From: Saprospiraceae bacterium
GTDB lineage: Bacteria > Bacteroidota > Bacteroidia > Chitinophagales > Saprospiraceae
DNA: 64,000 bases
Assembly: GCA_019187225.1 (NCBI GenBank)
Contig: JABAQQ010000023.1
Span: 1-64,000 of the forward strand
Direction: 5' to 3'
A program made the translations under genes and the position numbers. Shown one piece after another: positions 1 to 64,000 of the stretch. Below the pieces are notes generated by a model. The model had not been told where the DNA came from. It ran no database searches and saw only the letters and a list, made by a program, of their open reading frames with translations. Numbering within the stretch: the first letter of the stretch is position 1; the number at the start of each line of letters is the position of its first letter.

Positions 1-314
1 CTTCGGCGCATGGAAGGGGGGATTTATGCGTGAGAAACACAAATTTCCCCTCCATTTTTCTTTTCCGACATTTCAAAGAACTAAGACCGGTTTTTTCCCG
101 GAAAAATGTGTACCCTTTCTAATTTCTATTTACAAATATATCAGAACAGGAGATAGTCAAATATTTTTTTTTTGTTAAATGTGTGAGCGGCGCTTTTTTT
201 AGGATAAGCGGCACATTTTAGCCAATAAACATTAATAATTTCCTTGTCAAAAAACAAAACCGGCCAAACGGACTCCCTCCGCCTGGCCGGTTCATTTCAT
301 CAAAGAAAACTTTC
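1..314. other. Intergenic, no gene seen
   Basis: This AT-rich stretch lies downstream of the bifunctional nuclease gene. I see no convincing coding frame or RNA gene in it. Its only clear structure is the hairpin at its right end, listed separately as a terminator. Confidence 0.6.
249..292 (-). terminator. Rho-independent terminator of the etf/nuclease cluster
   Basis: A 9-bp perfect stem, AACCGGCCA (258-266) pairing with TGGCCGGTT (284-292), has a further inner CGGA/TCCG pairing. On the minus strand a run rich in T follows it (A-rich on plus at 249-258). It sits just downstream of the stop codon of the minus-strand nuclease gene, as expected for an operon end. Confidence 0.75.
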
Positions 315-914
315 TCAATCCTTCGTCTCCCGCCGCTTCAATTCATCCCGGATCTTCGCCGCCGACTCGTAATCCTCCGCCTCGAGCACTTCCGACAGGC
401 GGCGTTTCAGGGCTTCCATGGAGTAGGTCTCCAGGGCGTCGCTGTCGAGGTTGGCGGGCATCTTGGAAGTGCCGACCACGCCGGTGCTGGCACCTTCTTC
501 GGTTTCTTCCAGCACCACGCCGGCGGCTTCGAGGATAAAATCGTAGGTAAAGATCGGGCATTCGAAGCGCACGGCCATCGCGATGGCATCGGAGGTGCGG
601 GAGTCAATTTCGAAGAGTTCGCCGTTTTTCATACACACCAGCCGGGCGTAAAAAATACCGTCGAGCAGGTTGTTGATTACCACTTCTTTTAATTGGATGC
701 CGAAGGTATCGAGGGTGCTTTTAAAAAGATCGTGGGTGAGCGGGCGGTTGGGAACCATGCGCTCCATCGCAACGGCTATCGCCTGCGCTTCAAAACTCCC
801 AATGACGATGGGGAGCCTGCGCTGGCCGCGTCGTTCGCCGAGTACAACGGCGTAGTTGTGCGATTGGGTCATGCTGTGCGACAGCGCCACGATGTCCAGT
901 TCAATGCGTTTCAT
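315..914 (-). CDS. Bifunctional nuclease family protein with UVR motif
   Basis: The 199-residue protein starts with MKRIELDIV. An upstream in-frame extension exists, but the family begins at this Met, and a TAnnTTTG-like box lies 33-40 bp above it. Residues 1-130 are the DUF151/bifunctional nuclease domain, with the IGSFEAQAIA signature and conserved D/E residues. Residues 165-199 form a UvrB/UvrC-type UVR helix (EAEDYESAAKIRDEL). Related proteins have reported DNase/RNase activity, but the role in Bacteroidota is not established. The gene follows etfB and etfA in the same orientation, a recurrent arrangement in this phylum, and is closed by a terminator. The family call is secure; the cellular function is not. 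Confidence 0.9.
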   Translation of the reverse strand: MKRIELDIVALSHSMTQSHNYAVVLGERRGQRRLPIVIGSFEAQAIAVAMERMVPNRPLTHDLFKSTLDTFGIQLKEVVINNLLDGIFYARLVCMKNGELFEIDSRTSDAIAMAVRFECPIFTYDFILEAAGVVLEETEEGASTGVVGTSKMPANLDSDALETYSMEALKRRLSEVLEAEDYESAAKIRDELKRRETKD

Positions 915-946
915 TGCAGATAATTTAAAGGTGTTGATTGGGACAG

Positions 947-954
947 CAAATGTA
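947..954 (-). promoter_or_regulatory. Putative Bacteroidota -7 box for the nuclease gene
   Basis: The minus strand reads TACATTTG, matching the Bacteroidota sigma consensus TAnnTTTG. It lies about 33 bp upstream of the chosen start. A matching -33 TTTG was not firmly located. The gene may therefore be transcribed independently of etfBA. Confidence 0.4.
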
Positions 955-1014
955 AAAAAGAGCGCACGTTGTTTTTCAAAAACTACCTGCAAAAATACGT
1001 CTCGTTTTGCAGCT

Positions 1015-1977
1015 TCAATGCGCCGCTTTGAACTTCTTCAATGCGGCATTCAAACGCGGCACCACTTCGAACAGGTCGCCCACCACCCCGTAATCGGCCG
1101 CTTTGAAGAACGGCGCTTCGGAGTCTTTGTTGATGACCACGATCACTTTGGAGTTGTTCACGCCTGCTAAGTGCTGGATGGCGCCGCTGATACCAATGGC
1201 AATATACAAATTCGGGCGAATGGCAATACCCGTCTGACCTACGTGTTCATTGTGGGGTCGCCAGTGGCTGTCGGCCACCGGGCGCGAGCAGGCGGTGGTG
1301 GCGCCGAGCGTTTCCGCCAGTTCTTCCACGATGCCCCAGTTGGAGGGGTCCTTCATGCCGCGGCCCGCCGACACGACGATCTCCGCTTCGGGCAAGGGCA
1401 CACGGCCCTCCTGGGTTTTTACTTCTTTGACCCGGATGCGGCCGGCGCCGGCATTTGCCGAAACCGCTTCGACCGACACCGGATCGCCCGATACTTCGGG
1501 TTTCACGGCGTTGCCCATGAGCGAAACTACTTTCACCGGGCTGGTAATCTCGTATTCGGCGACGGCTTTGCCGGAAAAAACCGACTTTTTCACGCGCAGG
1601 TTGCCGCCATTCACTTCCGGCAGGCTGTTGACACCCGACACCAGTCCGGCGCCGAGGCGCACGGCCAGTCGTCCGGCTACCGATTTACCGCTGGACGTGT
1701 GGCTGGTTATAATTACCGTCGCGCCGTTGCTTTTAGCGACGTCGGCGATGGCACCGGCGTACGTCTGGCTATCAAAGTTATTGAATGCGGGATCGGCTGC
1801 GTTGAGTACGCGTCCGGCGCCGTAGCGACCGAGTTCGCCGGCGTCTTTGACGGCGCCGAGCGTGAGGGCGATACAAGAGGTACCGAGCAGGTCGGCTACT
1901 TTTTTTCCGTAAGTCACGGCTTCGAAGGCCGCTTTTTTGAGGTTACCGCGTGGGCTTTCAGCGAATATGAGTACCAT
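1015..1977 (-). CDS. etfA: Electron transfer flavoprotein subunit alpha
   Basis: This 320-residue protein is the FAD-carrying alpha subunit of the EtfAB heterodimer, which passes electrons from acyl-CoA dehydrogenases to the quinone pool. The start MVLIFAESPRG matches the family; an upstream extension of 21 codons lies in repeat-like sequence and was rejected. The C-terminal FAD-binding half carries the ETF-alpha signature LYIAIGISGAIQHLAG and the following SKVIVVINKD and APFF..ADYG segments. etfB lies 73 bp upstream on the same strand, so the two are almost certainly co-transcribed. The spacer between them holds a short GTGAGAG-type tandem repeat. Confidence 0.96.
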   Translation of the reverse strand: MVLIFAESPRGNLKKAAFEAVTYGKKVADLLGTSCIALTLGAVKDAGELGRYGAGRVLNAADPAFNNFDSQTYAGAIADVAKSNGATVIITSHTSSGKSVAGRLAVRLGAGLVSGVNSLPEVNGGNLRVKKSVFSGKAVAEYEITSPVKVVSLMGNAVKPEVSGDPVSVEAVSANAGAGRIRVKEVKTQEGRVPLPEAEIVVSAGRGMKDPSNWGIVEELAETLGATTACSRPVADSHWRPHNEHVGQTGIAIRPNLYIAIGISGAIQHLAGVNNSKVIVVINKDSEAPFFKAADYGVVGDLFEVVPRLNAALKKFKAAH

Positions 1978-2050
1978 TATGTGAGAGACGTGAGAGTGTG
2001 AGAGGCGTGAAGATTGGGTAGGGAGGTTTGGTAAAAACAACCTTGAAACC

Positions 2051-2791
2051 TTATATTATTTTGGCTTCCTCGTGCAGCAGCCTGACGAGTTCGTCCATGT
2101 TTTCCGGGTCAACGAGTTTTACGCCGGCTTTGGCGGGCGGCAGGGTAAATTGTGCCGCCTCGACGGATTCGTCGAACGCGACGGGCTGCACTTCCTTAAG
2201 CGGCTTGGTGCGGGCGGTCATGATGCCCCGCATGTTGGGGATGCGCTGCTCGGCCATGCCTTTGGCAGCGCTGACCACGAAAGGTGTGTCCACTTCGAGC
2301 ACCTCTACCCCACCCTCGATGTCGCGCTCGAGTGTGGCGGTATTGCCGTCGAGGTCGAGTTTGGAAGCGTAGGAAACATAGGGCAGATCGAGGTATTCGG
2401 CCACCATGGCGCCTACTTCCGAGCCGTTGTAGTCAATCGTTTCTTTGCCCAGAAAAATGATGTCAAAATTTTCGTTGCGGGCATATTCGGCGATTTGTTT
2501 GGCCGTGAAAGCCGCACTTTTCGGGTCGGCGTTGATGCGCACGGCTTCGTCGGCGCCGATGGCGAGGGCTTTTCTGATGGTCGTTTCGTTGGCGGCCGGG
2601 CCGACGTTGAGCGCTACGACCGTGCCGCCAAGCGCTTCACGCAGTTCGCAGGCGCGGACGAGGGCATACCATTCGTCGTAGGGATTCATGATGAATTGCA
2701 CACCGGCAGCATTGTACTCCGTACCATCGGCGTTGAAGGAGACTTTGGCGGTGGTGTCCGGCGTTTGGCTGATGCAGACTAAAAATTTCAT
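2051..2791 (-). CDS. etfB: Electron transfer flavoprotein subunit beta
   Basis: This 246-residue ETF beta subunit binds AMP and pairs with EtfA in the soluble electron carrier for fatty-acid and amino-acid oxidation. It opens with MKFLVCISQTPDT and contains the family segments NPYDEWYALVRA and GKETIDYNGSEVG. The core adenine-binding region is at roughly residues 100-180. It is the first gene of the etfB-etfA-nuclease cluster. Its start lies about 80 bp from a TACCTTTG box that forms half of a divergent promoter shared with the TPR gene. Confidence 0.96.
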   Translation of the reverse strand: MKFLVCISQTPDTTAKVSFNADGTEYNAAGVQFIMNPYDEWYALVRACELREALGGTVVALNVGPAANETTIRKALAIGADEAVRINADPKSAAFTAKQIAEYARNENFDIIFLGKETIDYNGSEVGAMVAEYLDLPYVSYASKLDLDGNTATLERDIEGGVEVLEVDTPFVVSAAKGMAEQRIPNMRGIMTARTKPLKEVQPVAFDESVEAAQFTLPPAKAGVKLVDPENMDELVRLLHEEAKII

Positions 2792-2802
2792 GCTGAGAAG
2801 GC

Positions 2803-2848
2803 TTGATGGTTTGGATAGTTGGATAGTTGGATGGTTTGATGGTTGGAA
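2803..2848. repeat. Short-period tandem repeat upstream of etfB
   Basis: About five degenerate 8-bp units of the TTGGATAG / TTGGATGG / TTTGATGG type fill the spacer between the etfB start and the divergent promoter. They would lie in the 5' untranslated region of etfB. Confidence 0.7.
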
Positions 2849-2878
2849 TAAGGTTTACTTTTGCGGCGCGCAAAGGTA
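2835..2878. promoter_or_regulatory. Symmetrical divergent promoter, etfB / TPR gene
   Basis: The plus strand has TACTTTTG at 2856-2863 and the minus strand has TACCTTTG at 2871-2878 (CAAAGGTA on plus). Both match the Bacteroidota -7 consensus TAnnTTTG. Only 7 bp separate them, so the whole forms a near-palindrome. A TTTG at 2835-2838 is a possible -33 box for the rightward promoter (17-bp spacer). Inferred from consensus only. Confidence 0.45.
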
Positions 2879-2966
2879 GGAAGCGGGTTTTGCTCGAAAA
2901 AACTTCGCGCGAACTTTCGCTTCCAAAAAACAACCGAAGTGCCCAAGCGTTCACAAATACCTGAAA

Positions 2967-3293
2967 ATGAGCAAACGCCTCCCTTACCTGTTGCAATTAC
3001 TGGAGTCGTCGCCCACAGATTCGTTCGTTCTTTTTGCCGTCGCGAAAGAATACGAAGGCGCGGGCGACACGGGCAAAGCCCTGGAATATTACCAAAAACT
3101 CCGCGCCATCGACCCCGGTTACGTTGGGTTGTATTATCATCTGGGCAAGCTGTTCGAACAACAATTGGATCTGGAAAATGCCATCGTCGCCTACAAACAA
3201 GGCATCGAAATCGCGCGAAAGGCTTCTGATTTTCATGCGCTGAGCGAATTGCAGGGGGCATTGTTAAATCTGGAAGACCCGGAAGAATTATGA
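2967..3293 (+). CDS. Tetratricopeptide repeat protein, small
   Basis: This 108-residue soluble protein has about two TPR units at residues 18-85 (KALEYYQKL..DPGYVGLYYHLG and the LENAIVAYKQGIEIA helix pair). It has no signal peptide, so it probably acts in the cytoplasm as a binding adaptor. Its stop codon overlaps the next gene's start as ATGA, implying translational coupling to the DUF4292 lipoprotein and the EnvC-like gene. This TPR-DUF4292-M23 order recurs in Bacteroidota and suggests an envelope-related role. The precise function is unknown. Confidence 0.88.
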   Translation: MSKRLPYLLQLLESSPTDSFVLFAVAKEYEGAGDTGKALEYYQKLRAIDPGYVGLYYHLGKLFEQQLDLENAIVAYKQGIEIARKASDFHALSELQGALLNLEDPEEL

Positions 3294-4132
3294 AAAGGTC
3301 ATTGAAGTCATTAGAGTCATTTTTTACTGCAGGGTCGGTTATGGGAAATATGGGCCGTATTTTGTTCATCGCATCGCTTTTGTGTTGTCTTTCTGCCAAA
3401 GAGTCCGGCTGCAAACGAAAAGGCCCCAGCGGCCCTGCCCTGCCCGCCACCGAAGTGCGTTCCGCCGGTTTTTTGGTGGAAAAACTGAAAATCCGCGACG
3501 TTTCCGGTATCAAAACCCTGACGGCGCGCGCGGAAATATTTGCGGAAGGTGAAGGTCAGTCGGTGGCGGCAAACGCGAATATTATCTGGATACGGGATAG
3601 TGTGTTGTGGGTGAATGTCAAAAAACTGGGCGTAGAAGCTGCGCGGGCATTGGTGACAAAAGATTCCGTCTGTTTGATCAACCGGCTGGATAAGACATAT
3701 TCCATCAAAGGACTGGAGTCGCTGCAAAAACAGTACAGTTTGCCGGCGGGTTTTGCCTTGTTGCAGGACGCCGTGTTGGCTTCGGCATGGTTTTTTCCTG
3801 ATATTGATCTGCAATCGGACATCAAGGAAGACCTGCATCGCTTGAGCGGTTCAAACGGCCTTTCGAGTGCGGAGTACCGGCTGGAGGAAGGCTCGTATCT
3901 GTTGCGTCGCGAAACTTTTTTGCAGCAACGGGATGCGCGGGTGGTGACACTCGGCTTCGATCAATACAAAAAGTTGGATGGCGCCGGCGTTTTTCCGTAT
4001 CTTCGCAGTATCGAAGCGTATAGTCCCGAGACCGGCGTGCTGCGACTCGAGCTCGAACTACACGACGTAGAAGTCAATGTTCCCAAAAATTATCGCTTTG
4101 AAATTCCTGATCATTATGAGCGGATTGAATGA
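3290..4132 (+). CDS. DUF4292 domain-containing envelope protein
   Basis: The 280-residue protein has a hydrophobic N-terminal segment at about residues 24-36 (ILFIASLLCCLSA), consistent with export. One of the cysteines at 32-33 or 41 may be lipidated, although the lipobox is poor. An alternative start MGNMGRI lies 17 codons in and would give a better signal peptide; the overlapping ATGA start was kept because of coupling. The rest resembles DUF4292, a LolA/LppX-like beta-rich fold found next to M23 peptidases in this phylum. It may be an outer-membrane lipoprotein. The exact start is uncertain. Confidence 0.85.
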   Translation: MKRSLKSLESFFTAGSVMGNMGRILFIASLLCCLSAKESGCKRKGPSGPALPATEVRSAGFLVEKLKIRDVSGIKTLTARAEIFAEGEGQSVAANANIIWIRDSVLWVNVKKLGVEAARALVTKDSVCLINRLDKTYSIKGLESLQKQYSLPAGFALLQDAVLASAWFFPDIDLQSDIKEDLHRLSGSNGLSSAEYRLEEGSYLLRRETFLQQRDARVVTLGFDQYKKLDGAGVFPYLRSIEAYSPETGVLRLELELHDVEVNVPKNYRFEIPDHYERIE

Positions 4133-4136
4133 CAGA

Positions 4137-4181
4137 CGATTTACGACTTACGATTTACGACTTACGACTTACGACTTACAG
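4137..4181. repeat. TTACGAC heptamer tract
   Basis: Six consecutive heptamers of the form TTACGA(C/T), the last one ending in CA, lie exactly between the DUF4292 stop and the putative GTG start of the EnvC-like gene. If translation starts further upstream, they encode a repetitive TTYDL stretch. Confidence 0.85.
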
Positions 4182-4184
4182 CCT

Positions 4185-5447
4185 GTGAGTTGTCGTTTAG
4201 CCGCCATCGCTATGGCCCTCGTATTCATCTTTCTTCCGATCGCCGCATTTTCCCAGAGCAAAAAAGAACTTGAAGATAAGCGCAAAAAACTCCTCCGCGA
4301 CATCGAGACAACGGGCAACCTGCTGAAAAAAACGACCAAAACGAAAGAGGCGACTTATGATCGCTACGTGGCCCTGCAAAGCCAGATCGAACGCCGGGAA
4401 AAATTGATCCGGAACATCGAAGAGGAAGTGGCTGCTGCCGAAAAAGGCATTGACCGCAATGCAGCCGTAATCAATTCACTGAACGGCGATATTGTAAAGA
4501 TGCAGGCCGAATACGGTCGCATGGTGCGCAGCGCTTTTCGCAGGAAAAAACTCAGCAATCCGCTGGTGTATATCCTCTCGGCGGAGAGCCTGAACCAAGC
4601 CTTCCGTCGCTGGTTGTTTATTCGCAAATACGACGATTTCAGGAAGAAACAAGCCGATGCCATCGCGGATACGAAGAAAATGTTGTCGAACAAAGTGACT
4701 TCGCTGGAAGATACAAGGCGTGAAAAAGAAACGCTTCTGATGTCTTTACGCGGTCAAAAAACGATCCTGACAACGGAAATGGCCGATAAAAACAACCTGC
4801 TGCAAACGCTGGCACAGGACGAATCACGCCTGAAAGGCGATCTGAAAAAGAAACAAGCGGCACACGAAGCGCTCAATCAAGCCATCGAACGCATCATCCA
4901 GGAAGAGATCACAAGAAGAACCGCCGAAGCCCGTCGCACCCGGCCTTCTGTGCCCGACCGGCCAAGATCCAGTTCCTCCCCCGCTGCAGCCAACAGCGCT
5001 GCTGCGGCCGCGCCAGAGATTGAAGACAATACTTCTATCTCTTTTCAGCAAAAACGGGGACAACTTCCCTGGCCCGTAGAAGATGGTTTTATCGCGCGGG
5101 CTTTCGGAAGACAAAAGCACCCTACGCTGAAAAATATCGAGATCACCAACAACGGCGTAGACATCCGCACCGATGAAGCCGCTGCCGTGCGCGCCGTTTA
5201 TGAAGGACGCGTGGCAGGCGTTCAGTTTATTCCGGGCCACGATTACACGGTCATCCTGCAACACGGCAATTATTACACCGTATACTCTAACCTCGCCGAG
5301 ACGAGCGTTGCCAAGGGCGAGCAGGTGCGCGCCCGGCAAATGATTGGCCGCGTGAGCACCAATACCGTCACCGGCGCGTCGGAACTCCACTTCGAGTTGT
5401 GGCATCAAAAAGATCGTATGAACCCGGAATGGTGGATACGAAAGTGA
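4185..5447 (+). CDS. EnvC-like murein hydrolase activator, degenerate LytM domain
   Basis: With the GTG start at 4185 the protein is 420 residues. This start gives a normal signal peptide (SCRLAAIAMALVFIFLPIAA, cleavage near FSQS). Alternatives are ATG 4116, which overlaps the previous stop and is read through the heptamer repeat, and ATG 4212, which leaves no positive charge. A long coiled coil covers about residues 25-255, followed by a low-complexity Ser/Ala/Pro linker and a C-terminal LytM/M23 domain. In that domain the usual metal-binding His before GVDI is Asn (NNGVDI), and the HxH motif reads ELH. Two zinc ligands are therefore missing. This fits an EnvC-type activator of amidases at division rather than an active peptidase. 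Confidence 0.87.
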   Translation: MSCRLAAIAMALVFIFLPIAAFSQSKKELEDKRKKLLRDIETTGNLLKKTTKTKEATYDRYVALQSQIERREKLIRNIEEEVAAAEKGIDRNAAVINSLNGDIVKMQAEYGRMVRSAFRRKKLSNPLVYILSAESLNQAFRRWLFIRKYDDFRKKQADAIADTKKMLSNKVTSLEDTRREKETLLMSLRGQKTILTTEMADKNNLLQTLAQDESRLKGDLKKKQAAHEALNQAIERIIQEEITRRTAEARRTRPSVPDRPRSSSSPAAANSAAAAAPEIEDNTSISFQQKRGQLPWPVEDGFIARAFGRQKHPTLKNIEITNNGVDIRTDEAAAVRAVYEGRVAGVQFIPGHDYTVILQHGNYYTVYSNLAETSVAKGEQVRARQMIGRVSTNTVTGASELHFELWHQKDRMNPEWWIRK

Positions 5448-5616
5448 TCCGGCGTCCTTCAACACACGATTTATACCCCAAAAAGAGTATCCTATATTTA
5501 TCTCCGGTTTAAATATTTTCGACCTTAACTAAATGTGGCATGATTCTGGCTCGAAAATCTCCGTCCTTTATAATCTCATGGAGTTCTTCTTTGTAATCAT
5601 TTTCTATAGCTGCATA

Positions 5617-5651
5617 AAAAGGCTCTCCGCAAAAAGCGGGGGGCCTTTTTT
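5617..5651 (+). terminator. Rho-independent terminator
   Basis: The arm AAAAGGCTCTCCGC pairs with GCGGGGGGCC plus a run of six T around a five-A loop. It lies between the EnvC-like gene and the MDR enzyme gene and probably ends the three-gene envelope operon. Confidence 0.8.
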
Positions 5652-5714
5652 CTTGGAATATCCCCGTTCGATTTTCGATATTCTCTACCTTCCGCCCGAC
5701 AAATCTGATTACAC

Positions 5715-6677
5715 GTGAAAGCCCTCGTTCTCAATGCACTACACCAGCCTCTCGACTTTACCGAGGTAGCGGACCCCTCCCCCCGCCCGGGCGAGGTGGT
5801 CGTTGCGCTGCGGGCTGCCGCACTCAACCGCCGCGACCTTTTTATCACGCAAGGCTTGTATTCGGGGATTCGGTTCCCCTGCATTTTCGGTTCGGACGGC
5901 GCCGGAGTATACCGGGGCCGCCGGGTTGTCCTCTACCCGGCCCTCGAATGGGGCGACAACCCCGATTTCCAGGGAAAAAATTTCCGGGTACTGGGAATGC
6001 CCGACGATGGCACTTTAGCCGAACGGATCCGGCTGCCCCGCGCCAATATTTTCCCTATGCCCGGCCATTTAAACTGGGAACAGGCCGCGGCGCTTCCATT
6101 GGCCGGTTTGACGGCATGGCGAACGCTTTTTTCGCGATGCAGGTTGAAAAAAGGTGAGAAAGTTCTCATCACAGGCATAGGAGGAGGCGTTGCGCTCACG
6201 GCTTTGCAGCTGGCGGCGGCCGCCGGCGCCGACGTCTTCGTCACATCCTCCTCCGCTGAAAAAATCGAAAAGGCAGTTGAGATGGGTGCAAAAGGTGGAG
6301 CGAATTACCGGGAAGAAGGCTGGGACAAACGTCTGAAAGCAGAAACCGGCGGTTTCGACATCATCGTTGACTCGGCGGCAGGCGACGGTTTTGCGCTTTT
6401 TCCGGCGCTGTGCAACCCGGGCGCGCGCATCGGAATTTACGGCGGCACTTTGGGGAAGGTGAATGGACTGAGCATGCAGCCGGTCTTCTGGAAACAGATC
6501 AGTATATTGGGTTCCACTATGGGCACGTTGCGTGAGTTCAGGGCGATGCTCCATTTTGTGGCCCGGCACGAAATAGTCCCCATCATGGATTCGGTATTTT
6601 CCCTTTCGGAGGGCAACGCGGCTTTAAAAAAAATGGAGGAAGGAAGTCAATTCGGGAAAATAGTGTTGCGTATTTAG
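5715..6677 (+). CDS. Zinc-binding-type MDR dehydrogenase / quinone oxidoreductase
   Basis: This 320-residue medium-chain dehydrogenase/reductase starts at GTG. The N-terminal GroES-like domain (residues 1-120) has the PGEVVVALRAAALNRRD pattern. The Rossmann domain (about 125-260) shows the nucleotide-binding GIGGGVALTALQLA and AAGADVFVTSSS segments. It lacks the structural four-cysteine zinc lobe, as in quinone oxidoreductase-like members, so NADPH-linked reduction of a quinone or enone is likely. The substrate is unknown. The stop codon overlaps the convergent ion-channel gene's stop in the shared TTTAG sequence. Confidence 0.9.
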   Translation: MKALVLNALHQPLDFTEVADPSPRPGEVVVALRAAALNRRDLFITQGLYSGIRFPCIFGSDGAGVYRGRRVVLYPALEWGDNPDFQGKNFRVLGMPDDGTLAERIRLPRANIFPMPGHLNWEQAAALPLAGLTAWRTLFSRCRLKKGEKVLITGIGGGVALTALQLAAAAGADVFVTSSSAEKIEKAVEMGAKGGANYREEGWDKRLKAETGGFDIIVDSAAGDGFALFPALCNPGARIGIYGGTLGKVNGLSMQPVFWKQISILGSTMGTLREFRAMLHFVARHEIVPIMDSVFSLSEGNAALKKMEEGSQFGKIVLRI

Positions 6678-7507
6678 GTTGTGTCTGAATCCTCGTTCAA
6701 CTTCCAACCGCAATACTTGCAAAAAACGGCATCGTCGTCGTGCCCATCTAAGGAACAATGACGGCACGCCTGCGTCGTGATCTGCCGCCTGTGAGCAGCG
6801 GCCATTTCGGCCGACACAATACCCGTCGGGACGGCAATGATGCCGTAGCCCATGATCATTACGAGCGAGGCCAAAAATTGTCCGAGCGGCGTTTGAGGCG
6901 TGATATCGCCGAAGCCCACTGTCGTCAGGGTGACGACTGCCCAGTAAATGCTCTGAGGTATGCTCGAAAACCCCGGATTGCCCGGCCCTTCCACAAAATA
7001 CATCACCGCTCCTATGACGATCACCAATTGCGTTACGAAGAACATAAAAACGGCGATCTTATGCCTGCTTGCCTGGAGCGCCTTCGAAATAACCTGTCCC
7101 GCCCAAAGAAAACGCCCCATTCGGAGTATCCGGAAAATCCGCAACAGGCGGAGGATGCGCACCACAAGCAAGGCTTGTGAGCCTGCAACAAAAATGCTGA
7201 GATAGGTAGGCAGAATGGAGATCAGGTCAATCAGACCGAACGGACTTCTTGCATATTTAACAGGCGACTGCACGGAATAGAGCCGCATTACGTATTCAAC
7301 TGTAAAAATGACGGTGAAAAACCACTCGACTGCGTAAAACCATTCAAAATAACGTTCATGCAGCGCTGGTATGGTCTCCAGCATTACCACAACAACACTC
7401 AGCAGGATCAATCCCAAAAGGACGAGATCGAACAGTTTGCCCGCTTTGGTATCGGCTTCAAAGATGATTTCGTGCAGCCGTTCTTTTAAGGAATTGTTTT
7501 TACGCAT
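6674..7507 (-). CDS. Voltage-gated-type potassium channel with zinc-ribbon tail
   Basis: The 277-residue integral membrane protein has six predicted membrane segments (about residues 20-225). It has an S4-like run of basic residues every third position (RILRLLRIFRILRMGR) and a pore loop with the selectivity filter TVGFGD, the K+ channel signature. After S6 comes a short cytoplasmic tail ending in a CxxC...CxxC zinc ribbon (CRHC and CKYC, about residues 246-268). Kv-like two-layer architecture is therefore complete. The ribbon may bind zinc or act in assembly; that is inference. The gene has its own putative -7 box. Confidence 0.92.
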   Translation of the reverse strand: MRKNNSLKERLHEIIFEADTKAGKLFDLVLLGLILLSVVVVMLETIPALHERYFEWFYAVEWFFTVIFTVEYVMRLYSVQSPVKYARSPFGLIDLISILPTYLSIFVAGSQALLVVRILRLLRIFRILRMGRFLWAGQVISKALQASRHKIAVFMFFVTQLVIVIGAVMYFVEGPGNPGFSSIPQSIYWAVVTLTTVGFGDITPQTPLGQFLASLVMIMGYGIIAVPTGIVSAEMAAAHRRQITTQACRHCSLDGHDDDAVFCKYCGWKLNEDSDTT

Positions 7508-7529
7508 CGGGTAAGGGTTTGTGCGGTGG

Positions 7530-7537
7530 CAAAGTTA
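7530..7537 (-). promoter_or_regulatory. Putative -7 box for the ion channel gene
   Basis: TAACTTTG on the minus strand matches TAnnTTTG. It lies 23-30 bp upstream of the channel start and overlaps the stop of the neighbouring hydrolase gene. Confidence 0.4.
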
Positions 7538-8089
7538 CCGAACCGCCCGGATGAATCGCGCTATCCCTACCAAACAAAGCGCCGGCAAGCCGATCCATAC
7601 CGCTTCGCTCGCCAGCACCGTTATCCCCCATTCACTGATAAAACCGCCTACGCTCATCGGCGATACCTGGATCGGGCGGAACGGAAAAAAAATACGCTCC
7701 GTACTGAACGGCCACCACAGCGCGCAGCCGCGTCCGCCGTTGGTCAGCATATCGAGCAAGGGATGGGAAAGCGTACTCATAATGAGCCAGGCTGCTTTCG
7801 CAACGGCAGATTTATCTGTCGAAAGCGGATTGTCTGGCCGACTGAAGCAACCGGTGCCGAACCACGCCAATAATCCTCCGAATATCATGGCGAAAAAAAT
7901 TGAATGTGTCCATCCCCGATGCCCCCATTCACTGCCATAGGGGATTCCAAAATGAAAACCCATCACATCCAAGTCGGGGGCAAAGGCGCAAAAGCCGGCT
8001 AGCAGGAGTGTGGCGGGCCGGGTCTGTTTCGGGAAAAAAGCATAACCCAATGCAGTAGAAGCGGCAATGTGACCGAAAAGAGAAGCCAT
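7535..8089 (-). CDS. Membrane-bound metal-dependent hydrolase (YdjM/DUF457 family)
   Basis: The 184-residue protein has several hydrophobic segments and the family's metal-binding motifs: HIAAST near residue 7, APDLDVMG near 37, and the HRGWTHSIFFA histidine motif near residues 57-67. A further HPLLDMLTNGG motif follows at about residue 112. Such proteins are inner-membrane hydrolases of unknown substrate, related to the LexA-regulated YdjM. It is in the same orientation as the histidine kinase upstream, with a 28-bp gap, so it may be read from the same transcript. Confidence 0.88.
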   Translation of the reverse strand: MASLFGHIAASTALGYAFFPKQTRPATLLLAGFCAFAPDLDVMGFHFGIPYGSEWGHRGWTHSIFFAMIFGGLLAWFGTGCFSRPDNPLSTDKSAVAKAAWLIMSTLSHPLLDMLTNGGRGCALWWPFSTERIFFPFRPIQVSPMSVGGFISEWGITVLASEAVWIGLPALCLVGIARFIRAVR

Positions 8090-8117
8090 TTATCAATTCA
8101 GAAGACCACCATCTTTA

Positions 8118-11100
8118 TTACCCTACAGCAGTGATCGGCATTTCTACAAAAAAGTCTGTCCCTTCGTTTTCGCGGGTTTCGAAGCGTATCGTGCCATCGT
8201 GGGCTTCGATGATCTTTTTACAAATGGCAAGGCCGAGCCCGCTGCCGGAAGTTTTAGTCGTAAAATTCGGTTCGAACACCCGTTCGCGGATCTCCGGCGG
8301 AATCCCGCCGCCATTGTCGCTGATCTTGACCGTCGCATGGCCGTTCTGACGAGCCAGTGAAACACGGATCTGACCTTCCCGGTCGGATGGGATCGCCTGA
8401 ATGGCGTTGATGACCAGGTTGTTGAACACCCGGATGAGGTGATTCTTATCACCCAGAATATGGAATCGCTCCGGCGGTATCTTGAGGTCGAGCGAGACAT
8501 TCCGCTGCTCGCTGAACAGGTCGTATACGCTTTCCACCACGTCGTTCAGCACCACATCGGATTTCTGGCGAATGTCGAGGTTGGCGAACATGGAGAACTC
8601 TGAGGCGATCTGTGCCAGCGAATCAATCTGCTCGATCAGACGGGTGATCGCCTTGCGCAGGTAGGCGGCAGCTTGTTCCGGATTCGACGATACCCGCTCT
8701 AATTGCTGCATGGAAAGTTTCATTGTGGTCAGGGGATTTTTGATGTCGTGGGCCACCTGCCGTGCCATTTCACGCCAGGCGCCTTCGCGTTCGAGGCGTA
8801 CGAGTTGTTGCTTGGAGGCCTCCAGTTTATCCACCATGCGATTGTATTCACCGATGAGTTCACTCACCTCATCCTCTTCATCTCCCTGATAATCAAGCGT
8901 TTGATTCTTATCCTCGCTGAGTTTGACCGAGCGGATCTTGTCGGATACGAGGCTCAGAGGGCGGATAATAGAACGCGCCAGCAGATATGTAACGACAAAT
9001 GCAACGAGCAACAGGAATACATACAAGCTTGCCAGCATCCCGATAAAATCCGACACTTCGGAACCAATCTTGCGGTCGTCGAGCAGGTAGGGCACGCCAA
9101 GAAAACCAAGCAACTCGTTTTGTCCGGTGCGCAAGGGCAGATATTTGGTGAAATAATCCAAACCGGCGGAGCGCTCCGCCTCGATCATCTCCGGCTGATT
9201 GTTGTTTTTCAAAATGTGTTGAGCGACGGGATTCATTTTACCAGGCAGAATACCCAGTCCGCTCAGGTCCTCCTGCGTGGTAAATTCAAGATTTCCCGCC
9301 GGAGAATACAGATTGGCATCCATCGAAAGGCTGCCCGCAATGTCTGCAAGTGTCTGGGGCAGCAAGCGGCGCAGGCTATCTGCCGAAAGGGCGGAGCCAA
9401 CCAGACGGGTTTTCAGGCTGGTCAGTACCGCTTCGGCGCGATAATCCAGATTGGCGCGTTGCGCGTTTTTCGACGCATCGCTGAAGTGCTGATAGGTGAT
9501 CCAGCCCAGCACCAGAAATGCGATTCCCACGAGCGTTACCGTCCAGTATTGGATGCGTTTGGCCAGCGAACCGCGCGCGCTGACTTGAAAACGGTATTTT
9601 TCAGGAAGGAAATGCAGCCAGGTATTGGCTAATGCCAGTAAGAAAAGCAGAAGCGAGGCCAGGGTGAATAATATGGAGAACAAATAAACCTGTTTGTGCC
9701 ATCCGCCGCGCAATCGGCCTACCGATGCAACCGATTGGCCGTCAGCACTTTTAAATACGGCGTCCACCCGTCGCGGACCGGAAGTTTCGATGTCGCGGCT
9801 TTCGCCGTTGTTCAGCGGAGTATTTAATGCGAGCCCATTCCCCTGGCCTTGTTCCACGATCAATTTTCCGTTTTTCAGTACCGCAAAGTCATAGCGCGCA
9901 AGCCGTTGCAGGTTCTTATAAGGCAATTGGTTGAACAACTGCACATAAACACGCGCGGGCGCCGGATAGTCATGATCGAGGAAGCAGTAAACCTTGGCAG
10001 GTTGAGAAGGGTCGTTCATGCGTTGCGCATGAAGTTCCATCATGTACCTGAATTTGCCGTCTTCATCGGTGCGAAAGCGGATACCGGGCGCGCCGGGCAA
10101 AGGCTTACCCCGGCTCCAGTTGTCCATCACGTACTCGTACCCAAGGGGTTGTTCCAGTAAAATGGGTTCGACACCGCGGTCGAAAGCGAATACGTTCAGG
10201 CGGTAATGCTGGAAGAGATAGTGATTTGTAAAAATAAAGGTATTGAAATGATCGCGCAGATCGCCGGCATTGGGTTTGAATGGCCAGGGTTTGAGCAGTG
10301 TATTAAGCCGCTGCGAATCCCGCTGGAAAGATGCCAGCAGTTCCGGCAAACCCTGCTCCACTGCCTCCATATCGCGGTCATCGGTCAACGCCTGAGCATA
10401 GGCAATGCGAATATCCCTGTCCTTCAATAAGTTGTAATGATACAGCAACAGTGAAGCGAACATAGAAAAAATCAGCAGCCAACACGCCATCCACCCGAAT
10501 CCAGGGGCTTCCCAATGCACAAAAACATCAAACAACGCAGCATACACCACCGATAACCCAACAATGATCATCGACCCAACCAAGAGGTCGTTGCCCATCA
10601 TTGCGCAAATGGCGTACATAACGACAGCGCCAACCCCCAGTGCAATGCCCCTTTGCGAAGTTGGCAGTCCGGCTCTTTTTACCGACATCATCATCCGGTG
10701 GCTGAAAAGGAAAAGCCCTCCCATCAGCAATATAACGCCGCCAATAGCCAGCAGGGCCGACCAGTCGGACTGGAAAATATTGTCGAAATCAAATTCGATA
10801 CCCGAGTAAAATACCAGACGGCGCAATACTTCCACCCCTGCAAGTATACACAACATTGCAGCGACATAAAATGCTGCGCACAACGCAAAGCGAACAGGTA
10901 CGGAAAAATACGCCAGCGTTCCCATCCGGAAATGCCTGTGAAAATAAACGATAAGCCACGACAACAGCCCGATGTTGATGAGCCAATCACCCAGCGATTT
11001 ACCGATAAGCGACGGAATATCAAAGGATTGTGAAAACAGCGAGATGCCTCCGAATTGTTGTCCCGTGAAATTAAAATGGTTGTTGAGCCAGTAGCAGCCC

Positions 11101-11843
11101 CCTGCAACCACCACTAAAAGCACCGCTCCCGCAACAGGAAAAAAGCGTTCGGCCAACCGCACGGCAAGCTGATTGATGAGACTGAACAAGACAATGAAAA
11201 ACAGCCCGAAAAAAACAAACTTCATCCATTGCAACCAGGTGGAATGCACTGGCCCGGCAGCCTCCAGATAACACAGGTCGTTGCCCGCAACCTGAACAGG
11301 ATAATCGGTAACAGAGGCCGTGACCTGAATCTGAGACGGAATATTCCTGTCGGCGGGAAAGTTCATTTGTTCCGAATCCTCCGCCACACCGACAGCATAA
11401 CGAATGGGTATCAAAACCAGCGATGCAGACGAACCTGAAGATTCGCGGCAGGCAGCAAACCAACCTGACGGCAATCGCAGCAGCGAACGGCTTTTGGAAG
11501 AAGTGAGACTTTTGAGTTGTGCCGTCGTCGGAATTACCCTGTTGTTGGTCCAGGCGAGAATGGAATCGGCTTGATATACGATAATCGTATAATCTTTTTC
11601 AATTTGGCTTTCAATAATCTCAGACCAGTTACCCGGAACCTTTCCGGAAGCGGCAGCTTCCAGGGCGACACGGTTTTCTTTTATCCAGGCAAGCGCCTCC
11701 GATTCCTGCTCTTCCAGAAAAGCAGAAATTTGATCGGCGTGCTCTTGCAGCAGCGTCGTATCTTTGTCCCACTGAGCGGCACTGACGGCAACTGCCAACA
11801 GGACAGCCAGTGCGACCAGATAAAGGAGCAGACGTTTCAACAT
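8118..11843 (-). CDS. Giant polytopic NtrY-like sensor histidine kinase
   Basis: At 1241 residues this is far longer than ordinary sensor kinases. An N-terminal membrane anchor (residues 5-24) precedes an extracytoplasmic region (about 25-200). About ten membrane helices follow (about 205-480), then a second soluble region, more membrane segments near 700 and 745, a third sensor-like loop, and a last helix near 920. A HAMP domain (about 945-1000) leads to a kinase core with the H-box VAHDIKNPLTTMK, N-box NNLVINAIQAI and G-boxes DNGGGIPPE and GSGLGLAI. The AWREMARQVAHDIKNP context is NtrY-like. No response regulator gene is adjacent. The signal is unknown. Confidence 0.9.
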   Translation of the reverse strand: MLKRLLLYLVALAVLLAVAVSAAQWDKDTTLLQEHADQISAFLEEQESEALAWIKENRVALEAAASGKVPGNWSEIIESQIEKDYTIIVYQADSILAWTNNRVIPTTAQLKSLTSSKSRSLLRLPSGWFAACRESSGSSASLVLIPIRYAVGVAEDSEQMNFPADRNIPSQIQVTASVTDYPVQVAGNDLCYLEAAGPVHSTWLQWMKFVFFGLFFIVLFSLINQLAVRLAERFFPVAGAVLLVVVAGGCYWLNNHFNFTGQQFGGISLFSQSFDIPSLIGKSLGDWLINIGLLSWLIVYFHRHFRMGTLAYFSVPVRFALCAAFYVAAMLCILAGVEVLRRLVFYSGIEFDFDNIFQSDWSALLAIGGVILLMGGLFLFSHRMMMSVKRAGLPTSQRGIALGVGAVVMYAICAMMGNDLLVGSMIIVGLSVVYAALFDVFVHWEAPGFGWMACWLLIFSMFASLLLYHYNLLKDRDIRIAYAQALTDDRDMEAVEQGLPELLASFQRDSQRLNTLLKPWPFKPNAGDLRDHFNTFIFTNHYLFQHYRLNVFAFDRGVEPILLEQPLGYEYVMDNWSRGKPLPGAPGIRFRTDEDGKFRYMMELHAQRMNDPSQPAKVYCFLDHDYPAPARVYVQLFNQLPYKNLQRLARYDFAVLKNGKLIVEQGQGNGLALNTPLNNGESRDIETSGPRRVDAVFKSADGQSVASVGRLRGGWHKQVYLFSILFTLASLLLFLLALANTWLHFLPEKYRFQVSARGSLAKRIQYWTVTLVGIAFLVLGWITYQHFSDASKNAQRANLDYRAEAVLTSLKTRLVGSALSADSLRRLLPQTLADIAGSLSMDANLYSPAGNLEFTTQEDLSGLGILPGKMNPVAQHILKNNNQPEMIEAERSAGLDYFTKYLPLRTGQNELLGFLGVPYLLDDRKIGSEVSDFIGMLASLYVFLLLVAFVVTYLLARSIIRPLSLVSDKIRSVKLSEDKNQTLDYQGDEEDEVSELIGEYNRMVDKLEASKQQLVRLEREGAWREMARQVAHDIKNPLTTMKLSMQQLERVSSNPEQAAAYLRKAITRLIEQIDSLAQIASEFSMFANLDIRQKSDVVLNDVVESVYDLFSEQRNVSLDLKIPPERFHILGDKNHLIRVFNNLVINAIQAIPSDREGQIRVSLARQNGHATVKISDNGGGIPPEIRERVFEPNFTTKTSGSGLGLAICKKIIEAHDGTIRFETRENEGTDFFVEMPITAVG

Positions 11844-11936
11844 AAGGGAAACTTTACAGGGAAAATGCCGGTTGCGGCGGCGAATCTTTTAAAACACGCC
11901 CGCCGGTGATGGATTAAAATTCCTCGAAAGCGCGGG

Positions 11937-11944
11937 CAAAAGTA
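11937..11944 (-). promoter_or_regulatory. Putative -7 box for the sensor kinase gene
   Basis: The minus strand reads TACTTTTG, matching TAnnTTTG, about 95 bp upstream of the kinase start. A CAA on plus at 11966-11968 could be a weak -33 element at a 21-bp spacing. Confidence 0.35.
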
Positions 11945-12006
11945 CCTAAACAAAGTTTACGCCAAGAAACATGAGACCTCAATTTTCAATGAATTCAATT
12001 AACATG

Positions 12007-12402
12007 ACTACAGACCGCTCTGCCGCCTCACGGGGAGGAAAGTCCGGACAACACAGAGCGCCGCACCGCCTAACCGGCGGAGTCTTTTTCCGGTTCGCCG
12101 GGAAAAGGCATAGATAGTGTCACAGAAAATAACGGCCCGCCGTCGCCTCCGGCTATGGCGGGTAAAGGTGAAAACGTGCGGTAAGAGCGCACGATTTCCC
12201 GAAGCAATTCGGGAGAGGGATAAACCTTGCGGGTTGAAATGCCACGCACACCTTGTTCTATGTGTTGCTCGCACATTGTTCCCGAGCGATCGGGGCTGCA
12301 AGGGGGGTAGGCAGCGCAAATGCTCCGGGAGACCGAAGCATCAGATAAATGGCAGAGATTCCGGGCAACCGGAATACAGAATCCGGCTTACAGGTCTGTA
12401 GT
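12007..12402 (+). ncRNA. rnpB: RNase P RNA component (class A)
   Basis: The 5' end ACTACAGACC pairs exactly with the 3' end GGTCTGTAGT, forming helix P1. Universal conserved blocks are present: GAGGAAAGTCCGG near 12034-12046 with a following ACA, and the 3' block ACAGAATCCGGCTTACAG (12376-12393). The about 396-nt length suits bacterial type A RNase P RNA, the ribozyme that matures tRNA 5' ends. A run of eight T follows directly (12402-12409). About 10 bp beyond it a second hairpin (GGGTTGAT with ATCAACCACCC, then TTTTT, about 12418-12462) may finish termination. Confidence 0.95.
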
Positions 12403-12478
12403 TTTTTTTGTTGATAAGGGTTGATGAAGACCTATCCATTATATCAACCACCCTTTTTGCTGACCATTCTTTCAAAAC

Positions 12479-13156
12479 ATGAGACGTTTTTTTGCTCTTT
12501 TTGCCTTTTTCATTGTCCCTTTCCTGTTTGCCTTTCAAAAAATGAATAAACCTGTGCGGGTCATCTTTTTCGGCGACAGTATCACGGAAGCCGGTGTGGA
12601 GCCCGGGGGGTATATCTCTCAAATGCGCGAAATGGTCGCAGCCGAAGGTAAGAACGACGTTTATGAACTGATCGGCTCGGGTATCGGCGGCAATAAAATT
12701 TACGACCTCTATCTCCGCTTCGAAAGAGATGTGCTGCCGCAAAAACCGGATATCGTCGTTATTTACGTGGGTGTGAACGACGTGTGGCACAAACGGACAC
12801 ACGGAACCGGCACCGACCCGGATAAATTCCGGAATTTTTACGAAGCCCTGATCGGCAAATTACAGACGCAGGGTATCCGGCTCGTGCTCTGCACCCCCGC
12901 CTGCATCGGCGAAAAAAGCGATTGCACCAATCCGCAGGATGGCGAATTGAACCAGTACGCGCAAATGATACGGGACCTGGCTGCGCAGTATAAGTGTGGC
13001 CTGTGCGACCTGCGTACGGCATTTCTGAACCATGAAGCGGAAAATAACTCCGCCAATAAGGACAAGGGAATCCTTACCACCGACGGCGTCCACCTGAACG
13101 ACGCGGGCAACAAAATGGTGGCCACGATGCTGCTGGGAAAAATACGCTCGAATTAA
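12479..13156 (+). CDS. Exported SGNH/GDSL hydrolase
   Basis: The 225-residue protein has an N-terminal hydrophobic signal (residues 4-19). Family blocks are complete: block I FFGDSITEAG with nucleophile Ser34, block II glycine in GIGGN near 69-72, block III GVND at 98-101, and block V DGVHLN with Asp202 and His205. These define a lipase/acylhydrolase-type esterase, possibly a carbohydrate deacetylase or lysophospholipase in the periplasm. The substrate cannot be inferred. It starts downstream of rnpB and converges on the lipocalin-like gene, sharing TTAA at their stop codons. Confidence 0.92.
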   Translation: MRRFFALFAFFIVPFLFAFQKMNKPVRVIFFGDSITEAGVEPGGYISQMREMVAAEGKNDVYELIGSGIGGNKIYDLYLRFERDVLPQKPDIVVIYVGVNDVWHKRTHGTGTDPDKFRNFYEALIGKLQTQGIRLVLCTPACIGEKSDCTNPQDGELNQYAQMIRDLAAQYKCGLCDLRTAFLNHEAENNSANKDKGILTTDGVHLNDAGNKMVATMLLGKIRSN

Positions 13157-13533
13157 TTCGCCTTTCTAAAGGTATATGTTTCCCCTTTGCGGAAAAGCAA
13201 CAGTTGCAGATCGTCTAATTTGAGAATTTCAAAATCAGCAAAGGCCTGACCATCGGAGTCCTTCAGGATCAGGCGGTTATTCACCACTTGCCAAAGGGTA
13301 CCGGATGGGAAAAAGCCGTCAATACAAGTGCTTTCCAGCGTTTGGTCGGGCTTGAACAACAGGTAGCCGTCGCAATTCATTTCGTAAGTGGTGGAAGCAT
13401 CCAGATTGCCTGATTTGCTGTGGCACTGCCATTTGCCTTGCAATTGGCCGGCAGCATGACGGAAGGAACTCAGGGATAAAAACAGGAGCGCAAAAATGGC
13501 TCCGCGAACCGGAATGTGTAAGTAGGCGGGCAT
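13153..13533 (-). CDS. Small secreted lipocalin-like protein
   Basis: The 126-residue protein has a signal peptide (hydrophobic residues 11-25). The mature part begins QLQGKWQCHS and resembles the short lipocalin-like domains common in Bacteroidota: G.W start, alternating beta-strand pattern, and FKPDQTLESTC...W.V.N..L.L. Cysteines at about positions 37, 54 and 70 may form a disulfide. A ligand-binding or structural envelope role is plausible but unproven. The similarity is recognised by pattern, so family assignment is moderate. Confidence 0.75.
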   Translation of the reverse strand: MPAYLHIPVRGAIFALLFLSLSSFRHAAGQLQGKWQCHSKSGNLDASTTYEMNCDGYLLFKPDQTLESTCIDGFFPSGTLWQVVNNRLILKDSDGQAFADFEILKLDDLQLLLFRKGETYTFRKAN

Positions 13534-13676
13534 GGATTAAGTTGTTTTTATTGGGGGCTAAGGTAGGGAATACCCAAATATTTGTACCAGGGAAATGTGT
13601 TAAAGTTTTTATGTGAATGCAAAACAGACAGAAAAAACTTCAACACAACCCGGCGAAGGAGGTATTCCCGCAAAGT

Positions 13677-14405
13677 CTACGCCCGCCGCAATTTGATGAT
13701 CCTGATGCCGTGCATCAGACGCAACACCGGGTACATCGGGTCAAATTCCCATTTTTTCACAGCAAAATTGGGGCTGTTGGGATGTTTGTGGTGATTGTTT
13801 TGAAACAACTCACCCAACAGAAGCAGGTCGAACGGAAGTGTGTTCTTCGAATGGTCACCGTTGTCGTAATTTTTATAGCCGTATTTGTGCCCGCACCAGT
13901 TCACCACCGCGCCATGTACAGGCCCCATGAGAAAATGCACCGGCAGGAGCAGGTACATCCACCATTCGGTGGCAAAAAAAACGTAAAAAACGATGTACCC
14001 GCTGCCCCAAACCAAACGGGACGTCCAGGAATTACCCAATTTGTCCAGCCAGTTCCAGGTGGGGTAATTGCCCAGAAAATTCGGTGCTACTTTGAGGCGG
14101 TTGTGAACAAGGCCATTAAAAATCCTGGCCGTATGCACCATCATGGAAAAAACATCTTTAAAAAAATTGGGTGAGTGCGGGTCCTGTTCGGTATCAGAAA
14201 AAGCATGGTGCATCCGGTGCATGATGGCGTATGCTCGTGGCACCAGGTAGGAAGGACCTTGCGCTACATATGTCAGGAAATGAAAAATCCGTTCCCAAAA
14301 CCGGTTCATCGTAAACATTTTGTGCGAGGCATAACGGTGATGGAAAAATGTCTGGAGAAAAATGGCGCTGAACCAATGCGCCGTGAAAAAACTGAAAACA
14401 GCCAT
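13677..14405 (-). CDS. Acyl-CoA / fatty acid desaturase
   Basis: The start MAVFSFFTAHW gives 242 residues; a longer reading frame upstream is not hydrophobic and looks spurious. The three histidine boxes of the membrane di-iron desaturases are present: HHRYASH at about 22-28, HRMHH at 63-67, and NNHHKHPNSPNF near the C-terminus. Membrane pairs lie between them. The enzyme should introduce a cis double bond into a membrane fatty acyl chain using O2 and reduced electron carriers, adjusting fluidity. It is slightly shorter than the usual 250-300 residues but has all iron-ligand motifs. Confidence 0.92.
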   Translation of the reverse strand: MAVFSFFTAHWFSAIFLQTFFHHRYASHKMFTMNRFWERIFHFLTYVAQGPSYLVPRAYAIMHRMHHAFSDTEQDPHSPNFFKDVFSMMVHTARIFNGLVHNRLKVAPNFLGNYPTWNWLDKLGNSWTSRLVWGSGYIVFYVFFATEWWMYLLLPVHFLMGPVHGAVVNWCGHKYGYKNYDNGDHSKNTLPFDLLLLGELFQNNHHKHPNSPNFAVKKWEFDPMYPVLRLMHGIRIIKLRRA

Positions 14406-14642
14406 GTTTGAATATTTTGTGCCCGCAATGATAGAACAATTTTGCGGGCGCTCTTCCCGGCAGCAGGCGTGACGCACCGCCTTGCAGGAACGGTACGAGC
14501 TACTGTTTTTCAGGATTGCCAATTTTCGATCCTGATTTCGCTGCACCAACAAATTTTACTCCGTCTAAACCCTTTTGCGACGCCGTTTGATTTCGTTTCG
14601 GCAAGCCGTTTTTTTTAAAAATTTTACAAAAAAATAATTCGT

Positions 14643-15902
14643 TTGAAATTCCTTCTCTTTTTCCCCGTTTGCCTGCTGCTGGCCTGCTCCCCCGGAAAAA
14701 AATTCACCGGCAGGAACAATCCGCTGCCTTCGATCCTCGATGGTCTCAGGAAAGACGCCATCACCGGTAAAGTACTAAAGAACAGCGCCACTTTCGAGGT
14801 GCAGATCATCTATACCCGGATTGACCGCGACCCGGCGGGAAAACCATTGTTCACTTCTTTCGGATACAACGTGGACAGCGCCAGGTATTTCTACCCCGCC
14901 AGTGTGGTAAAAATGCCACTCGCCCTGCTGGCATTGGAGAAGATCAATCATTTGCGCCGGAGCGGCTACCCGCGCCTGAACCGTAACACTCCCTATCGCC
15001 TGGATTCGCTTCGCGCTTTTCAGCAGCGATACGATACCGACAGCACAGCCCCTGGCGGCAGACCGAGCATTGCACACGACATCCGTCAGATATTTGTCGT
15101 GAGCGACAACCTGGCCTACAATCACCTGTTCGAATTTCTCGGCATGGATTATATCAATCGCCGGCTTCAGGAAAAAGGCTACACGCGTACCGGCATCGTT
15201 CACCGGTTCAACTTTCCCGGGCGCGACAACAGGTTCGCCAGTCCGATCACTTTCTACGAACCCAATGGCATTATATTCAGGGAAAAAGAGAAGTTCGACG
15301 AGCAAATCCGGAAAAATCCGCAGCGCCATGTAAAAAAAGGAAAGGCTTGGTACAACACCGCCGATAATCTGGTACAAGAACCTTTTGACATGACCAGCAA
15401 AAACTGGTTTGCCCTCACCGATATGGAAAAAATGTTGCGCACCGTTGTTTTCCCCGAATCCGTCCCGGAACAAAACCGATTTTTCCTCACAGCCAGCGAT
15501 TATAAGTTCCTATGGCATTACATGGGCATTTTCCCCAGGGAATGCGATCATCCTGAGTACGATCCGGCAATTTACTACGACGGATATGCCAAGTTCTTTC
15601 TGTTCGGCGACAGCAAAGAAAGAAGAGACAGTACATTGCGGGTGTTCAACAAGGTCGGCGAAGCCTACGGTACCCTGACAGATGTCGCCTATATCGTTGA
15701 TTTTGAAAAGAATGTGGAATTTATACTCGCCGCTACCATCCTCTGTAATACAAACGGCATTTTCAACGACGATACCTACGATTACGACACCATCGGGTTC
15801 CCCTTTCTGGCAAAATTGGGGCGCGCCGTATACGAGTACGAGATGCAACGTCCGCGCACAGGAAAACCCGATCTGAAAAAATACCGGGAAGCATTGCATT
15901 AA
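14643..15902 (+). CDS. Lipoprotein with class A beta-lactamase-like serine hydrolase fold
   Basis: The TTG start gives 419 residues. The signal peptide ends in a good lipobox, LLLAC (lipidated Cys15). The catalytic motif SVVK (Ser87, Lys90) and the second motif SDN (154-156) match class A beta-lactamase/transpeptidase-like serine hydrolases. A clear KTG third motif and the omega-loop ExxLN were not seen. It is longer than classical beta-lactamases (about 290 residues), with an extra C-terminal portion. It more likely acts on peptidoglycan or another amide/ester than as a true antibiotic-resistance enzyme; this is inference. It converges on the small Ig-like gene 6 bp away. Confidence 0.82.
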   Translation: MKFLLFFPVCLLLACSPGKKFTGRNNPLPSILDGLRKDAITGKVLKNSATFEVQIIYTRIDRDPAGKPLFTSFGYNVDSARYFYPASVVKMPLALLALEKINHLRRSGYPRLNRNTPYRLDSLRAFQQRYDTDSTAPGGRPSIAHDIRQIFVVSDNLAYNHLFEFLGMDYINRRLQEKGYTRTGIVHRFNFPGRDNRFASPITFYEPNGIIFREKEKFDEQIRKNPQRHVKKGKAWYNTADNLVQEPFDMTSKNWFALTDMEKMLRTVVFPESVPEQNRFFLTASDYKFLWHYMGIFPRECDHPEYDPAIYYDGYAKFFLFGDSKERRDSTLRVFNKVGEAYGTLTDVAYIVDFEKNVEFILAATILCNTNGIFNDDTYDYDTIGFPFLAKLGRAVYEYEMQRPRTGKPDLKKYREALH

Positions 15903-15908
15903 AATGGT

Positions 15909-16253
15909 TCAGGTGCAGGGCCTTGTGCGCACATTCACGGAAGTGGTAAAAGTGCAGCCGCCTTTGGTTTTCACCGTAACTTCGTATATACCGGCTTTGT
16001 TCACTCTGATGGTGCGTCCCATTTCACCCGTGCTCCAGGAATAGCTCTCAAATTCACCTTCCACTTTCAGCGCTGTTTCGGAGCCTTCGCATATCTCGGT
16101 AGCGCCGGATATTTCCACGCCGGAAAAGCGTTTTGCAGGCGCCGGTGTTTCTTCAACACCTGTCTGGATCTCCTGCGCGAAGGAAACAGCGGGTAGCCCG
16201 CATGCGAAAAGTGTCGCACCTAAAATACCGGAGAATAATATGCGCTTGATCAT
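15909..16253 (-). CDS. Small secreted Ig/PKD-like domain protein
   Basis: The start MIKRILFSGILG gives 114 residues with a signal peptide cleaved near SFAQE. The mature part holds one beta-sandwich of the type used as adhesin repeats in this phylum: GATEICEGSETALKVEG, then YSWSTGEMGRTIRV, then AGIYEVTVKTKGGCTF. It is therefore a one-domain relative of the repeats in the giant proteins at 33.6-46.9 kb, with paired cysteines. No T9SS C-terminal domain follows. Function is unknown, presumably surface or periplasmic. Confidence 0.75.
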   Translation of the reverse strand: MIKRILFSGILGATLFACGLPAVSFAQEIQTGVEETPAPAKRFSGVEISGATEICEGSETALKVEGEFESYSWSTGEMGRTIRVNKAGIYEVTVKTKGGCTFTTSVNVRTRPCT

Positions 16254-16417
16254 AGACTGGGATCGTTGATGAAAGGTGTGAATACCCGGATTTGTGTGTT
16301 CTGCGGGATAGCCAGGATTGATCATCCTGATTTTCAATGATATCGAAGCGCAAGTTTTCACAAACCACTTTTCATTGGGTATAAATATCGGGGGAAAACG
16401 GCATCAGGCCAAATTTT

Positions 16418-17620
16418 TCATCGGGAAGTACTTCCATCCTTCCGGCCTGTCTTTTCTTTAAATGCGATCAGGAATGCCAGTAGTATAACTGCCGCAATTC
16501 CCGCAGGCACCAGCCAAAGACCCGGCCAGTTGCGCACTTCTCCATCCGTGAACATTTTTGCCACCGCACCGCCCAAATACGAACCGAAGGTCATGCCCAG
16601 GCCGTAGGTAGCTATCGTAAATAAACCCTGCGCCGAACTTTTTATTTGTTCGCCCGCCTTCCGATCGGAATAAATGTAACCTGTGACAAAGAAAAAATCG
16701 TAGCAAATGCCGTGCAGCAAAACGGCCAGGTACAAGGGCCAATGTACATCCGCGCCTCCAAAACTCAACAACAGATAACGCGCAACCCAAGCCAGCATAG
16801 CGACGAGCAAAATGTTCCGCACGCCGAGCTGCATAAGAAAAAAAGGCATCAGCAGCATGAACAAAACCTCGGAGCCCTGTCCCAGCAAACCCATCACCGA
16901 AGTTACATTTTCCACGCCGGAAGCCGTGAGATAATCGCCTGTGAAAGCGTAATAGAATGAAAGCGGGATGCAGAGCAATACAGCGCCGGCAAAAAATGTG
17001 GCATAGGACCGATCCTTGAACAAAGAAAGCGCATCCAGACCGAGTGTTTCCCGGATGCTGCCACCCGCAGTGCGTCCTTTGGGGGGCGTATCGGGCAGAA
17101 AAAAACTAAAAATACCCAATGCTACCGACAAGATGGCCGGTAAAACAAAAATAAAATCGGTATTCGAGCGACTGTTCACAGCCACGCCTGCGATGATCCA
17201 GCCGACTGTGCCCAATACGCGCAGTAAGGGAAAGTCCCGCTCCTGATTGTCCGACTGCCCCATCGCCACCGAATTGGTCAAGGCCACCGTCGGCATGTAT
17301 ACGCATGAATAGACCAGCAAAACCCACGGAAAAACAGCCATGTCCTGAATTTGCGCCAGATACCACAACAACGCAGCACCAACTAAATGCAACACGCCGA
17401 GTACTTTCTGTGCGGAAAAATACCGGTCAGCGATCATGCCGATAAAAAAGGGGGAGACCATCGCCCCAAACCAGGCATTCCCGTAGGCAAGACCGACCTG
17501 TGCCCCATCGGCTTTCAACACGGCAGGCAGGTATATCCCCATCGCGACGAACCACGCGCCCCAGATAAAATATTCGAGCAGCATCATGATGGATAACTGA
17601 AGTCGGGTAACAAGTTGCAT
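16418..17620 (-). CDS. MFS transporter, nucleoside:H+ symporter family
   Basis: The 400-residue, 12-helix membrane protein has the Nuc_H_symport (NupG/XapB-like) pattern: it opens with LQLSIMMLLEYFIWGAWFV and the first half carries GNAWFGAMVSPFFIGMIADRYF. This family imports nucleosides by proton symport. The gene stands alone with the rightward GT2 gene divergent from it. The exact substrate is not readable from sequence, and this family is paralogous and broad in Bacteroidota. Confidence 0.9.
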   Translation of the reverse strand: MQLVTRLQLSIMMLLEYFIWGAWFVAMGIYLPAVLKADGAQVGLAYGNAWFGAMVSPFFIGMIADRYFSAQKVLGVLHLVGAALLWYLAQIQDMAVFPWVLLVYSCVYMPTVALTNSVAMGQSDNQERDFPLLRVLGTVGWIIAGVAVNSRSNTDFIFVLPAILSVALGIFSFFLPDTPPKGRTAGGSIRETLGLDALSLFKDRSYATFFAGAVLLCIPLSFYYAFTGDYLTASGVENVTSVMGLLGQGSEVLFMLLMPFFLMQLGVRNILLVAMLAWVARYLLLSFGGADVHWPLYLAVLLHGICYDFFFVTGYIYSDRKAGEQIKSSAQGLFTIATYGLGMTFGSYLGGAVAKMFTDGEVRNWPGLWLVPAGIAAVILLAFLIAFKEKTGRKDGSTSR

Positions 17621-17742
17621 AACTGAATCCGGTTTAGAAAGAATGATGCGGCAATATTATTCATTGAAAATTAAGTTTTCGCATCGAAGGCTGAGATTTA
17701 GCCTTGTTTCCCCCAACTTTGCAGCGCAAAAACGCTCCCCTC

Positions 17743-18693
17743 ATGAAATGCTATGTTTCCGTCATCGTTTGTGTCTACAACGAGGAAAAAAATATCGCTC
17801 CCTTGGTCGGTCAGATTGAAAATGCTTTGTCCGCGCTGGACTACGAAATAGTGTACGTAGACGACGGTTCGCGCGACGGCACCTTGTCTGAACTGAAAAA
17901 GATCCGCAACCCACGACTGCGCATCGTCGAATTCCGCCGCAATTACGGTCAAAGTGCCGCCCTTGCCGCCGGCATCGAATACGCCGAAGGCGAATGGCTG
18001 GTCACGATGGACGGCGACCTGCAGAACGACCCCGCCGACATCCCGGCCATGCTGGAAAAAGCCGAACGCGAACGTCTCGACCTGCTCGCAGGTATCCGCC
18101 AGAAACGACAGGATGGCATGTTGCTCCGCAAGGTGCCCAGCCGCATCGCCAACTGGTTGATCCGACGCGCTTCGGGCGTTTATCTCCACGATTATGGCTG
18201 CACTTTAAAAGTTTTCAGGGCCGACCTTGCAAAAAGCCTCGGTATTTACGGCGAACTCCACCGTTTCATTCCGGTACTCGCCGACCTGGAGGGCGCGCGT
18301 ATGGATGAAATGCCTGTGCGCCACCACTCCCGCCAGCACGGACAATCGAAATATGGCATCAACCGCACCATCCGGGTGCTGAGCGATCTGCAACTGATTT
18401 TGTTCCTGAAGCGTTTCCGCCACAAACCGATGCACCTGTTCGGCGGTTGGGGCGTGTTGTCACTGGGCATCGGTTCGCTGATTTTGTTCTGGCTGTTGGC
18501 CCAAAAAATCCTGGGACACGAGATCGGCGGACGACCGCTCCTCACGCTTGGTTTTATTCTTTTTATGGCCGGTCTTCAACTCATTGCACTGGGGATCCTC
18601 TCGGAAATGATGGTACGCACCTATTATGAGTCACAGGACAAAAAACCGTATAAGGTTCGGAAAGTACACGAACAGCGAACGGTCGCAGCATAA
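17743..18693 (+). CDS. GT2 polyprenyl-phosphate glycosyltransferase with C-terminal helices
   Basis: The start MKCYVSVIVCVYNEEKN gives 316 residues; an upstream TTG-initiated extension was rejected. The GT-A domain (1-225) shows the VYVDDGSRDGT nucleotide-sugar site and the metal-binding TMDGDLQNDP (DxD at 90-92). Two membrane helices lie near 235-260 and 265-295. This is the dolichyl-phosphate-mannose-synthase-like/ArnC/GtrB architecture, moving a sugar onto undecaprenyl phosphate at the cytoplasmic face. The next gene follows after 3 bp, so they are coupled. A lipid-linked sugar donor for the GT39 enzyme encoded downstream is a reasonable inference. Confidence 0.92.
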   Translation: MKCYVSVIVCVYNEEKNIAPLVGQIENALSALDYEIVYVDDGSRDGTLSELKKIRNPRLRIVEFRRNYGQSAALAAGIEYAEGEWLVTMDGDLQNDPADIPAMLEKAERERLDLLAGIRQKRQDGMLLRKVPSRIANWLIRRASGVYLHDYGCTLKVFRADLAKSLGIYGELHRFIPVLADLEGARMDEMPVRHHSRQHGQSKYGINRTIRVLSDLQLILFLKRFRHKPMHLFGGWGVLSLGIGSLILFWLLAQKILGHEIGGRPLLTLGFILFMAGLQLIALGILSEMMVRTYYESQDKKPYKVRKVHEQRTVAA

Positions 18694-18696
18694 GGG

Positions 18697-19554
18697 ATGA
18701 ACTGGAAAACTGCGCTCAAGATTGTCCTGTCCGTTGTCATCGTCTGGCTCGTGTTGCGCGGCATTGACGAGCGGCAATTGCTGGGCACACTCCGCCAGGC
18801 ACACCCCGGATGGTTGCTGTGGGCGACCATTTGGTTCATTCTCTCCAAGATCATCAGTGCCATCCGTTTCAATATGCTTTTGGGAACAGAACAAATTCAC
18901 CTCAGCAATGCGCAAAACCTCCGCCTCTATTGGCTCGGCATGTATTACAACCTGCTCTTGCCCGGTGGTATCAGCGGCGATGGCTACAAGATCAAACTGC
19001 TCATGGATGCATTCCAGGCGCCCTTCAAAAGGCTTTTTGCCGTCACGTTGCTGGACAGAGTGGGAGGAGCGCTGGCATTGGGGCAGCTCTGTCTGATCCT
19101 TGCGCCCGGTATACCGGTATTGCAGCCATTTTGGTGGGTCAGCGTAATGGGACTGGTTATTAGCATCCCGTTTTCGTTATGGGTGTACCTGAAATCGGGT
19201 GGGGCATTGCGCAGGGTCTGGGGAAAAACCTCCTTGCTTTCCATGGCGGTACAAACAGCACAACTGATCGCTACTTTCGGCATTGTGCTGTCCCTGGGAG
19301 AAAGTGAACAATGGCTGGAATACTCTGTCATATTCCTCCTCTCTTCGGTCGTGGCCATGTTGCCGCTGACCATCGGCGGAACCGGCGCACGTGAACTGAC
19401 CTTCCTGTGGGGAGCCGGATTTCTAAACATTAATACGGAAAAAGCAGTTGCGGTCGCCTTCCTGTTCTACCTGATCTCTACCGCAGTCTCCTTCGCAGGT
19501 ATTGTGTTCAGTTTTGATTCAAATGGAGGCTTGGTAAAAGTTGATAAGAGTTGA
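18697..19554 (+). CDS. Lysylphosphatidylglycerol synthase TM-region / flippase-like protein
   Basis: The 285-residue polytopic membrane protein has about seven to eight helices and the UPF0104/AglD2 family motifs LLLPGGISGDGYK, RVGGALALG and PLTIGGTGARELTFL. Family members include the membrane part of MprF and proteins suspected of flipping lipid-linked sugars. With the GT2 gene 3 bp upstream, a role in translocating the polyprenyl-phosphate sugar is plausible. The C-terminus (KVDKS) is encoded by a GTTGATAAG-type short repeat that also occurs after rnpB. Confidence 0.88.
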   Translation: MNWKTALKIVLSVVIVWLVLRGIDERQLLGTLRQAHPGWLLWATIWFILSKIISAIRFNMLLGTEQIHLSNAQNLRLYWLGMYYNLLLPGGISGDGYKIKLLMDAFQAPFKRLFAVTLLDRVGGALALGQLCLILAPGIPVLQPFWWVSVMGLVISIPFSLWVYLKSGGALRRVWGKTSLLSMAVQTAQLIATFGIVLSLGESEQWLEYSVIFLLSSVVAMLPLTIGGTGARELTFLWGAGFLNINTEKAVAVAFLFYLISTAVSFAGIVFSFDSNGGLVKVDKS

Positions 19555-19624
19555 TGACTGCATTTAACGCGCCTTATTTCACCCTCCTGTCAACATCGCT
19601 CAACCCTCCTCAACATCTTTCGGA

Positions 19625-20581
19625 ATGACCATTTTAGTCACCGGCGGAGCCGGATTCATAGGTTCCCATTTGTGCGAACATCTTTTGGCAAACGGCTTAC
19701 GGGTTATTTGTCTCGACAATTTCGACGATTTTTATGATCCGGCCATCAAGGAGCGGAATGTTGCGCCATTGCTGCAAAACAGCAATTACCTGCTGGTGCG
19801 GGGCGACATCCGCGATGCCAGCCTGGTACATCGTGTTTTTGAGCACAATTCGGTGGATTGTGTGATCCACCTGGCAGCCAAAGCGGGCGTCCGGCCGTCC
19901 ATACTTCAGCCGGCGCTGTATATGGATGTGAATGTAAACGGCACAGCTACCCTGCTCGAAGCTATGCGCCGGAGCGGCGTTAAGCGTTTCATATTCGGTT
20001 CATCCTCTTCGATTTATGGCAATCAGGAAAAACAGCCTTTTTCAGAAACCGACGATGTGAGTTGCCCGATCTCACCCTACGCCGCCTCGAAGCGGAGTGG
20101 GGAATTGCTTTCCTACACCTACCACCATCTCTATGGTATGGATGTAGCCTGCCTGCGCTTTTTTACCGTATATGGCCCGCGGCAAAGGCCGGACCTGGCT
20201 ATTCACAAATTTACTCAGCTCGCGCTCGCAGGTCAGCCTGTACCGCTTTACGGCGACGGCGGCACACGCCGCGATTATACGTTTGTTGCAGACATCGTAC
20301 AGGGCATCTTAAAATTGATGGACAATCCCAACTGGCATTATGAAATATTCAACCTCGGTTGCGGCAATCCAGTCACGCTCCTGGAAATGGTGCACGCCAT
20401 AGAGAATGCGCTCGATCAGCCATTGAAGATCAACTTTTTGGACAAACAGCCCGGCGATGTGGAACAAACGCATGCCGACATCCGGAAAGCCCGGGCGTAC
20501 TTCGGTTACGCTCCGGAAGTAGGTTTGCAGGATGGTGTCCGGCAATTCGTGGAGTGGTACGGGAAAGGGGATAAAGAGTAA
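19625..20581 (+). CDS. NAD-dependent nucleotide-sugar epimerase (extended SDR)
   Basis: The 318-residue extended short-chain dehydrogenase has the NAD site GGAGFIGSHL at the N-terminus, D33-type acidic residue in CLDNFDDFY, and the catalytic Ser (SSSSIYG) and YAASK motif. The substrate side GPRQRPDLAI resembles UDP-glucuronate 4-epimerase and GalE-like enzymes. It would produce an epimerised UDP-sugar for cell-surface glycans. It follows the GT2/flippase pair in the same direction with a 70-bp spacer containing short CTCAAC repeats. Which sugar is used cannot be decided. Confidence 0.92.
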   Translation: MTILVTGGAGFIGSHLCEHLLANGLRVICLDNFDDFYDPAIKERNVAPLLQNSNYLLVRGDIRDASLVHRVFEHNSVDCVIHLAAKAGVRPSILQPALYMDVNVNGTATLLEAMRRSGVKRFIFGSSSSIYGNQEKQPFSETDDVSCPISPYAASKRSGELLSYTYHHLYGMDVACLRFFTVYGPRQRPDLAIHKFTQLALAGQPVPLYGDGGTRRDYTFVADIVQGILKLMDNPNWHYEIFNLGCGNPVTLLEMVHAIENALDQPLKINFLDKQPGDVEQTHADIRKARAYFGYAPEVGLQDGVRQFVEWYGKGDKE

Positions 20582-20676
20582 TTGGGGCAATTGAAATAAT
20601 TTCAATTTGGGATACCGATTACCGGCAAAAAACAGTCCCTGATAATGCCCCCTAATAACCTTTAATAACCCCTGTT

Positions 20677-22272
20677 TCAATCCCGGACAAACAACAACAG
20701 AGTTCTCGATGTGTAATCGGTTCGCAATGTGTCCACACATTTTCCTTCAAAATCCGGGAATTGTTGCATGTTGACCAGGTAAAGCGCATTGGGTATGTCG
20801 TTCCGGTCGGTGCGTTCCACGATGTAGCCAAGCCTTTGTGTGGCATAGAACATACCCGGTTCACGGATTTCCGAATCCGCCCATACGAACCAACGGCGGT
20901 CGACATATTTATCGGCCATTCGGATGACATCACGGCGAGCAATGGATGTATCGTTTTCGTGATGGCGCGACGGTAGAATTATGAGATCGAAACCGATCCT
21001 GATGAGGAGCAGCCCGGCAATGAACCACCACAAAAACCGCTCTTTATCAATGAAATACATCGCAGCAATTGTTGCCAGTGCCAGTGTCAGCACAACTGAA
21101 ACAGGCCATATCCCGGACACAAAGTTCACTTGTGGAACAAAAGGCATGGCCATGGTCACGACCGGGCTGAGCGCCAGCAAGCTTCCGAGCATCCAGAAAA
21201 AGGCCTTGAAACGCCATGTTTGGGGTTCCCGGTTGAGTTGTAGTAAATACATCCCAACGACATTGAACAAAGGAATAAACATCAGCAGGTAACGCGGCAT
21301 CACCTGGGAGGAGGTCCAATACACCGGCAGATTGACAGCCAGCATCAGAAAATTAAAAAAAACAAATTCGTCCCTGCGGATATGCGACCAAAACCGCCGG
21401 TCGAACCAAAAAATCAGCAGCAGGGAATACGGTAAAAAGTGATAAACGGAGTCAAAAGGGAATTTGGCGATGTGATAAAATGTACTGGCAAAGGTATGCT
21501 GGACCACCGTGCGTTTTACCGATTCCTGCATCAGGTTGGGGATGAGCACATCCAACGGCCGGTATTGCGCATATATTCCAAGCCACAATCCCACCATGCC
21601 CGCTGCGAGTGCGATACCAGCAAAATGTTGCCGGGAAAAGAGGAGTTTCAGTTTCCCAAAATAATACAAACCCGCGAGCAGCGACAAACCCTGAAAGACG
21701 ACAGCCGGAAAAGCTTTAAGTAAAAATCCGACGGCCATCAGGAAATAAGAAGCGAGAAACAGCCGGAGCCATTGCTCCCGTTTGCCGAAATACCATATGC
21801 TCATGAAAAGCAGGTACATGACCCAAGTGAAGGTTGTGTCAATCAGCCCCAGCATGGAATCGTAGAAAAGGAAGCGTCCGCTCGTGACGGTCATCATGGC
21901 GGCGAGGAAAGCATATTCGGGTGTAAACCGTTGGCGTACAGTGCGGTACACTGTGTACCCGAATATACAAAGGAAAAAGACCGTAATGAGCCGGGAGGGC
22001 AACTCGTCGAATCCGCCCATCAATTTGGTGACGGCAAGGATCATCCAGTTGAACAGCGGCGGTTTGTTGATATAGGGTGCGCCGTTCATAGTGGTGGCAA
22101 TATAATTGCCCGATAAATCCATTTCCAGCGCCACCAATGCACGAATGGCTTCGTCGCCAATGAAAGCGCCCAGGTCAAGATGAATCAGGTGGGCCGGGAG
22201 GAACAGGATGAGGATGAAGTAGAGAAGATAACGGTCGGGCAGCGCACGAAGGCGGCTCAGGATTGTTTGCAT
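20677..22272 (-). CDS. ArnT-like glycosyltransferase family 39 membrane protein
   Basis: The 531-residue protein has about 11-12 hydrophobic helices. Conserved GT39/PMT features include the first periplasmic loop acidic motif (LGAFIGDEAIRALVALEM, near residue 35) and GAPYINKPPLFNWM near 63-76, characteristic of lipid-phosphate-sugar transferases such as ArnT. A C-terminal soluble region follows. It probably transfers a sugar from an undecaprenyl-phosphate donor to an envelope acceptor, fitting with the convergent GT2/flippase/epimerase genes. The acceptor is unknown. Confidence 0.9.
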   Translation of the reverse strand: MQTILSRLRALPDRYLLYFILILFLPAHLIHLDLGAFIGDEAIRALVALEMDLSGNYIATTMNGAPYINKPPLFNWMILAVTKLMGGFDELPSRLITVFFLCIFGYTVYRTVRQRFTPEYAFLAAMMTVTSGRFLFYDSMLGLIDTTFTWVMYLLFMSIWYFGKREQWLRLFLASYFLMAVGFLLKAFPAVVFQGLSLLAGLYYFGKLKLLFSRQHFAGIALAAGMVGLWLGIYAQYRPLDVLIPNLMQESVKRTVVQHTFASTFYHIAKFPFDSVYHFLPYSLLLIFWFDRRFWSHIRRDEFVFFNFLMLAVNLPVYWTSSQVMPRYLLMFIPLFNVVGMYLLQLNREPQTWRFKAFFWMLGSLLALSPVVTMAMPFVPQVNFVSGIWPVSVVLTLALATIAAMYFIDKERFLWWFIAGLLLIRIGFDLIILPSRHHENDTSIARRDVIRMADKYVDRRWFVWADSEIREPGMFYATQRLGYIVERTDRNDIPNALYLVNMQQFPDFEGKCVDTLRTDYTSRTLLLFVRD

Positions 22273-22603
22273 AGCGGGTGGGTAATTGTTCGCGCAAAAA
22301 TACGCAGTAAATCCAACCCCGCCGAACAGCCGTTAAATGTCATATTTTCTTAACAAATCTACATCACTTGCAAATAATTTTCAAAATGTGCATCCTGACC
22401 GGTGACTTTCCTGCGCATTGCCGTTTATAGTATCATACCGTCGGAAATGACTGTAACAAAAACCTTCCCAGACCGATTAACTGTTACGTCCCGACTCCGA
22501 AGCCTTAATCCCGCAAGTCCAACTCCCTGCAACCGATTTTTACCTCCCAATCCGATCATGCGAGGAGCCTTGTCACCCGACAGGGCTTTTTTCGTTTTTG
22601 CCC
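22273..22603. other. 331-bp intergenic region, no gene seen
   Basis: Apart from the promoter-like box just upstream of the GT39 gene, I find no credible coding frame, RNA gene or strong terminator in this stretch. Short GC hairpins around 22580-22600 (AGGGC/GCCCT) lie downstream of the lysozyme gene but have the T-run on the wrong strand. Confidence 0.5.
22295..22302 (-). promoter_or_regulatory. Putative -7 box for the GT39 gene
   Basis: TATTTTTG on the minus strand matches TAnnTTTG and ends 22 bp upstream of the start codon, implying a very short leader. Confidence 0.4.
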
Positions 22604-23431
22604 TCAGGGCAGACAAAGTTTGCGCAATGCTGCACTGTCGCCGTTGAACACATTGAAATCCACCCGTTCGTTGATGCCATTTACGTTGCCCCGGTCGCTG
22701 TGTTGCCAGAAATGCCATTTTTCATCACCGGGCATATCAAAATCCGTCACGTAATAGTGGGCGATCCAGAAGCGGTAACCCTTAAAATCTTCGTGACCGG
22801 CGAAATGGCGTTTGTAAAAATCCCTGTTCGTATACAGGATCGGCCGCACTTTGTAATGCTTTTCAAGCAGGTTCAAAAATTCTTTGGTGTATCTCTGAAT
22901 CTGGGCTTTGGTCATGCCGCGCGTTTCTTCCACATCCACCACAGGCGGCAAATCGCCCGAACGCAGGCGCACGGTTTTTACAAACTTGTTTGCCTGGTCT
23001 CTCGGACTGATATGAGGCAGGAAATAGTGGTATGCACCTCGAATGATCCCCGCCGATTGTGCATTCGCCCAGTTGTTCTCGAATTCCGGATCTTTCAGCC
23101 AACTGCCCTCGGTCGCCTTGATAAAGGCAAACATGATGCGTATATTCCCAACCTGCATTTTTTTCACCCGCTTCCAATCCACCCGTTGCTGGTAACGGCT
23201 CACATCAATGCCATGTACCTTGTAACCGTGCGGAATACGGATCCCGAAGTGTTTATATTCCTTGTAATGAAAGGGGTACTCGAGCAGCGACAACAACTCG
23301 TAGCGCAACCAGGGGCTGAAGATAAGGGCGACGGCTAAAGACAACAACAATACGATCCAGGCGCGCTTGTTTTGGCCCTTGCGTTCGGCATAACCGGGTG
23401 GAAAAATGAGGAATTTGTTGAGTCGGGACAT
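22604..23431 (-). CDS. Membrane-anchored GH25 lysozyme
   Basis: From MSRLNKF the protein has 275 residues, a single membrane anchor at about 24-40 and a GH25 (Cellosyl-type) barrel from residue 72. The family hallmarks are visible: HGIDVSRYQ with Asp76, FIKATEGS near 103-110, and the catalytic VVDVEET (Asp166, Glu168). It should cleave the beta-1,4 bond between MurNAc and GlcNAc. The start lies 4 bp from the stop of the PaaG-like gene, so the two are probably co-transcribed even though the functions look unrelated. Type II topology places the enzyme in the periplasm. Confidence 0.92.
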   Translation of the reverse strand: MSRLNKFLIFPPGYAERKGQNKRAWIVLLLSLAVALIFSPWLRYELLSLLEYPFHYKEYKHFGIRIPHGYKVHGIDVSRYQQRVDWKRVKKMQVGNIRIMFAFIKATEGSWLKDPEFENNWANAQSAGIIRGAYHYFLPHISPRDQANKFVKTVRLRSGDLPPVVDVEETRGMTKAQIQRYTKEFLNLLEKHYKVRPILYTNRDFYKRHFAGHEDFKGYRFWIAHYYVTDFDMPGDEKWHFWQHSDRGNVNGINERVDFNVFNGDSAALRKLCLP

Positions 23432-23435
23432 ATGT

Positions 23436-24212
23436 CTAACGCCCTTCAAAAACAGGTTTTCTTTTCTCCAAAAATGCTGTCACACCTTCCCGGTAATCTC
23501 GGGTGGCGCCGGCAGCGGTCTGCAGTGTGTCTTCGAGCGCAAGTTGGGTGGCAAAATCGTTGGAGAACGACCGGTTGAGCGCCTGTTTGGTGAAAGCCAG
23601 CCCTTTAGTAGGCATTTGAGCGAGTGTTTCAGCCAATTGCACGCTGTCGCCAATAAAAGTCTCGTCGGGAAAAGTTTTCCAGATCATACCCATCGCCGCG
23701 GCATCGGCAGCCGGAATTTTATCAGACAACATCATCAGCGCGGCAGCCCGTTGCATCCCCACCAGACGCGGCAACGTCCAGGTGCCGCCGGAATCAGGGA
23801 TCAGTCCTATTTTAGAAAATGCCTGCGTGAACGAAGCAGACACAGCCGCCACCGTAATATCGCAGGCAAGGGCGATATTGGCCCCCGCTCCGGCCGCCAC
23901 ACCGTTCACTGCCGCCACCACAGGTTTTTCCAGGCTCCTGATCTTCAGCACTATAGGATTGTAACCCGTAGAGATGATCTCCGTCAGCGACGGCCCGTTC
24001 GGATCTACCACTTCCTGCAGATCTTCACCTGCACAAAAGGCTTTACCAGAGCCTGTGATCAAAACGGCGCGAATTTCAGGGTCTCTTTCGCATAATGCCA
24101 AAGCCTCCAGTACCTCCTGCCGCATCGGTTGATGCATCGAATTGAAAACCTGCGGGCGATTGAAAGTGATGCGTGCGACGGCATTCTCAACGGAAAATTG
24201 AATGTGGATCAT
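23436..24212 (-). CDS. Enoyl-CoA hydratase/isomerase, PaaG-like
   Basis: The 258-residue crotonase-fold enzyme has the CoA oxyanion-hole segments FCAGEDLQE (about 60-68) and GVAAGAGANIALACD (about 104-118). The segment GLIPDSGGTWTLPRLVG is typical of PaaG, the 1,2-epoxyphenylacetyl-CoA isomerase. No other paa gene is in the window, so a general enoyl-CoA isomerase role is possible. It has its own promoter-like box, flanked by short AGGGTCA-type repeats. Confidence 0.9.
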   Translation of the reverse strand: MIHIQFSVENAVARITFNRPQVFNSMHQPMRQEVLEALALCERDPEIRAVLITGSGKAFCAGEDLQEVVDPNGPSLTEIISTGYNPIVLKIRSLEKPVVAAVNGVAAGAGANIALACDITVAAVSASFTQAFSKIGLIPDSGGTWTLPRLVGMQRAAALMMLSDKIPAADAAAMGMIWKTFPDETFIGDSVQLAETLAQMPTKGLAFTKQALNRSFSNDFATQLALEDTLQTAAGATRDYREGVTAFLEKRKPVFEGR

Positions 24213-24221
24213 AATTGTCTG

Positions 24222-24322
24222 TCATTGAGGGTCAATGAGGGCATTGGGGGGCATTAGGGTCATTTTCGGGCGGCAAAGATAGCGGCAAAACCCTGAAAAC
24301 CCTGACACCCTGAAATCATGTG
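24222..24322. repeat. Inverted pair of short-period repeats around a promoter
   Basis: Left tract: degenerate 9-10-bp units of CATTGAGGGT type (24228-24264). Right tract: ACCCTGAAA/ACCCTGAC units (24289-24331), roughly the reverse complement of the left. The promoter-like TATCTTTG box lies between them. Confidence 0.65.
24274..24281 (-). promoter_or_regulatory. Putative -7 box for the PaaG-like gene
   Basis: TATCTTTG on the minus strand matches TAnnTTTG; it lies 62 bp upstream of the start codon and between two inverted short-repeat tracts. Confidence 0.45.
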
Positions 24323-24332
24323 ACCCTGAATT

Positions 24333-25604
24333 CTAACCCAGCAACTTTTTAACGGCCATGACCAACTTGTCCAGTTCGTCCGTCGTGGTATATACATTCG
24401 GCGTCACACGCACGCCGTTGATCTTTTCCCATTCGATGGCCACGGTGTGGATTTTCCATTTGTTGTACAACTCGGTGGTAATTTCTATGGCTTTTTTCCC
24501 TTCAAAACCGAAATTACCAATGGCGCAACTCCATTCGGGTTTGGGGGAGGTAAAAAACCGGATACCCGGCAGGTCGCGCACCTGTTCCATCCAATAGTTT
24601 TTCAGAAAATGCAGGCGCTGTTGTTTGCGGGCGGAGCCAATAAAGTTATGCAGATCGAGCGAATAGCCGATCGCCATTTCAATCGGAAAGCTCCGCGTAC
24701 CCAGCGACTCGAATTTGCGGATGTTATCGCTCGCCGGTTCGTTGTGCGAAAGCAGGGGCCAAATTCCGGCAATTTTCTCTTTTTTCACCCACATCATACC
24801 GCTCCCGAACGGTCCGCAGAGAAACTTATGCAGACTGGTTCCCCAATAGTCGCATCCCAGATCGGGAATTTTATAATCCAATACGGCAAAAGAATGCGCC
24901 GCATCCACCAATACTTCGATGCCCCTCGAATGCGCGTGGTCGGCGATCCTCCGCACCGGGATGATCTGTCCGTTCCAGTTGATGATGTGCGTCAGGTGAA
25001 CGAGCCGCGTTTTCGCTGAAAATTTGGAAACATAAGCTTCCGTGAGGTAATCTTCATCTTCCGAAGGCAGTTCGGGATCCACCCAGATCAACTTGATGCC
25101 ATCGCGTTTTTCGCGTTGTTTCCAGGCGTTGATCATGTTTGGATAATCATATTTGGAGAGCACCACTTCGTCGCCGGCCTTCAGGTTCAAACCGAAAATA
25201 ATGGTATTGAGCGATTCCGTCGCGTTGCGGTTGATCGCGATCTCTTCGGAACTGACCCCTGCCAGGTCGGCCAGGTTGTAACGCAATGGCTCGCGGTCGT
25301 CTTCGAGGATGCGCCACATGTAAAACGAGGGCGCTTCGTTGCACATCCGGTTGTAGTAATCCAATGCGTCCATGGTGGCGCGGGGAGCCGGGCAAACCCC
25401 TCCGTTGTTCAGATTGATGATGTTCGGACTGGCGGCAAATGCCTGACGGACCTGACGCCAAAAATCATCGTCCGACTGCGGATTCGGGATTGCAGATCCC
25501 GGATTAGGGATGGGGAAAGCGGAAGCGAAATTCTGATGCAGGGCAATTCCGCCGAGCAAAGCGGCAGTTTGACGGATAAAACTGCGACGGTCTGATGCTT
25601 TCAT
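24333..25604 (-). CDS. Tat-exported class V aminotransferase (isopenicillin-N-epimerase-like)
   Basis: From MKASDRRSF the protein has 423 residues. The N-terminus carries a twin-arginine motif (DRRSFIRQ) and hydrophobic stretch, so export of the folded, PLP-loaded enzyme is likely. A short PIPNPGSAIPNPQS linker is encoded by a repeated ATTCGGGATT-type sequence. The fold-type I PLP core has VDAAH (Asp234, His237) and the Schiff-base lysine Lys260 in GTSLHKFLCGPFGSG. Relatives include cysteine-desulfurase-like and isopenicillin N epimerase-like enzymes. The actual substrate is unknown. A start four codons upstream is also possible. Confidence 0.88.
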   Translation of the reverse strand: MKASDRRSFIRQTAALLGGIALHQNFASAFPIPNPGSAIPNPQSDDDFWRQVRQAFAASPNIINLNNGGVCPAPRATMDALDYYNRMCNEAPSFYMWRILEDDREPLRYNLADLAGVSSEEIAINRNATESLNTIIFGLNLKAGDEVVLSKYDYPNMINAWKQREKRDGIKLIWVDPELPSEDEDYLTEAYVSKFSAKTRLVHLTHIINWNGQIIPVRRIADHAHSRGIEVLVDAAHSFAVLDYKIPDLGCDYWGTSLHKFLCGPFGSGMMWVKKEKIAGIWPLLSHNEPASDNIRKFESLGTRSFPIEMAIGYSLDLHNFIGSARKQQRLHFLKNYWMEQVRDLPGIRFFTSPKPEWSCAIGNFGFEGKKAIEITTELYNKWKIHTVAIEWEKINGVRVTPNVYTTTDELDKLVMAVKKLLG

Positions 25605-25669
25605 GTTGATTGTCAATTATTTAATTCTGATTGCTCACGCTGTGATCGAATGCCAAAGAACGTCATTTT

Positions 25670-25725
25670 TCAACAATCTTTATCCAACAATCTTTATTCG
25701 ACAATCCGGGATCAACAATCGCGGG
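25670..25725. repeat. CAACAATC short direct repeats
   Basis: Four copies of a CAACAATC / GACAATCC-type unit, spaced 9-15 bp apart, occupy the divergent spacer between the aminotransferase and the Lys-rich protein. Confidence 0.6.
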
Positions 25726-25781
25726 TGACTTTTACTCGTTACAGCGTTTAAAATCCGATTTTATCACCAAAACTTCTTTTC

Positions 25782-26207
25782 ATGAAAAAAACATTTGTCC
25801 TGACGTTTGTCTTCGCTCTGATCGCTATCGCGAAGTCGTGGTCACAAACTGAACCCGCCCCTACTACCAAACCCGTTCCCGTCCAGAAGGACAAAACGGA
25901 ACAAATAAAAAAGGCTGAAGACAAATCAGGCGGTGCTGCCTACAGCGGAAAAGGCAAAGGCGGCAACAAGGACATGGTAGAAAAAGAGAAAAGCAAAAAA
26001 GCGAAGAAAAAAGCGAAGAAGAACAAGTCCTACAGAAAAGGCCAGGCTCCTAAAAAAGAAAAGGACGCAGAAAATGTAAAAGACGGGGATAAACCCGAAC
26101 CTGCCAAGCCGGAAATCACGCCGATCCCGAAACCCAAAAAAGAAGAACCGGCTAAAAAACCCGCCGGCGTGACGCCGAAAGCGAAAGAAGGCACGAGCGG
26201 CAACTAA
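25782..26207 (+). CDS. Lysine-rich secreted low-complexity protein
   Basis: The 141-residue protein has a clear signal peptide (MKKTFVLTFVFALIAIA, cleavage after SWS). The mature chain is almost entirely Lys/Pro/Glu/Gly and carries no recognisable domain. A lysine/alanine block lies at about 65-85 and a Pro/Glu/Lys tail follows. The strongly basic charge suggests binding to acidic surface polymers, nucleic acid or peptidoglycan, but this is only inference. It is followed by a strong terminator. Its signal peptide closely resembles that of the next gene, suggesting the pair share an ancestor or export route. Confidence 0.7.
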   Translation: MKKTFVLTFVFALIAIAKSWSQTEPAPTTKPVPVQKDKTEQIKKAEDKSGGAAYSGKGKGGNKDMVEKEKSKKAKKKAKKNKSYRKGQAPKKEKDAENVKDGDKPEPAKPEITPIPKPKKEEPAKKPAGVTPKAKEGTSGN

Positions 26208-26244
26208 GAAGCAACACATCAACCGAGCATACCATGAGAACAAT

Positions 26245-26285
26245 ACCCCGCTCCCGATTCGTCGGGATGCGGGGTTTGTTTTTTA
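26245..26285 (+). terminator. Rho-independent terminator
   Basis: ACCCCGC and TCCCGA pair with TCGGGA and GCGGGGT around a TTCG tetraloop, followed by TTTGTTTTTT. It closes the Lys-rich protein gene. Confidence 0.88.
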
Positions 26286-26393
26286 TAGGGATATTGGAGG
26301 ATTAAGGTTTTGTTAAGATTGGTCAGCTGAGGTTCCTTTTTTCCGGGCGCCTGCACTAATGGAAAAATTCATGTTCATCAAAACATTTTTTCC

Positions 26394-27005
26394 ATGAAGA
26401 AGCATCTTGTTCTGACTTTCCTCTTCACGCTCGCTGCCGTAACCGCGGCTTTGGCACAAGCACAAACTTTCGCCCTTGCCTCGAGCCCATCGAATGTTGT
26501 TCAAAAAATCCGCGAGACTGCGGAGCAATCCCTCGGTATTTCCAATACCCGCAATGGGGAAAAAGACCGGGATCACGGCGATTGCGACAAATGCCATAAA
26601 CGCAAAAAGGGCAAAAAGCACAACGAGTGCAAACAAAGGGGGCATCACTATGGCAAGCATAAAAATCGCCATGACTGCCATTCCTGTTCATGCGACCATC
26701 GCGGCGATGGCCACGACAGAAGGAAGCGAGACTGCGACGACGACCGCCGCTGCGACCGGAATTCGCGCGATTGGGAGTACGACGATCGCGGCCACGGTCG
26801 GAACCGCGGCGACCGGGATGATGACCAGCGTTATGGATCGAACGACCGCGGCCGGGACGAGGAATACCGGCAACAACCCCGCACCACTCAGCGCACTCCC
26901 TCCGCCAAAGTGAAAACACGCCCGGGGCCCTCTGCCAAACCGGCACCTTCACGCCCCGTGGCCCAAAAGAAAACGGTTGCACGACCGGTAGGTTCCAGAA
27001 ACTAA
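26394..27005 (+). CDS. His/Cys/Arg/Asp-rich secreted protein
   Basis: The 203-residue protein has a signal peptide (MKKHLVLTFLFTLAAVTAALAQ). After a short amphipathic stretch, residues about 55-105 hold a dense cluster of His, Cys and Lys (CDKCHKRK, HDCHSCSCDH), followed by an Arg/Asp-rich region and a Pro/Arg/Lys tail. The CxxC and HxxC spacing could bind zinc or copper, but no known family is recognised. Base composition of the middle is unusually GC- and purine-skewed. The signal peptide is paralogous to the upstream gene. Confidence 0.65.
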   Translation: MKKHLVLTFLFTLAAVTAALAQAQTFALASSPSNVVQKIRETAEQSLGISNTRNGEKDRDHGDCDKCHKRKKGKKHNECKQRGHHYGKHKNRHDCHSCSCDHRGDGHDRRKRDCDDDRRCDRNSRDWEYDDRGHGRNRGDRDDDQRYGSNDRGRDEEYRQQPRTTQRTPSAKVKTRPGPSAKPAPSRPVAQKKTVARPVGSRN

Positions 27006-27017
27006 AAATGTGCCACG

Positions 27018-27056
27018 TCAGTTGGTGGATTGGTTAACTGGTGGATTGGTGGATTG
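27018..27056. repeat. GGTGGATT octamer tract (left arm)
   Basis: Four octamers of GGTGGATT/GGTTAACT type. The reverse complement recurs at 27385-27416, so the two tracts face each other across the intergenic cluster. Confidence 0.75.
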
Positions 27057-27084
27057 AAGACGCAGTTGCTACTAAAAAAAGCAG

Positions 27085-27258
27085 GTAAAAACTTAGGCAG
27101 GGGCAGCGCCCCGAAAGATTTGTAGTGATTTATGCACAAAATCACCGTGGAGGGGCAGCGCCCCGGAATATGTTACGGGGCGCTGCCCCTCCACGAAATA
27201 ATATCGGTCTTTCTGCTACAAATTTTTCGGGGCGCTGCCCCTGCCTAAGTTTTTACAA
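27085..27258. repeat. Four-copy palindromic cluster of the GC-hairpin repeat
   Basis: Two direct copies (27099-27125, 27151-27165) and two inverted copies (27176-27190, 27216-27242) of AGGGGCAGCGCCCCG. The outer copies end in ATTTGTAG. The centre is two 15-bp arms around a 10-bp AT loop. The cluster is bounded by a further inverted repeat, GTAAAAACTTAGGC on the left and its complement on the right. It is the same family as the array at 62.2-62.9 kb. Lying between convergent genes, it could also stop transcription. Confidence 0.9.
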
Positions 27259-27382
27259 AAGCAGCGAAATCGGGACTGTTCAAAATATTGCGTTTCTATT
27301 CGTTGTTTTTTTATTTAAAGCAATGAATATAAGATGCTTGAATATTCTAATTTTTAATTTTTAAACTGATTTTTAACAATCC

Positions 27383-27416
27383 CGTCAATCCCACCAATCC
27401 ACCAGCCAACCAGATT
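27383..27416. repeat. GGTGGATT octamer tract (right arm, inverted)
   Basis: On the minus strand this reads CTGGTGGATTGGTGGGATTG, matching the left tract at 27018-27056 with one insertion. Confidence 0.7.
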
Positions 27417-27433
27417 TATTACACCCCTACCTC

Positions 27434-29779
27434 TCAGTCGGCCAATTCCATCTCGATCTGCCGTTTCTGCAAATCCACCGAAACAATCCGGACGCGCACC
27501 CGGTCACCAATCTTAAACTGGCGTTTGTAGCGGCGGCCCACCGCGCGGAGATTGCCTTCCTCCACTGTATAAGAATCGTCGAGGTATTTGAATTCGACCA
27601 GTCCTTCGGCTTTGGAATCGTGCAGTGCCACAAAAAAGCCCCGTTCAATCATGCCGCTGATGATGCCTTCAAACTCTCCGCCAATATGACGGCGCAACAA
27701 TTCAGCCTGCTTGTATTTCGCGCTTTCGCGCTCGGCATCAGCGGCTTTCTTCTCCTGGTTGCTGACGTGTTTGCATTGTTCTTCCAACTTGTTTTTATCC
27801 ACACGGTTGGTTTTCCCATCCAGATTTCTTTCGAGTATCCTGTGTGCCAACACGTCGGAATAGCGCCGGATGGGTGAAGTAAAATGGCTGTAGTGGGTGA
27901 ATCCCAGTCCATAATGGCCGATGTTGTTGGTGCTGTAAACGGCCTTTGCCATGGTACGGATGGCGATCGGTTCCAGTATCTTGAGGCGTTCGTCCTTACG
28001 GGCAGCCTTCATCAGACCGTTGAAGGAAACGGCAATTTGTTTGGGGGTGTCTACTTTCATCTTGTAGCCCAATTCAGCGGCAAAACGGGCGAATTCGGAC
28101 ACTTTAGACATGTCGGGCAGGTCGTGAACGCGGTAGATGAAAGGTACTTCCTGCTGTGCCGCTCCTTTTTTATCAATGTAATACGCCACTTCCTTATTGG
28201 CCAGCAGCATAAAATCCTCGATCAGCAGATGCGCGTCCTTGCGGTCTTTCACATAAGCCTCTATGGGCGAACCGTCCTCTGCAAGGCGGAAACGCACTTC
28301 TTCCGTTTCAAAGCCGATGGCGCCGTTTCGCTCGCGATCCCTGCGCATTTGTTTGGCAAGGCGATCCAGGTGTTTGAGCGCCCGTTCGAGATCGGGGTAA
28401 ATGGTGAGTTGCATTAGTCCTTCAGCGGGTTTGCCTTCCAACACCGTTTGGGCTTCCTCATAAGCGAAACGGTGCGCCGAGTGGATGACCGTTTTACCAA
28501 ACCAACGCGAAACGATTTTCCCTTTTTGATCGAAAACGAATACGGTGGAAAATGTCAGCCTGTCCTGAAAAGGCACCAGTGAACAGAGATTGTTGGATAG
28601 TTTTTCGGGCAACATGGGACTAACCCGGTCAACAAGATACACAGATGTACTGCGCTGAAAAGCCTCCCTGTCCAGGTGCGAATCGGGCTTCAAATAATGC
28701 GTTACGTCGGCAATGTGCACGCCAATCTCAATATTACCGTTTTCCAATTCCCGGAAGCTCAAGGCGTCATCGAAGTCTCTGGCATCTTCGGGGTCAATGG
28801 TGAATGTCAGAATTTCCCGAAAATCGCGGCGCCGGGCAATTTCCTGGGGCGATATTTTCTCCGGAATTCGTTCGGCTTCTGCCACGGCTTCTTCGGTGTG
28901 GGTCAATTCAAAACCCTGGTTGATGAGGATTTTTTTCATCTCAAAGTCATTGCCGCCAACTTCTCCCAGCGTTTGGGTCACTTTCCCGATGGGTACGCGG
29001 CCTTTTCCTTCCTGCCAGTCGGTCACACGTACCACCACCTTATCGCCGTCGCGGGCATCGCCGCAGGCTTCGAGTGGCACGTAGATATCCACCGGCATAT
29101 TCGGGTTGTCGGGCAAAAAGAGCGCGTACTTGCGGCTCTTGCGCAAGGTGCCGATAAAAAATTCATTGGCGCGTTTGAGCACCGCCACGATCTCGCCTTC
29201 GGGTTTTCGGATCGGCGCCCCTCCTTTCCGGCGCGGCGGCGCAGGAAACATCAATACCCGCACGGTGTCGCCGTGCAGGGCGCCATTGAGGTATTTGGGC
29301 GGTACGTAAACATCCGTATCGAGCAGTTCGCTCACGATATAGGCCGCGCCCGTGCGGGTCATATCCACCCGCCCTTCAATAAATTTTCGGGAGGATGAAC
29401 GGGAGGAAAGGGATGGTTGACGGTCGCCTTCCGGGTTATAACGCGGAGGGCGCTCCTGCTCGACAGCAGACGAAAGGCTTTTTTCTTTTGCTTTCGGCGG
29501 TTTGCCGCTTTTTTCCGCTGCAGAACGCCCGTCGTCGCGCGTCAGGCGCTCCAATGCAATGCCAAATTTATTGTCGGAATATTCGGTCACGGAGCCGGCC
29601 CCAACCAGTTGGCGCAGTGCGTGTTCGGCAGAATCCTTGTTGTTTTCAACACGGATTTGATCTGTGATCTGGCGGGGTGAAAATTGCTTTTTGGGATGGG
29701 CGAGCAGGAATTTGAGTATCTCGATTTGCAGGTTTTGAGCGGACAACCTTTTGCCGCTGCTTTTTTTCTTTTTGGTCAT
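27434..29779 (-). CDS. rnr: Ribonuclease R
   Basis: The 781-residue exoribonuclease has an N-terminal winged-helix region (about 8-75), two cold-shock OB domains (about 130-275) and the RNB catalytic domain (about 310-640). The RNB domain contains the metal-binding DPEDARDFDDALS and the HIADVTHY motif. An S1 domain at about 690-775 ends the protein. It degrades structured RNA processively 3' to 5', in rRNA quality control and mRNA turnover. Length and domain order are normal, and no truncation is seen. The lysine-rich region near residues 85-125 is typical linker. Confidence 0.96.
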   Translation of the reverse strand: MTKKKKSSGKRLSAQNLQIEILKFLLAHPKKQFSPRQITDQIRVENNKDSAEHALRQLVGAGSVTEYSDNKFGIALERLTRDDGRSAAEKSGKPPKAKEKSLSSAVEQERPPRYNPEGDRQPSLSSRSSSRKFIEGRVDMTRTGAAYIVSELLDTDVYVPPKYLNGALHGDTVRVLMFPAPPRRKGGAPIRKPEGEIVAVLKRANEFFIGTLRKSRKYALFLPDNPNMPVDIYVPLEACGDARDGDKVVVRVTDWQEGKGRVPIGKVTQTLGEVGGNDFEMKKILINQGFELTHTEEAVAEAERIPEKISPQEIARRRDFREILTFTIDPEDARDFDDALSFRELENGNIEIGVHIADVTHYLKPDSHLDREAFQRSTSVYLVDRVSPMLPEKLSNNLCSLVPFQDRLTFSTVFVFDQKGKIVSRWFGKTVIHSAHRFAYEEAQTVLEGKPAEGLMQLTIYPDLERALKHLDRLAKQMRRDRERNGAIGFETEEVRFRLAEDGSPIEAYVKDRKDAHLLIEDFMLLANKEVAYYIDKKGAAQQEVPFIYRVHDLPDMSKVSEFARFAAELGYKMKVDTPKQIAVSFNGLMKAARKDERLKILEPIAIRTMAKAVYSTNNIGHYGLGFTHYSHFTSPIRRYSDVLAHRILERNLDGKTNRVDKNKLEEQCKHVSNQEKKAADAERESAKYKQAELLRRHIGGEFEGIISGMIERGFFVALHDSKAEGLVEFKYLDDSYTVEEGNLRAVGRRYKRQFKIGDRVRVRIVSVDLQKRQIEMELAD

Positions 29780-30013
29780 GTCTGTACGGGTGTGAAAACT
29801 TGTTTTTCAACAAAAAAACTCGAAGTTTCACGGAGTAATGGCTGGATAATGAATTATTCGGATAAAAATCTGAAGTCGTGTTTCCGAATTATGAGTATAA
29901 AACCGCAATATTCGGGAAAAGGTTGCCGGCCTGTTTTGCTAAACTTTAACCATGCCGCCCACAACTCCCTTCCCTGATCCGCCGTTTCTTTGCACAAAAA
30001 ATCAGGACAAACG

Positions 30014-30706
30014 ATGAAAAAATTATTGACGGCCTTGCTAACCCTGTTTTCGCTGAACGCGCTTTTCGCTCAAGCCGCAAAAGCGCCCGTCCCTGCGCCC
30101 CGTGCGGAAACGAATGATCCGGAGGCCAAAAAAATCCTCGACAAAATCCGGAAAAAATACGAAGCGTACAAATCGCTGGAAGCAGCTTTTACACTGACGA
30201 TTGAGGTGCCCGGACAAAAACAGGAAGTACAAAAAGGTTCGGTTGCACAGGAAGGCGATAAATTCCGCCTCGAAATGGACCAGCAAGTCATCGTCAGCGA
30301 CGGTAAAACGACGTGGGTCTATTTGAAAAAGAACAACGAAGTGCAGATCAATGATGCCGACCCCAAGGATACGGAAAATGGCTTTTTGACACCCAAAGAC
30401 TTGCTTAAACGCTACCAGAAAGGTGATTACCTCTATGCCCTGACCGATAAAACGACCGAAAATGGCAAATTGGTCACCCATATCGAATTCAAGCCGAAAG
30501 ACAAAAAGTCAGAGTATTCCAAACTGCGCGTCAGCGTGGATGAAAAAGCGGGCGCCATACAAAGCGTTAAAGCGTTCGGAAAAGACAGCGCACGGTATAC
30601 CTTTTCCATCAATAAAATGACTCCCAACAAACAGTTCGCTGCCGATTATTTCACTTTTGACGCAAAAAAATATCCGGGAGTGAAAGTGGAAGATCTGCGG
30701 ATGTGA
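30014..30706 (+). CDS. LolA-like outer-membrane lipoprotein carrier
   Basis: From MKKLLTALLTLFS the protein has 230 residues, with a signal peptide ending near LFAQA. The mature protein follows the LolA pattern: KILDKIRKKYEAYKSLEAAFTL, then a run of beta strands containing QEGDKFRLEMDQQVIVSDGKTTWVYL in pieces, and DPKDTENGFLTPKDLL. It should carry lipoproteins across the periplasm or scaffold them. The MacB/LolC-type permease gene lies just downstream on the opposite strand. An upstream in-frame Met (29990) is unlikely because it would precede the signal peptide by 8 residues. Confidence 0.9.
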   Translation: MKKLLTALLTLFSLNALFAQAAKAPVPAPRAETNDPEAKKILDKIRKKYEAYKSLEAAFTLTIEVPGQKQEVQKGSVAQEGDKFRLEMDQQVIVSDGKTTWVYLKKNNEVQINDADPKDTENGFLTPKDLLKRYQKGDYLYALTDKTTENGKLVTHIEFKPKDKKSEYSKLRVSVDEKAGAIQSVKAFGKDSARYTFSINKMTPNKQFAADYFTFDAKKYPGVKVEDLRM

Positions 30707-30824
30707 GGCAGTGGCAGTGGCAGTGGGCAGTGGCAGTGGGCAGTGGCAGTGGGCAGTGGCAGTGGCAGTGGCAGTGGGCAGTGGCAGTGGGCAGTGGCAG
30801 TGGCAGTGGCAGTGGGCAGCAGGA
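30707..30824. repeat. (GGCAGT)/(GGGCAGT) mixed tandem repeat
   Basis: Starting directly after the LolA stop codon, 118 bp consists only of 6-bp GGCAGT and 7-bp GGGCAGT units in an irregular order. The plus strand is G-rich with GG or GGG every 6-7 bases. Confidence 0.95.
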
Positions 30825-30857
30825 GAAATCTGGTACGCTGCGGCCACTGCAAACTTC

Positions 30858-32123
30858 CTACTTACGTATCGCTTCCACCGGATCCATCCGGCTGGCTTGG
30901 GAGGCGGGAATAAGACCCGACAACACGCCGACAGCTATGGAAGTGAGCACGCCGATGAGCATATTGGACAAGGAGAGGTGAATATCAAAATCAATCACAG
31001 CGGTGATGATCTCGGTTGTGATCCAGATAAAAATGAGGCCGAGCGCGCCACCGACGACGCAAAGCACCACCGCCTCGAAAAGGATCTCCAGCAGGATAAA
31101 CCAGCGCTTGGCGCCGAGGGCCATTTTAATACCGATTACATTGGTGCGCTCTTTCACCGAGACGAACATGATGTTCGCTACCGAAAACATCCCCACCATC
31201 AATGCAAAAACTCCGATGATAAAGCCCGCCGTGTTGATGACGCCGAACAAACTGTCAAACAAGCCACTCAAAATGGTAAGGGTATTAAGGGCGAAATTGG
31301 ACTCCTCGCGTGGTTTGAGGCGGCGTTCGGAACGCAAAACGCCCGTGATCTCGTCCTTCACGCTTTCCATATCAACACCCGCTTTCGCTTGAACCCCCAT
31401 ACTCGTATTTCCTGCCCACATGCCACGAGCGCGCACGTTGAATCCGCGCCGTGCGAGGGTATGACTGATCATCACAGTATTGTCGAAGTTCATCACCTTC
31501 AGGATGTCTTTACCCGATTTGGTGACCACCCCGATAATTTTGAGTTTGCGCCCGCCAATGCTGACTTCTTTGTTGATGGGGTCCACTCCTTCGCCGAACA
31601 GGCTTTCGGCAACGACCGAACCCAAAATACACACTTCACTGCCGTTTTTGTACTCAGCTTGTGAAAAAAAGCGGCCTTCTCCTTCAAATTCGAGCCGGAA
31701 TATATCGGCGCAATCCTCCGTCATACTGAAAAAAACGGCGTTTTCAACGCTGGAAGAGCGCCACTTGACGGTTTTATTGCCGATAAATTGCCAGAAGCCC
31801 ACCTTCGACGCGGTTGTGAGCCGGTCTTTCAGGGTCTCATATTCAGAAAAAGTAAAACTGGGCCGGCGCATCCACTTCCAGAAGTTCTGGCCGGGGTCTT
31901 CCGACCAGGAAAATTTATCGAGGTAAATGACATCGTTGCCCAGTTTGGCAAGACTTCCCCGGATGTTGTCTTCCAGGGAATTGACCGCACTTTTTACTCC
32001 GATAATGCAAAAAATGCCGATGGTGATGCCCAGCAACGACAAAAAAGAGCGCAATTTATTGGCCATTAATTGCTGCCAGGCCTGAGCGGCGCCTTCGTAA
32101 AGTATGCGGAGAATCTGCCTCAT
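30858..32123 (-). CDS. MacB/LolC-like ABC transporter permease
   Basis: From MRQILRILYEG the protein has 421 residues. It has an N-terminal membrane helix (NKLRSFLSLLGITIGIFCIIG), a periplasmic MacB_PCD domain (about 55-270) and three C-terminal helices of the FtsX family (about 300-410). It would be the membrane half of a mechanotransmission-type ABC system, but no ATPase gene is next to it. The longer frame with 18 extra N-terminal residues lacks support. A TACCTTTG box lies about 57 bp upstream. Confidence 0.9.
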   Translation of the reverse strand: MRQILRILYEGAAQAWQQLMANKLRSFLSLLGITIGIFCIIGVKSAVNSLEDNIRGSLAKLGNDVIYLDKFSWSEDPGQNFWKWMRRPSFTFSEYETLKDRLTTASKVGFWQFIGNKTVKWRSSSVENAVFFSMTEDCADIFRLEFEGEGRFFSQAEYKNGSEVCILGSVVAESLFGEGVDPINKEVSIGGRKLKIIGVVTKSGKDILKVMNFDNTVMISHTLARRGFNVRARGMWAGNTSMGVQAKAGVDMESVKDEITGVLRSERRLKPREESNFALNTLTILSGLFDSLFGVINTAGFIIGVFALMVGMFSVANIMFVSVKERTNVIGIKMALGAKRWFILLEILFEAVVLCVVGGALGLIFIWITTEIITAVIDFDIHLSLSNMLIGVLTSIAVGVLSGLIPASQASRMDPVEAIRK

Positions 32124-32179
32124 GGGCGGGAGCGATGAACAAGTGAGAGTTGTAAGTCTAAAGAATGTGTTTCTCACTC

Positions 32180-32187
32180 AAAGGTAA
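32180..32187 (-). promoter_or_regulatory. Putative -7 box for the permease gene
   Basis: TACCTTTG on the minus strand, 57-64 bp upstream of the permease start, is an exact TAnnTTTG match and identical to the etfB box. Confidence 0.45.
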
Positions 32188-32282
32188 AGCGCGGCCTGTG
32201 CCCGCGTAGCGGGATTCGATAAAAAGCGGTAGTTTTTCTACTGAAATTCAGGTTCCGCAGGATGCCCTGTGTCTGAAGCGGG

Positions 32283-32918
32283 TCAAAAAGCGCTACCTGC
32301 CAACTGCACAAGCATCCAGCTGCTGACGGCCAACAGGATGAATCCTGCCACCCGGACGATTTTTTCGGGAATGCCCGGATTCAGCCGTTTGCCAATCTTA
32401 TGGGCGAGCAATACTTTGACCAGATCGGTCAGCAAAACGACCGCAAGCGTGGCGACGAGAAATATTTCAGCGTAACGACCACCTTCCGGCATTGCCTCTG
32501 CCTGCACGACCGTAGCAAGGCTGAGCCAGAATAGCCAGTTGGAAGGATTCGACATGTTGATGAAAAAACCTTTCAAAAAAGAATAGCGGCGTTTATACAG
32601 CGTCCCTTCCTGAACAATAGACATGGACTGGCGTTTGCGCGGCCATACTGCCGACAACCCGAATCCGAACAAAACGAGGCCGCTTACCAGGCCGAATCCC
32701 GATTGAAAAACCTCCTGCCGTGCAAATGCCGAAAGCCGCGCCGCACTCCACCAACTGCCCGCCACGAGCGTTGCATCGCTGGCAAAAGCGCCTCCCACGA
32801 GCGCTACGCCGTTGCGCCATCCCTGGCTCAGCGTTACTTTCAGACTTATAAAAAAGAGCGGCCCCAACAACAACCCATAGGCAAGACCCGCTAAAATTCC
32901 TTTGATAACTGGCTCCAT
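32283..32918 (-). CDS. LysE family amino-acid exporter
   Basis: The 211-residue protein has six hydrophobic helices and the LysE/RhtB N-terminal signature GLAYGLLLGPLFFISLKV. The NPSNWLFWLSL segment near residue 120 is characteristic of the family. Members export amino acids or homoserine-like compounds. The cargo cannot be predicted. It is a stand-alone gene with a promoter-like box only 18 bp upstream of its start. Confidence 0.9.
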   Translation of the reverse strand: MEPVIKGILAGLAYGLLLGPLFFISLKVTLSQGWRNGVALVGGAFASDATLVAGSWWSAARLSAFARQEVFQSGFGLVSGLVLFGFGLSAVWPRKRQSMSIVQEGTLYKRRYSFLKGFFINMSNPSNWLFWLSLATVVQAEAMPEGGRYAEIFLVATLAVVLLTDLVKVLLAHKIGKRLNPGIPEKIVRVAGFILLAVSSWMLVQLAGSAF

Positions 32919-32935
32919 GCTGTATTTTTAAGGGA

Positions 32936-32943
32936 CAAAAGTA
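32936..32943 (-). promoter_or_regulatory. Putative -7 box for the LysE gene
   Basis: TACTTTTG on the minus strand matches TAnnTTTG; the predicted leader would be about 10 nt. Confidence 0.4.
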
Positions 32944-33063
32944 GGCAACAGGCGAGGGGGCGAGGGAGGAAATTTTTAACGGGAGGTTAACCCGCCTTCC
33001 CCCAACCCCAGCGAGGAGGCCTGTAGTCTTCAAAGGAAAGTTCACTTTCCAAATTTTGTTCTA

Positions 33064-33522
33064 ATGAAAAAGACCCTTTTCATCTCATTGACACTTTTGG
33101 CGGCGTTCGCGACCGCATGCTCCAAATCAGACAATGGTAATTCCACCGCTTGTGGCGGCGTCACAGAATTTTCACTCGGCGAGCCGTTCCTGCTTTGTTA
33201 TGGAGTCAACGCCCATCTTGAAGGCAATGACAACTTAATCGTCAGTTTTCACACCCTTTACGGCGACAGCCGGTGCCCGATGGATTCACTGGCTCTTTGT
33301 GTGTGGCAGGGCCGGGCCGATGCAGGATTCACGATTTCGATGGGCCAGATCGGGAAATCGGATACCCTTTCGATCGGCGGCCTGAGCGCCGACCCCGTTT
33401 CGGATTCGACCTCGTTTTTGGATTACAAGATAAAACTGCTGGCCATCGAACCATATCCCACTGCAGTCAACAGTCCCATTCCGCAGGAGGATTATAAACT
33501 CAAACTGCTGGTTACGCAATAG
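33064..33522 (+). CDS. Hypothetical lipoprotein
   Basis: The 152-residue protein has a lipoprotein signal (hydrophobic 5-18, Cys at ATACSKSD). The mature chain contains several cysteines (CGG, LLC, RCP, LCVW) and alternates short beta strands, but no family is recognised. Its gene is isolated between the LysE exporter and the giant surface protein, and ends in a strong terminator. An envelope-located function is likely; nothing more specific can be said. Confidence 0.75.
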   Translation: MKKTLFISLTLLAAFATACSKSDNGNSTACGGVTEFSLGEPFLLCYGVNAHLEGNDNLIVSFHTLYGDSRCPMDSLALCVWQGRADAGFTISMGQIGKSDTLSIGGLSADPVSDSTSFLDYKIKLLAIEPYPTAVNSPIPQEDYKLKLLVTQ

Positions 33523-33541
33523 CACTCAGTGGGAAAAACAA

Positions 33542-33578
33542 CGGGTCGCTCCGTACATGCTGGAGCGACCCGCTTTTT
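33542..33578. terminator. Bidirectional terminator
   Basis: The 11-bp perfect stem CGGGTCGCTCC (33542-33552) pairs with GGAGCGACCCG (33562-33572), followed by T5 on plus. On the minus strand TTGTTTTT follows. It serves both the lipoprotein gene (+) and the converging giant gene (-). Confidence 0.9.
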
Positions 33579-33596
33579 CAATTCCTTCAAAAAAGC

Positions 33597-36500
33597 CTAT
33601 CGGTACAACATCACATCCCCTTTGTAGAGGATGGTTTCCCCGTCGATGAATTCAATCTCCGTATAATAAACGAAGATGGCAGGATTCGCCTTTTCGCCGC
33701 GTACATTGCCATCCCATCCTGCGTTCAGGTCATTGGGCTGGAAGTTGTAATTTTCGAAGACCATTGCTCCCCAGCGGTCGAATATCTGGAACGACTTGAT
33801 ATTCACGATTTGCGACTCCCTGCCAAATATGGTGAAGATGGCATTTTCGCTCGGTGAATCCGGCTTGAAGATGTTCGGAATATAGACATAACGCGTCTTA
33901 TCTACTATGACGAGGCGGTCGTCCGTTGCTTTACATCCATTGGAGTCAATTACCGTCACCCGGTAACGGAACGAATAAAGCGGAAGGAATTCATCGCAGG
34001 TGTCGCACAAGATAGAATCCGTTATACCCGGAGGAGATACGATCGTCTGCACTACCCTGTCCGGGTAGTTCACGATATTGTCGAGCGACAAGGAAAGGCT
34101 CTGACCAAACTGAACCGTCGTGTCGGCGCCAAGCGTGACAGTAAGCTCCTCTGGTTCGAGCAATTCAAAAGTAGTTTCAAACTCGCAGCCATTGACATCC
34201 TGGATCAACAACGTGTGAATACCCGGAGGCAGGGAGGTGAACAATGTTCCCGTCGTAAATGCGAGGTCGTCGAGTGAATAAACGAAAGGAGGTGTACCGC
34301 CCGCTACGGAATCAATTACTACGGACCCGTCCGTGTAGCCATAGCAGGATACATCTTTTTCCAGCAATGCCACACCCGAAGGCGTCGCAGGATTCACTTC
34401 CACTTCCACATTTTCCGCCGTGGTGCAACCGTTGGAATTATTGGTCACCACTACGGTGTAAATTCCAGCCTGGCTGACCTGCGGATTTTGCGTATTGGCG
34501 CCGGACAGGATATTGCCGGTTTGAGTACTCCACTGGAACAGGTAACTGCCGGGTGTGGGTACGGAAGCTTGCAAGGCGACCTGTGTCGTCGTGCAATTCA
34601 ATTCATCCGGTGTGCCGACATTGACCACCGGCCCGTCGGTATCGTCTTCCACAGTGCCGCCTGTGGAAGAAGAACAACCGTTGGGCGCAGTAGCGATTAC
34701 GGTGTAGTTGCCTGGAATGGTCGCGGTCGGGTTTTGCTCAATCGAGTTGAAATTGCCCGGACCCGACCACTGCCAGGTCGCATTCGGTACGTTCGATGAA
34801 GAGGCTGTCAGTTGAATGCTCGGTACAGCGCAGGTAATGGTGCCTGTGGTGATGCTGATCTGCGGAATACTCTGATCGGGCACCACTTCTACCGAAATGG
34901 TAGAGGTACAACCGTTGGAACCGGTCGTAGTAAGCATATAAGTACCTGTCTGCGTGACAGTTGGATTAGGATTGTTCGAAGTGAAACCTCCCGGTCCGCT
35001 CCAGGCGAAGGATACACCTGCGGTTGGCGAACCGCCAGTTAACGTTCCTGTGGGAACAGTGCAGGTAAGGGTGTCGCCTTGTGCTGTGGCGCCCGGAGGA
35101 ATGATGTTCTGCAATACATTGTACGTGAATGATGAAGTACATCCGCTCGTTGCGGTGGCGATTACTGTGTAATTGCCGGGAACACTCACTGCCGGGTCTT
35201 CCACCGTTGATGTGAAACCGTTCGGACCGTTCCACTGGAAGGTAACGTTCGGCGTCGCGGTAGTGGCTTGCAAAGTCACTGATTGAACGGTACAAGTCAG
35301 TGAATCGGCCACGACAACGATATCCGGTACCGTTGGATCTAAGGTGACTTCGGTCGTCGCACCGGTCGTACATCCGTTGGTCGGGTCGGTCACCACCAGC
35401 GTGTAAGTACCTGGATTGGTAACAGCCGGATTTTGCTGGGTCGAGGCAAATCCACCCGGCCCCGTCCAGTTGTAGTTGACGCCGGAGGTGGAAGAACCTC
35501 CCTGCAACGTGATGGTCGGGAAGGTACAGTTGAGCAAACCACCCACCGCCGTTACCCCTTGGGGCGCTTCAATATCCTGTGGAATGGTAGACGTGGGCGC
35601 AGAAATACAACCGTTCAGGGCGGTTACGGTATAGGTATAAATCCCCGGAACCGAAACGGTAATGTCGTTTTGCGTGGAAGTGAACCCGTTCGGGCCCGAC
35701 CACACGCCGGTTGCCCCTGCGGTAGAAATGCTGCTGGTAATGGTCACATCGGTTACGGCGCAGGTTAGCGTACCACCTCCGCCAAGATCTACCACTGGAG
35801 AATCGGTATTTTCCGCAACATTAGCAGTTGAAGTGGAAGTACAGCCGTTCAGGCCGGTCACCGTGAGCGTATATGCGCCCGGTACGGTAGTCGTCGGGTT
35901 TTGCTCGGTCGAACTGAAATTGTTGGGGCCGGACCAGAGCCAGGAAACGCCTGTTGTGGGCGAGTTACCCGTCAGGGTAGCCTGCCCCGATATACAATCC
36001 GTCGTGTCTCCTGCAGAGGAAGCGCCGGGCGCTGTAATATCCTGTGTAACAATAACATCAGATACGGAAGTGCAACCATTCGGACCGGTTGTGGTCACCG
36101 TATAAGTACCCGGTTCCGATGTTGTGGTCGCGGCAGTGTTGGCTGTGAAGCCGCCCGGACCTGTCCAGGCAAATGTAGCGCCGTTGGTCGGAGAAGTGCC
36201 GGTGAGATTGGTTGTCAATTCATCGCAATCCAGATTGTTGGAAGATACAGCCACCGCACCCGGTTCCACTACATCGAGATTGACCGTCGCAGTGGAGGTG
36301 GAAGTACAACCGTTCGGGCCGGTCACGGTCAATGTATAGACGCCGTCAACCGATACGGATGGATCCTGGTCGCTCGAGGAGAAACCATTGGGTCCGGCCC
36401 ATTCGAAAGAAGCACCATTTGTTGAAGAACTTCCGTCCAGGTTGATTGCAGTCGTCGTACACGTCAACGTTCCACCTTGCGCCGCCACATCAGGTGTCGT

Positions 36501-39500
36501 AATATCCTGACTGACTGTTGCTTGTATGCTCGAGGTGCATCCGTTTGCCAGTGTCGCCGTCAGCGTATAAATACCCGGCGCTGTCACAGCAGGATCTTCA
36601 TCGGTAGAAGAAAATCCGCCGGGGCCGCTCCATGAAATACCTTGTAAAGTCGAGCCGGAAGGATTCACGGTTGCCTGAATATTAACAGTGGTGGCATCAC
36701 AAGTCAGAATGTCGGGTGCGGAAGCCTGCAACGCCGCCGTCACTGTATCTATCTGCACAAGCGCCGTGCTGGTGCTGACGCATCCGTTGGCGGGATTGGT
36801 GACCGTAACCGTATAGTTGCCATTCAGCGTAACGTTCGGGTTTTGTTGGTTGGAAGTGAATCCGCCAGGGCCACTCCAGGCATAGGTAACGCCTGCAGTT
36901 TGAGAAGTGGCCGAAACCGCAACCTGAGGATTGGAGCAATCAATAGTATTACCGGTGGATGCGGCGCCGGGAGCGGCGATATCCTGGCCAACGGTCACTG
37001 TGACAGCGTCAGTGCAACCATTGCCCGTGCTGGTAACAGTCAGCGTATAATCGCCCGGGGTGCTCACTGTCGGGTTTTGCGCCGTGGAGTTAAAACCACC
37101 GGGGCCGCTCCATGCAAAAGTACCGGCCTGATTGGAAGAACCGTTCAGCACCAATGAGGTAACCGCACAGGTGAGCGTACCGGTAGTGGACGATGCGACC
37201 GGCGCATTCTGGTCGGCGGCGACATCTGCGGAAGCCGTTGAGGTACAGCCATTTACAGGATTCGTTACCGTCAGGGTGTAAACGCCGTCATCGGTAACAT
37301 CGGGATTTTGCTGTGAAGAAGTAAAGCCATTCGGACCTGACCAAGACCAGGAAACGCCGTTGGTTGGCGAACTTCCATTTAAAGTAAAGGAAGGCGCGGA
37401 ACAGGTCAGGGTCCCGCCGGTTGCGGATGCACCCGGCGCATCGGTATCCAGATTAACAATTGCGGTCGCTTGCGCGGTACAGCCGTTGGAAGGATCGAGT
37501 ACGGTCAGGGTATAAGTGCCATCTACTGTTACTGCGGGATCCTCTTCAGTCGAATTGAAACCACCGGGCCCGGTCCAGGAAAGGGTAACACCCGGTGTGA
37601 CAGATCCGCCGTTCAGTGTGATCGAAGGATCGGCACAAGTGATTACACCACCTGCCGCCGATGCATCCGGAACATTGGCATCCGGCGAAACGGTAGCTGT
37701 CGCCGTGGAGGTACAGCCGTTCGCAGGGTTGGTAACGGTCAACGTATAGGTACCTGTGGAGGATACGGTCGGATTTTGCTGGTTCGAAGTGAAGCCACCG
37801 GGACCGGTCCAGGCGAATGTTGCGCCCGAAGTAGCCGAATTACCCGAAATGGTGGTACTGCTGGCAGCACAGGTAATGATGCCGCCCGTCGCGGAGGCAT
37901 CGGGCGCCGCGAAATCGCCTGCAACAGTAGCCGTTGCAGTTGAAGTACAACTGTTTGAGGGGTTTGTTACAACGAGCGTATAGGTACCCACCGTATTGGC
38001 GGTTGGGTTTTGTTGATTCGAGGTAAAGCCACCCGGACCCGTCCAGGAATAAGTAACGCCGCCGGTAGCGGAGCCACCGGTCAGAGAAATGGAGGGAACG
38101 CCGCAAGTCAAAGTGCCGCCGGAAGCAGTTGCGCCGGGCGGTGTGGTGTTGCCCGTCACGTTCACGTTGGCCGTAGCGGTACATCCATTCGAATTATTGG
38201 TCACGGTCACTGTATAGGCGCCGGCCAGATCAGCGGTGGGGTTCTGTATCGTTGAAGAGAAACCGTTGGGGCCGCCCCAGTTGTAGGTCACTCCGGATCC
38301 GGGCGTCGCGTTCAGGGTAACCGTCGGAGTGGGGCATGAAATCGGCCCGCTTACTGTAGCTCCCGGTGTCGGAGGTGTGTTGTTCAGGTTTACTGTAGCG
38401 GTTGCCGTCGCCGTGCAATTGTTGGAGTTATTGGTGACGGTCACGGTGTAGGTTCCGGCAGCATTTGTCGTTGGATTTTGGATGGTTGAGTTAAAATTAT
38501 TCGGTCCCGACCAAAGGTAGGTTACGCCGTTCGCCGGTGTTGCATTGAGCGTTACAGAAGTGATGGCACAGGTGAGTGTGCCGCCGGTTGCCGTTGGAGA
38601 AGGAGGCGTGGTATTTCCGGTGACAGTAGCGGTGGCTGTATTGGTACATCCGTTGCTTTGACTCGTAACAGTAACAATATAACTACCTGGTTGTGTGACA
38701 GTTGGAGAAGCGGACTGAGAAGTGAAACCTCCCGGTCCCGACCACGAATAGGTGGGGTTCAAGGCATTGGTGTTGACGGTCAGTTGCACGGAGTTAGCAA
38801 CGCCGCAGCCTAAAACGCCTCCTGTTGCCGACACGGTAGGCGGAGTGGTATTTCCATTGATGGTGATCGTATCCGTAGAAAGACACGTGTTTCCACCGGC
38901 AGAGGCCGACACCTGCAGGACATACGTACCCGGTTGGGTCACGATATAGGTATTACCCGTCCCTACGATCTGCCCGGTCGGCAGTTTTTTCCAGAATTTG
39001 GCGCCGGGTGAAGGAGCCGAGTTCAGGAGAATGGAGTCGGTCACACATGAAAGGTCTCCCCCTCCGATAATATCTGCAGTTGGGCTGAGCAGCAAAATCG
39101 AGAAGTTTATAAGGCTGTCGCAGCCCTGGTACGATTCGCATATTCTCTGGAAATTGCCGCCATCGCAATATTCTTCCCCGCAGATCGTCAGGCAAGTGCC
39201 CGCACAAATCGTTTGGGGCTGGAGATTTCTGATGATGGGCGCTTTGATCGTCACTATTTTTTTTACGACACTGTCGCACCCCTGGTAGGAAGTATAGGTG
39301 TGCGAATAGTTGAAGGTACCGGGGGTGCCGGCCAAGTCGCCCCAGGGAAGTTCGTAGGGAGCATCTTCAGCACACACCGTCACCGGAGGCAGCTGCGTAT
39401 CCGGGATTTTTTCGATCTGAATGGTTTTGCAAACGAAAGGATTGTCCTCGTCGCAAGAGTTGATGGGTTGCACGCATACTTGTATAGAGGTGGGTGGCGG

Positions 39501-40202
39501 GGCATTCGGCGGCGCTGTGATCTGTACGATGTTACCGCCCGGTGCCAGGGTCTGAACCGGCGACCCTTCGCCGTTAATGAGTGCGCCGCCGGTGGCAGTC
39601 CAGTTGTAGCCGCCGGCGCCGTTAACCGGAGGGATTGAGACGTTGATTATACCGCCGGGACAAACTTTGTTGGGCCCTTGTATGGCGCCGGCATTGGCCA
39701 AAGAGGGCGCTTGCGCAGCATTGGGAGGCGTGACGGTAACGGTAAAATCGCATTGGTCGCCGGCATAGCCGTCAATCAATAGAAAATAGTTCACGCCGGG
39801 GGTCAAATTGACTGTAATAGAAACGGGATTGTTTCCGCCACCGGCCGAACCGCCGTTGCAACCGTTCTGTACAGGGTTTCCCTGGCATGACTGATACAGG
39901 GCAATTTGTACGCCATTGCCGATCTGGCAATTGGTAGGCGTTGCGGTGAATGTAGCCGCTGCTGCACCGGCGATGAAACCAAGCCATTGCTCGTTCTCGA
40001 TCGTACCACAGAACCCCTGTGGCGTTTGGCCGCTGTAACCTGTAGTGGTACCACTATAACCATTGAAGTTACAATAAATGCAGGTTTGTTCACAAAAGTC
40101 GGAAGCCGGTTCATCATTAGAGGGACAAGGGTCGGGGACTTGCGCCATCAATGAAACGGCCGATTGGAGTAAAACACACAGTAAGAGTAGTTTTTTTACC
40201 AT
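33597..40202 (-). CDS. Giant Ig-like repeat surface protein with T9SS type B sorting domain
   Basis: The 2201-residue secreted protein has a signal peptide (KKLLLLCVLLQSAVSLMA). An N-terminal region (to about 370) has paired cysteines and pre-peptidase-like beta segments. About 20 tandem Ig/PKD-like repeats of roughly 78 residues follow. Each has a TLTC-type first strand, a WSGPGGF-like central turn and a YTLTVTNP.NGC final strand. Then come one SprB-type repeat (CYGYTDGSVVIDS..GGTPPFVYSL) and the gliding-motility C-terminal domain (KTRYVYIPNIFKPD through IFDRWG to the end). Export by the type IX system and attachment to the cell surface are expected. The role is probably adhesion or gliding. 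Confidence 0.93.
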   Translation of the reverse strand: MVKKLLLLCVLLQSAVSLMAQVPDPCPSNDEPASDFCEQTCIYCNFNGYSGTTTGYSGQTPQGFCGTIENEQWLGFIAGAAAATFTATPTNCQIGNGVQIALYQSCQGNPVQNGCNGGSAGGGNNPVSITVNLTPGVNYFLLIDGYAGDQCDFTVTVTPPNAAQAPSLANAGAIQGPNKVCPGGIINVSIPPVNGAGGYNWTATGGALINGEGSPVQTLAPGGNIVQITAPPNAPPPTSIQVCVQPINSCDEDNPFVCKTIQIEKIPDTQLPPVTVCAEDAPYELPWGDLAGTPGTFNYSHTYTSYQGCDSVVKKIVTIKAPIIRNLQPQTICAGTCLTICGEEYCDGGNFQRICESYQGCDSLINFSILLLSPTADIIGGGDLSCVTDSILLNSAPSPGAKFWKKLPTGQIVGTGNTYIVTQPGTYVLQVSASAGGNTCLSTDTITINGNTTPPTVSATGGVLGCGVANSVQLTVNTNALNPTYSWSGPGGFTSQSASPTVTQPGSYIVTVTSQSNGCTNTATATVTGNTTPPSPTATGGTLTCAITSVTLNATPANGVTYLWSGPNNFNSTIQNPTTNAAGTYTVTVTNNSNNCTATATATVNLNNTPPTPGATVSGPISCPTPTVTLNATPGSGVTYNWGGPNGFSSTIQNPTADLAGAYTVTVTNNSNGCTATANVNVTGNTTPPGATASGGTLTCGVPSISLTGGSATGGVTYSWTGPGGFTSNQQNPTANTVGTYTLVVTNPSNSCTSTATATVAGDFAAPDASATGGIITCAASSTTISGNSATSGATFAWTGPGGFTSNQQNPTVSSTGTYTLTVTNPANGCTSTATATVSPDANVPDASAAGGVITCADPSITLNGGSVTPGVTLSWTGPGGFNSTEEDPAVTVDGTYTLTVLDPSNGCTAQATAIVNLDTDAPGASATGGTLTCSAPSFTLNGSSPTNGVSWSWSGPNGFTSSQQNPDVTDDGVYTLTVTNPVNGCTSTASADVAADQNAPVASSTTGTLTCAVTSLVLNGSSNQAGTFAWSGPGGFNSTAQNPTVSTPGDYTLTVTSTGNGCTDAVTVTVGQDIAAPGAASTGNTIDCSNPQVAVSATSQTAGVTYAWSGPGGFTSNQQNPNVTLNGNYTVTVTNPANGCVSTSTALVQIDTVTAALQASAPDILTCDATTVNIQATVNPSGSTLQGISWSGPGGFSSTDEDPAVTAPGIYTLTATLANGCTSSIQATVSQDITTPDVAAQGGTLTCTTTAINLDGSSSTNGASFEWAGPNGFSSSDQDPSVSVDGVYTLTVTGPNGCTSTSTATVNLDVVEPGAVAVSSNNLDCDELTTNLTGTSPTNGATFAWTGPGGFTANTAATTTSEPGTYTVTTTGPNGCTSVSDVIVTQDITAPGASSAGDTTDCISGQATLTGNSPTTGVSWLWSGPNNFSSTEQNPTTTVPGAYTLTVTGLNGCTSTSTANVAENTDSPVVDLGGGGTLTCAVTDVTITSSISTAGATGVWSGPNGFTSTQNDITVSVPGIYTYTVTALNGCISAPTSTIPQDIEAPQGVTAVGGLLNCTFPTITLQGGSSTSGVNYNWTGPGGFASTQQNPAVTNPGTYTLVVTDPTNGCTTGATTEVTLDPTVPDIVVVADSLTCTVQSVTLQATTATPNVTFQWNGPNGFTSTVEDPAVSVPGNYTVIATATSGCTSSFTYNVLQNIIPPGATAQGDTLTCTVPTGTLTGGSPTAGVSFAWSGPGGFTSNNPNPTVTQTGTYMLTTTGSNGCTSTISVEVVPDQSIPQISITTGTITCAVPSIQLTASSSNVPNATWQWSGPGNFNSIEQNPTATIPGNYTVIATAPNGCSSSTGGTVEDDTDGPVVNVGTPDELNCTTTQVALQASVPTPGSYLFQWSTQTGNILSGANTQNPQVSQAGIYTVVVTNNSNGCTTAENVEVEVNPATPSGVALLEKDVSCYGYTDGSVVIDSVAGGTPPFVYSLDDLAFTTGTLFTSLPPGIHTLLIQDVNGCEFETTFELLEPEELTVTLGADTTVQFGQSLSLSLDNIVNYPDRVVQTIVSPPGITDSILCDTCDEFLPLYSFRYRVTVIDSNGCKATDDRLVIVDKTRYVYIPNIFKPDSPSENAIFTIFGRESQIVNIKSFQIFDRWGAMVFENYNFQPNDLNAGWDGNVRGEKANPAIFVYYTEIEFIDGETILYKGDVMLYR

Positions 40203-40596
40203 GAAACCGGTAGTTTTAAAAGTTTGAATATGAATTCATATCCGGGAGCGATACAGTTTTCGCTACCGGTGGTCAGAGCCACGATTATTGTGTTTAAAAG
40301 ATTGATTCGCAATGCTTTTCCTCTTAAAGCAGGATGTCAATAACAACTCGGTCGGGATGTTATCTTTAGCAATGGGGATCGGAACGGAGGAAGGCAGCGT
40401 GCTGGAAATTCAATTAAAAGCGACACGCAAAGAAAGGAAAAATTTTATTTTGAGATCACCTTTCGTTGCCGTTTTAACTATTTGTTCCCAATTAAAACTG
40501 CCATCTCTTTTGACAAACAATGTTTGAAAATTTTATCGGCATTTACCCAATTGAATTTTGCAAAACAAAAAACCGCAAGATTTAACATCCACGCTT
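40203..40596. other. 394-bp intergenic region with dyad upstream of the giant gene
   Basis: No gene is seen. Right next to the start codon of the 2201-residue protein is a nested dyad: ACCGGTAG at 40206-40213 and its complement at 40263-40270 flank the perfect 14-bp palindrome ATATGAATTCATAT (40228-40241). The rest is AT-rich, presumably leader and promoter; a clear TAnnTTTG box was not found. Confidence 0.55.
40206..40270. promoter_or_regulatory. Nested inverted repeat upstream of the giant surface protein
   Basis: Eight-base inverted arms enclose a 14-bp perfect palindrome 3 to 68 bp above the start codon. It may be an operator or a leader hairpin. No factor is known. Confidence 0.4.
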
Positions 40597-43500
40597 TCAG
40601 CGGAAAACAGTCACATCACCCGTAAGAATTTCCTCCTGTCCGTCAATAAACCGCACCACTGCATAATAGACATAAACCCCTGGCATAGCATCCTTGCCTC
40701 TTTGCTTCCCGTTCCAACCCTGTGTCGGATCATTCGGTTGAAAATCAAGCGCTTCAAACACCTGTTCGCCCCAGCGGTCATAAATCCTGAATATTTTCAC
40801 CGCTGCCACATCCTGTCCGCCGTACACCTGGAATACACCGTTCTGGGCACTCTGTGGATCAAAAATATTCGGTATGTATACGTGGCGTGTCCTGTCTACC
40901 CTCACTAAAATCTCATCGCGCGCCTCGCAGCCGTTCGTATCGGTTACCATCACGTTCACTTTCCAGGATTGCAGCGGTAAAAAGCGCTGGTATTCCTTCC
41001 CGCGCGCAGCCGAATCCAGCAACGGGCTCCACAAAACGGTATCGAGCGCCGCCACCGGCACTGAGCTTAACACACTAAGATACACTGAATCTCCTAACGC
41101 TGCCTCGACATCTGCACCAAGTTCAATTATTAATTCTGGAGGTTCATTGATGGTAATGGGAGGTGTGGCAGATTCGCAACCGTTGGCGTCCTGCATGGTA
41201 ACGATATATACATCCGGTTGCAGCCCCGTAAAGACCGGATTGGAAACAAAAGCGCCGCCGTTTAGGGAATAAAGCAAAGGCGGATGGTTCGTCGAAAAAG
41301 AATCTATCGAGATTACTCCGTTTGCCTCTCCGTAACAACGCACGTTTCTAACCGAGATCAATTCTGCCTGCGGAGTTTCATTGTCCAGGTCAACTATTGC
41401 TTCATCGGAGTCCGAGCAACCGGCTGCGTTGCTGACAATCAGGGTGTAAGTGCCCGCCGTGCTGACAAATATCTGCTCTGTTGCGCCAATGGTGTCGCCA
41501 TTCGCAAGCCATTGATAAAAGATTCCCGGTCCGGTGGTGGTATTCGCCCCACCGAGCAGCACCGCTGCCTGGGTGCAATTGATGACCTGGTCTTCGCCGG
41601 CATCAGCCAACGGCAATTCCAGCAGCTTCACCGTTACGGTTTCTTCGTCGCCCAAACACGGAGGCGCGGCGGTAAGCGTATATTTAAACGTATATATCCC
41701 TGCCGGCTGTCCCGCTGTTTCGAAAGTGCCGGTTTGCGCATTAAAAGCGCCGGGCAGGGAAGGCTGTGCAGAGGTTTCCGTCCATTGACCTCCCGGATCG
41801 GCGCCGGTCAGGAAGTTGATCAGTTGCAGGGGCAGCGAGGTGCCTGCGCACAATTCCACCGGTTCATTGGCGATACCGGCGGTCACGGGTTGCTGGAGGG
41901 TGACCGTCGCAATCTGGTCGAGTTGAGCGCTGCAAACCGGGGCAGTGCCGTCGCTGACGGAGATCAGCGAATAGACCGTTGTCACTGCCGGCGATACATC
42001 GAGCAATACCGGCTGCGGACTATTGATCGTTACAGAGTTCTGTCCCGCTCCATCCGAATATATCACCGTCAAGGGAAAGACACCGTCGCCGGTAAATGTC
42101 AGGGTCGCACTTCCTCCGCTGCAAATGGAGGCATCTCCCGTGAGGGTAGCGATTGGCAGCGGCTTCCACTGCACCGGTGCTCCGGGGGTTACGGACAGGC
42201 ATGGATCGTTCAGGTCCACCGAACCGCCTGCATTGTTGCCGGCAATGGCAGAAATATAATAGGTGACGCCGGTTTGCAGGTTTGCAGCAAAGGGAAATGT
42301 CGGCTGTGCATTGGTGGCCAGAATATTCCCGACCACAGTGCCCGATTGATCGTGCAGGATAAACAGGACGATGTCGTCCGCATCTAATGAGGCGTCGTTG
42401 TTCCAGGTTGCCGTTGCCGGATCACCCGCGCAAAAGAAGGAAGGTGAACTTTGCATGGAGCCGGCATCCGTTGCGCAATTGCAGTTTTTAGACCCGGAAA
42501 TGGAAGGGCTTTCACATCCGTTGGCGTCGGTCACAATAAAAGTATAAGCCGAGTTGTTCGCCAAAGGCGCCGAGTTGAAAGTGTTGCCGGTGAAGGAACC
42601 GTTCAGACCGGTCACCGAATAGGGCGCGGCTCCACCGCTGGCCGAAAACGTCACCGTGTATTGTGTGTTCGCACCGTTGCATATCTCATCCAGGGCGCTC
42701 ACCGCAGGAGATTCGTTGAAAGTGATGCTCAGCGTATCGGCGCCGGAACAAATCCCGTTCGTTTCTGTCCATTCAAAAATATAAGCGCCAAAATCCGGAG
42801 CATCTACGGTGGCAGTCGGGTCGTTGATATCGGAAAGAACGGCCAAAACAGGACCTGATATCTGCGACCAGGAACCGGGAAAACCGCTTGTTGTAGCCTG
42901 CAGGTCAATTGTTTGTCCACAAATGGCTGCATCCTGCCCGGCAATCGGCGCGGGATTTTTCAGAAATACAACAGGTTGCCCTGCTGCAACCGAGAAACAG
43001 GGATCAGCCGGATCGGGAAAACCGTTGAGGTTGTTGCCGGCCACCAGCGATATGTAATAGACCTGGCCAAAATTCATCCCGGTCTGAAAGTCGAACACGC
43101 CCGTATTATTTTGAGAAAATATCTGTCCCAGCGCGGGTCCCGAACCGTCGTGCAGCACATAGCCTGTTGCGTCGTTCCCATCCAGTACCGGCGCGCTGAT
43201 ATTGGCCGAAACTGTCACCGCAGTTCCTTCACAGGCGCGCAACGTATCGGTCTGCATCGTACCCGACTGGGTCGCGCAATTACAGCTGTAGGAACCCGTC
43301 AGATCCGTCATGGTACAGCCGTTAGCGTCGGTCACTGTAAAAATATAAGACTGGCCGTTGGGAAATGGTTGGGAGACGTAGGTATTACCGTTTGCAGGGC
43401 TGCCATTTACGCTGTAAGGCGGCGTACCACCGGAAAGCACGAGGGTGACGGTGTAGTTTTCATTGGCTGCGTCGCAGGTACGCACCAGATCATCCAGCAC

Positions 43501-46500
43501 CGGCGAATCATTGAACTGAATTTCGACATCGTCGCTTCCCGAACAACCATCCTCCGAAATGGTCCAGGTGAGCACGTATAAGCCGGGAGCAGTGGCCGTG
43601 ATCGTGGCAGCCGAGTCGTTCGGATTGCTGAAACCAAGCATGCCGCCCACCGGAACGGAACTTACCGACCATTCCCCGGTCCCGTTGCCGGCTCCGGCGA
43701 GCAACTGCCAGCTCAGGCCGCAGGTATCGGCATCCAAACCCGCGAAGGATACCGGATTCAGGAAAAAGGTGACGGGTTGGCCTTGTGCCACCGAGAGGCA
43801 CGGATCAGCAGGGTCGGGAAAACCGTTCAAATTATTACCTGCCACAAATGAAACGTAATACGTTGTGCCATAAGACATTCCGTTTTGAAAAGTGAATACG
43901 CCACTCGTATTTTGGGAGAATATTTGCCCCAGGGAAGACCCTGAATTATTGTGCAACACATAAACTGCCACGTCGTTCGGGTCGAGATTTTCACCGCCGG
44001 CATGTTGAGCGGTGATGGTATCGCCTTCACACGCCGTGAGCGGCGTCAGATCCATTTGGCCGGCGTTGGTGGCGCAATTACAATTGACAGTACCTGTGAT
44101 ATTTGGAGACAGGCAATTGTTGGCATCCACGATAAAGTAAGCATAAGACTGTCCGCTCGGCACCGGATTGGAGGTGAAAATGTTGTTCGTAACCGTGCCG
44201 CCGGAGATCGTGAATGGCGCCGTGCCGCTCGTTATGGGGAAGGAGACGGTATAATTCTGGTTGGTGGCATCGCAGTCGGTGGTGATCAAACCGGCCGCCG
44301 GAATTTCGTTAAAAGTGATCGCAACAGAGTCACTGTCCGAACAATTGCTCTTTGATTCGGTCCATTGAAATATATATGTCCCTGTCACTGTTGCGGTTAC
44401 GGTAGTTGCATATGCATTCTGATTGGAAAAAGAAACTGAGCCAGGGCCTGAAATCGTCGTCCAACTCCCCGTACCGCCGGAGACGCTGGTAATGGCCTGC
44501 AGGTTGGCGGTAGTACCGCATTCGGCATCGTCGGCGCCTGCATTGGCTATGGGCATTTCGTTGACGGTTACGGCGAAACAATCCTGTGGGCCGTCGCCGC
44601 AGCTGTTGTTCGCCGTAACACAGACATTCCCTCCCGGCGTATCGGTCCAGTTGACCGCAATGGAAGGGGTGTTTTGTCCTGAAACAATAGTAGCGCCGGG
44701 CGGGACCGTCCAGGAGTATCCGGTGGCGCCCGCGACCGGGTTGATAGAGTAAGTGCCTGCCGAACCTTCGCACAAGGTCATATCGCCCGCGATATCGGGA
44801 GCCGCCGGCACATTGTTGATCTGAACCGGCAGGCAACTATCCTGGCTTGTTCCGCAAGCACTGGTGATATTGACGCAAACATTACCGGTGGGAGCATTGC
44901 CCCAATTCACCACAATAGACGGAGTGCCCTGACCGGATGCGATCGTTGCAGGAGCTGTTACTGTCCAGTTGTAGGCAGTCGCGCCGTTGACCGGTGGAAT
45001 GCTGTAACCTTCCGTATTTCCGGCACATACGGTTGTAAGTCCCTGGGGGGCTGCCGGCGACGGTGTTGGTGCAATGCTGACCGGAAGGCATGTAGCAGCG
45101 CTTACGCCGCAGGCATTGCCCGCTGTAACACAGACATTACCTCCGGAATTACTGTTCCAGGTGACGTTCAGTGTGGCGGTGCCCTGGCCGGCATTGATGG
45201 TCACCCCGGGCGGTACCGTCCAGTTGTAGGTCGTGGCGCCGTTGACAGGGGCGATGGAAAAAGTGACTGTTTGTCCGGGGCAAAGCTGGCTGGGACCGCT
45301 AACGGCTGCAGGCGCCGCAGGCAAGCTTTGGTCGCCGGTGACGTTCGCGCTGGTACTGTCGCAGCAGGTGGTTCCGTTGAGGGTTCGGCACACGCGCAAT
45401 TGGTAATCGCCCGGAGCGTTTACGCTGACATTGATCCCAGTGGGCGCCCCCACAATATTGCCACCGTTGCTTGCCGTCCACAGGTAAGTGGTGCCGGGGC
45501 CCGTCGTGGAACCCGTCCCCTGAAGCGTCACAGGCGACTGGTTGCAGGGGATTTGCGGCGTTGGCTGGACGATATTGGCCACCACAGACATGACATTCAC
45601 GTTGAGTGTCACGATGCTGTCGCAGCCTGCTTCGTTGATAAAAGTTTCCTGATAGTTCCCCTGGCTGCATACGTATTCAAAACCCGGCGTTTGCGAGCAC
45701 CCGTCGGTGCAAATGGTTTCATTGATCGTTTTAAACGTAGGTTGTAGAACTGTCAGGTATAAGGTTGCGGTGTAAGGGCAGCCGTTTTGAACGAGGTTCC
45801 GGACGTAGGTGCCGGTTTGGCAATAGGACTGATTGAAAAAGACATAGCACTGCGGCGCGCAGATCGTTTGAAACTCCTCGATGTCTTCGGGATTGGGCTT
45901 AATAGTTACGTTGACGCAATTGGATGTTATTTTTCCACAGAAAGGCGGTTGGTTGGAATTGAGTTGAGTAGACAATTGGGTGATGGTCAGGGCCCCGTTC
46001 GGCGGTGGGATTTCGCCTTCCTGAGCCGTCAGGTACGACATGCCGCAAACGGTATAGGTGCCCGCGGGATACGCGGTCAGATCGGGCCCCGGTTCATACG
46101 CCTGAATGACGCCGCCGGGGCCGCCGATCACATAAGTATAGGAATATTCGGGAGTGGGGGGAGGTGCATTGGGCGGAGTGTAACCTGGCGGCAAATTGAG
46201 ATTGAGTACAGGGTCTCCTTCGCACGCCATTACATCGGCCTGAAGCAGATTGCCGGCATTGGCAGCGCAGGAAAAACAGTTGATGCCCGAAGGGTCGCAA
46301 AAAATGATCTCGTAATCGTAAAAATTGCCCACGTCAACCCCTTGCAGGTCGGATACCGTCAGCGTCCACTGACCGTTCACGGGTCCGGCGTTGAAGTTTT
46401 CCAGACAGCCGCCGGCCGGATAATAAGAGCCGTTGTAATTGCCGAACATGCCCCAGGGCTGGTTGTTGTTCCATTGCTCCGTAAATCCGGGGTCGGGGCT

Positions 46501-46890
46501 CACCGCGTCGCCGCACGGCAAAAACAACACATCCCAGGTAGTGAAATCGGTCGGGCCAAAAAAGCCGACCGGACCGACAAGGGTGACCGACTGCCCCGCC
46601 GGCGAAGTCAGTACGATCTGCAGGTCGCCCAGGTATTCATGGTCGAAGTGAAGTCTGACCCCGCAAACCCCCTGACCATTCTGCCCCAGCGTCGGATTCG
46701 CGGCATTTTCAATCTGAATATAAAAATTGCCCGTGAATCCGTCGGGCATGAATTGTGGACAGTTGGTACAGACGCAATCGCCCTGCGCCCTGATAAATGA
46801 GAAGGATAGGACCGTAAAAAAAACAGTCGTCAGGATGTAAACAGGCCTCCGGAGGGGAGCCGCAAAACACTTGAAAAGATTAAGCATCAA
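40597..46890 (-). CDS. Second giant T9SS type B surface protein with P-domain-like head
   Basis: The 2097-residue protein begins with a signal anchor (about 16-35). A subtilisin-type proprotein-convertase P-domain-like jelly roll follows (about 45-205: FDHEYLGDLQIVLTSPAG, later NGQWTLTVSDLQGVDVG). Three PKD-like domains (QLCPGQTVTFSIAPVNGA type) come at about 530-790. Then there are three rounds of a three-domain cassette (NAGADDAECGT.., DATNQNYTVSF.., CEGDTITAQ..NLNGFPDPADPC). A SprB repeat and the type B sorting domain (KTRHVYIPNIFDPQ) end the protein. The last 230 residues are homologous to those of the neighbouring giant. It is likely a T9SS-exported adhesin or gliding-related filament. 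Confidence 0.93.
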   Translation of the reverse strand: MMLNLFKCFAAPLRRPVYILTTVFFTVLSFSFIRAQGDCVCTNCPQFMPDGFTGNFYIQIENAANPTLGQNGQGVCGVRLHFDHEYLGDLQIVLTSPAGQSVTLVGPVGFFGPTDFTTWDVLFLPCGDAVSPDPGFTEQWNNNQPWGMFGNYNGSYYPAGGCLENFNAGPVNGQWTLTVSDLQGVDVGNFYDYEIIFCDPSGINCFSCAANAGNLLQADVMACEGDPVLNLNLPPGYTPPNAPPPTPEYSYTYVIGGPGGVIQAYEPGPDLTAYPAGTYTVCGMSYLTAQEGEIPPPNGALTITQLSTQLNSNQPPFCGKITSNCVNVTIKPNPEDIEEFQTICAPQCYVFFNQSYCQTGTYVRNLVQNGCPYTATLYLTVLQPTFKTINETICTDGCSQTPGFEYVCSQGNYQETFINEAGCDSIVTLNVNVMSVVANIVQPTPQIPCNQSPVTLQGTGSTTGPGTTYLWTASNGGNIVGAPTGINVSVNAPGDYQLRVCRTLNGTTCCDSTSANVTGDQSLPAAPAAVSGPSQLCPGQTVTFSIAPVNGATTYNWTVPPGVTINAGQGTATLNVTWNSNSGGNVCVTAGNACGVSAATCLPVSIAPTPSPAAPQGLTTVCAGNTEGYSIPPVNGATAYNWTVTAPATIASGQGTPSIVVNWGNAPTGNVCVNITSACGTSQDSCLPVQINNVPAAPDIAGDMTLCEGSAGTYSINPVAGATGYSWTVPPGATIVSGQNTPSIAVNWTDTPGGNVCVTANNSCGDGPQDCFAVTVNEMPIANAGADDAECGTTANLQAITSVSGGTGSWTTISGPGSVSFSNQNAYATTVTATVTGTYIFQWTESKSNCSDSDSVAITFNEIPAAGLITTDCDATNQNYTVSFPITSGTAPFTISGGTVTNNIFTSNPVPSGQSYAYFIVDANNCLSPNITGTVNCNCATNAGQMDLTPLTACEGDTITAQHAGGENLDPNDVAVYVLHNNSGSSLGQIFSQNTSGVFTFQNGMSYGTTYYVSFVAGNNLNGFPDPADPCLSVAQGQPVTFFLNPVSFAGLDADTCGLSWQLLAGAGNGTGEWSVSSVPVGGMLGFSNPNDSAATITATAPGLYVLTWTISEDGCSGSDDVEIQFNDSPVLDDLVRTCDAANENYTVTLVLSGGTPPYSVNGSPANGNTYVSQPFPNGQSYIFTVTDANGCTMTDLTGSYSCNCATQSGTMQTDTLRACEGTAVTVSANISAPVLDGNDATGYVLHDGSGPALGQIFSQNNTGVFDFQTGMNFGQVYYISLVAGNNLNGFPDPADPCFSVAAGQPVVFLKNPAPIAGQDAAICGQTIDLQATTSGFPGSWSQISGPVLAVLSDINDPTATVDAPDFGAYIFEWTETNGICSGADTLSITFNESPAVSALDEICNGANTQYTVTFSASGGAAPYSVTGLNGSFTGNTFNSAPLANNSAYTFIVTDANGCESPSISGSKNCNCATDAGSMQSSPSFFCAGDPATATWNNDASLDADDIVLFILHDQSGTVVGNILATNAQPTFPFAANLQTGVTYYISAIAGNNAGGSVDLNDPCLSVTPGAPVQWKPLPIATLTGDASICSGGSATLTFTGDGVFPLTVIYSDGAGQNSVTINSPQPVLLDVSPAVTTVYSLISVSDGTAPVCSAQLDQIATVTLQQPVTAGIANEPVELCAGTSLPLQLINFLTGADPGGQWTETSAQPSLPGAFNAQTGTFETAGQPAGIYTFKYTLTAAPPCLGDEETVTVKLLELPLADAGEDQVINCTQAAVLLGGANTTTGPGIFYQWLANGDTIGATEQIFVSTAGTYTLIVSNAAGCSDSDEAIVDLDNETPQAELISVRNVRCYGEANGVISIDSFSTNHPPLLYSLNGGAFVSNPVFTGLQPDVYIVTMQDANGCESATPPITINEPPELIIELGADVEAALGDSVYLSVLSSVPVAALDTVLWSPLLDSAARGKEYQRFLPLQSWKVNVMVTDTNGCEARDEILVRVDRTRHVYIPNIFDPQSAQNGVFQVYGGQDVAAVKIFRIYDRWGEQVFEALDFQPNDPTQGWNGKQRGKDAMPGVYVYYAVVRFIDGQEEILTGDVTVFR

Positions 46891-47223
46891 TCAATAATTT
46901 GGCAAACAAAAAGTTCACTTTTTATAAATTCCAGATCAATGAAAATTTTGGCTTTATTCCAATTATCATTCGGTTAACGAGCGCTGAAAAATTTTCCGGA
47001 AGGTAAAAAGAAGTGAGCAATCTTTGCCAGAATTGTGCTTGTTAAAAGGTTTGTCAACCGGAGAATGGAAGAGTATTTATATTTGCTTTAACAATTGGTG
47101 TTTTTTTCCATCGCAAATCCTTCTGGTAGAAAAGTCCCGAAAAATGACCAGGGTGTATGGCCAAAACTGGCAAAACAGCTATGCCGATACGATGTTATCC
47201 TCCCGATAAATTCTTGTTATTAG
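46891..47223. other. 333-bp divergent promoter region
   Basis: No gene is seen between the second giant protein and the subtilase. It contains a 16-bp dyad AAAAAGT-TC-ACTTTTT (46908-46923) above the giant gene and a TATATTTG box above the subtilase gene. Otherwise it is AT-rich. Confidence 0.5.
47078..47085 (+). promoter_or_regulatory. Putative -7 box for the subtilase gene
   Basis: TATATTTG on the plus strand matches TAnnTTTG. A TTTG 24 bp upstream is a possible -33 box, at a slightly long spacing. The leader would be about 130 nt. Confidence 0.4.
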
Positions 47224-49899
47224 ATGAACCTTGAACGCTATTCGCTGCTTTTGCTCGCAATATTTCTGGGGTATATTCCTTGCGCGGCGCAGCAACAATC
47301 ATTTGCTGCCGGACAGTTGCTGGTCAGTTTAGAGCCGGGAAAATCACCGGCATCGCTCATCCGGCAAATGAAAGTTGCCTTTTTCACAGAAGACATCAGC
47401 GCAGGAAAAGTCTCCGACTTATTGAATATCTGGCAATTAAATATTATACCGGGAGAAGAGTCAAAAGCGCTCGAATGGATTCAAATGCAACCGGGCGTTC
47501 ATTTGGCGCAATATAATTTTTTGCTGGAGGACAGGGGGACTTACGACATATACCCCGATGATCCTTACTTTTTCCAACAATGGCAATACGTCAACACCGG
47601 CGCTAATAACGGCGTGCCCGACGCCGATCTCGACGCCGATCTCGCATGGGACATTTCTACCGGTGGCCTCAGCCCTGCAGGGGATACGATCGTCGTAGCC
47701 GTCATTGATGGCGGTGTAGACAAAGACCTGAGCGATCTGGCGCCTAACCTCTGGAAAAATTGGGGCGAAATTCCGGATGACGGTATTGACAACGACAACA
47801 ATGGCTATGTGGACGACTTTCACGGATGGAATGTCTGGTACAACAATGATAATCTCAGCGGCGTCACCGGCCACGGCACTCCGGTGAGCGCCATCGTCGG
47901 TGCGCGCGGCAACGACGGCAATGGCGTAGCGGGCGTCAACTGGAATGTAAAGATCATGTTCGTGGCTGGAGGCGGCACACAAGCCAATATCCTCGCAGCT
48001 TACGATTATGTGCTGAAGGCGCGACAGCGGTACAATATTTCCAACGGTCAGTCGGGCGCGTTCGTGGTCGCCGTCAACTGTTCCTGGGGCACCAATTACG
48101 GCCAACCGGCCAATGCCCCCCTGTGGTGTGCGGCATTCGATTCGCTTGGCCAGGCCGGTATCCTGAGCGTCGCCGCTACCGCCAATATCCCCGTCAATGT
48201 GGACGAGGTGGGCGACTTGCCCACTGCTTGCCCCAGCGATTACCTGGTCTCCGTCACCAGCCTCAACAACACTGACCTGAAGGCGCCCAACGCCGCCTGG
48301 GGCGCCACCCATGTGGACCTCGGCGCCTACGGGCAGGGGGTATTTACGGCCGGCGCCAACAACAGCTACGGCGTCTATACCGGCACCTCTTTCGCTGCGC
48401 CCCATGTGAGCGGCGCGATCGGGCTGCTCTATTCCGCCCCTTGTCCCAACCTGATCGCTGTGGCTAAAAGCGATCCGGCTGCCGCCGCTTTGTGGGCGAA
48501 AAATTTGCTGCTCGGCAGCGCGACACCCAATACCGCTCTGCAAAATATCACCGTCACCGGCGGGCGGCTCAATCTATATTCGCTTTTATCGGACTACGAA
48601 GACCAGTGCAGTCCATGCCTTCCGCCCTTCGCACTCCATACGGTAAACATTACTTCCGGCTCCGCTTTGTTAAAATGGTCGCAGATCGCCGGCTATCAAA
48701 CGGTGCATCTGCGTTGGCGCGCCGCCGGGGCGCCTGCCTGGAATGTTGTGAACGGCGTTTCAAATTCCTTCTTATTGGAAAATCTGAGCCCCTGCACCGA
48801 ATATGAATGTGCTTTAATGGCCGTTTGCAACGACGGCGCCATGAGCGACTGGTCGGCGCCGGCTGGCTTCCGCACTGACGGATGCTGCGAACCGCCGGCG
48901 GCCGTTTGGGCGACCCAGATCAACGCTTCGGAAGCGGCGCTCGTCTGGAATGACGTCACTGCCGCCAACGCCTACCGCCTGCGCATCCGCGCCACCGGAG
49001 GGGGCAATTGGGAATCCTATCAGACCGGCGACACTTCGCTCACCGTTTTCGATCTGTTGCCCTGCACCGAATACGAGGCACAGGTGCAAACCCTCTGCGA
49101 TACGGGTGCGACCGCCTTTTCCACTTCCGTTGTTTTTAAAACTACCGGTTGCGGATCCTGCACCGACGCGCCTTATTGTACGGCTGAGGCGGAGGATTCC
49201 GGCGAAGAATGGATCGCGACAGTATTATTGGACAATTGGCTGCACGACTCCGGCAGCGGCGGATATGGATACCAGGATTATACCGGCAATCCGTTCGTTC
49301 CCGTGCTGATGCCGCAAGTGCCGGTGGATGTGACGATCATACCGGGATTTCAAAGCTTTCCCTACAAAGAGTTCTTCCGTATTTTTATTGATTTCAATAT
49401 GGACGGCGATTTCAACGACGACGGCGAGCTCGCTTTCGACCCCGGTTGGGCCTCCGACGACGCGGTAACCGGACTCATCACCCCACCTGATTTCTCCAAT
49501 CCGGGTCTTACACGAATGCGGGTGATGATGAAATACAAAGGCTCCGGAGGAACGCCGCCGGAGCCTTGCGAAACGTTCGAGTTCGGACAGGTGGAAGACT
49601 ACTGCGTGGAATTATCCACCGTTCCTTTGCCAGCGGATGCGGTGCGTGACGAAGGCGCTGCTTTGCGCATTTTTCCGCAACCGGCCGGGGAAACGGTGTG
49701 GCTGGAAATACCCGGCGCGGGCAATGAAGGATGGACAATGGCGGTATGGAATTTAGCGGGAGAAAAAATAAGCGGCGAAACGGCAAGAATGCATAACGAC
49801 CTTGCGCCGCTGCAAATGTCCGGCTGGCCCACAGGAATGTATATTGTCCGGCTGGAAAGAGGACACAACGCATTCATCGGGCGTGTTTTGAAACAATAG
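47224..49899 (+). CDS. Secreted S8 subtilase with FN3 and GEVED domains and T9SS type A tail
   Basis: The 891-residue protein has a signal peptide, a propeptide (to about 125) and an S8 catalytic domain with Asp162 (AVIDGGVD), His217 (TGHGTP) and Ser389 (GTSFAAPHVSG). Two fibronectin type III-like domains follow (about 465-640), then a GEVED domain (about 660-800, with the calcium-like FNMDGDFNDDGE). A type A T9SS sorting domain (LRIFPQPAG...IVRLERG) ends it. It is an extracellular protease, with all three catalytic residues present. It sits next to two T9SS type B giants, so processing of surface proteins or nutrient proteolysis are both possible. Confidence 0.95.
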   Translation: MNLERYSLLLLAIFLGYIPCAAQQQSFAAGQLLVSLEPGKSPASLIRQMKVAFFTEDISAGKVSDLLNIWQLNIIPGEESKALEWIQMQPGVHLAQYNFLLEDRGTYDIYPDDPYFFQQWQYVNTGANNGVPDADLDADLAWDISTGGLSPAGDTIVVAVIDGGVDKDLSDLAPNLWKNWGEIPDDGIDNDNNGYVDDFHGWNVWYNNDNLSGVTGHGTPVSAIVGARGNDGNGVAGVNWNVKIMFVAGGGTQANILAAYDYVLKARQRYNISNGQSGAFVVAVNCSWGTNYGQPANAPLWCAAFDSLGQAGILSVAATANIPVNVDEVGDLPTACPSDYLVSVTSLNNTDLKAPNAAWGATHVDLGAYGQGVFTAGANNSYGVYTGTSFAAPHVSGAIGLLYSAPCPNLIAVAKSDPAAAALWAKNLLLGSATPNTALQNITVTGGRLNLYSLLSDYEDQCSPCLPPFALHTVNITSGSALLKWSQIAGYQTVHLRWRAAGAPAWNVVNGVSNSFLLENLSPCTEYECALMAVCNDGAMSDWSAPAGFRTDGCCEPPAAVWATQINASEAALVWNDVTAANAYRLRIRATGGGNWESYQTGDTSLTVFDLLPCTEYEAQVQTLCDTGATAFSTSVVFKTTGCGSCTDAPYCTAEAEDSGEEWIATVLLDNWLHDSGSGGYGYQDYTGNPFVPVLMPQVPVDVTIIPGFQSFPYKEFFRIFIDFNMDGDFNDDGELAFDPGWASDDAVTGLITPPDFSNPGLTRMRVMMKYKGSGGTPPEPCETFEFGQVEDYCVELSTVPLPADAVRDEGAALRIFPQPAGETVWLEIPGAGNEGWTMAVWNLAGEKISGETARMHNDLAPLQMSGWPTGMYIVRLERGHNAFIGRVLKQ

Positions 49900-49938
49900 A
49901 TCCGGGATACCTTGGCGGCAAGCAGCACTGCGGCGTTT

Positions 49939-50033
49939 CCCGCAGATCATCGCAGATAAAATGATGCAGATTTTCGCAGATTTTGATCTTGATCTGCGGC
50001 GATCTGCGGATTTTATCTGCGCTGATCTGCGGG
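49939..50033. repeat. CGCAGAT-type palindromic repeat between convergent genes
   Basis: Repeated CGCAGAT / ATCTGCG octamers make a 95-bp imperfect palindrome; the outer arms CCCGCAGATCA and its complement match exactly, and CGCAGATAAAAT recurs inverted. It fills most of the spacer between the stops of the subtilase and VPS10-type genes. Confidence 0.85.
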
Positions 50034-50042
50034 AAAAATCTT

Positions 50043-53000
50043 CTACAACCGCTCAAAATCCTTAAACAACGAATACCGCACCGCCTCCGCTTTTGCCCGG
50101 TACTCCTTCCATTGCGTTTCAAAAAGCACGTTCACCTGGCCGATGATCGCTTCCGCTTCGCGTTTGGCTTCGGCAATGGCAATTTGGGCGGTCGCATTGG
50201 GTGCGCCCTGACCGCCGTTGATGTATCCGAGGGCTTTGTAAAACTGCGCGTTCAGGACGTCCGGATTGCGCTGGATGCCTTTTACTTCCTTGTGTGTAAA
50301 GAACTTGTCTTTCAGCACATTGATAGAATCTTTCAGCGCGCCGCCGAGTTTGTTCACGTCTTTTTTCAGGCTGTCGGGCACATTGGCAAACTGGCTTTCC
50401 ACCAGACCTATGGTTTTTTCGGCCTCTTTCAGCCGTTCGTAAGCTTTTGTCACCCTTTCGACGGTTTTGTACAGATCGCGGACCGCGGCAGTCCGGGCAT
50501 TGCGTTCGGCAGCGGAGATATTGAGGCGCGGGTCGTCCATAACTTTCACTTTTATGGAATCCCGGTAGCCCATAAAGTCGGCTTTTATCCAGTATTCGCC
50601 CGGGCCCACCTGCGGACCGCCGCCGGGTTCAAGTTGGTCGGCAGGCGGTTCGTTTTTGGATGGGAATCGCACACCGCGGGTGTCCATGTTCCAATAAATG
50701 GAGCGGGTAAATGCCGAGTCGAGTTCCGTTTTAAACCGGCGCAGGGTGTCGCCTTCCATGGACAAGACTGTGACGGTGGCTTTTTCCTTTTTACCCGCCG
50801 AAGGCTTGCCGGAGGCGGGTTTATCCTTATCTTCTTTTTTCACCTCCGTTTTTGCCTTATTTCCATCTTCTTTATCGGTTTTTTTCTCTTTTTCCTCTTT
50901 TTTGAGGCCCGGTTTCACCCAAACGGGAATGCGCACCGCTGTTCCTTTGTTCTCGCCTTCGTAAGTGGCGTCTACTGCAAATCGCGGCCCGTCGAAAGAG
51001 CGGTATTCGGCTAAAATGCCCGGTTGGGCCGCGAAAAGTTTGAAGGGTTGTTCGATGGTTTTGCCGCCGGAACGGGCGAGTTCGCGCAGGCGGAAAAGGT
51101 TGTCGAGTATCCAGATGCCGCGCCCGAAGGTGCCGATGACCAAATCGCCGTCGCGCTGCTGGATTTTCATGTCGAAAACAGGTACCGCCGGGAAGGATTC
51201 GCCCGGCCACAAAGTCCAGTTGGCGCCGTGGTCTATGGATACGTATAAACCCTGGTCGGTGCCGAGAAAAATCAGGTTGGACACTTCCGTATCTTGAACG
51301 ACCGACAAACAGTAATTGCCAGTTTGACTTAAAAGGCCGCCGGGCAGATTTTTCGGGCTGGCGATTCGTTTCCAGGTTTTTCCGAAATCCGTCGTCTGGT
51401 ACAGGTAGGGTTGCCAGTCGTTCTGTCGGTAATTGTTGAGCACGACGAATGCTTCGCCGGCGTTGACGGGCGACGCTTCGATGGCGGGGATCCAGGCATT
51501 TTTGGGTGCGGCGGGTAATTTATCCGCGAAATTTGTCCAGGTTTTGCCCTGGTCGGTGGTCAGTTGCACGTTGCCGTCGTCGGTGCCGACCCAGACCACG
51601 CCGCGCTGCACCGGTGAGGGCGCGATGGCGATGACGGTGCAGTGGTTTTCGGCGTTGGTAGCGTCGAAAGTGAGGCCGCCCGACACGTCCTGGTGCATTT
51701 TAGAGGTGTCGTTGGTGGTCAGATCGGGGCTGATGATCTGCCAGTTTTGCCCCAGATCGCTCGAATAATGTACGAATTGCGAACCGAAATAAATGCCATG
51801 CGGAAGGTGCGGGTCTTGGGCCAGCGCTGCGTTCCAATTGAATCGCAGTTTGGTCTTCCCATCGGGATGAAGCGGTTTCAGGTAGCGGGTGTCGCCGGTT
51901 TTGCGATCTATGAGGCCGAGTTCGCCGCCCTGCGACATGGCGAACACGTAGCGTGGGTCGTCTTTGCGCGGCATGGTCTCGAAGCCGTCACCGAAATACA
52001 CCTCCTGCCAGTCGGAGTTGCGAATACCGCCCGATTTCCACACTGCCGAGGGGCCTACCCAGGAACCGTTGTCCTGCAGGCCGCCGTACACATTGTAAGG
52101 CCATTCGTTGTCGGTCTCGACGTGGTAAAACTGGCCGACGGGGATGTTCTCGGCGTAGCGCCACGATTTGCCGCCGTCGAGCGTGATGTTGAGGCCGCCG
52201 TCGTTGCCGTTGATGATGTAATCGGGGTTGTCGGGGCTGATCCAGAAAGCGTGGTGGTCGGGGTGGATGTGCCAGCCCGCCCAGGTCTCGAAGGTCTTGC
52301 CGCCGTCTTCGCTGCGCGAAATAAAAGTGTATATCGAGTACACCCGGTTCTCATTTTTGGGGTCCACATAGATTTCGGAATAGTAGAAGGGCCGGTCGCC
52401 CATACCTTTGTCGGCCATTTTGCGCCAGTTGCGGCCGCCGTCGGTGCTCTTGTACAGTGCATTTTCTTTGGCTTCCACCAGCGCGTACACCACATCGGGG
52501 TTGCTTTTGGCGACAGCCAGGCCGATGCGGCCGAGTTCGCCTTCGGGCAGGCCGTCTTTGTCGGTTCTTTTTTCCCAGGTCTCGCCCGCGTCGTAACTGA
52601 CGTAGAGGCCGGAGCCTTTGCCGCCGCTTTTGAAGAACCAGGGCCAGCGGCGGTATTCCCACATGGCCGCAAAGAGTTTGTTGGGGTTCTGCGGGTCGGC
52701 GACGAGGTCGGCGCAGCCGGTCAGATCGCTGACGTACAGGATTTTTTTCCAGGTTTTGCCGCCGTCGGCGCTTTTAAAAACGCCCCTGTCTTCGGTGGGG
52801 CCGTAAGCGGAGCCGAGCGATGCGGCAAAAATGACATCGGGGTTGTCGCGGTGCAACACCACGCGGTGGATGGTGCGGGTATTTTGCAGGCCCATGCACA
52901 CCCAGTCTTTGCCGCCGTTGATGGTTTTAAAAATACCGGCGCCGAAATTCTGCGAGTTGCGCGGATTGCCTTCGCCGGTGCCGACCCATATTTCGTCGGG

Positions 53001-53336
53001 GTTGCGGGGACTGACGGCGATGGAACCCACGCTTTGCGTCGGCGCTTTGTCGAAAATGGGTTCCCAACGGGTGCCGCCGCTTTTGCTGCGCCACACGCCG
53101 CCCGATGCCGCACCGGCGTAAATGACTTCGGGGTGGGTCGGATCGACTGAGATGGCTGTGATACGGCCCGACATGGCGCCGGGACCGATGTTGCGGGGGC
53201 GGATGGATTTTAATATTTCAGGGTCGGGGCTTTGGGAAAAAAGAAGAAGGGGGAAAAGGAAGTGAATGATGAATGATGAATTGCGGATGATACATTTCAG
53301 GGAGAGCAGATGCGGGGAGTAAGTTGATTTTTTCAT
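50043..53336 (-). CDS. Secreted VPS10/BNR-repeat (Asp-box) protein
   Basis: The 1097-residue protein has a signal peptide whose n-region includes an NSSFIIHF stretch encoded by ATTCATC heptamers. About ten Asp-box beta-propeller repeats (SxDGGKTWKK, SYDAGETWEK, STDGGRNWRK) span roughly 60-740, forming one or two sortilin-like propellers. A lysine/glutamate-rich linker at about 800-850 and a C-terminal helical region follow. This is the VPS10-domain/glycosyl hydrolase BNR type common in Bacteroidota. No T9SS domain is evident at the end, so it may be periplasmic. Catalytic activity is not shown by the sequence. Confidence 0.9.
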   Translation of the reverse strand: MKKSTYSPHLLSLKCIIRNSSFIIHFLFPLLLFSQSPDPEILKSIRPRNIGPGAMSGRITAISVDPTHPEVIYAGAASGGVWRSKSGGTRWEPIFDKAPTQSVGSIAVSPRNPDEIWVGTGEGNPRNSQNFGAGIFKTINGGKDWVCMGLQNTRTIHRVVLHRDNPDVIFAASLGSAYGPTEDRGVFKSADGGKTWKKILYVSDLTGCADLVADPQNPNKLFAAMWEYRRWPWFFKSGGKGSGLYVSYDAGETWEKRTDKDGLPEGELGRIGLAVAKSNPDVVYALVEAKENALYKSTDGGRNWRKMADKGMGDRPFYYSEIYVDPKNENRVYSIYTFISRSEDGGKTFETWAGWHIHPDHHAFWISPDNPDYIINGNDGGLNITLDGGKSWRYAENIPVGQFYHVETDNEWPYNVYGGLQDNGSWVGPSAVWKSGGIRNSDWQEVYFGDGFETMPRKDDPRYVFAMSQGGELGLIDRKTGDTRYLKPLHPDGKTKLRFNWNAALAQDPHLPHGIYFGSQFVHYSSDLGQNWQIISPDLTTNDTSKMHQDVSGGLTFDATNAENHCTVIAIAPSPVQRGVVWVGTDDGNVQLTTDQGKTWTNFADKLPAAPKNAWIPAIEASPVNAGEAFVVLNNYRQNDWQPYLYQTTDFGKTWKRIASPKNLPGGLLSQTGNYCLSVVQDTEVSNLIFLGTDQGLYVSIDHGANWTLWPGESFPAVPVFDMKIQQRDGDLVIGTFGRGIWILDNLFRLRELARSGGKTIEQPFKLFAAQPGILAEYRSFDGPRFAVDATYEGENKGTAVRIPVWVKPGLKKEEKEKKTDKEDGNKAKTEVKKEDKDKPASGKPSAGKKEKATVTVLSMEGDTLRRFKTELDSAFTRSIYWNMDTRGVRFPSKNEPPADQLEPGGGPQVGPGEYWIKADFMGYRDSIKVKVMDDPRLNISAAERNARTAAVRDLYKTVERVTKAYERLKEAEKTIGLVESQFANVPDSLKKDVNKLGGALKDSINVLKDKFFTHKEVKGIQRNPDVLNAQFYKALGYINGGQGAPNATAQIAIAEAKREAEAIIGQVNVLFETQWKEYRAKAEAVRYSLFKDFERL

Positions 53337-53472
53337 TCAAAAGTTGATTTAGCCGTCGCAAAACTGCAAAATCGCGAACGAACTCCGGCAATTTTCGATA
53401 AAAAGCCCTGACAAACGAATCAAGAACCGTTCATTTGTATTTGATGACAGCTGATTCCAAAAAGGTCTTGTT

Positions 53473-54858
53473 ATGAAAAAACGGTTTCATTTATATAGCT
53501 GGGAATTATGGATATACAAATGCATTCGCGCGGCGCTGAAGACTGCTCCGGGGAGAGTCATTCAAAACAAGATACTCCGCAATCCAGACCTGCGCATTCC
53601 TTTTCAGGCGATCCCGTTGTGGATAGCATCCGTTTTGACGGGTTTGGTTGCGGTTGCTTACGAAAAGCTGTTCGTCCTGTTCGAACACTTTGGCAAAGCC
53701 ATCGCCGGCGTTTCCGCCTGGACTGTGTTTCTGACTACTCCGCTGTTTTTTGCCATTGCCTGGTATGTTACCGTCCGTTTGTCGCCCAACGCCAGAGGAA
53801 GCGGTATCCCGCAATTATTGGCGGCAGTAGATTTAGCCGGCACCTCGAAGCAGATCGGGGTACAAAGACTGCTCAATGCGCGCATTGGACTGGTAAAAAT
53901 AGGCAGCTCGCTTTTACTGCTGCTGGGAGGCGGGGCAATCGGCCGGGAAGGGCCGACGCTGCAGGTAGCGGGTTCCGTATTTGAAACGGTATACCGCTCC
54001 ATACCTGCCGGCTGGGCAAAAGTATCGCACCGCGTTATGCTGATAACGGGTGGCGCATCGGGGTTGGCGGCGGCATTCAATACACCTTTGGGCGGTATTG
54101 TTTATGCCCTGGAAGAATTGACCAAAAGCCATATTACGCGGTTTCGCACCGCGGTATTCAGCGCAGTTATTATTGCAGGCATGACGGCCCAGGTATTCCT
54201 GGGATCGTACCTGTACCTCGGATATCCGAAACTGATTGCGCTGCCGCTTCAAATGATCTGGATCATCATCATCTTCGCTTTTTTGTCGGGATACCTGGGT
54301 GCTGTTTTTACACAAATGTTGTTGTGGATGGGGAAATTACGCGACCAATACCCGCAGCGAAAACAGCAACTGGCGTTTGTCCTGTTGTTGGGGTTATTTT
54401 TTGCCGCAATTGTTTTTTTATCCGGAGAAAAAGCCATTGGATCGGGAAAACCATTGATCAATCAGATATTGTTCGAAGGCGCAGAGACATCGCATTGGTA
54501 TGACTTCCCGGTTCGATTGGCAGGCAGCGTCCTATCCTTCAGTGTAGGAGCCGCAGGCGGCATATTCGCGACATCCTTATCCTCCGGCGCAGCCTTGGGA
54601 GCATTGCTACTGCAATACGCCGGAATACCGCAAGAACACCACAATTTAGCAATATTGGTATGCATGATCGGGTTTCTGACGGGCGTCACGCGCACGCCCT
54701 TTACAGCAGCCATTCTGGTGCTGGAAATGACGGATCGGCATTCCGCCATTTTTTATTTTTTGCTTGCAGGCATGATCTCGCATCTCGGGGCAGGTCAAGT
54801 AATGACGCGTTCGTTTTATGAAATTCAAAAGGAGGCTTTTTTGCATCCTTTGCGTTGA
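53473..54858 (+). CDS. ClC-type chloride channel / H+ antiporter
   Basis: The 461-residue protein is a full ClC membrane unit. It shows the anion-site motifs GSGIPQ (109-114) and GREGPT (157-162, gating glutamate Glu159) and the helix-N motif GGIFATSLSSGAALG. The internal proton glutamate is retained in YALEELTKS (the EE equivalent to Glu202/203 of the E. coli exchanger), so a 2Cl-/H+ antiporter is more likely than a passive channel. No CBS domains are attached. It is a single gene with no linked partner. Confidence 0.94.
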   Translation: MKKRFHLYSWELWIYKCIRAALKTAPGRVIQNKILRNPDLRIPFQAIPLWIASVLTGLVAVAYEKLFVLFEHFGKAIAGVSAWTVFLTTPLFFAIAWYVTVRLSPNARGSGIPQLLAAVDLAGTSKQIGVQRLLNARIGLVKIGSSLLLLLGGGAIGREGPTLQVAGSVFETVYRSIPAGWAKVSHRVMLITGGASGLAAAFNTPLGGIVYALEELTKSHITRFRTAVFSAVIIAGMTAQVFLGSYLYLGYPKLIALPLQMIWIIIIFAFLSGYLGAVFTQMLLWMGKLRDQYPQRKQQLAFVLLLGLFFAAIVFLSGEKAIGSGKPLINQILFEGAETSHWYDFPVRLAGSVLSFSVGAAGGIFATSLSSGAALGALLLQYAGIPQEHHNLAILVCMIGFLTGVTRTPFTAAILVLEMTDRHSAIFYFLLAGMISHLGAGQVMTRSFYEIQKEAFLHPLR

Positions 54859-55011
54859 AGGTGTTCACACTGCCCGTTTTTCCCGATTGAACTCACACAT
54901 ATTGCCGCTTCACTCCGGTCTTTTTTAAAAATACCGTCACACCGTAGCATCCTTGTGTCGAAAAAAGGGTCGTTTACTTTATCCGGCAACTTATTTTCCG
55001 GAAAAAAGCAT

Positions 55012-55043
55012 CGCTTTGGCAAAATACTTGCCCTTCCAAAGCG
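55012..55043. promoter_or_regulatory. Inverted repeat upstream of the cyclase gene
   Basis: CGCTTTGG (55012-55019) and CCAAAGCG (55036-55043) flank a 16-bp loop, 58 bp above the cyclase start. It could be an operator or leader hairpin. Confidence 0.4.
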
Positions 55044-55100
55044 CGCCTTCCCTTAATTTCGCCACACCATTTTTAAACATTGCAATTACGCAATCATATT

Positions 55101-56681
55101 ATGTTGAAAATGTTCCTGCGATCCGTGTTTGTGCCGGTCGCATTTTTCAGTTCGCAACTGATATTTGCCCAAAGCGACCGCATCCAACAGTTGGAGGCTG
55201 AAGTGCGCGGCGCTTCGGGCGCTGCGCGGGTGGAAAAGCTCATCGAACTCTCGAATGCTTACGTCCACGCGGGCAATTACGAGAAAGCCGAGGACACAGC
55301 CAATGAAGCCGCCGACTTCGCCAGGAAAATCGGACAGTCTATGCTGCGCGCCGTGGCGCTCAACTCCGAGGGCAAAGCCATGGTATTGAGCGGCAAGCGC
55401 AAAGCCGCCGGAAAATTCGAGCAAAGCCTCGATATCCTGCGCGACAGCCGCAGCAACAACAAGAGCCTCATGCTCGACAACCTCGAAAACCTGCGCCAAA
55501 TCGCCATCCGCGCCGGAAAAAAAGAAAAAGAGATCGCCGGGATCGAAGCCCGTATCGCGCGCCTCAACGAGATCGCAGCCCCGCCGGCGACGCCCCTCCC
55601 TCCCCCCCCCGGCCTCACCCGCCAGGAATTGCGGGAAGAGATACAGGCGCTCCAGCAGGAAATCGCCAAACAACAAGTCCGCACCACCGGAAAACCCGTC
55701 AGCACCGTTGATTTTGAAAAACAAACCCAGGAATTGCAAGCGCAATTAGCCGCCCGCGAAGCCCAGATTGACCAGATGACCGAAGAGCAGATGAAAACGT
55801 CCATGCTGCTCATGCAACAGCGCTATATGCTCGATTCGGTCGTGTTCCGCAACAGCCTCGACTCGCTGGCCGTGGAAAACGTCAACCTCGCCCTGCGCGA
55901 AGCCGAAAGCAACCGGAAGTTTTACGTAGCGGCCATCCTCGGATTGCTGCTCCTGGCGGGCGGCTCCATGTTCAGTTTTATCCGCGCCCGCCAGCACAAC
56001 AAGGTGATGGAAGAAAAAAACAAGACCATCCGCGAAGAACAGGAGCGCTCCGAAAACCTGCTGCTCAACATCCTGCCCGCACTGGTGGCCGACGAACTCA
56101 AGAAAAACGGACAGACCAAAGCTCAATACTTCGACGACGTGAGCGTCCTGTTCGCCGACTTTGTCGGCTTCAGTAAAATCGCCGAACAACTCCAGCCGCA
56201 ACAATTGGTGACCGAACTCGACACCGCCTTCAAAGCTTTCGACGAGATCATCGCCAAATACGGCTTAGAAAAGATCAAAACCATCGGCGATGCCTACATG
56301 TGCGCCGGCGGCCTGGCGCCGGGCGCCAGAGAAAGCAGCCAGATCCGCGACATGGTGAGCGCCGCCCGCGACATGCAAAACTGGCTCACCGCCTGGAACG
56401 CCGAACGCGAAGCCCAAGGACTGCCCCGCTTCGACGCCCGCATCGGTATCCACCGCGGACCCGTGGTGGCCGGCGTGGTGGGCTCCAGAAAATTCGCCTT
56501 CGACATCTGGGGCGACACAGTGAACATCGCCGCCCGCGTGGAACAAGCCAGCGAAGGCGGCAAGATCAACATCTCCGGCGAAGCCTACGAGATCGTCAAA
56601 ACCTTCAGCCCCTGCCAGTACCGGGGAAAAATCTCGGTGAAGAACAAAGGGGAGATCGATATGTATTTTGTGGAGAATTGA
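55101..56681 (+). CDS. TPR-linked class III adenylate cyclase, membrane anchored
   Basis: From MLKMFLRSVF the protein has 526 residues. A signal peptide (about 5-23) leads to a periplasmic TPR-like helical region (about 45-155), a Pro-rich linker, a coiled coil (about 175-270) and a membrane helix (about 274-294). The class III cyclase domain (about 335-526) is complete. Its metal-binding aspartates are Asp353 (FADFVGFS) and Asp397 (KTIGDAY), its adenine-specifying pair Lys393 and Asp468, and its transition-state residues Asn475 and Arg479. It is thus predicted to make cAMP from ATP in response to periplasmic cues. It is next to, but oriented away from, the TIR genes. Confidence 0.92.
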   Translation: MLKMFLRSVFVPVAFFSSQLIFAQSDRIQQLEAEVRGASGAARVEKLIELSNAYVHAGNYEKAEDTANEAADFARKIGQSMLRAVALNSEGKAMVLSGKRKAAGKFEQSLDILRDSRSNNKSLMLDNLENLRQIAIRAGKKEKEIAGIEARIARLNEIAAPPATPLPPPPGLTRQELREEIQALQQEIAKQQVRTTGKPVSTVDFEKQTQELQAQLAAREAQIDQMTEEQMKTSMLLMQQRYMLDSVVFRNSLDSLAVENVNLALREAESNRKFYVAAILGLLLLAGGSMFSFIRARQHNKVMEEKNKTIREEQERSENLLLNILPALVADELKKNGQTKAQYFDDVSVLFADFVGFSKIAEQLQPQQLVTELDTAFKAFDEIIAKYGLEKIKTIGDAYMCAGGLAPGARESSQIRDMVSAARDMQNWLTAWNAEREAQGLPRFDARIGIHRGPVVAGVVGSRKFAFDIWGDTVNIAARVEQASEGGKINISGEAYEIVKTFSPCQYRGKISVKNKGEIDMYFVEN

Positions 56682-56717
56682 GGGGGGGGTGCGTTGTACT
56701 ATTTGGTTGAAGGGCGA

Positions 56718-57851
56718 TCAGGACTTAGTCTTCCTCGGCAAATGCGACACCGGCTTCACTACCGGCCGGTCGGCATTCAACGCGTGAATGAGGTCGTCGA
56801 GGGCCTTTTCAAAGGCAGCGTCATCTTGCCAGTTGCGGAAATCGCCGATAACGCGTTGTTTGATGGTCATGCGCTTGCCGTTGGTCCAGGTGTCGATATG
56901 GTCGTCAATCCGGATCGGAATCAAAAGTCCGATTTTTTCGCCGGCTTCTTTTTGCAGGTTTCGCTCCTTCTCGAAGACCAGTTCCAGTTCCTGATCGACC
57001 CACCAACTGTTGAGGGAATCTTCGGAGCAGACCAAGATGGTTTTGTCGTAGAGTTCGATGCCGCGGCTGAGGCCGGTGAAAATATCATCGCCGGGCTTCA
57101 TTTTCTTTTCATCGAAAAAGACGTTGACGCCGCGGGCGATGAGGGCTTCGTAGAGTTTGCGGGCGAAGGGTTTGTTGGCGTGGGAGTGGGAGAGGAATGC
57201 TGGATAAAGGCGGATGCCTTCGGGTTGGAAAAAATCGGGGAGGTAGTCGAGGTAGAGTTCGGGGAGGCCGATTTTGAGGAGGAAGGATTTGGGGAGGTTG
57301 CGGGATGCGCGGAGGGTTTGGAAGTCGATGGAGCAGGGCTGCTCTACTTGTACTGTTTCAAGACCTCTGCAGGTGCTTAGGTTGGTCAAACTGAAAACAG
57401 TGCCTCCAATTTTGGCATCGGTTAAATCAGAGTCATCTAGGTCAGCACGTAACAGGTTGGCGATGTTCAAGTCTGCGGCTTTAAGATTGGCATTGGAAAG
57501 GTCTGCGTAAGTCATGTTGGCACCTGATAGTTTGGTTCGTGAAAGGTTGGCATTATTTAAGTCGGTGTTGGATAAGTTGGTGCGTGCCAGATTAGCGCGT
57601 GATAGGTTGGTACCGGTCAGGTTAACAAAGTTCATTCCCGCGCCAGACAAGTCGGCGCCGAACAAGTTGGCGTAGGATAAGTTGGCGCCAATCAGCCTGG
57701 GGATGGAGTCGATCCTGCCAACTGTACACAATTCAACGCTGGTCAGGTTCGCGTTGGATAGATCGGGTGAAATATTACTATTGTCCTCCCTCCACTTATT
57801 CCATACGTCCACTCCTCCTTTTAAAATTGCAAGATGTTCAGCATTTGCCAT
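56718..57851 (-). CDS. Pentapeptide-repeat protein with C-terminal TIR domain
   Basis: The 377-residue protein begins with a header, HLAILKGGVDVWNKWREDN, before pentapeptide repeats A(N/D)LxX at about 30-155, interrupted by a short insert at 41-55. The right-handed beta-helix is followed by a linker and a TIR domain (about 215-345) opening with YPAFLSHSHANKPFA. The predicted NADase glutamate lies in the WxxxE motif SWWVDQE (Trp284, Glu288). TIR proteins in defence hydrolyse NAD+ or make signalling nucleotides. It is the last of three related genes reading away from hsdM, with a 20-bp gap. Function in defence is inference from context. Confidence 0.88.
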   Translation of the reverse strand: MANAEHLAILKGGVDVWNKWREDNSNISPDLSNANLTSVELCTVGRIDSIPRLIGANLSYANLFGADLSGAGMNFVNLTGTNLSRANLARTNLSNTDLNNANLSRTKLSGANMTYADLSNANLKAADLNIANLLRADLDDSDLTDAKIGGTVFSLTNLSTCRGLETVQVEQPCSIDFQTLRASRNLPKSFLLKIGLPELYLDYLPDFFQPEGIRLYPAFLSHSHANKPFARKLYEALIARGVNVFFDEKKMKPGDDIFTGLSRGIELYDKTILVCSEDSLNSWWVDQELELVFEKERNLQKEAGEKIGLLIPIRIDDHIDTWTNGKRMTIKQRVIGDFRNWQDDAAFEKALDDLIHALNADRPVVKPVSHLPRKTKS

Positions 57852-57871
57852 ATTGATTCGTTTTCAAGTTG

Positions 57872-59500
57872 TTACAAAAGCGACTTCGGCTTCACATCCG
57901 GTCTATCCGCGTTCAACGCATGAACCAAATCGTTCAGGGATTTTTCAAACGCCCCGTCATCCTGCCAGTTGCGGAAATCGCCGATGAAGCGTTGCCTGAT
58001 AGCCATGCGCTTGCCATCCTTCCAGTTGTATATGTGGTCATCAATGGTTATCGGGATCAATAGTCCAATTTTTTCGCCGATTTCTTTTTTCAGGGCACGT
58101 TCCTTTTCCATGACCATTTCCAGTTCCTGATCGACCCACCAACTATTGAGGGATTCCTCGGAGCAGACCAGTATGGTTTTGTCGTAGAGTTCGATGCCGC
58201 GACTGAGGCTGGTAAAGATATCGTCGCCGGGTTTGAGTTTCTTTTCGTCAAAGAAAACATTTACACCTTTTGCAATCAGAGATTCATAAAGCTTTCGAGC
58301 AAAATCCTTATTTGCCCAAGAGTGGGAAAGAAAAACAGGATATAAAGGAAGCTCTGATGAGGCTGCGTCTTTTAGATAATGGTCTATAATTGAGATAGGA
58401 GTGCCAATTTTTTTTAAAAATTCTCTCGATAGGTTTTTTGTAATTTTTAATGTTCTAAAGTCAAGGGTACACTCAGAATCAACATTAATGAACTCAAGGC
58501 CAATACATTCTGATAGATCTGTATTTGCAAATATGGTGTTACTCAATATACAATGACTGAAATTAGTATTCTTAATCTTTCCTCCACGGATAGTAGCTCC
58601 ACTTAAGTTAGATTCTTTTAATATTGCGTTAGTCATATTCGAATCGAATATTAAAGCTCCTGTAAGATCAGTCTGACTTAAATTGGCATTGACCATTTCC
58701 GTGCTCTTTAAATACGATCCGATAAAAGTTGCACCAGTAATATTCGCATCATTAAGATTAGTGTAAGTTAAAAAGGCCCCAGACAGACATGCCTCCTTCA
58801 ATTGAGTCCGCTCTAATGTGCTTTCCGTAAGATCAGCATCAGTTAGATTGGCTTTAAATAAATTTGCTTCATTAAGGTTAGAACGAGCCAAATTAGCAGC
58901 TGTTAGATCTGCTTTGTTCAAGTTAGCGTTTGAAAGATCCTTACCTTGCAATTGAGCTTTGCTTAAATTTGGGATGATTTGTGGATTCCGTTCCCGCCAT
59001 TTGTTCCAAACTTCAACACCCCTATTAAGAACAGGGATATGCGACCTTGTAATCGAACTAATAGCTTCAACTATATCTATGAGTTTTGAATTCCAATGAC
59101 TGTTACTAAGTTCGTACCCCTTGTATTTTATCAGTTTCTGAATACTCTTAGGTATTTCATTTGATGAAGGAAATTGCGCGCCACCAACAATTAATGGAAT
59201 AATTGGAACTTGATTTTCAATTGCGAGTTCTACTTCCAATCTTACGATATCATCCGGGTCGAAAAGCCTCATTCTACCCTTTGGTTTCCTTGCCCAACTG
59301 TTTCCTATTAATGCTAAAAATACTGCGCAATCTGGCACTACTCGTCGGACCCAATCAATTAGTTCTTCAGCAGTACCGGCAACTTCTTCATCAAAAAGGA
59401 CATATTCCTTTCCAAAAGTCTTCACTAAATTGTCGTAAAGCCTACCTGCGTACCCTGCAGTGTCTTGTCTTCGGTAGCTAATGAATATTTCGTACGCCAT
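57872..59500 (-). CDS. TIR - pentapeptide repeat - TIR protein
   Basis: The 542-residue protein has two different TIR domains. The first (1-150) starts IFISYRRQDTAGYAGRLYD and has candidate catalytic acids Glu89/Glu91 in VRLEVELA. The WN-W header (HIPVLNRGVEVWNKW) at about 154-170 and pentapeptide repeats (178-335) follow. The second TIR (about 385-515) is almost identical in sequence to the C-terminal TIR of the neighbouring gene and keeps WxxxE (Trp455, Glu459). DNA encoding the first two-thirds is clearly AT-rich, while the second TIR is GC-richer, indicating a mosaic. The gene is co-oriented with its neighbours, 20-26 bp apart. Confidence 0.9.
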   Translation of the reverse strand: MAYEIFISYRRQDTAGYAGRLYDNLVKTFGKEYVLFDEEVAGTAEELIDWVRRVVPDCAVFLALIGNSWARKPKGRMRLFDPDDIVRLEVELAIENQVPIIPLIVGGAQFPSSNEIPKSIQKLIKYKGYELSNSHWNSKLIDIVEAISSITRSHIPVLNRGVEVWNKWRERNPQIIPNLSKAQLQGKDLSNANLNKADLTAANLARSNLNEANLFKANLTDADLTESTLERTQLKEACLSGAFLTYTNLNDANITGATFIGSYLKSTEMVNANLSQTDLTGALIFDSNMTNAILKESNLSGATIRGGKIKNTNFSHCILSNTIFANTDLSECIGLEFINVDSECTLDFRTLKITKNLSREFLKKIGTPISIIDHYLKDAASSELPLYPVFLSHSWANKDFARKLYESLIAKGVNVFFDEKKLKPGDDIFTSLSRGIELYDKTILVCSEESLNSWWVDQELEMVMEKERALKKEIGEKIGLLIPITIDDHIYNWKDGKRMAIRQRFIGDFRNWQDDGAFEKSLNDLVHALNADRPDVKPKSLL

Positions 59501-59526
59501 TATAAGTTATGAGTTTAACTTAGAGT

Positions 59527-60567
59527 TTACTTTTTATTCCGTATCTCCTGCACCTTCCGCTCCGCCGGATCAATTACCCCAATCGAAAGATTTTCAATCA
59601 AATGGGCCTCTCCATCATATTCAAACACAGACAACACCCAGGGATAACGCGGCCAATGCTCAAACATACTGTATTCCTGTTGTCCTTTCAAGATGAGCGG
59701 GATGACCGGCAGACTAGGCATGTTGGGAACGATGTGACTGAGTTCCTGTGGAATACTTTTCGCGTCTGTCAAGTCGGCGATGACGAACCGCGACAACTTC
59801 GCCAAAATGGAAACGGTCTCCGTCAGGTCACGGGTAGCCGGTTTTTCAAAGTCAAAAAGAATGGGTAGAAAATTGCGGCTGCGTAGTTCGTCGCGGATGG
59901 CGTCGAGTATCTTTTTTCGCTCTTCGGTGAAGCGACCGAGTATTAAAACGGCTTTAGAGGTGACGGCTTCGATGACGTCGCGGAATTTTTGATTGTTGAG
60001 GAGGAGGTAGATGAATTGGGCAATTTCAAGATCATCAATGGTGATTGCTTCAAAACTGGTATATGGTGCAATTATCAAGTCTTGTTGTTTGAGCCCGTCT
60101 TTTTTGATATCCCAAACATTAATTCCATAGATGTTAGAATCTATGATGGTCGCATTTTCAAGATTGGTTCCCACCAAGTTAGCATTACGTAAGTCGGCTT
60201 TGCTTAAGTCAGCACCGCGCAAGTCGGCAGCAAACAGATTCGCTCGATCGAGGTAGGCACCGTATAGGTCTGCCTTAACTAGGCAAGTATAGTATAACAA
60301 GGCCTCGCTCAAAGAAGCACCACCCAGATTAGCTCTATGTAAATTGGCCCAACTCAAGTCCGCTTTTGTCAGGTTTGCACCACTTAAATTGGCCCCGTCC
60401 AAATTAGTCTTGGTAAGATTGGCCATGCTTAAATTAACCCGGAACAGATTGGCGCCAGTAAGATCGGCCTCGCTCAGGTCAGGCACCAAAGATTCATTTT
60501 CCCTTCTCCACCTATTCCATGCCTCCACCCCTTCCTTCAATTTCGCCAAATGCTCCGGATTTGCCAT
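59527..60567 (-). CDS. Pentapeptide-repeat protein with TIR-like C-terminal domain
   Basis: The 346-residue protein starts with the same header, EHLAKLKEGVEAWNRWRREN, and has an unusually regular pentapeptide helix (30-150). A connector (160-205) leads to an alpha/beta domain at about 205-325 containing SKAVLILGRFTEERKK, LPILFDFEKP, RFVIADLTDAKSIPQEL and a final PVIPLIL strand. The pattern is Rossmann/TIR- or nucleoside-deoxyribosyltransferase-like. It recurs after pentapeptide helices in diverse bacteria, but I know of no assigned function. It is 29 bp downstream of hsdM, so it is the first of the three accessory genes. Confidence 0.86.
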   Translation of the reverse strand: MANPEHLAKLKEGVEAWNRWRRENESLVPDLSEADLTGANLFRVNLSMANLTKTNLDGANLSGANLTKADLSWANLHRANLGGASLSEALLYYTCLVKADLYGAYLDRANLFAADLRGADLSKADLRNANLVGTNLENATIIDSNIYGINVWDIKKDGLKQQDLIIAPYTSFEAITIDDLEIAQFIYLLLNNQKFRDVIEAVTSKAVLILGRFTEERKKILDAIRDELRSRNFLPILFDFEKPATRDLTETVSILAKLSRFVIADLTDAKSIPQELSHIVPNMPSLPVIPLILKGQQEYSMFEHWPRYPWVLSVFEYDGEAHLIENLSIGVIDPAERKVQEIRNKK

Positions 60568-60596
60568 AACTTCAAAGTTTTAAAATGTGAAATTAT

Positions 60597-62078
60597 TTAT
60601 TTCTCTTCCAACTCCCCCAACAACTCCCGAAAACTCGCCAGCCCTGCCTCCAGATTCTCCACGATCTCTAAAGCCAGCACATCCGGGTCGGGCAGGTTGT
60701 CGAGATCGGCGAGGGACTTGTCTTTTATCCAGAAGATGTCGAGGCTGGTTTTGTCGCGGGCGAGGATGTCGTCGTAGGAGAATTTGCGCCAGCGGCCGTC
60801 GGGGTTGTCGGGCGACCAGGTTTCGGTGCGCACGTGGCGGTTTTCGGGGTTGTAGCACCGGATGAAATCTTGAAGGTCTTCGAAGCGGAGCGGGTTTTTC
60901 TTTTGGGTGAAGTGGATGTTGGTACGGAAGTCGTAAATCCAGACCGCTTTCGTCCAGGGGTCTTTTTGAGCGGGCTTGTTGTCGAAGAAAAGGACGTTGG
61001 CCTTGACGCCACCCGCGTAGAACAGGCCGGTGGGCAGGCGCAGGATGGTGTGCAGGTCGGTATTTTGCATCAACTTCTTGCGCACCGTCTCGCCGGCGCC
61101 GCCCTCGAACAGGACGTTGTCGGGCACTACGACCGCGGCTTCGCCGTTGATTTTGAGGATGGTGCGGATGTGCTGGACGAAGTTCAGTTGTTTATTGGAC
61201 GTGGAAGCCCAGAAATCCTGCCGGTTGTAACTGAGTTCTTCTTTTACCTCTTCCCCTTCATTGTTGGTGCTGGTCATCGAGGATTTTTTGCCGAAAGGCG
61301 GATTGGCCAGCACATAGTCGAAGCGTTTGCCGGGATCGGCGATGAGGGCGTCGTTGCGGTGGATGTCGGGTTCGTGGTCGAGGTCACCGATGTTGTGCAG
61401 GAAGAGGTTCATGAGGCACAAGCGGTGCGTGCCGGCCACGATCTCCCAGCCGTGGAAAGTCTCGTATTTGAGGAAGTGCTTCTGGTCCCGGTCGAGTTGG
61501 TAGTTTTGGGTGAGGAAGTCGTACGCCGCAAGAAAAAAGCCTCCGGTGCCCGCGCTTGGGTCGGCGATGGTTTTCCCGGGTTCGGGGCGCACACATTCCA
61601 CCATAGCTCGGATAAGTGCGCGGGGCGTGAAATACTGCCCGGCGCCGCTTTTGGTGTCCTCGGCGTTCTTTTCCAGCAGTCCTTCGTAGATGTCGCCCTT
61701 GACGTCGGCGCCCATCATCACCCAACTTTCCTCGTCGATCATCTGGATGACCTTGTACAGTTTGGCGGGGTCCTGGATTTTGTTCTGGGCCTTGAAGAAT
61801 ATCTCGCCCAGCATGCCGCCCTGCTTGCCGAGTTCGCGCAGCAGGGTCACGTAGTGGGTTTCCAGTTCGGCGCCGCGGCGGCTGCGCAGGCTCTCCCAGT
61901 TGTACTCCGCCGGTATTTTGATGTCGCGGTTGTACGGTGGTTTGGCGTACTCGTCGGCCATTTTGAGAAAGAGCAGAAAAGTCAGTTGCTCCAGGTAATC
62001 GCCATAACTCACCCCGTCGTCGCGGAGGACGTTGCAGAAGGACCAGACGCGGGAGATGATGGAGGAGGTGTTGGACAT
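60597..62078 (-). CDS. hsdM: Type I restriction-modification methyltransferase subunit HsdM
   Basis: From MSNTSSIISRVWSF the protein has 493 residues; an upstream frame running into the repeat array was rejected. It has the N-terminal HsdM_N helical domain (about 1-140) and the N6-adenine methylase core with SAM motif I ADPSAGTGG (172-180) and the catalytic NPPFG (259-263). GQYFTPR (148-154) is also typical. It should methylate adenines at the site chosen by HsdS and work with an HsdR nuclease, which is not in the window. Unusually, hsdS lies upstream rather than downstream, separated by the repeat array. Confidence 0.96.
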   Translation of the reverse strand: MSNTSSIISRVWSFCNVLRDDGVSYGDYLEQLTFLLFLKMADEYAKPPYNRDIKIPAEYNWESLRSRRGAELETHYVTLLRELGKQGGMLGEIFFKAQNKIQDPAKLYKVIQMIDEESWVMMGADVKGDIYEGLLEKNAEDTKSGAGQYFTPRALIRAMVECVRPEPGKTIADPSAGTGGFFLAAYDFLTQNYQLDRDQKHFLKYETFHGWEIVAGTHRLCLMNLFLHNIGDLDHEPDIHRNDALIADPGKRFDYVLANPPFGKKSSMTSTNNEGEEVKEELSYNRQDFWASTSNKQLNFVQHIRTILKINGEAAVVVPDNVLFEGGAGETVRKKLMQNTDLHTILRLPTGLFYAGGVKANVLFFDNKPAQKDPWTKAVWIYDFRTNIHFTQKKNPLRFEDLQDFIRCYNPENRHVRTETWSPDNPDGRWRKFSYDDILARDKTSLDIFWIKDKSLADLDNLPDPDVLALEIVENLEAGLASFRELLGELEEK

Positions 62079-62181
62079 GGGTGCGGTTTTTTCAGCAAAA
62101 GTAATGGGTTTGTTAAGGTATTGTTTTATCGTGTTGCGCAGGTGAGCGTCGATCATATTTGTAGAAAATGTGCATCATTGG
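62079..62181. other. Leader between the repeat array and hsdM
   Basis: About 100 bp between the first repeat of the array and the hsdM start. It holds no clear -7 box on the minus strand. An in-frame extension of hsdM exists here but is not supported by the family's N-terminus. Confidence 0.5.
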
Positions 62182-62884
62182 AGGGGCAGCGCCCCGACAA
62201 TATTTGTAGTAGCAACGAACACAAAGCCGTAGTGGAGGGGCAGCCCCCCGACATATTTGTAGCAACGAACACAAAGCCGTAGTGGAGGGGCAGCCCCCCG
62301 ACATATTTGTAGCAACGAACACAAAGCCGTGGTGGAGGGGCAGCCCCCCGACATATTTGTAGCAACGAACACAAACCCGTGATGCAGGGGCAGCCCCCCG
62401 ACATATTTGTAGCAACGAACACAAAGCCGTGATGCAGGGGCAGCGCCCCGACAATATTTGTAGCAACGAACACAAACCCGTGATGCAGGGGCAGCGCCCC
62501 GACAATATTTGTAGCAACGAACACAAACCCGTGATGCAGGGGCAGCGCCCCGACAATATTTGTAGATCGACGTCCCATCGTATCGTAAAGGGGCAGCGCC
62601 CCGACAACATTTATAGAATTGTGCGCCCGTGTATCGCAGAGGGGCAGCGCCCCGGTAATATTTGTAGATCGACGCCCCATCGTATCGTAAAGGGGCAGCG
62701 CCCCGACAACATTTGTAGAATTGTGCGCCCGTGTATCGCAGAGGGGCAGCGCCCCGACAACATTTGTAGAATTGTGCGCCCGTGTATCGCAAAGGGGCAG
62801 CGCCCCGACAATATATTCCGGGGCGCTGCCCCTCCGTGACATATTGACACACGATCCTACAAATATTACCGGGGCGCTGCCCCT
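62182..62884. repeat. Array of 15 GC-hairpin repeats (13 direct, 2 inverted)
   Basis: Each 27-28-bp unit is AGGGGCAGCGCCCCG followed by an A/T-rich stretch ending in TTTGTAG. The GGGGC/GCCCC hairpin has an AGC loop; four early copies read AGCCCCCCG instead. Starts: 62182, 62236, 62286, 62336, 62386, 62436, 62487, 62538, 62589, 62640, 62691, 62742, 62793, then inverted copies at 62819-62833 and 62857-62884. Period is 50-51 bp. Spacers are about 23 bp but belong to only three types: one beginning CAACGAACAC (seven times), ATCGACG (twice) and AATTGTGCGC (three times). The last inverted copy overlaps the hsdS stop codon. Four long reading frames cross it; I regard them as fortuitous because 51 is divisible by 3. 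Confidence 0.97.
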
Positions 62885-64000
62885 ATTTCACCAATTTCCC
62901 CTCAAACGCCCGCTTCAAAATACTCTGCCGCAACGCTTCGGATTGCTGCAAGGCTTGCGTGATGGTTTCTTCGAGTTTGTCGCAGACGGACAAGCGGGAT
63001 TCGATTTCCTGGACGATGCGGTGTTGTTCCTCCAGAGACGGTATGAAAATTGGAATGCTGCTAACAATTTTCAAATTCAAATTTGTCATCGTCGTTCCCC
63101 CTGCATTTAGTTCAAGATATTTTTTACAATGGTCACTTCTTAATTGGTAGTACAGAAACGTGGAATCAACTCTTTGTCGTGGTCTAACGAATAGGCTTCC
63201 GGTACCGCAAAACCAGCCATTTTCTTTTTCTGTAACAAGGCCACATCTACCCATTTCTCCTCTTCTTCCCATTATTACATCACCTGCTTTCAATATGTAA
63301 TTGGGCAAGCTGTCTCTTTTCGAAATTGAAATTGAATATTTGAAATCGGGTAAAATCTCACCGTCTTTTAAGTGCATTGGGTTTATTAAAGGGATACCAT
63401 TTTCAATATAATCTTCCTGATGCAATTGGCTGCCAAATGGGCCTATTTGAATTTTTTCTGAAACATCTTTCAATAAATTCGTTTCATCCTCATTCCCCTC
63501 AAACGCCCACTTCAGCACCGCTTGCCGGTACACCTTGAGTTGTGCCTGGGCGGTTTTCAGTTGCGCGATGCCATTGTCCAACTGGCTGAACAAGGCTTCG
63601 ATTTTGGCGACGATGCGGTGTTGCTCGGGGAGGGGTGGTATTGGGATGTCAAGATTTTTCAAAATACCCTGACTAATATTAGGCTGTGCTCCCCCAATAC
63701 CTTGTTTAACCAGATCCGCTTTGCTGAAAAACAGAAATTGATACAAGTATTTTGGGTCAATTTTTTCGCTTTCAAATATGCCACAAACGGCTTGATTAGT
63801 TGCTGCATCTATACCGAGGAATGCAAGTTTTCCAATTGTAGCTCCGTAAAGTGCTATCAGCAAAGTGCCTTTTGGGAATATTTTCGCGCTTGAGTTTTTA
63901 ATAGCCGCTTCTGTGATTTTTTCTTCGGTATCTGTTATCAATCCCTTATCCAATTCCCCTGACTTAACCCAAGGGATATGCCCATTATAAAAGTTAGGGT
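62883..64000 (-). CDS. hsdS: Type I restriction-modification specificity subunit HsdS (partial, 5' end outside window)
   Basis: The frame is open to the edge, and the first residues read here are PNFYNGHIPWVKSGEL. That is a TRD start like GxIPWVKSGE, so the true start is beyond 64000. Two target-recognition domains are present. The first conserved helix segment is PLPEQHRIVAKIEALFSQLD...YRQAVLKWAFEG and the second is EEQHRIVQEIESRLS...LRQSILKRAFEGKLVK, ending at TAG. The TRD DNA is AT-rich while the helical spacers are GC-richer, typical of domain swapping. HsdS recognises the DNA sequence for HsdM/HsdR. At least 372 residues are inside the window. Confidence 0.94.
   Translation of the reverse strand, partial: PNFYNGHIPWVKSGELDKGLITDTEEKITEAAIKNSSAKIFPKGTLLIALYGATIGKLAFLGIDAATNQAVCGIFESEKIDPKYLYQFLFFSKADLVKQGIGGAQPNISQGILKNLDIPIPPLPEQHRIVAKIEALFSQLDNGIAQLKTAQAQLKVYRQAVLKWAFEGNEDETNLLKDVSEKIQIGPFGSQLHQEDYIENGIPLINPMHLKDGEILPDFKYSISISKRDSLPNYILKAGDVIMGRRGEMGRCGLVTEKENGWFCGTGSLFVRPRQRVDSTFLYYQLRSDHCKKYLELNAGGTTMTNLNLKIVSSIPIFIPSLEEQHRIVQEIESRLSVCDKLEETITQALQQSEALRQSILKRAFEGKLVK

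Follow-up and report, generated by a model that had tools for sequence, protein, structure and literature searches.

Three genes, here called A, B and C, follow a complete type I restriction-modification operon at its 3' end in this Saprospiraceae bacterium, and homologous genes are repeatedly placed next to restriction enzymes, which fall into four kinds or lineages. The three proteins share a short header and a pentapeptide solenoid, and each carries one or two effector domains. Mobile sensor-effector genes of this kind have probably been recruited to restriction systems repeatedly, where they may serve as a back-up that depletes NAD+ or nucleotides. In this study, we tentatively read A, B and C as accessory sensor-effectors, a PrrC- or PARIS-like back-up of the type I system.

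Layout of the type I locus

The window, which is the whole stretch of 64,000 nucleotides that was analysed, is the first 64 kb of contig C2. The genome measures 7.18 Mb in 73 contigs. The features of the locus are as follows.

Contig positions 64097-66970, just past the window end: hsdR (Pfam EcoEI_R_C, ResIII, HSDR_N)
62883..64000, minus strand: hsdS, type I specificity subunit (Pfam Methylase_S, 1.9e-38)
62181..62814 (0.63 kb), between hsdS and hsdM: tandem array of the palindrome GGGGCAGCGCCCC, unit of about 51 bp (TRF)
60597..62078, minus strand: hsdM, type I N6-adenine methyltransferase subunit (Pfam N6_Mtase 5.3e-69, HsdM_N; PADLOC MTase_I 3.9e-197)
59527..60567, minus strand: gene A, 346 aa; WNRWR header (helical), pentapeptide solenoid and C-terminal domain with a possible nucleoside-transferase/MilB/TIR-like fold; candidate catalytic Glu275
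57872..59500, minus strand: gene B, 542 aa; TIR, WNKWR header, pentapeptide solenoid, TIR; candidate catalytic Glu89 and Glu459
56718..57851, minus strand: gene C, 377 aa; WNKWR header, pentapeptide solenoid, TIR; candidate catalytic Glu288

A sequence-only reading of this DNA had described hsdM and three co-oriented genes separated by gaps of 29, 26 and 20 bp, and the coordinates, strand and gaps were all reproduced. A possible ATG start of hsdS was found at 64094, 94 bases past the window end and 2 bp from hsdR. Because hsdR was found just outside the window beside hsdS and hsdM, the type I system is complete, and all three of its genes (hsdR, hsdS and hsdM) are present.

The palindrome array splits hsdS from hsdM, so hsdM-A-B-C may be a separate transcript. 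The genome contains 39 sites of the GGGGCAGCGCCCC type (19-base pattern, at most 1 mismatch). Eight of these are exact and confined to the array, 30 end in GAAAA and are dispersed, and one has GACAG. A conserved promoter before hsdM was considered and dropped, since the motif TAnnTTTG at 62103 was one of two strand matches in 7.3 kb, which is the chance level. Sigma-70 and terminator scans of the locus gave scores not clearly above those of shuffles.

Domains of the three accessory proteins

A common WN-W-R header followed by a pentapeptide helix had been read in all three proteins, and both parts are present in A, B and C. The header starts at residue 17 of A (WNRWR), residue 165 of B (WNKWR) and residue 17 of C (WNKWR), and it is followed by Pfam pentapeptide repeats (E 1e-35, 2e-28 and 3e-23, respectively). 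In the structure model of A, the header forms two short helices that precede the solenoid. It was rejected as a signature special to this locus: the same motif or a variant recurs, by eye, in many homologous pentapeptide proteins.

The effectors had been named as TIR-like in A, TIR plus TIR in B and TIR in C. For B and C this held, with Pfam TIR_2 matching once in C (9e-22) and in two stretches of B; A resembles a TIR in fold alone. The C-terminal TIR profile matched the NAD+ hydrolase AbTIR at E ~1e-10 with the WxxxE glutamate aligned, and C carries WVDQE as its WxxxE motif. The N-terminal TIR of B, which has low confidence in the AF2 model, aligned weakly with TIR-1/SARM1 (E 0.005; TIR-1 is an NAD+ hydrolase), with Glu89 opposite a Glu. 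With both the sequence match and the WxxxE glutamate found, B and C are putative TIR NAD+ hydrolases.

The WxxxE glutamate was kept in 40 of 48 C-type rows, that is, rows of genes homologous to C. The eight rows without it were seven genes of family f37, which we take to be Chlorobia, and L099. All nine restriction-linked rows among the 48 retain it. The seven f37 genes (L171, L172, L173, L175, L176, L178 and L182) encode TIR-pentapeptide proteins of about 500-550 aa whose flanking genes are common by eye and whose glutamate is lost.

The repeats vary more than the effectors. Between B and C, protein identity reaches 79% for the TIR and 33% for the repeats. Near the 3' ends of these genes, the DNA of B (57875-58342) and C (56739-57206) is 77.6% identical over 468 bases, which suggests that a TIR segment was exchanged between the neighbouring genes. 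The mean pairwise identity was 62% for effectors versus 38% for repeats in the C type (6 rows), and 59% versus 33% in the A type (7 rows). These values fit a recognition arm that changes while the effector stays conserved.

The C-terminal domain of A is an unnamed, enzyme-like domain and the least explained part of the system. It was rejected as a TIR by sequence: searches of Pfam (E up to 1, C-terminal 202 residues), NCBIfam and PADLOC returned no TIR, and hhalign against the C-type TIR profile gave a probability of 0.1. The model of this domain resembles nucleotide N-glycosidases (MilB), nucleoside transferases and TIRs, and flavodoxin-like proteins score almost as high (12.0-12.4). The CMP N-glycosidases MilB and BcmB and the protein DNPH1 differ from A in that they have no sequence match to it and that A is fused to a pentapeptide solenoid. 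The candidate Glu275 was kept in all 14 covering rows of a 17-row alignment and stands just before helix 276-282 of the model; the nucleoside 2-deoxyribosyltransferase/MilB family is recognised by a Glu that opens the helix following the central strand. The domain is present in at least three phyla, chromosomally as well as on plasmids.

Homologues and their restriction neighbours

The three-gene neighbourhood near hsdMS had been proposed as something to look for in other genomes, and the A-B-C set was found nowhere else. Among 87 N6_Mtase matches in 60 genomes, the window's own included, an A-type gene adjoined two by eye, both in the window's own genome. Elsewhere, where a pentapeptide gene and an N6_Mtase match shared a contig, the closest approach was about 9 kb (G022, by eye). 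A-B-C was absent at seven hsdM orthologues of 55-94% identity (tblastn E up to 1e-3 over the fetched stretch; in L214 the contig stops about 0.5 kb behind hsdM). One of these hsdM genes is 93.7% identical and lies in the same hsdR-hsdS-hsdM order. A conserved hsdM-A-B-C system was thus not found in the relatives, and the seven orthologous loci indicate that A-B-C is an accessory acquisition which restriction does not need. In four orthologous type I systems (L211, L212, L214 and L218), the slot between hsdS and hsdM holds extra genes that differ by species.

The genome of the window holds three strong N6_Mtase matches of this kind; an A-type gene follows two of them, and the third is without one. 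The second such locus (L025, C2:207000-224000) is another type I system, with its A-type gene 23 bp behind hsdM. Compared with the window, HsdM is 28.6% and HsdR 25% identical, whereas the A proteins are 63% identical. The HsdM and HsdR proteins are far less alike than the A proteins, which indicates that A joined two unrelated type I systems. A PIN-domain gene lies between hsdS and hsdM of this second system (L025:6293-6664). The other two of the four A-type genes of the genome lie elsewhere.

Restriction genes near homologues were sought within up to 10 kb on each side by tblastn with ten reference sequences from the window's own genome and its relatives, so that the counts refer to these types and other types may escape. 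The census was drawn from the whole-genome search; the contig profile scan gave seven loci. The weakly matching L103 and the plasmid locus L186 are left out of the count, and the C-type genes of L152 and L168, missed by the gene caller, were recovered by tblastn. A restriction gene was detected at 8 of 44 C-type and 1 of 14 A-type loci outside the window, and in none of 20 other stretches of the same contigs used as controls. The C-type difference (8/44 vs 0/20) is weak at p 0.04 and the loci are related; within the controls' own sample it was 5/37 vs 0/20 (p 0.10). For that sample, flanks were taken for 37 C-type loci, and weaker or partial matches were left out, including full-span matches in G172, G211, G373 and G094:C68. 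Nineteen of the 20 controls lay about 37-44 kb from the gene and one (L204) directly adjoined the fetched stretch; none came from the genus of the window, though that genus holds three of the eight positive loci.

At six of the eight positive C-type loci the restriction gene directly adjoins, at L161 the C-type gene adjoins an enzyme fragment of type ISP, and at L177 the distance is 5.2 kb. The C-type gene is divergent from a type ISP enzyme in L028 and L091 and downstream of one in L145, L146 and L149, and in L093 it follows an MmeI-type enzyme after 11 bp. Three pairs of ISP and C-type domains lay within 1 kb, versus 0.03 expected under random placement, and come from three close relatives; these pairs may represent one event, because all fall in one small subclade. 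The tree of C-type rows required five changes of restriction label, with L177, whose MmeI-type gene lies at a distance of 5.2 kb, labelled unlinked for that reason. The linked rows are five of six in the clade of the window's genus, with three enzyme types, and four of eight in one f37 subclade.

In two species (L028:2157-3612 and L091:11661-13126), the type ISP enzyme also has next to it a gene pair that encodes a small protein together with one of caspase-like type, in which a GHG motif was read by eye. The L028 pair had no match in Pfam or NCBIfam. This pair is possibly another restriction-linked module.

Homologues scattered without defence neighbours had been named as a finding that would tell against a defence operon, and the picture was mixed. 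The search found no restriction gene near 36 of the 44 C-type genes or near 13 of the 14 A-type genes, and the others include genes directly beside restriction enzymes. In two species, one of them represented by the window's own genome, an A-type gene keeps the same gene context (L027 and L095), with neighbours which we take to be rny, zapA and pheT. Three plasmid records that carry a complete A-type gene were examined: two have TIR, macro, CHAT or DUF4231 genes nearby, and the third has no annotated restriction or defence-like neighbour. On a Vibrio pectenicida plasmid (L184:6911-10062), a TIR gene and a macro-domain gene precede the A-type gene, and conjugation genes are close by. One plasmid C-type TIR is surrounded by transposases and unnamed genes, with no annotated restriction neighbour. 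A-type genes were also present in two contigs of the viral collection, and the C-type profile had no match in that collection; the phage records likewise gave no match.

These distributions bear on what the genes do. It is a real possibility that A, B and C are independent defence genes of the TIR type, which would detect phage on their own and lie behind hsdM only because defence genes cluster and travel together. Most homologous loci have no detected restriction gene, the orthologous hsdM loci manage without A-B-C, and A-type genes occur near TIR, macro and CHAT genes on plasmids and in the two viral-collection contigs, all of which such a reading would explain; the plasmid neighbours, DUF4231 included, support a defence role but not the restriction link. 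However, direct adjacency at six of eight positive C-type loci is closer than island membership requires, and A has come to lie behind two hsdM genes that are unrelated to each other.

A housekeeping or signalling role, with a TIR-pentapeptide fusion unrelated to phage and an incidental proximity to hsdM, seems distinctly unlikely to us. The shared gene context of the A-type gene across two species would agree with it, as would the common flanks and lost glutamate of the seven f37 genes, but all nine restriction-linked rows retain the glutamate and fall outside the Glu-less f37 set in the tree. The pentapeptide helix had also been suggested as a DNA mimic. A, B and C do contain the right-handed pentapeptide solenoid of Qnr and MfpA, and QnrB1 and MfpA are among the solenoids matched by the model of A. 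The best solenoid matches of that model, however, are synthetic and cyanobacterial rather than Qnr, and the net charge of the pentapeptide segments is near neutral (A -4 over 117 residues, B -1 over 144, C -3 over 121), which does not favour the suggestion, since a strongly acidic, DNA-like surface is the mark of such mimics. We regard it as very improbable that these proteins are Qnr/MfpA-like mimics that regulate the restriction enzyme itself or protect against it.

Known systems and a possible guard of restriction

Each of the ingredients has a precedent, be it TIR effectors, pentapeptide proteins or the presence of effector genes within hsd loci. In the available portions of the literature, with subscription papers and preprints outside the search, no publication was found that combines TIR-pentapeptide proteins with restriction systems. 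One paper refers to fusions of Orc/Cdc6 proteins with either pentapeptide repeats or TIR (PMC10853773), and two others list pentapeptide repeats as variable parts of conflict systems (PMC7159879, PMC8195603). For Piscirickettsia plasmids, separate pentapeptide and TIR proteins are named as virulence factors (PMC6963756).

The closest precedents are described as follows. PrrC of EcoprrI (type IC) is encoded by an effector gene in the hsd locus and is activated when restriction is blocked (PMC12707154), and PARIS is an abortive system that senses an anti-restriction protein (PMC9122126). Both are presented as guardians that detect the inhibition of restriction (PMC12707154, PMC9122126).

PrrC resembles A, B and C in being an additional effector encoded within or next to a type I hsd locus. 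It acts as an anticodon nuclease on tRNA-Lys, whereas here three genes lie behind hsdM and their effectors are TIR or nucleoside-transferase-like; an anticodon nuclease domain was absent from A, B and C in Pfam, which returned pentapeptide repeats instead, with TIR in B and C. PARIS consists of the AAA ATPase AriA and the DUF4435 protein AriB, and the same back-up logic is proposed for A, B and C. Neither an AAA ATPase nor DUF4435 was found in A, B, C, hsdM, hsdS or the two genes beyond C (Pfam, E up to 0.01).

AbTIR, Thoeris ThsB and retron-TIR have the TIR domain and the WxxxE glutamate in common with B and C, in which, unlike in those proteins, the TIR is fused to a pentapeptide solenoid. 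The genes scanned included neither a ThsA-like partner nor a reverse transcriptase. ThsA was absent from the full PADLOC lists of A, B and C and from the best 25 matches of hsdM and hsdS, and the flanking genes belong to other Pfam families. The best PADLOC match of B (1.3e-16) and C (7e-13) was the candidate PDC-S66; this match is limited to profile positions 137-235 of 282, and the pentapeptide part lies outside it.

For the favoured reading of A, B and C as a back-up of restriction, we propose the following sequence of events, in which co-transcription, NADase activity, the trigger and growth arrest are what we infer. A, B and C would be made together with HsdM and remain inactive until a phage either blocks restriction or survives it. 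The header and pentapeptide solenoid would act as a variable recognition arm. The effector of B and C may be an NAD+-cleaving TIR, and that of A a nucleotide- or NAD-cleaving domain of nucleoside-transferase/TIR fold. Once triggered, these domains would deplete NAD+ or nucleotides, and the infected cell would be stopped.

The restriction partners of the type I, ISP and MmeI types all methylate adenine by means of an N6-methyltransferase. Because they are of unlike architecture and all methylate N6-adenine, a shared trigger would be likelier than the binding of one particular subunit. The common trigger would be an anti-restriction protein or DNA that survived.

The sequence-only reading had already suggested the locus as a two-tier system in which the accessory genes back up restriction. 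This idea gains from the TIR domains with their glutamate, the tight cluster and the homologues beside ISP, MmeI and a second type I enzyme; it loses from the uniqueness of the set and from the majority of loci with no detected restriction gene.

A broader version, which we consider rather unlikely, is that the header-pentapeptide-effector proteins form a modular escort family. One scaffold with exchangeable NAD- or nucleotide-destroying heads would have been recruited repeatedly to N6-adenine enzymes, namely two unrelated type I systems, ISP enzymes in two arrangements and the MmeI type. As a general guard, such proteins would kill once restriction had been put out of action or overwhelmed.

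If the back-up role is true, suicide back-ups tied to restriction would not be confined to PrrC and PARIS but would include TIR enzymes, and type ISP and MmeI-type systems would have them as well. The TIR-pentapeptide proteins, and the unnamed enzyme-like C-terminal domain of A, would then also have an assigned function.
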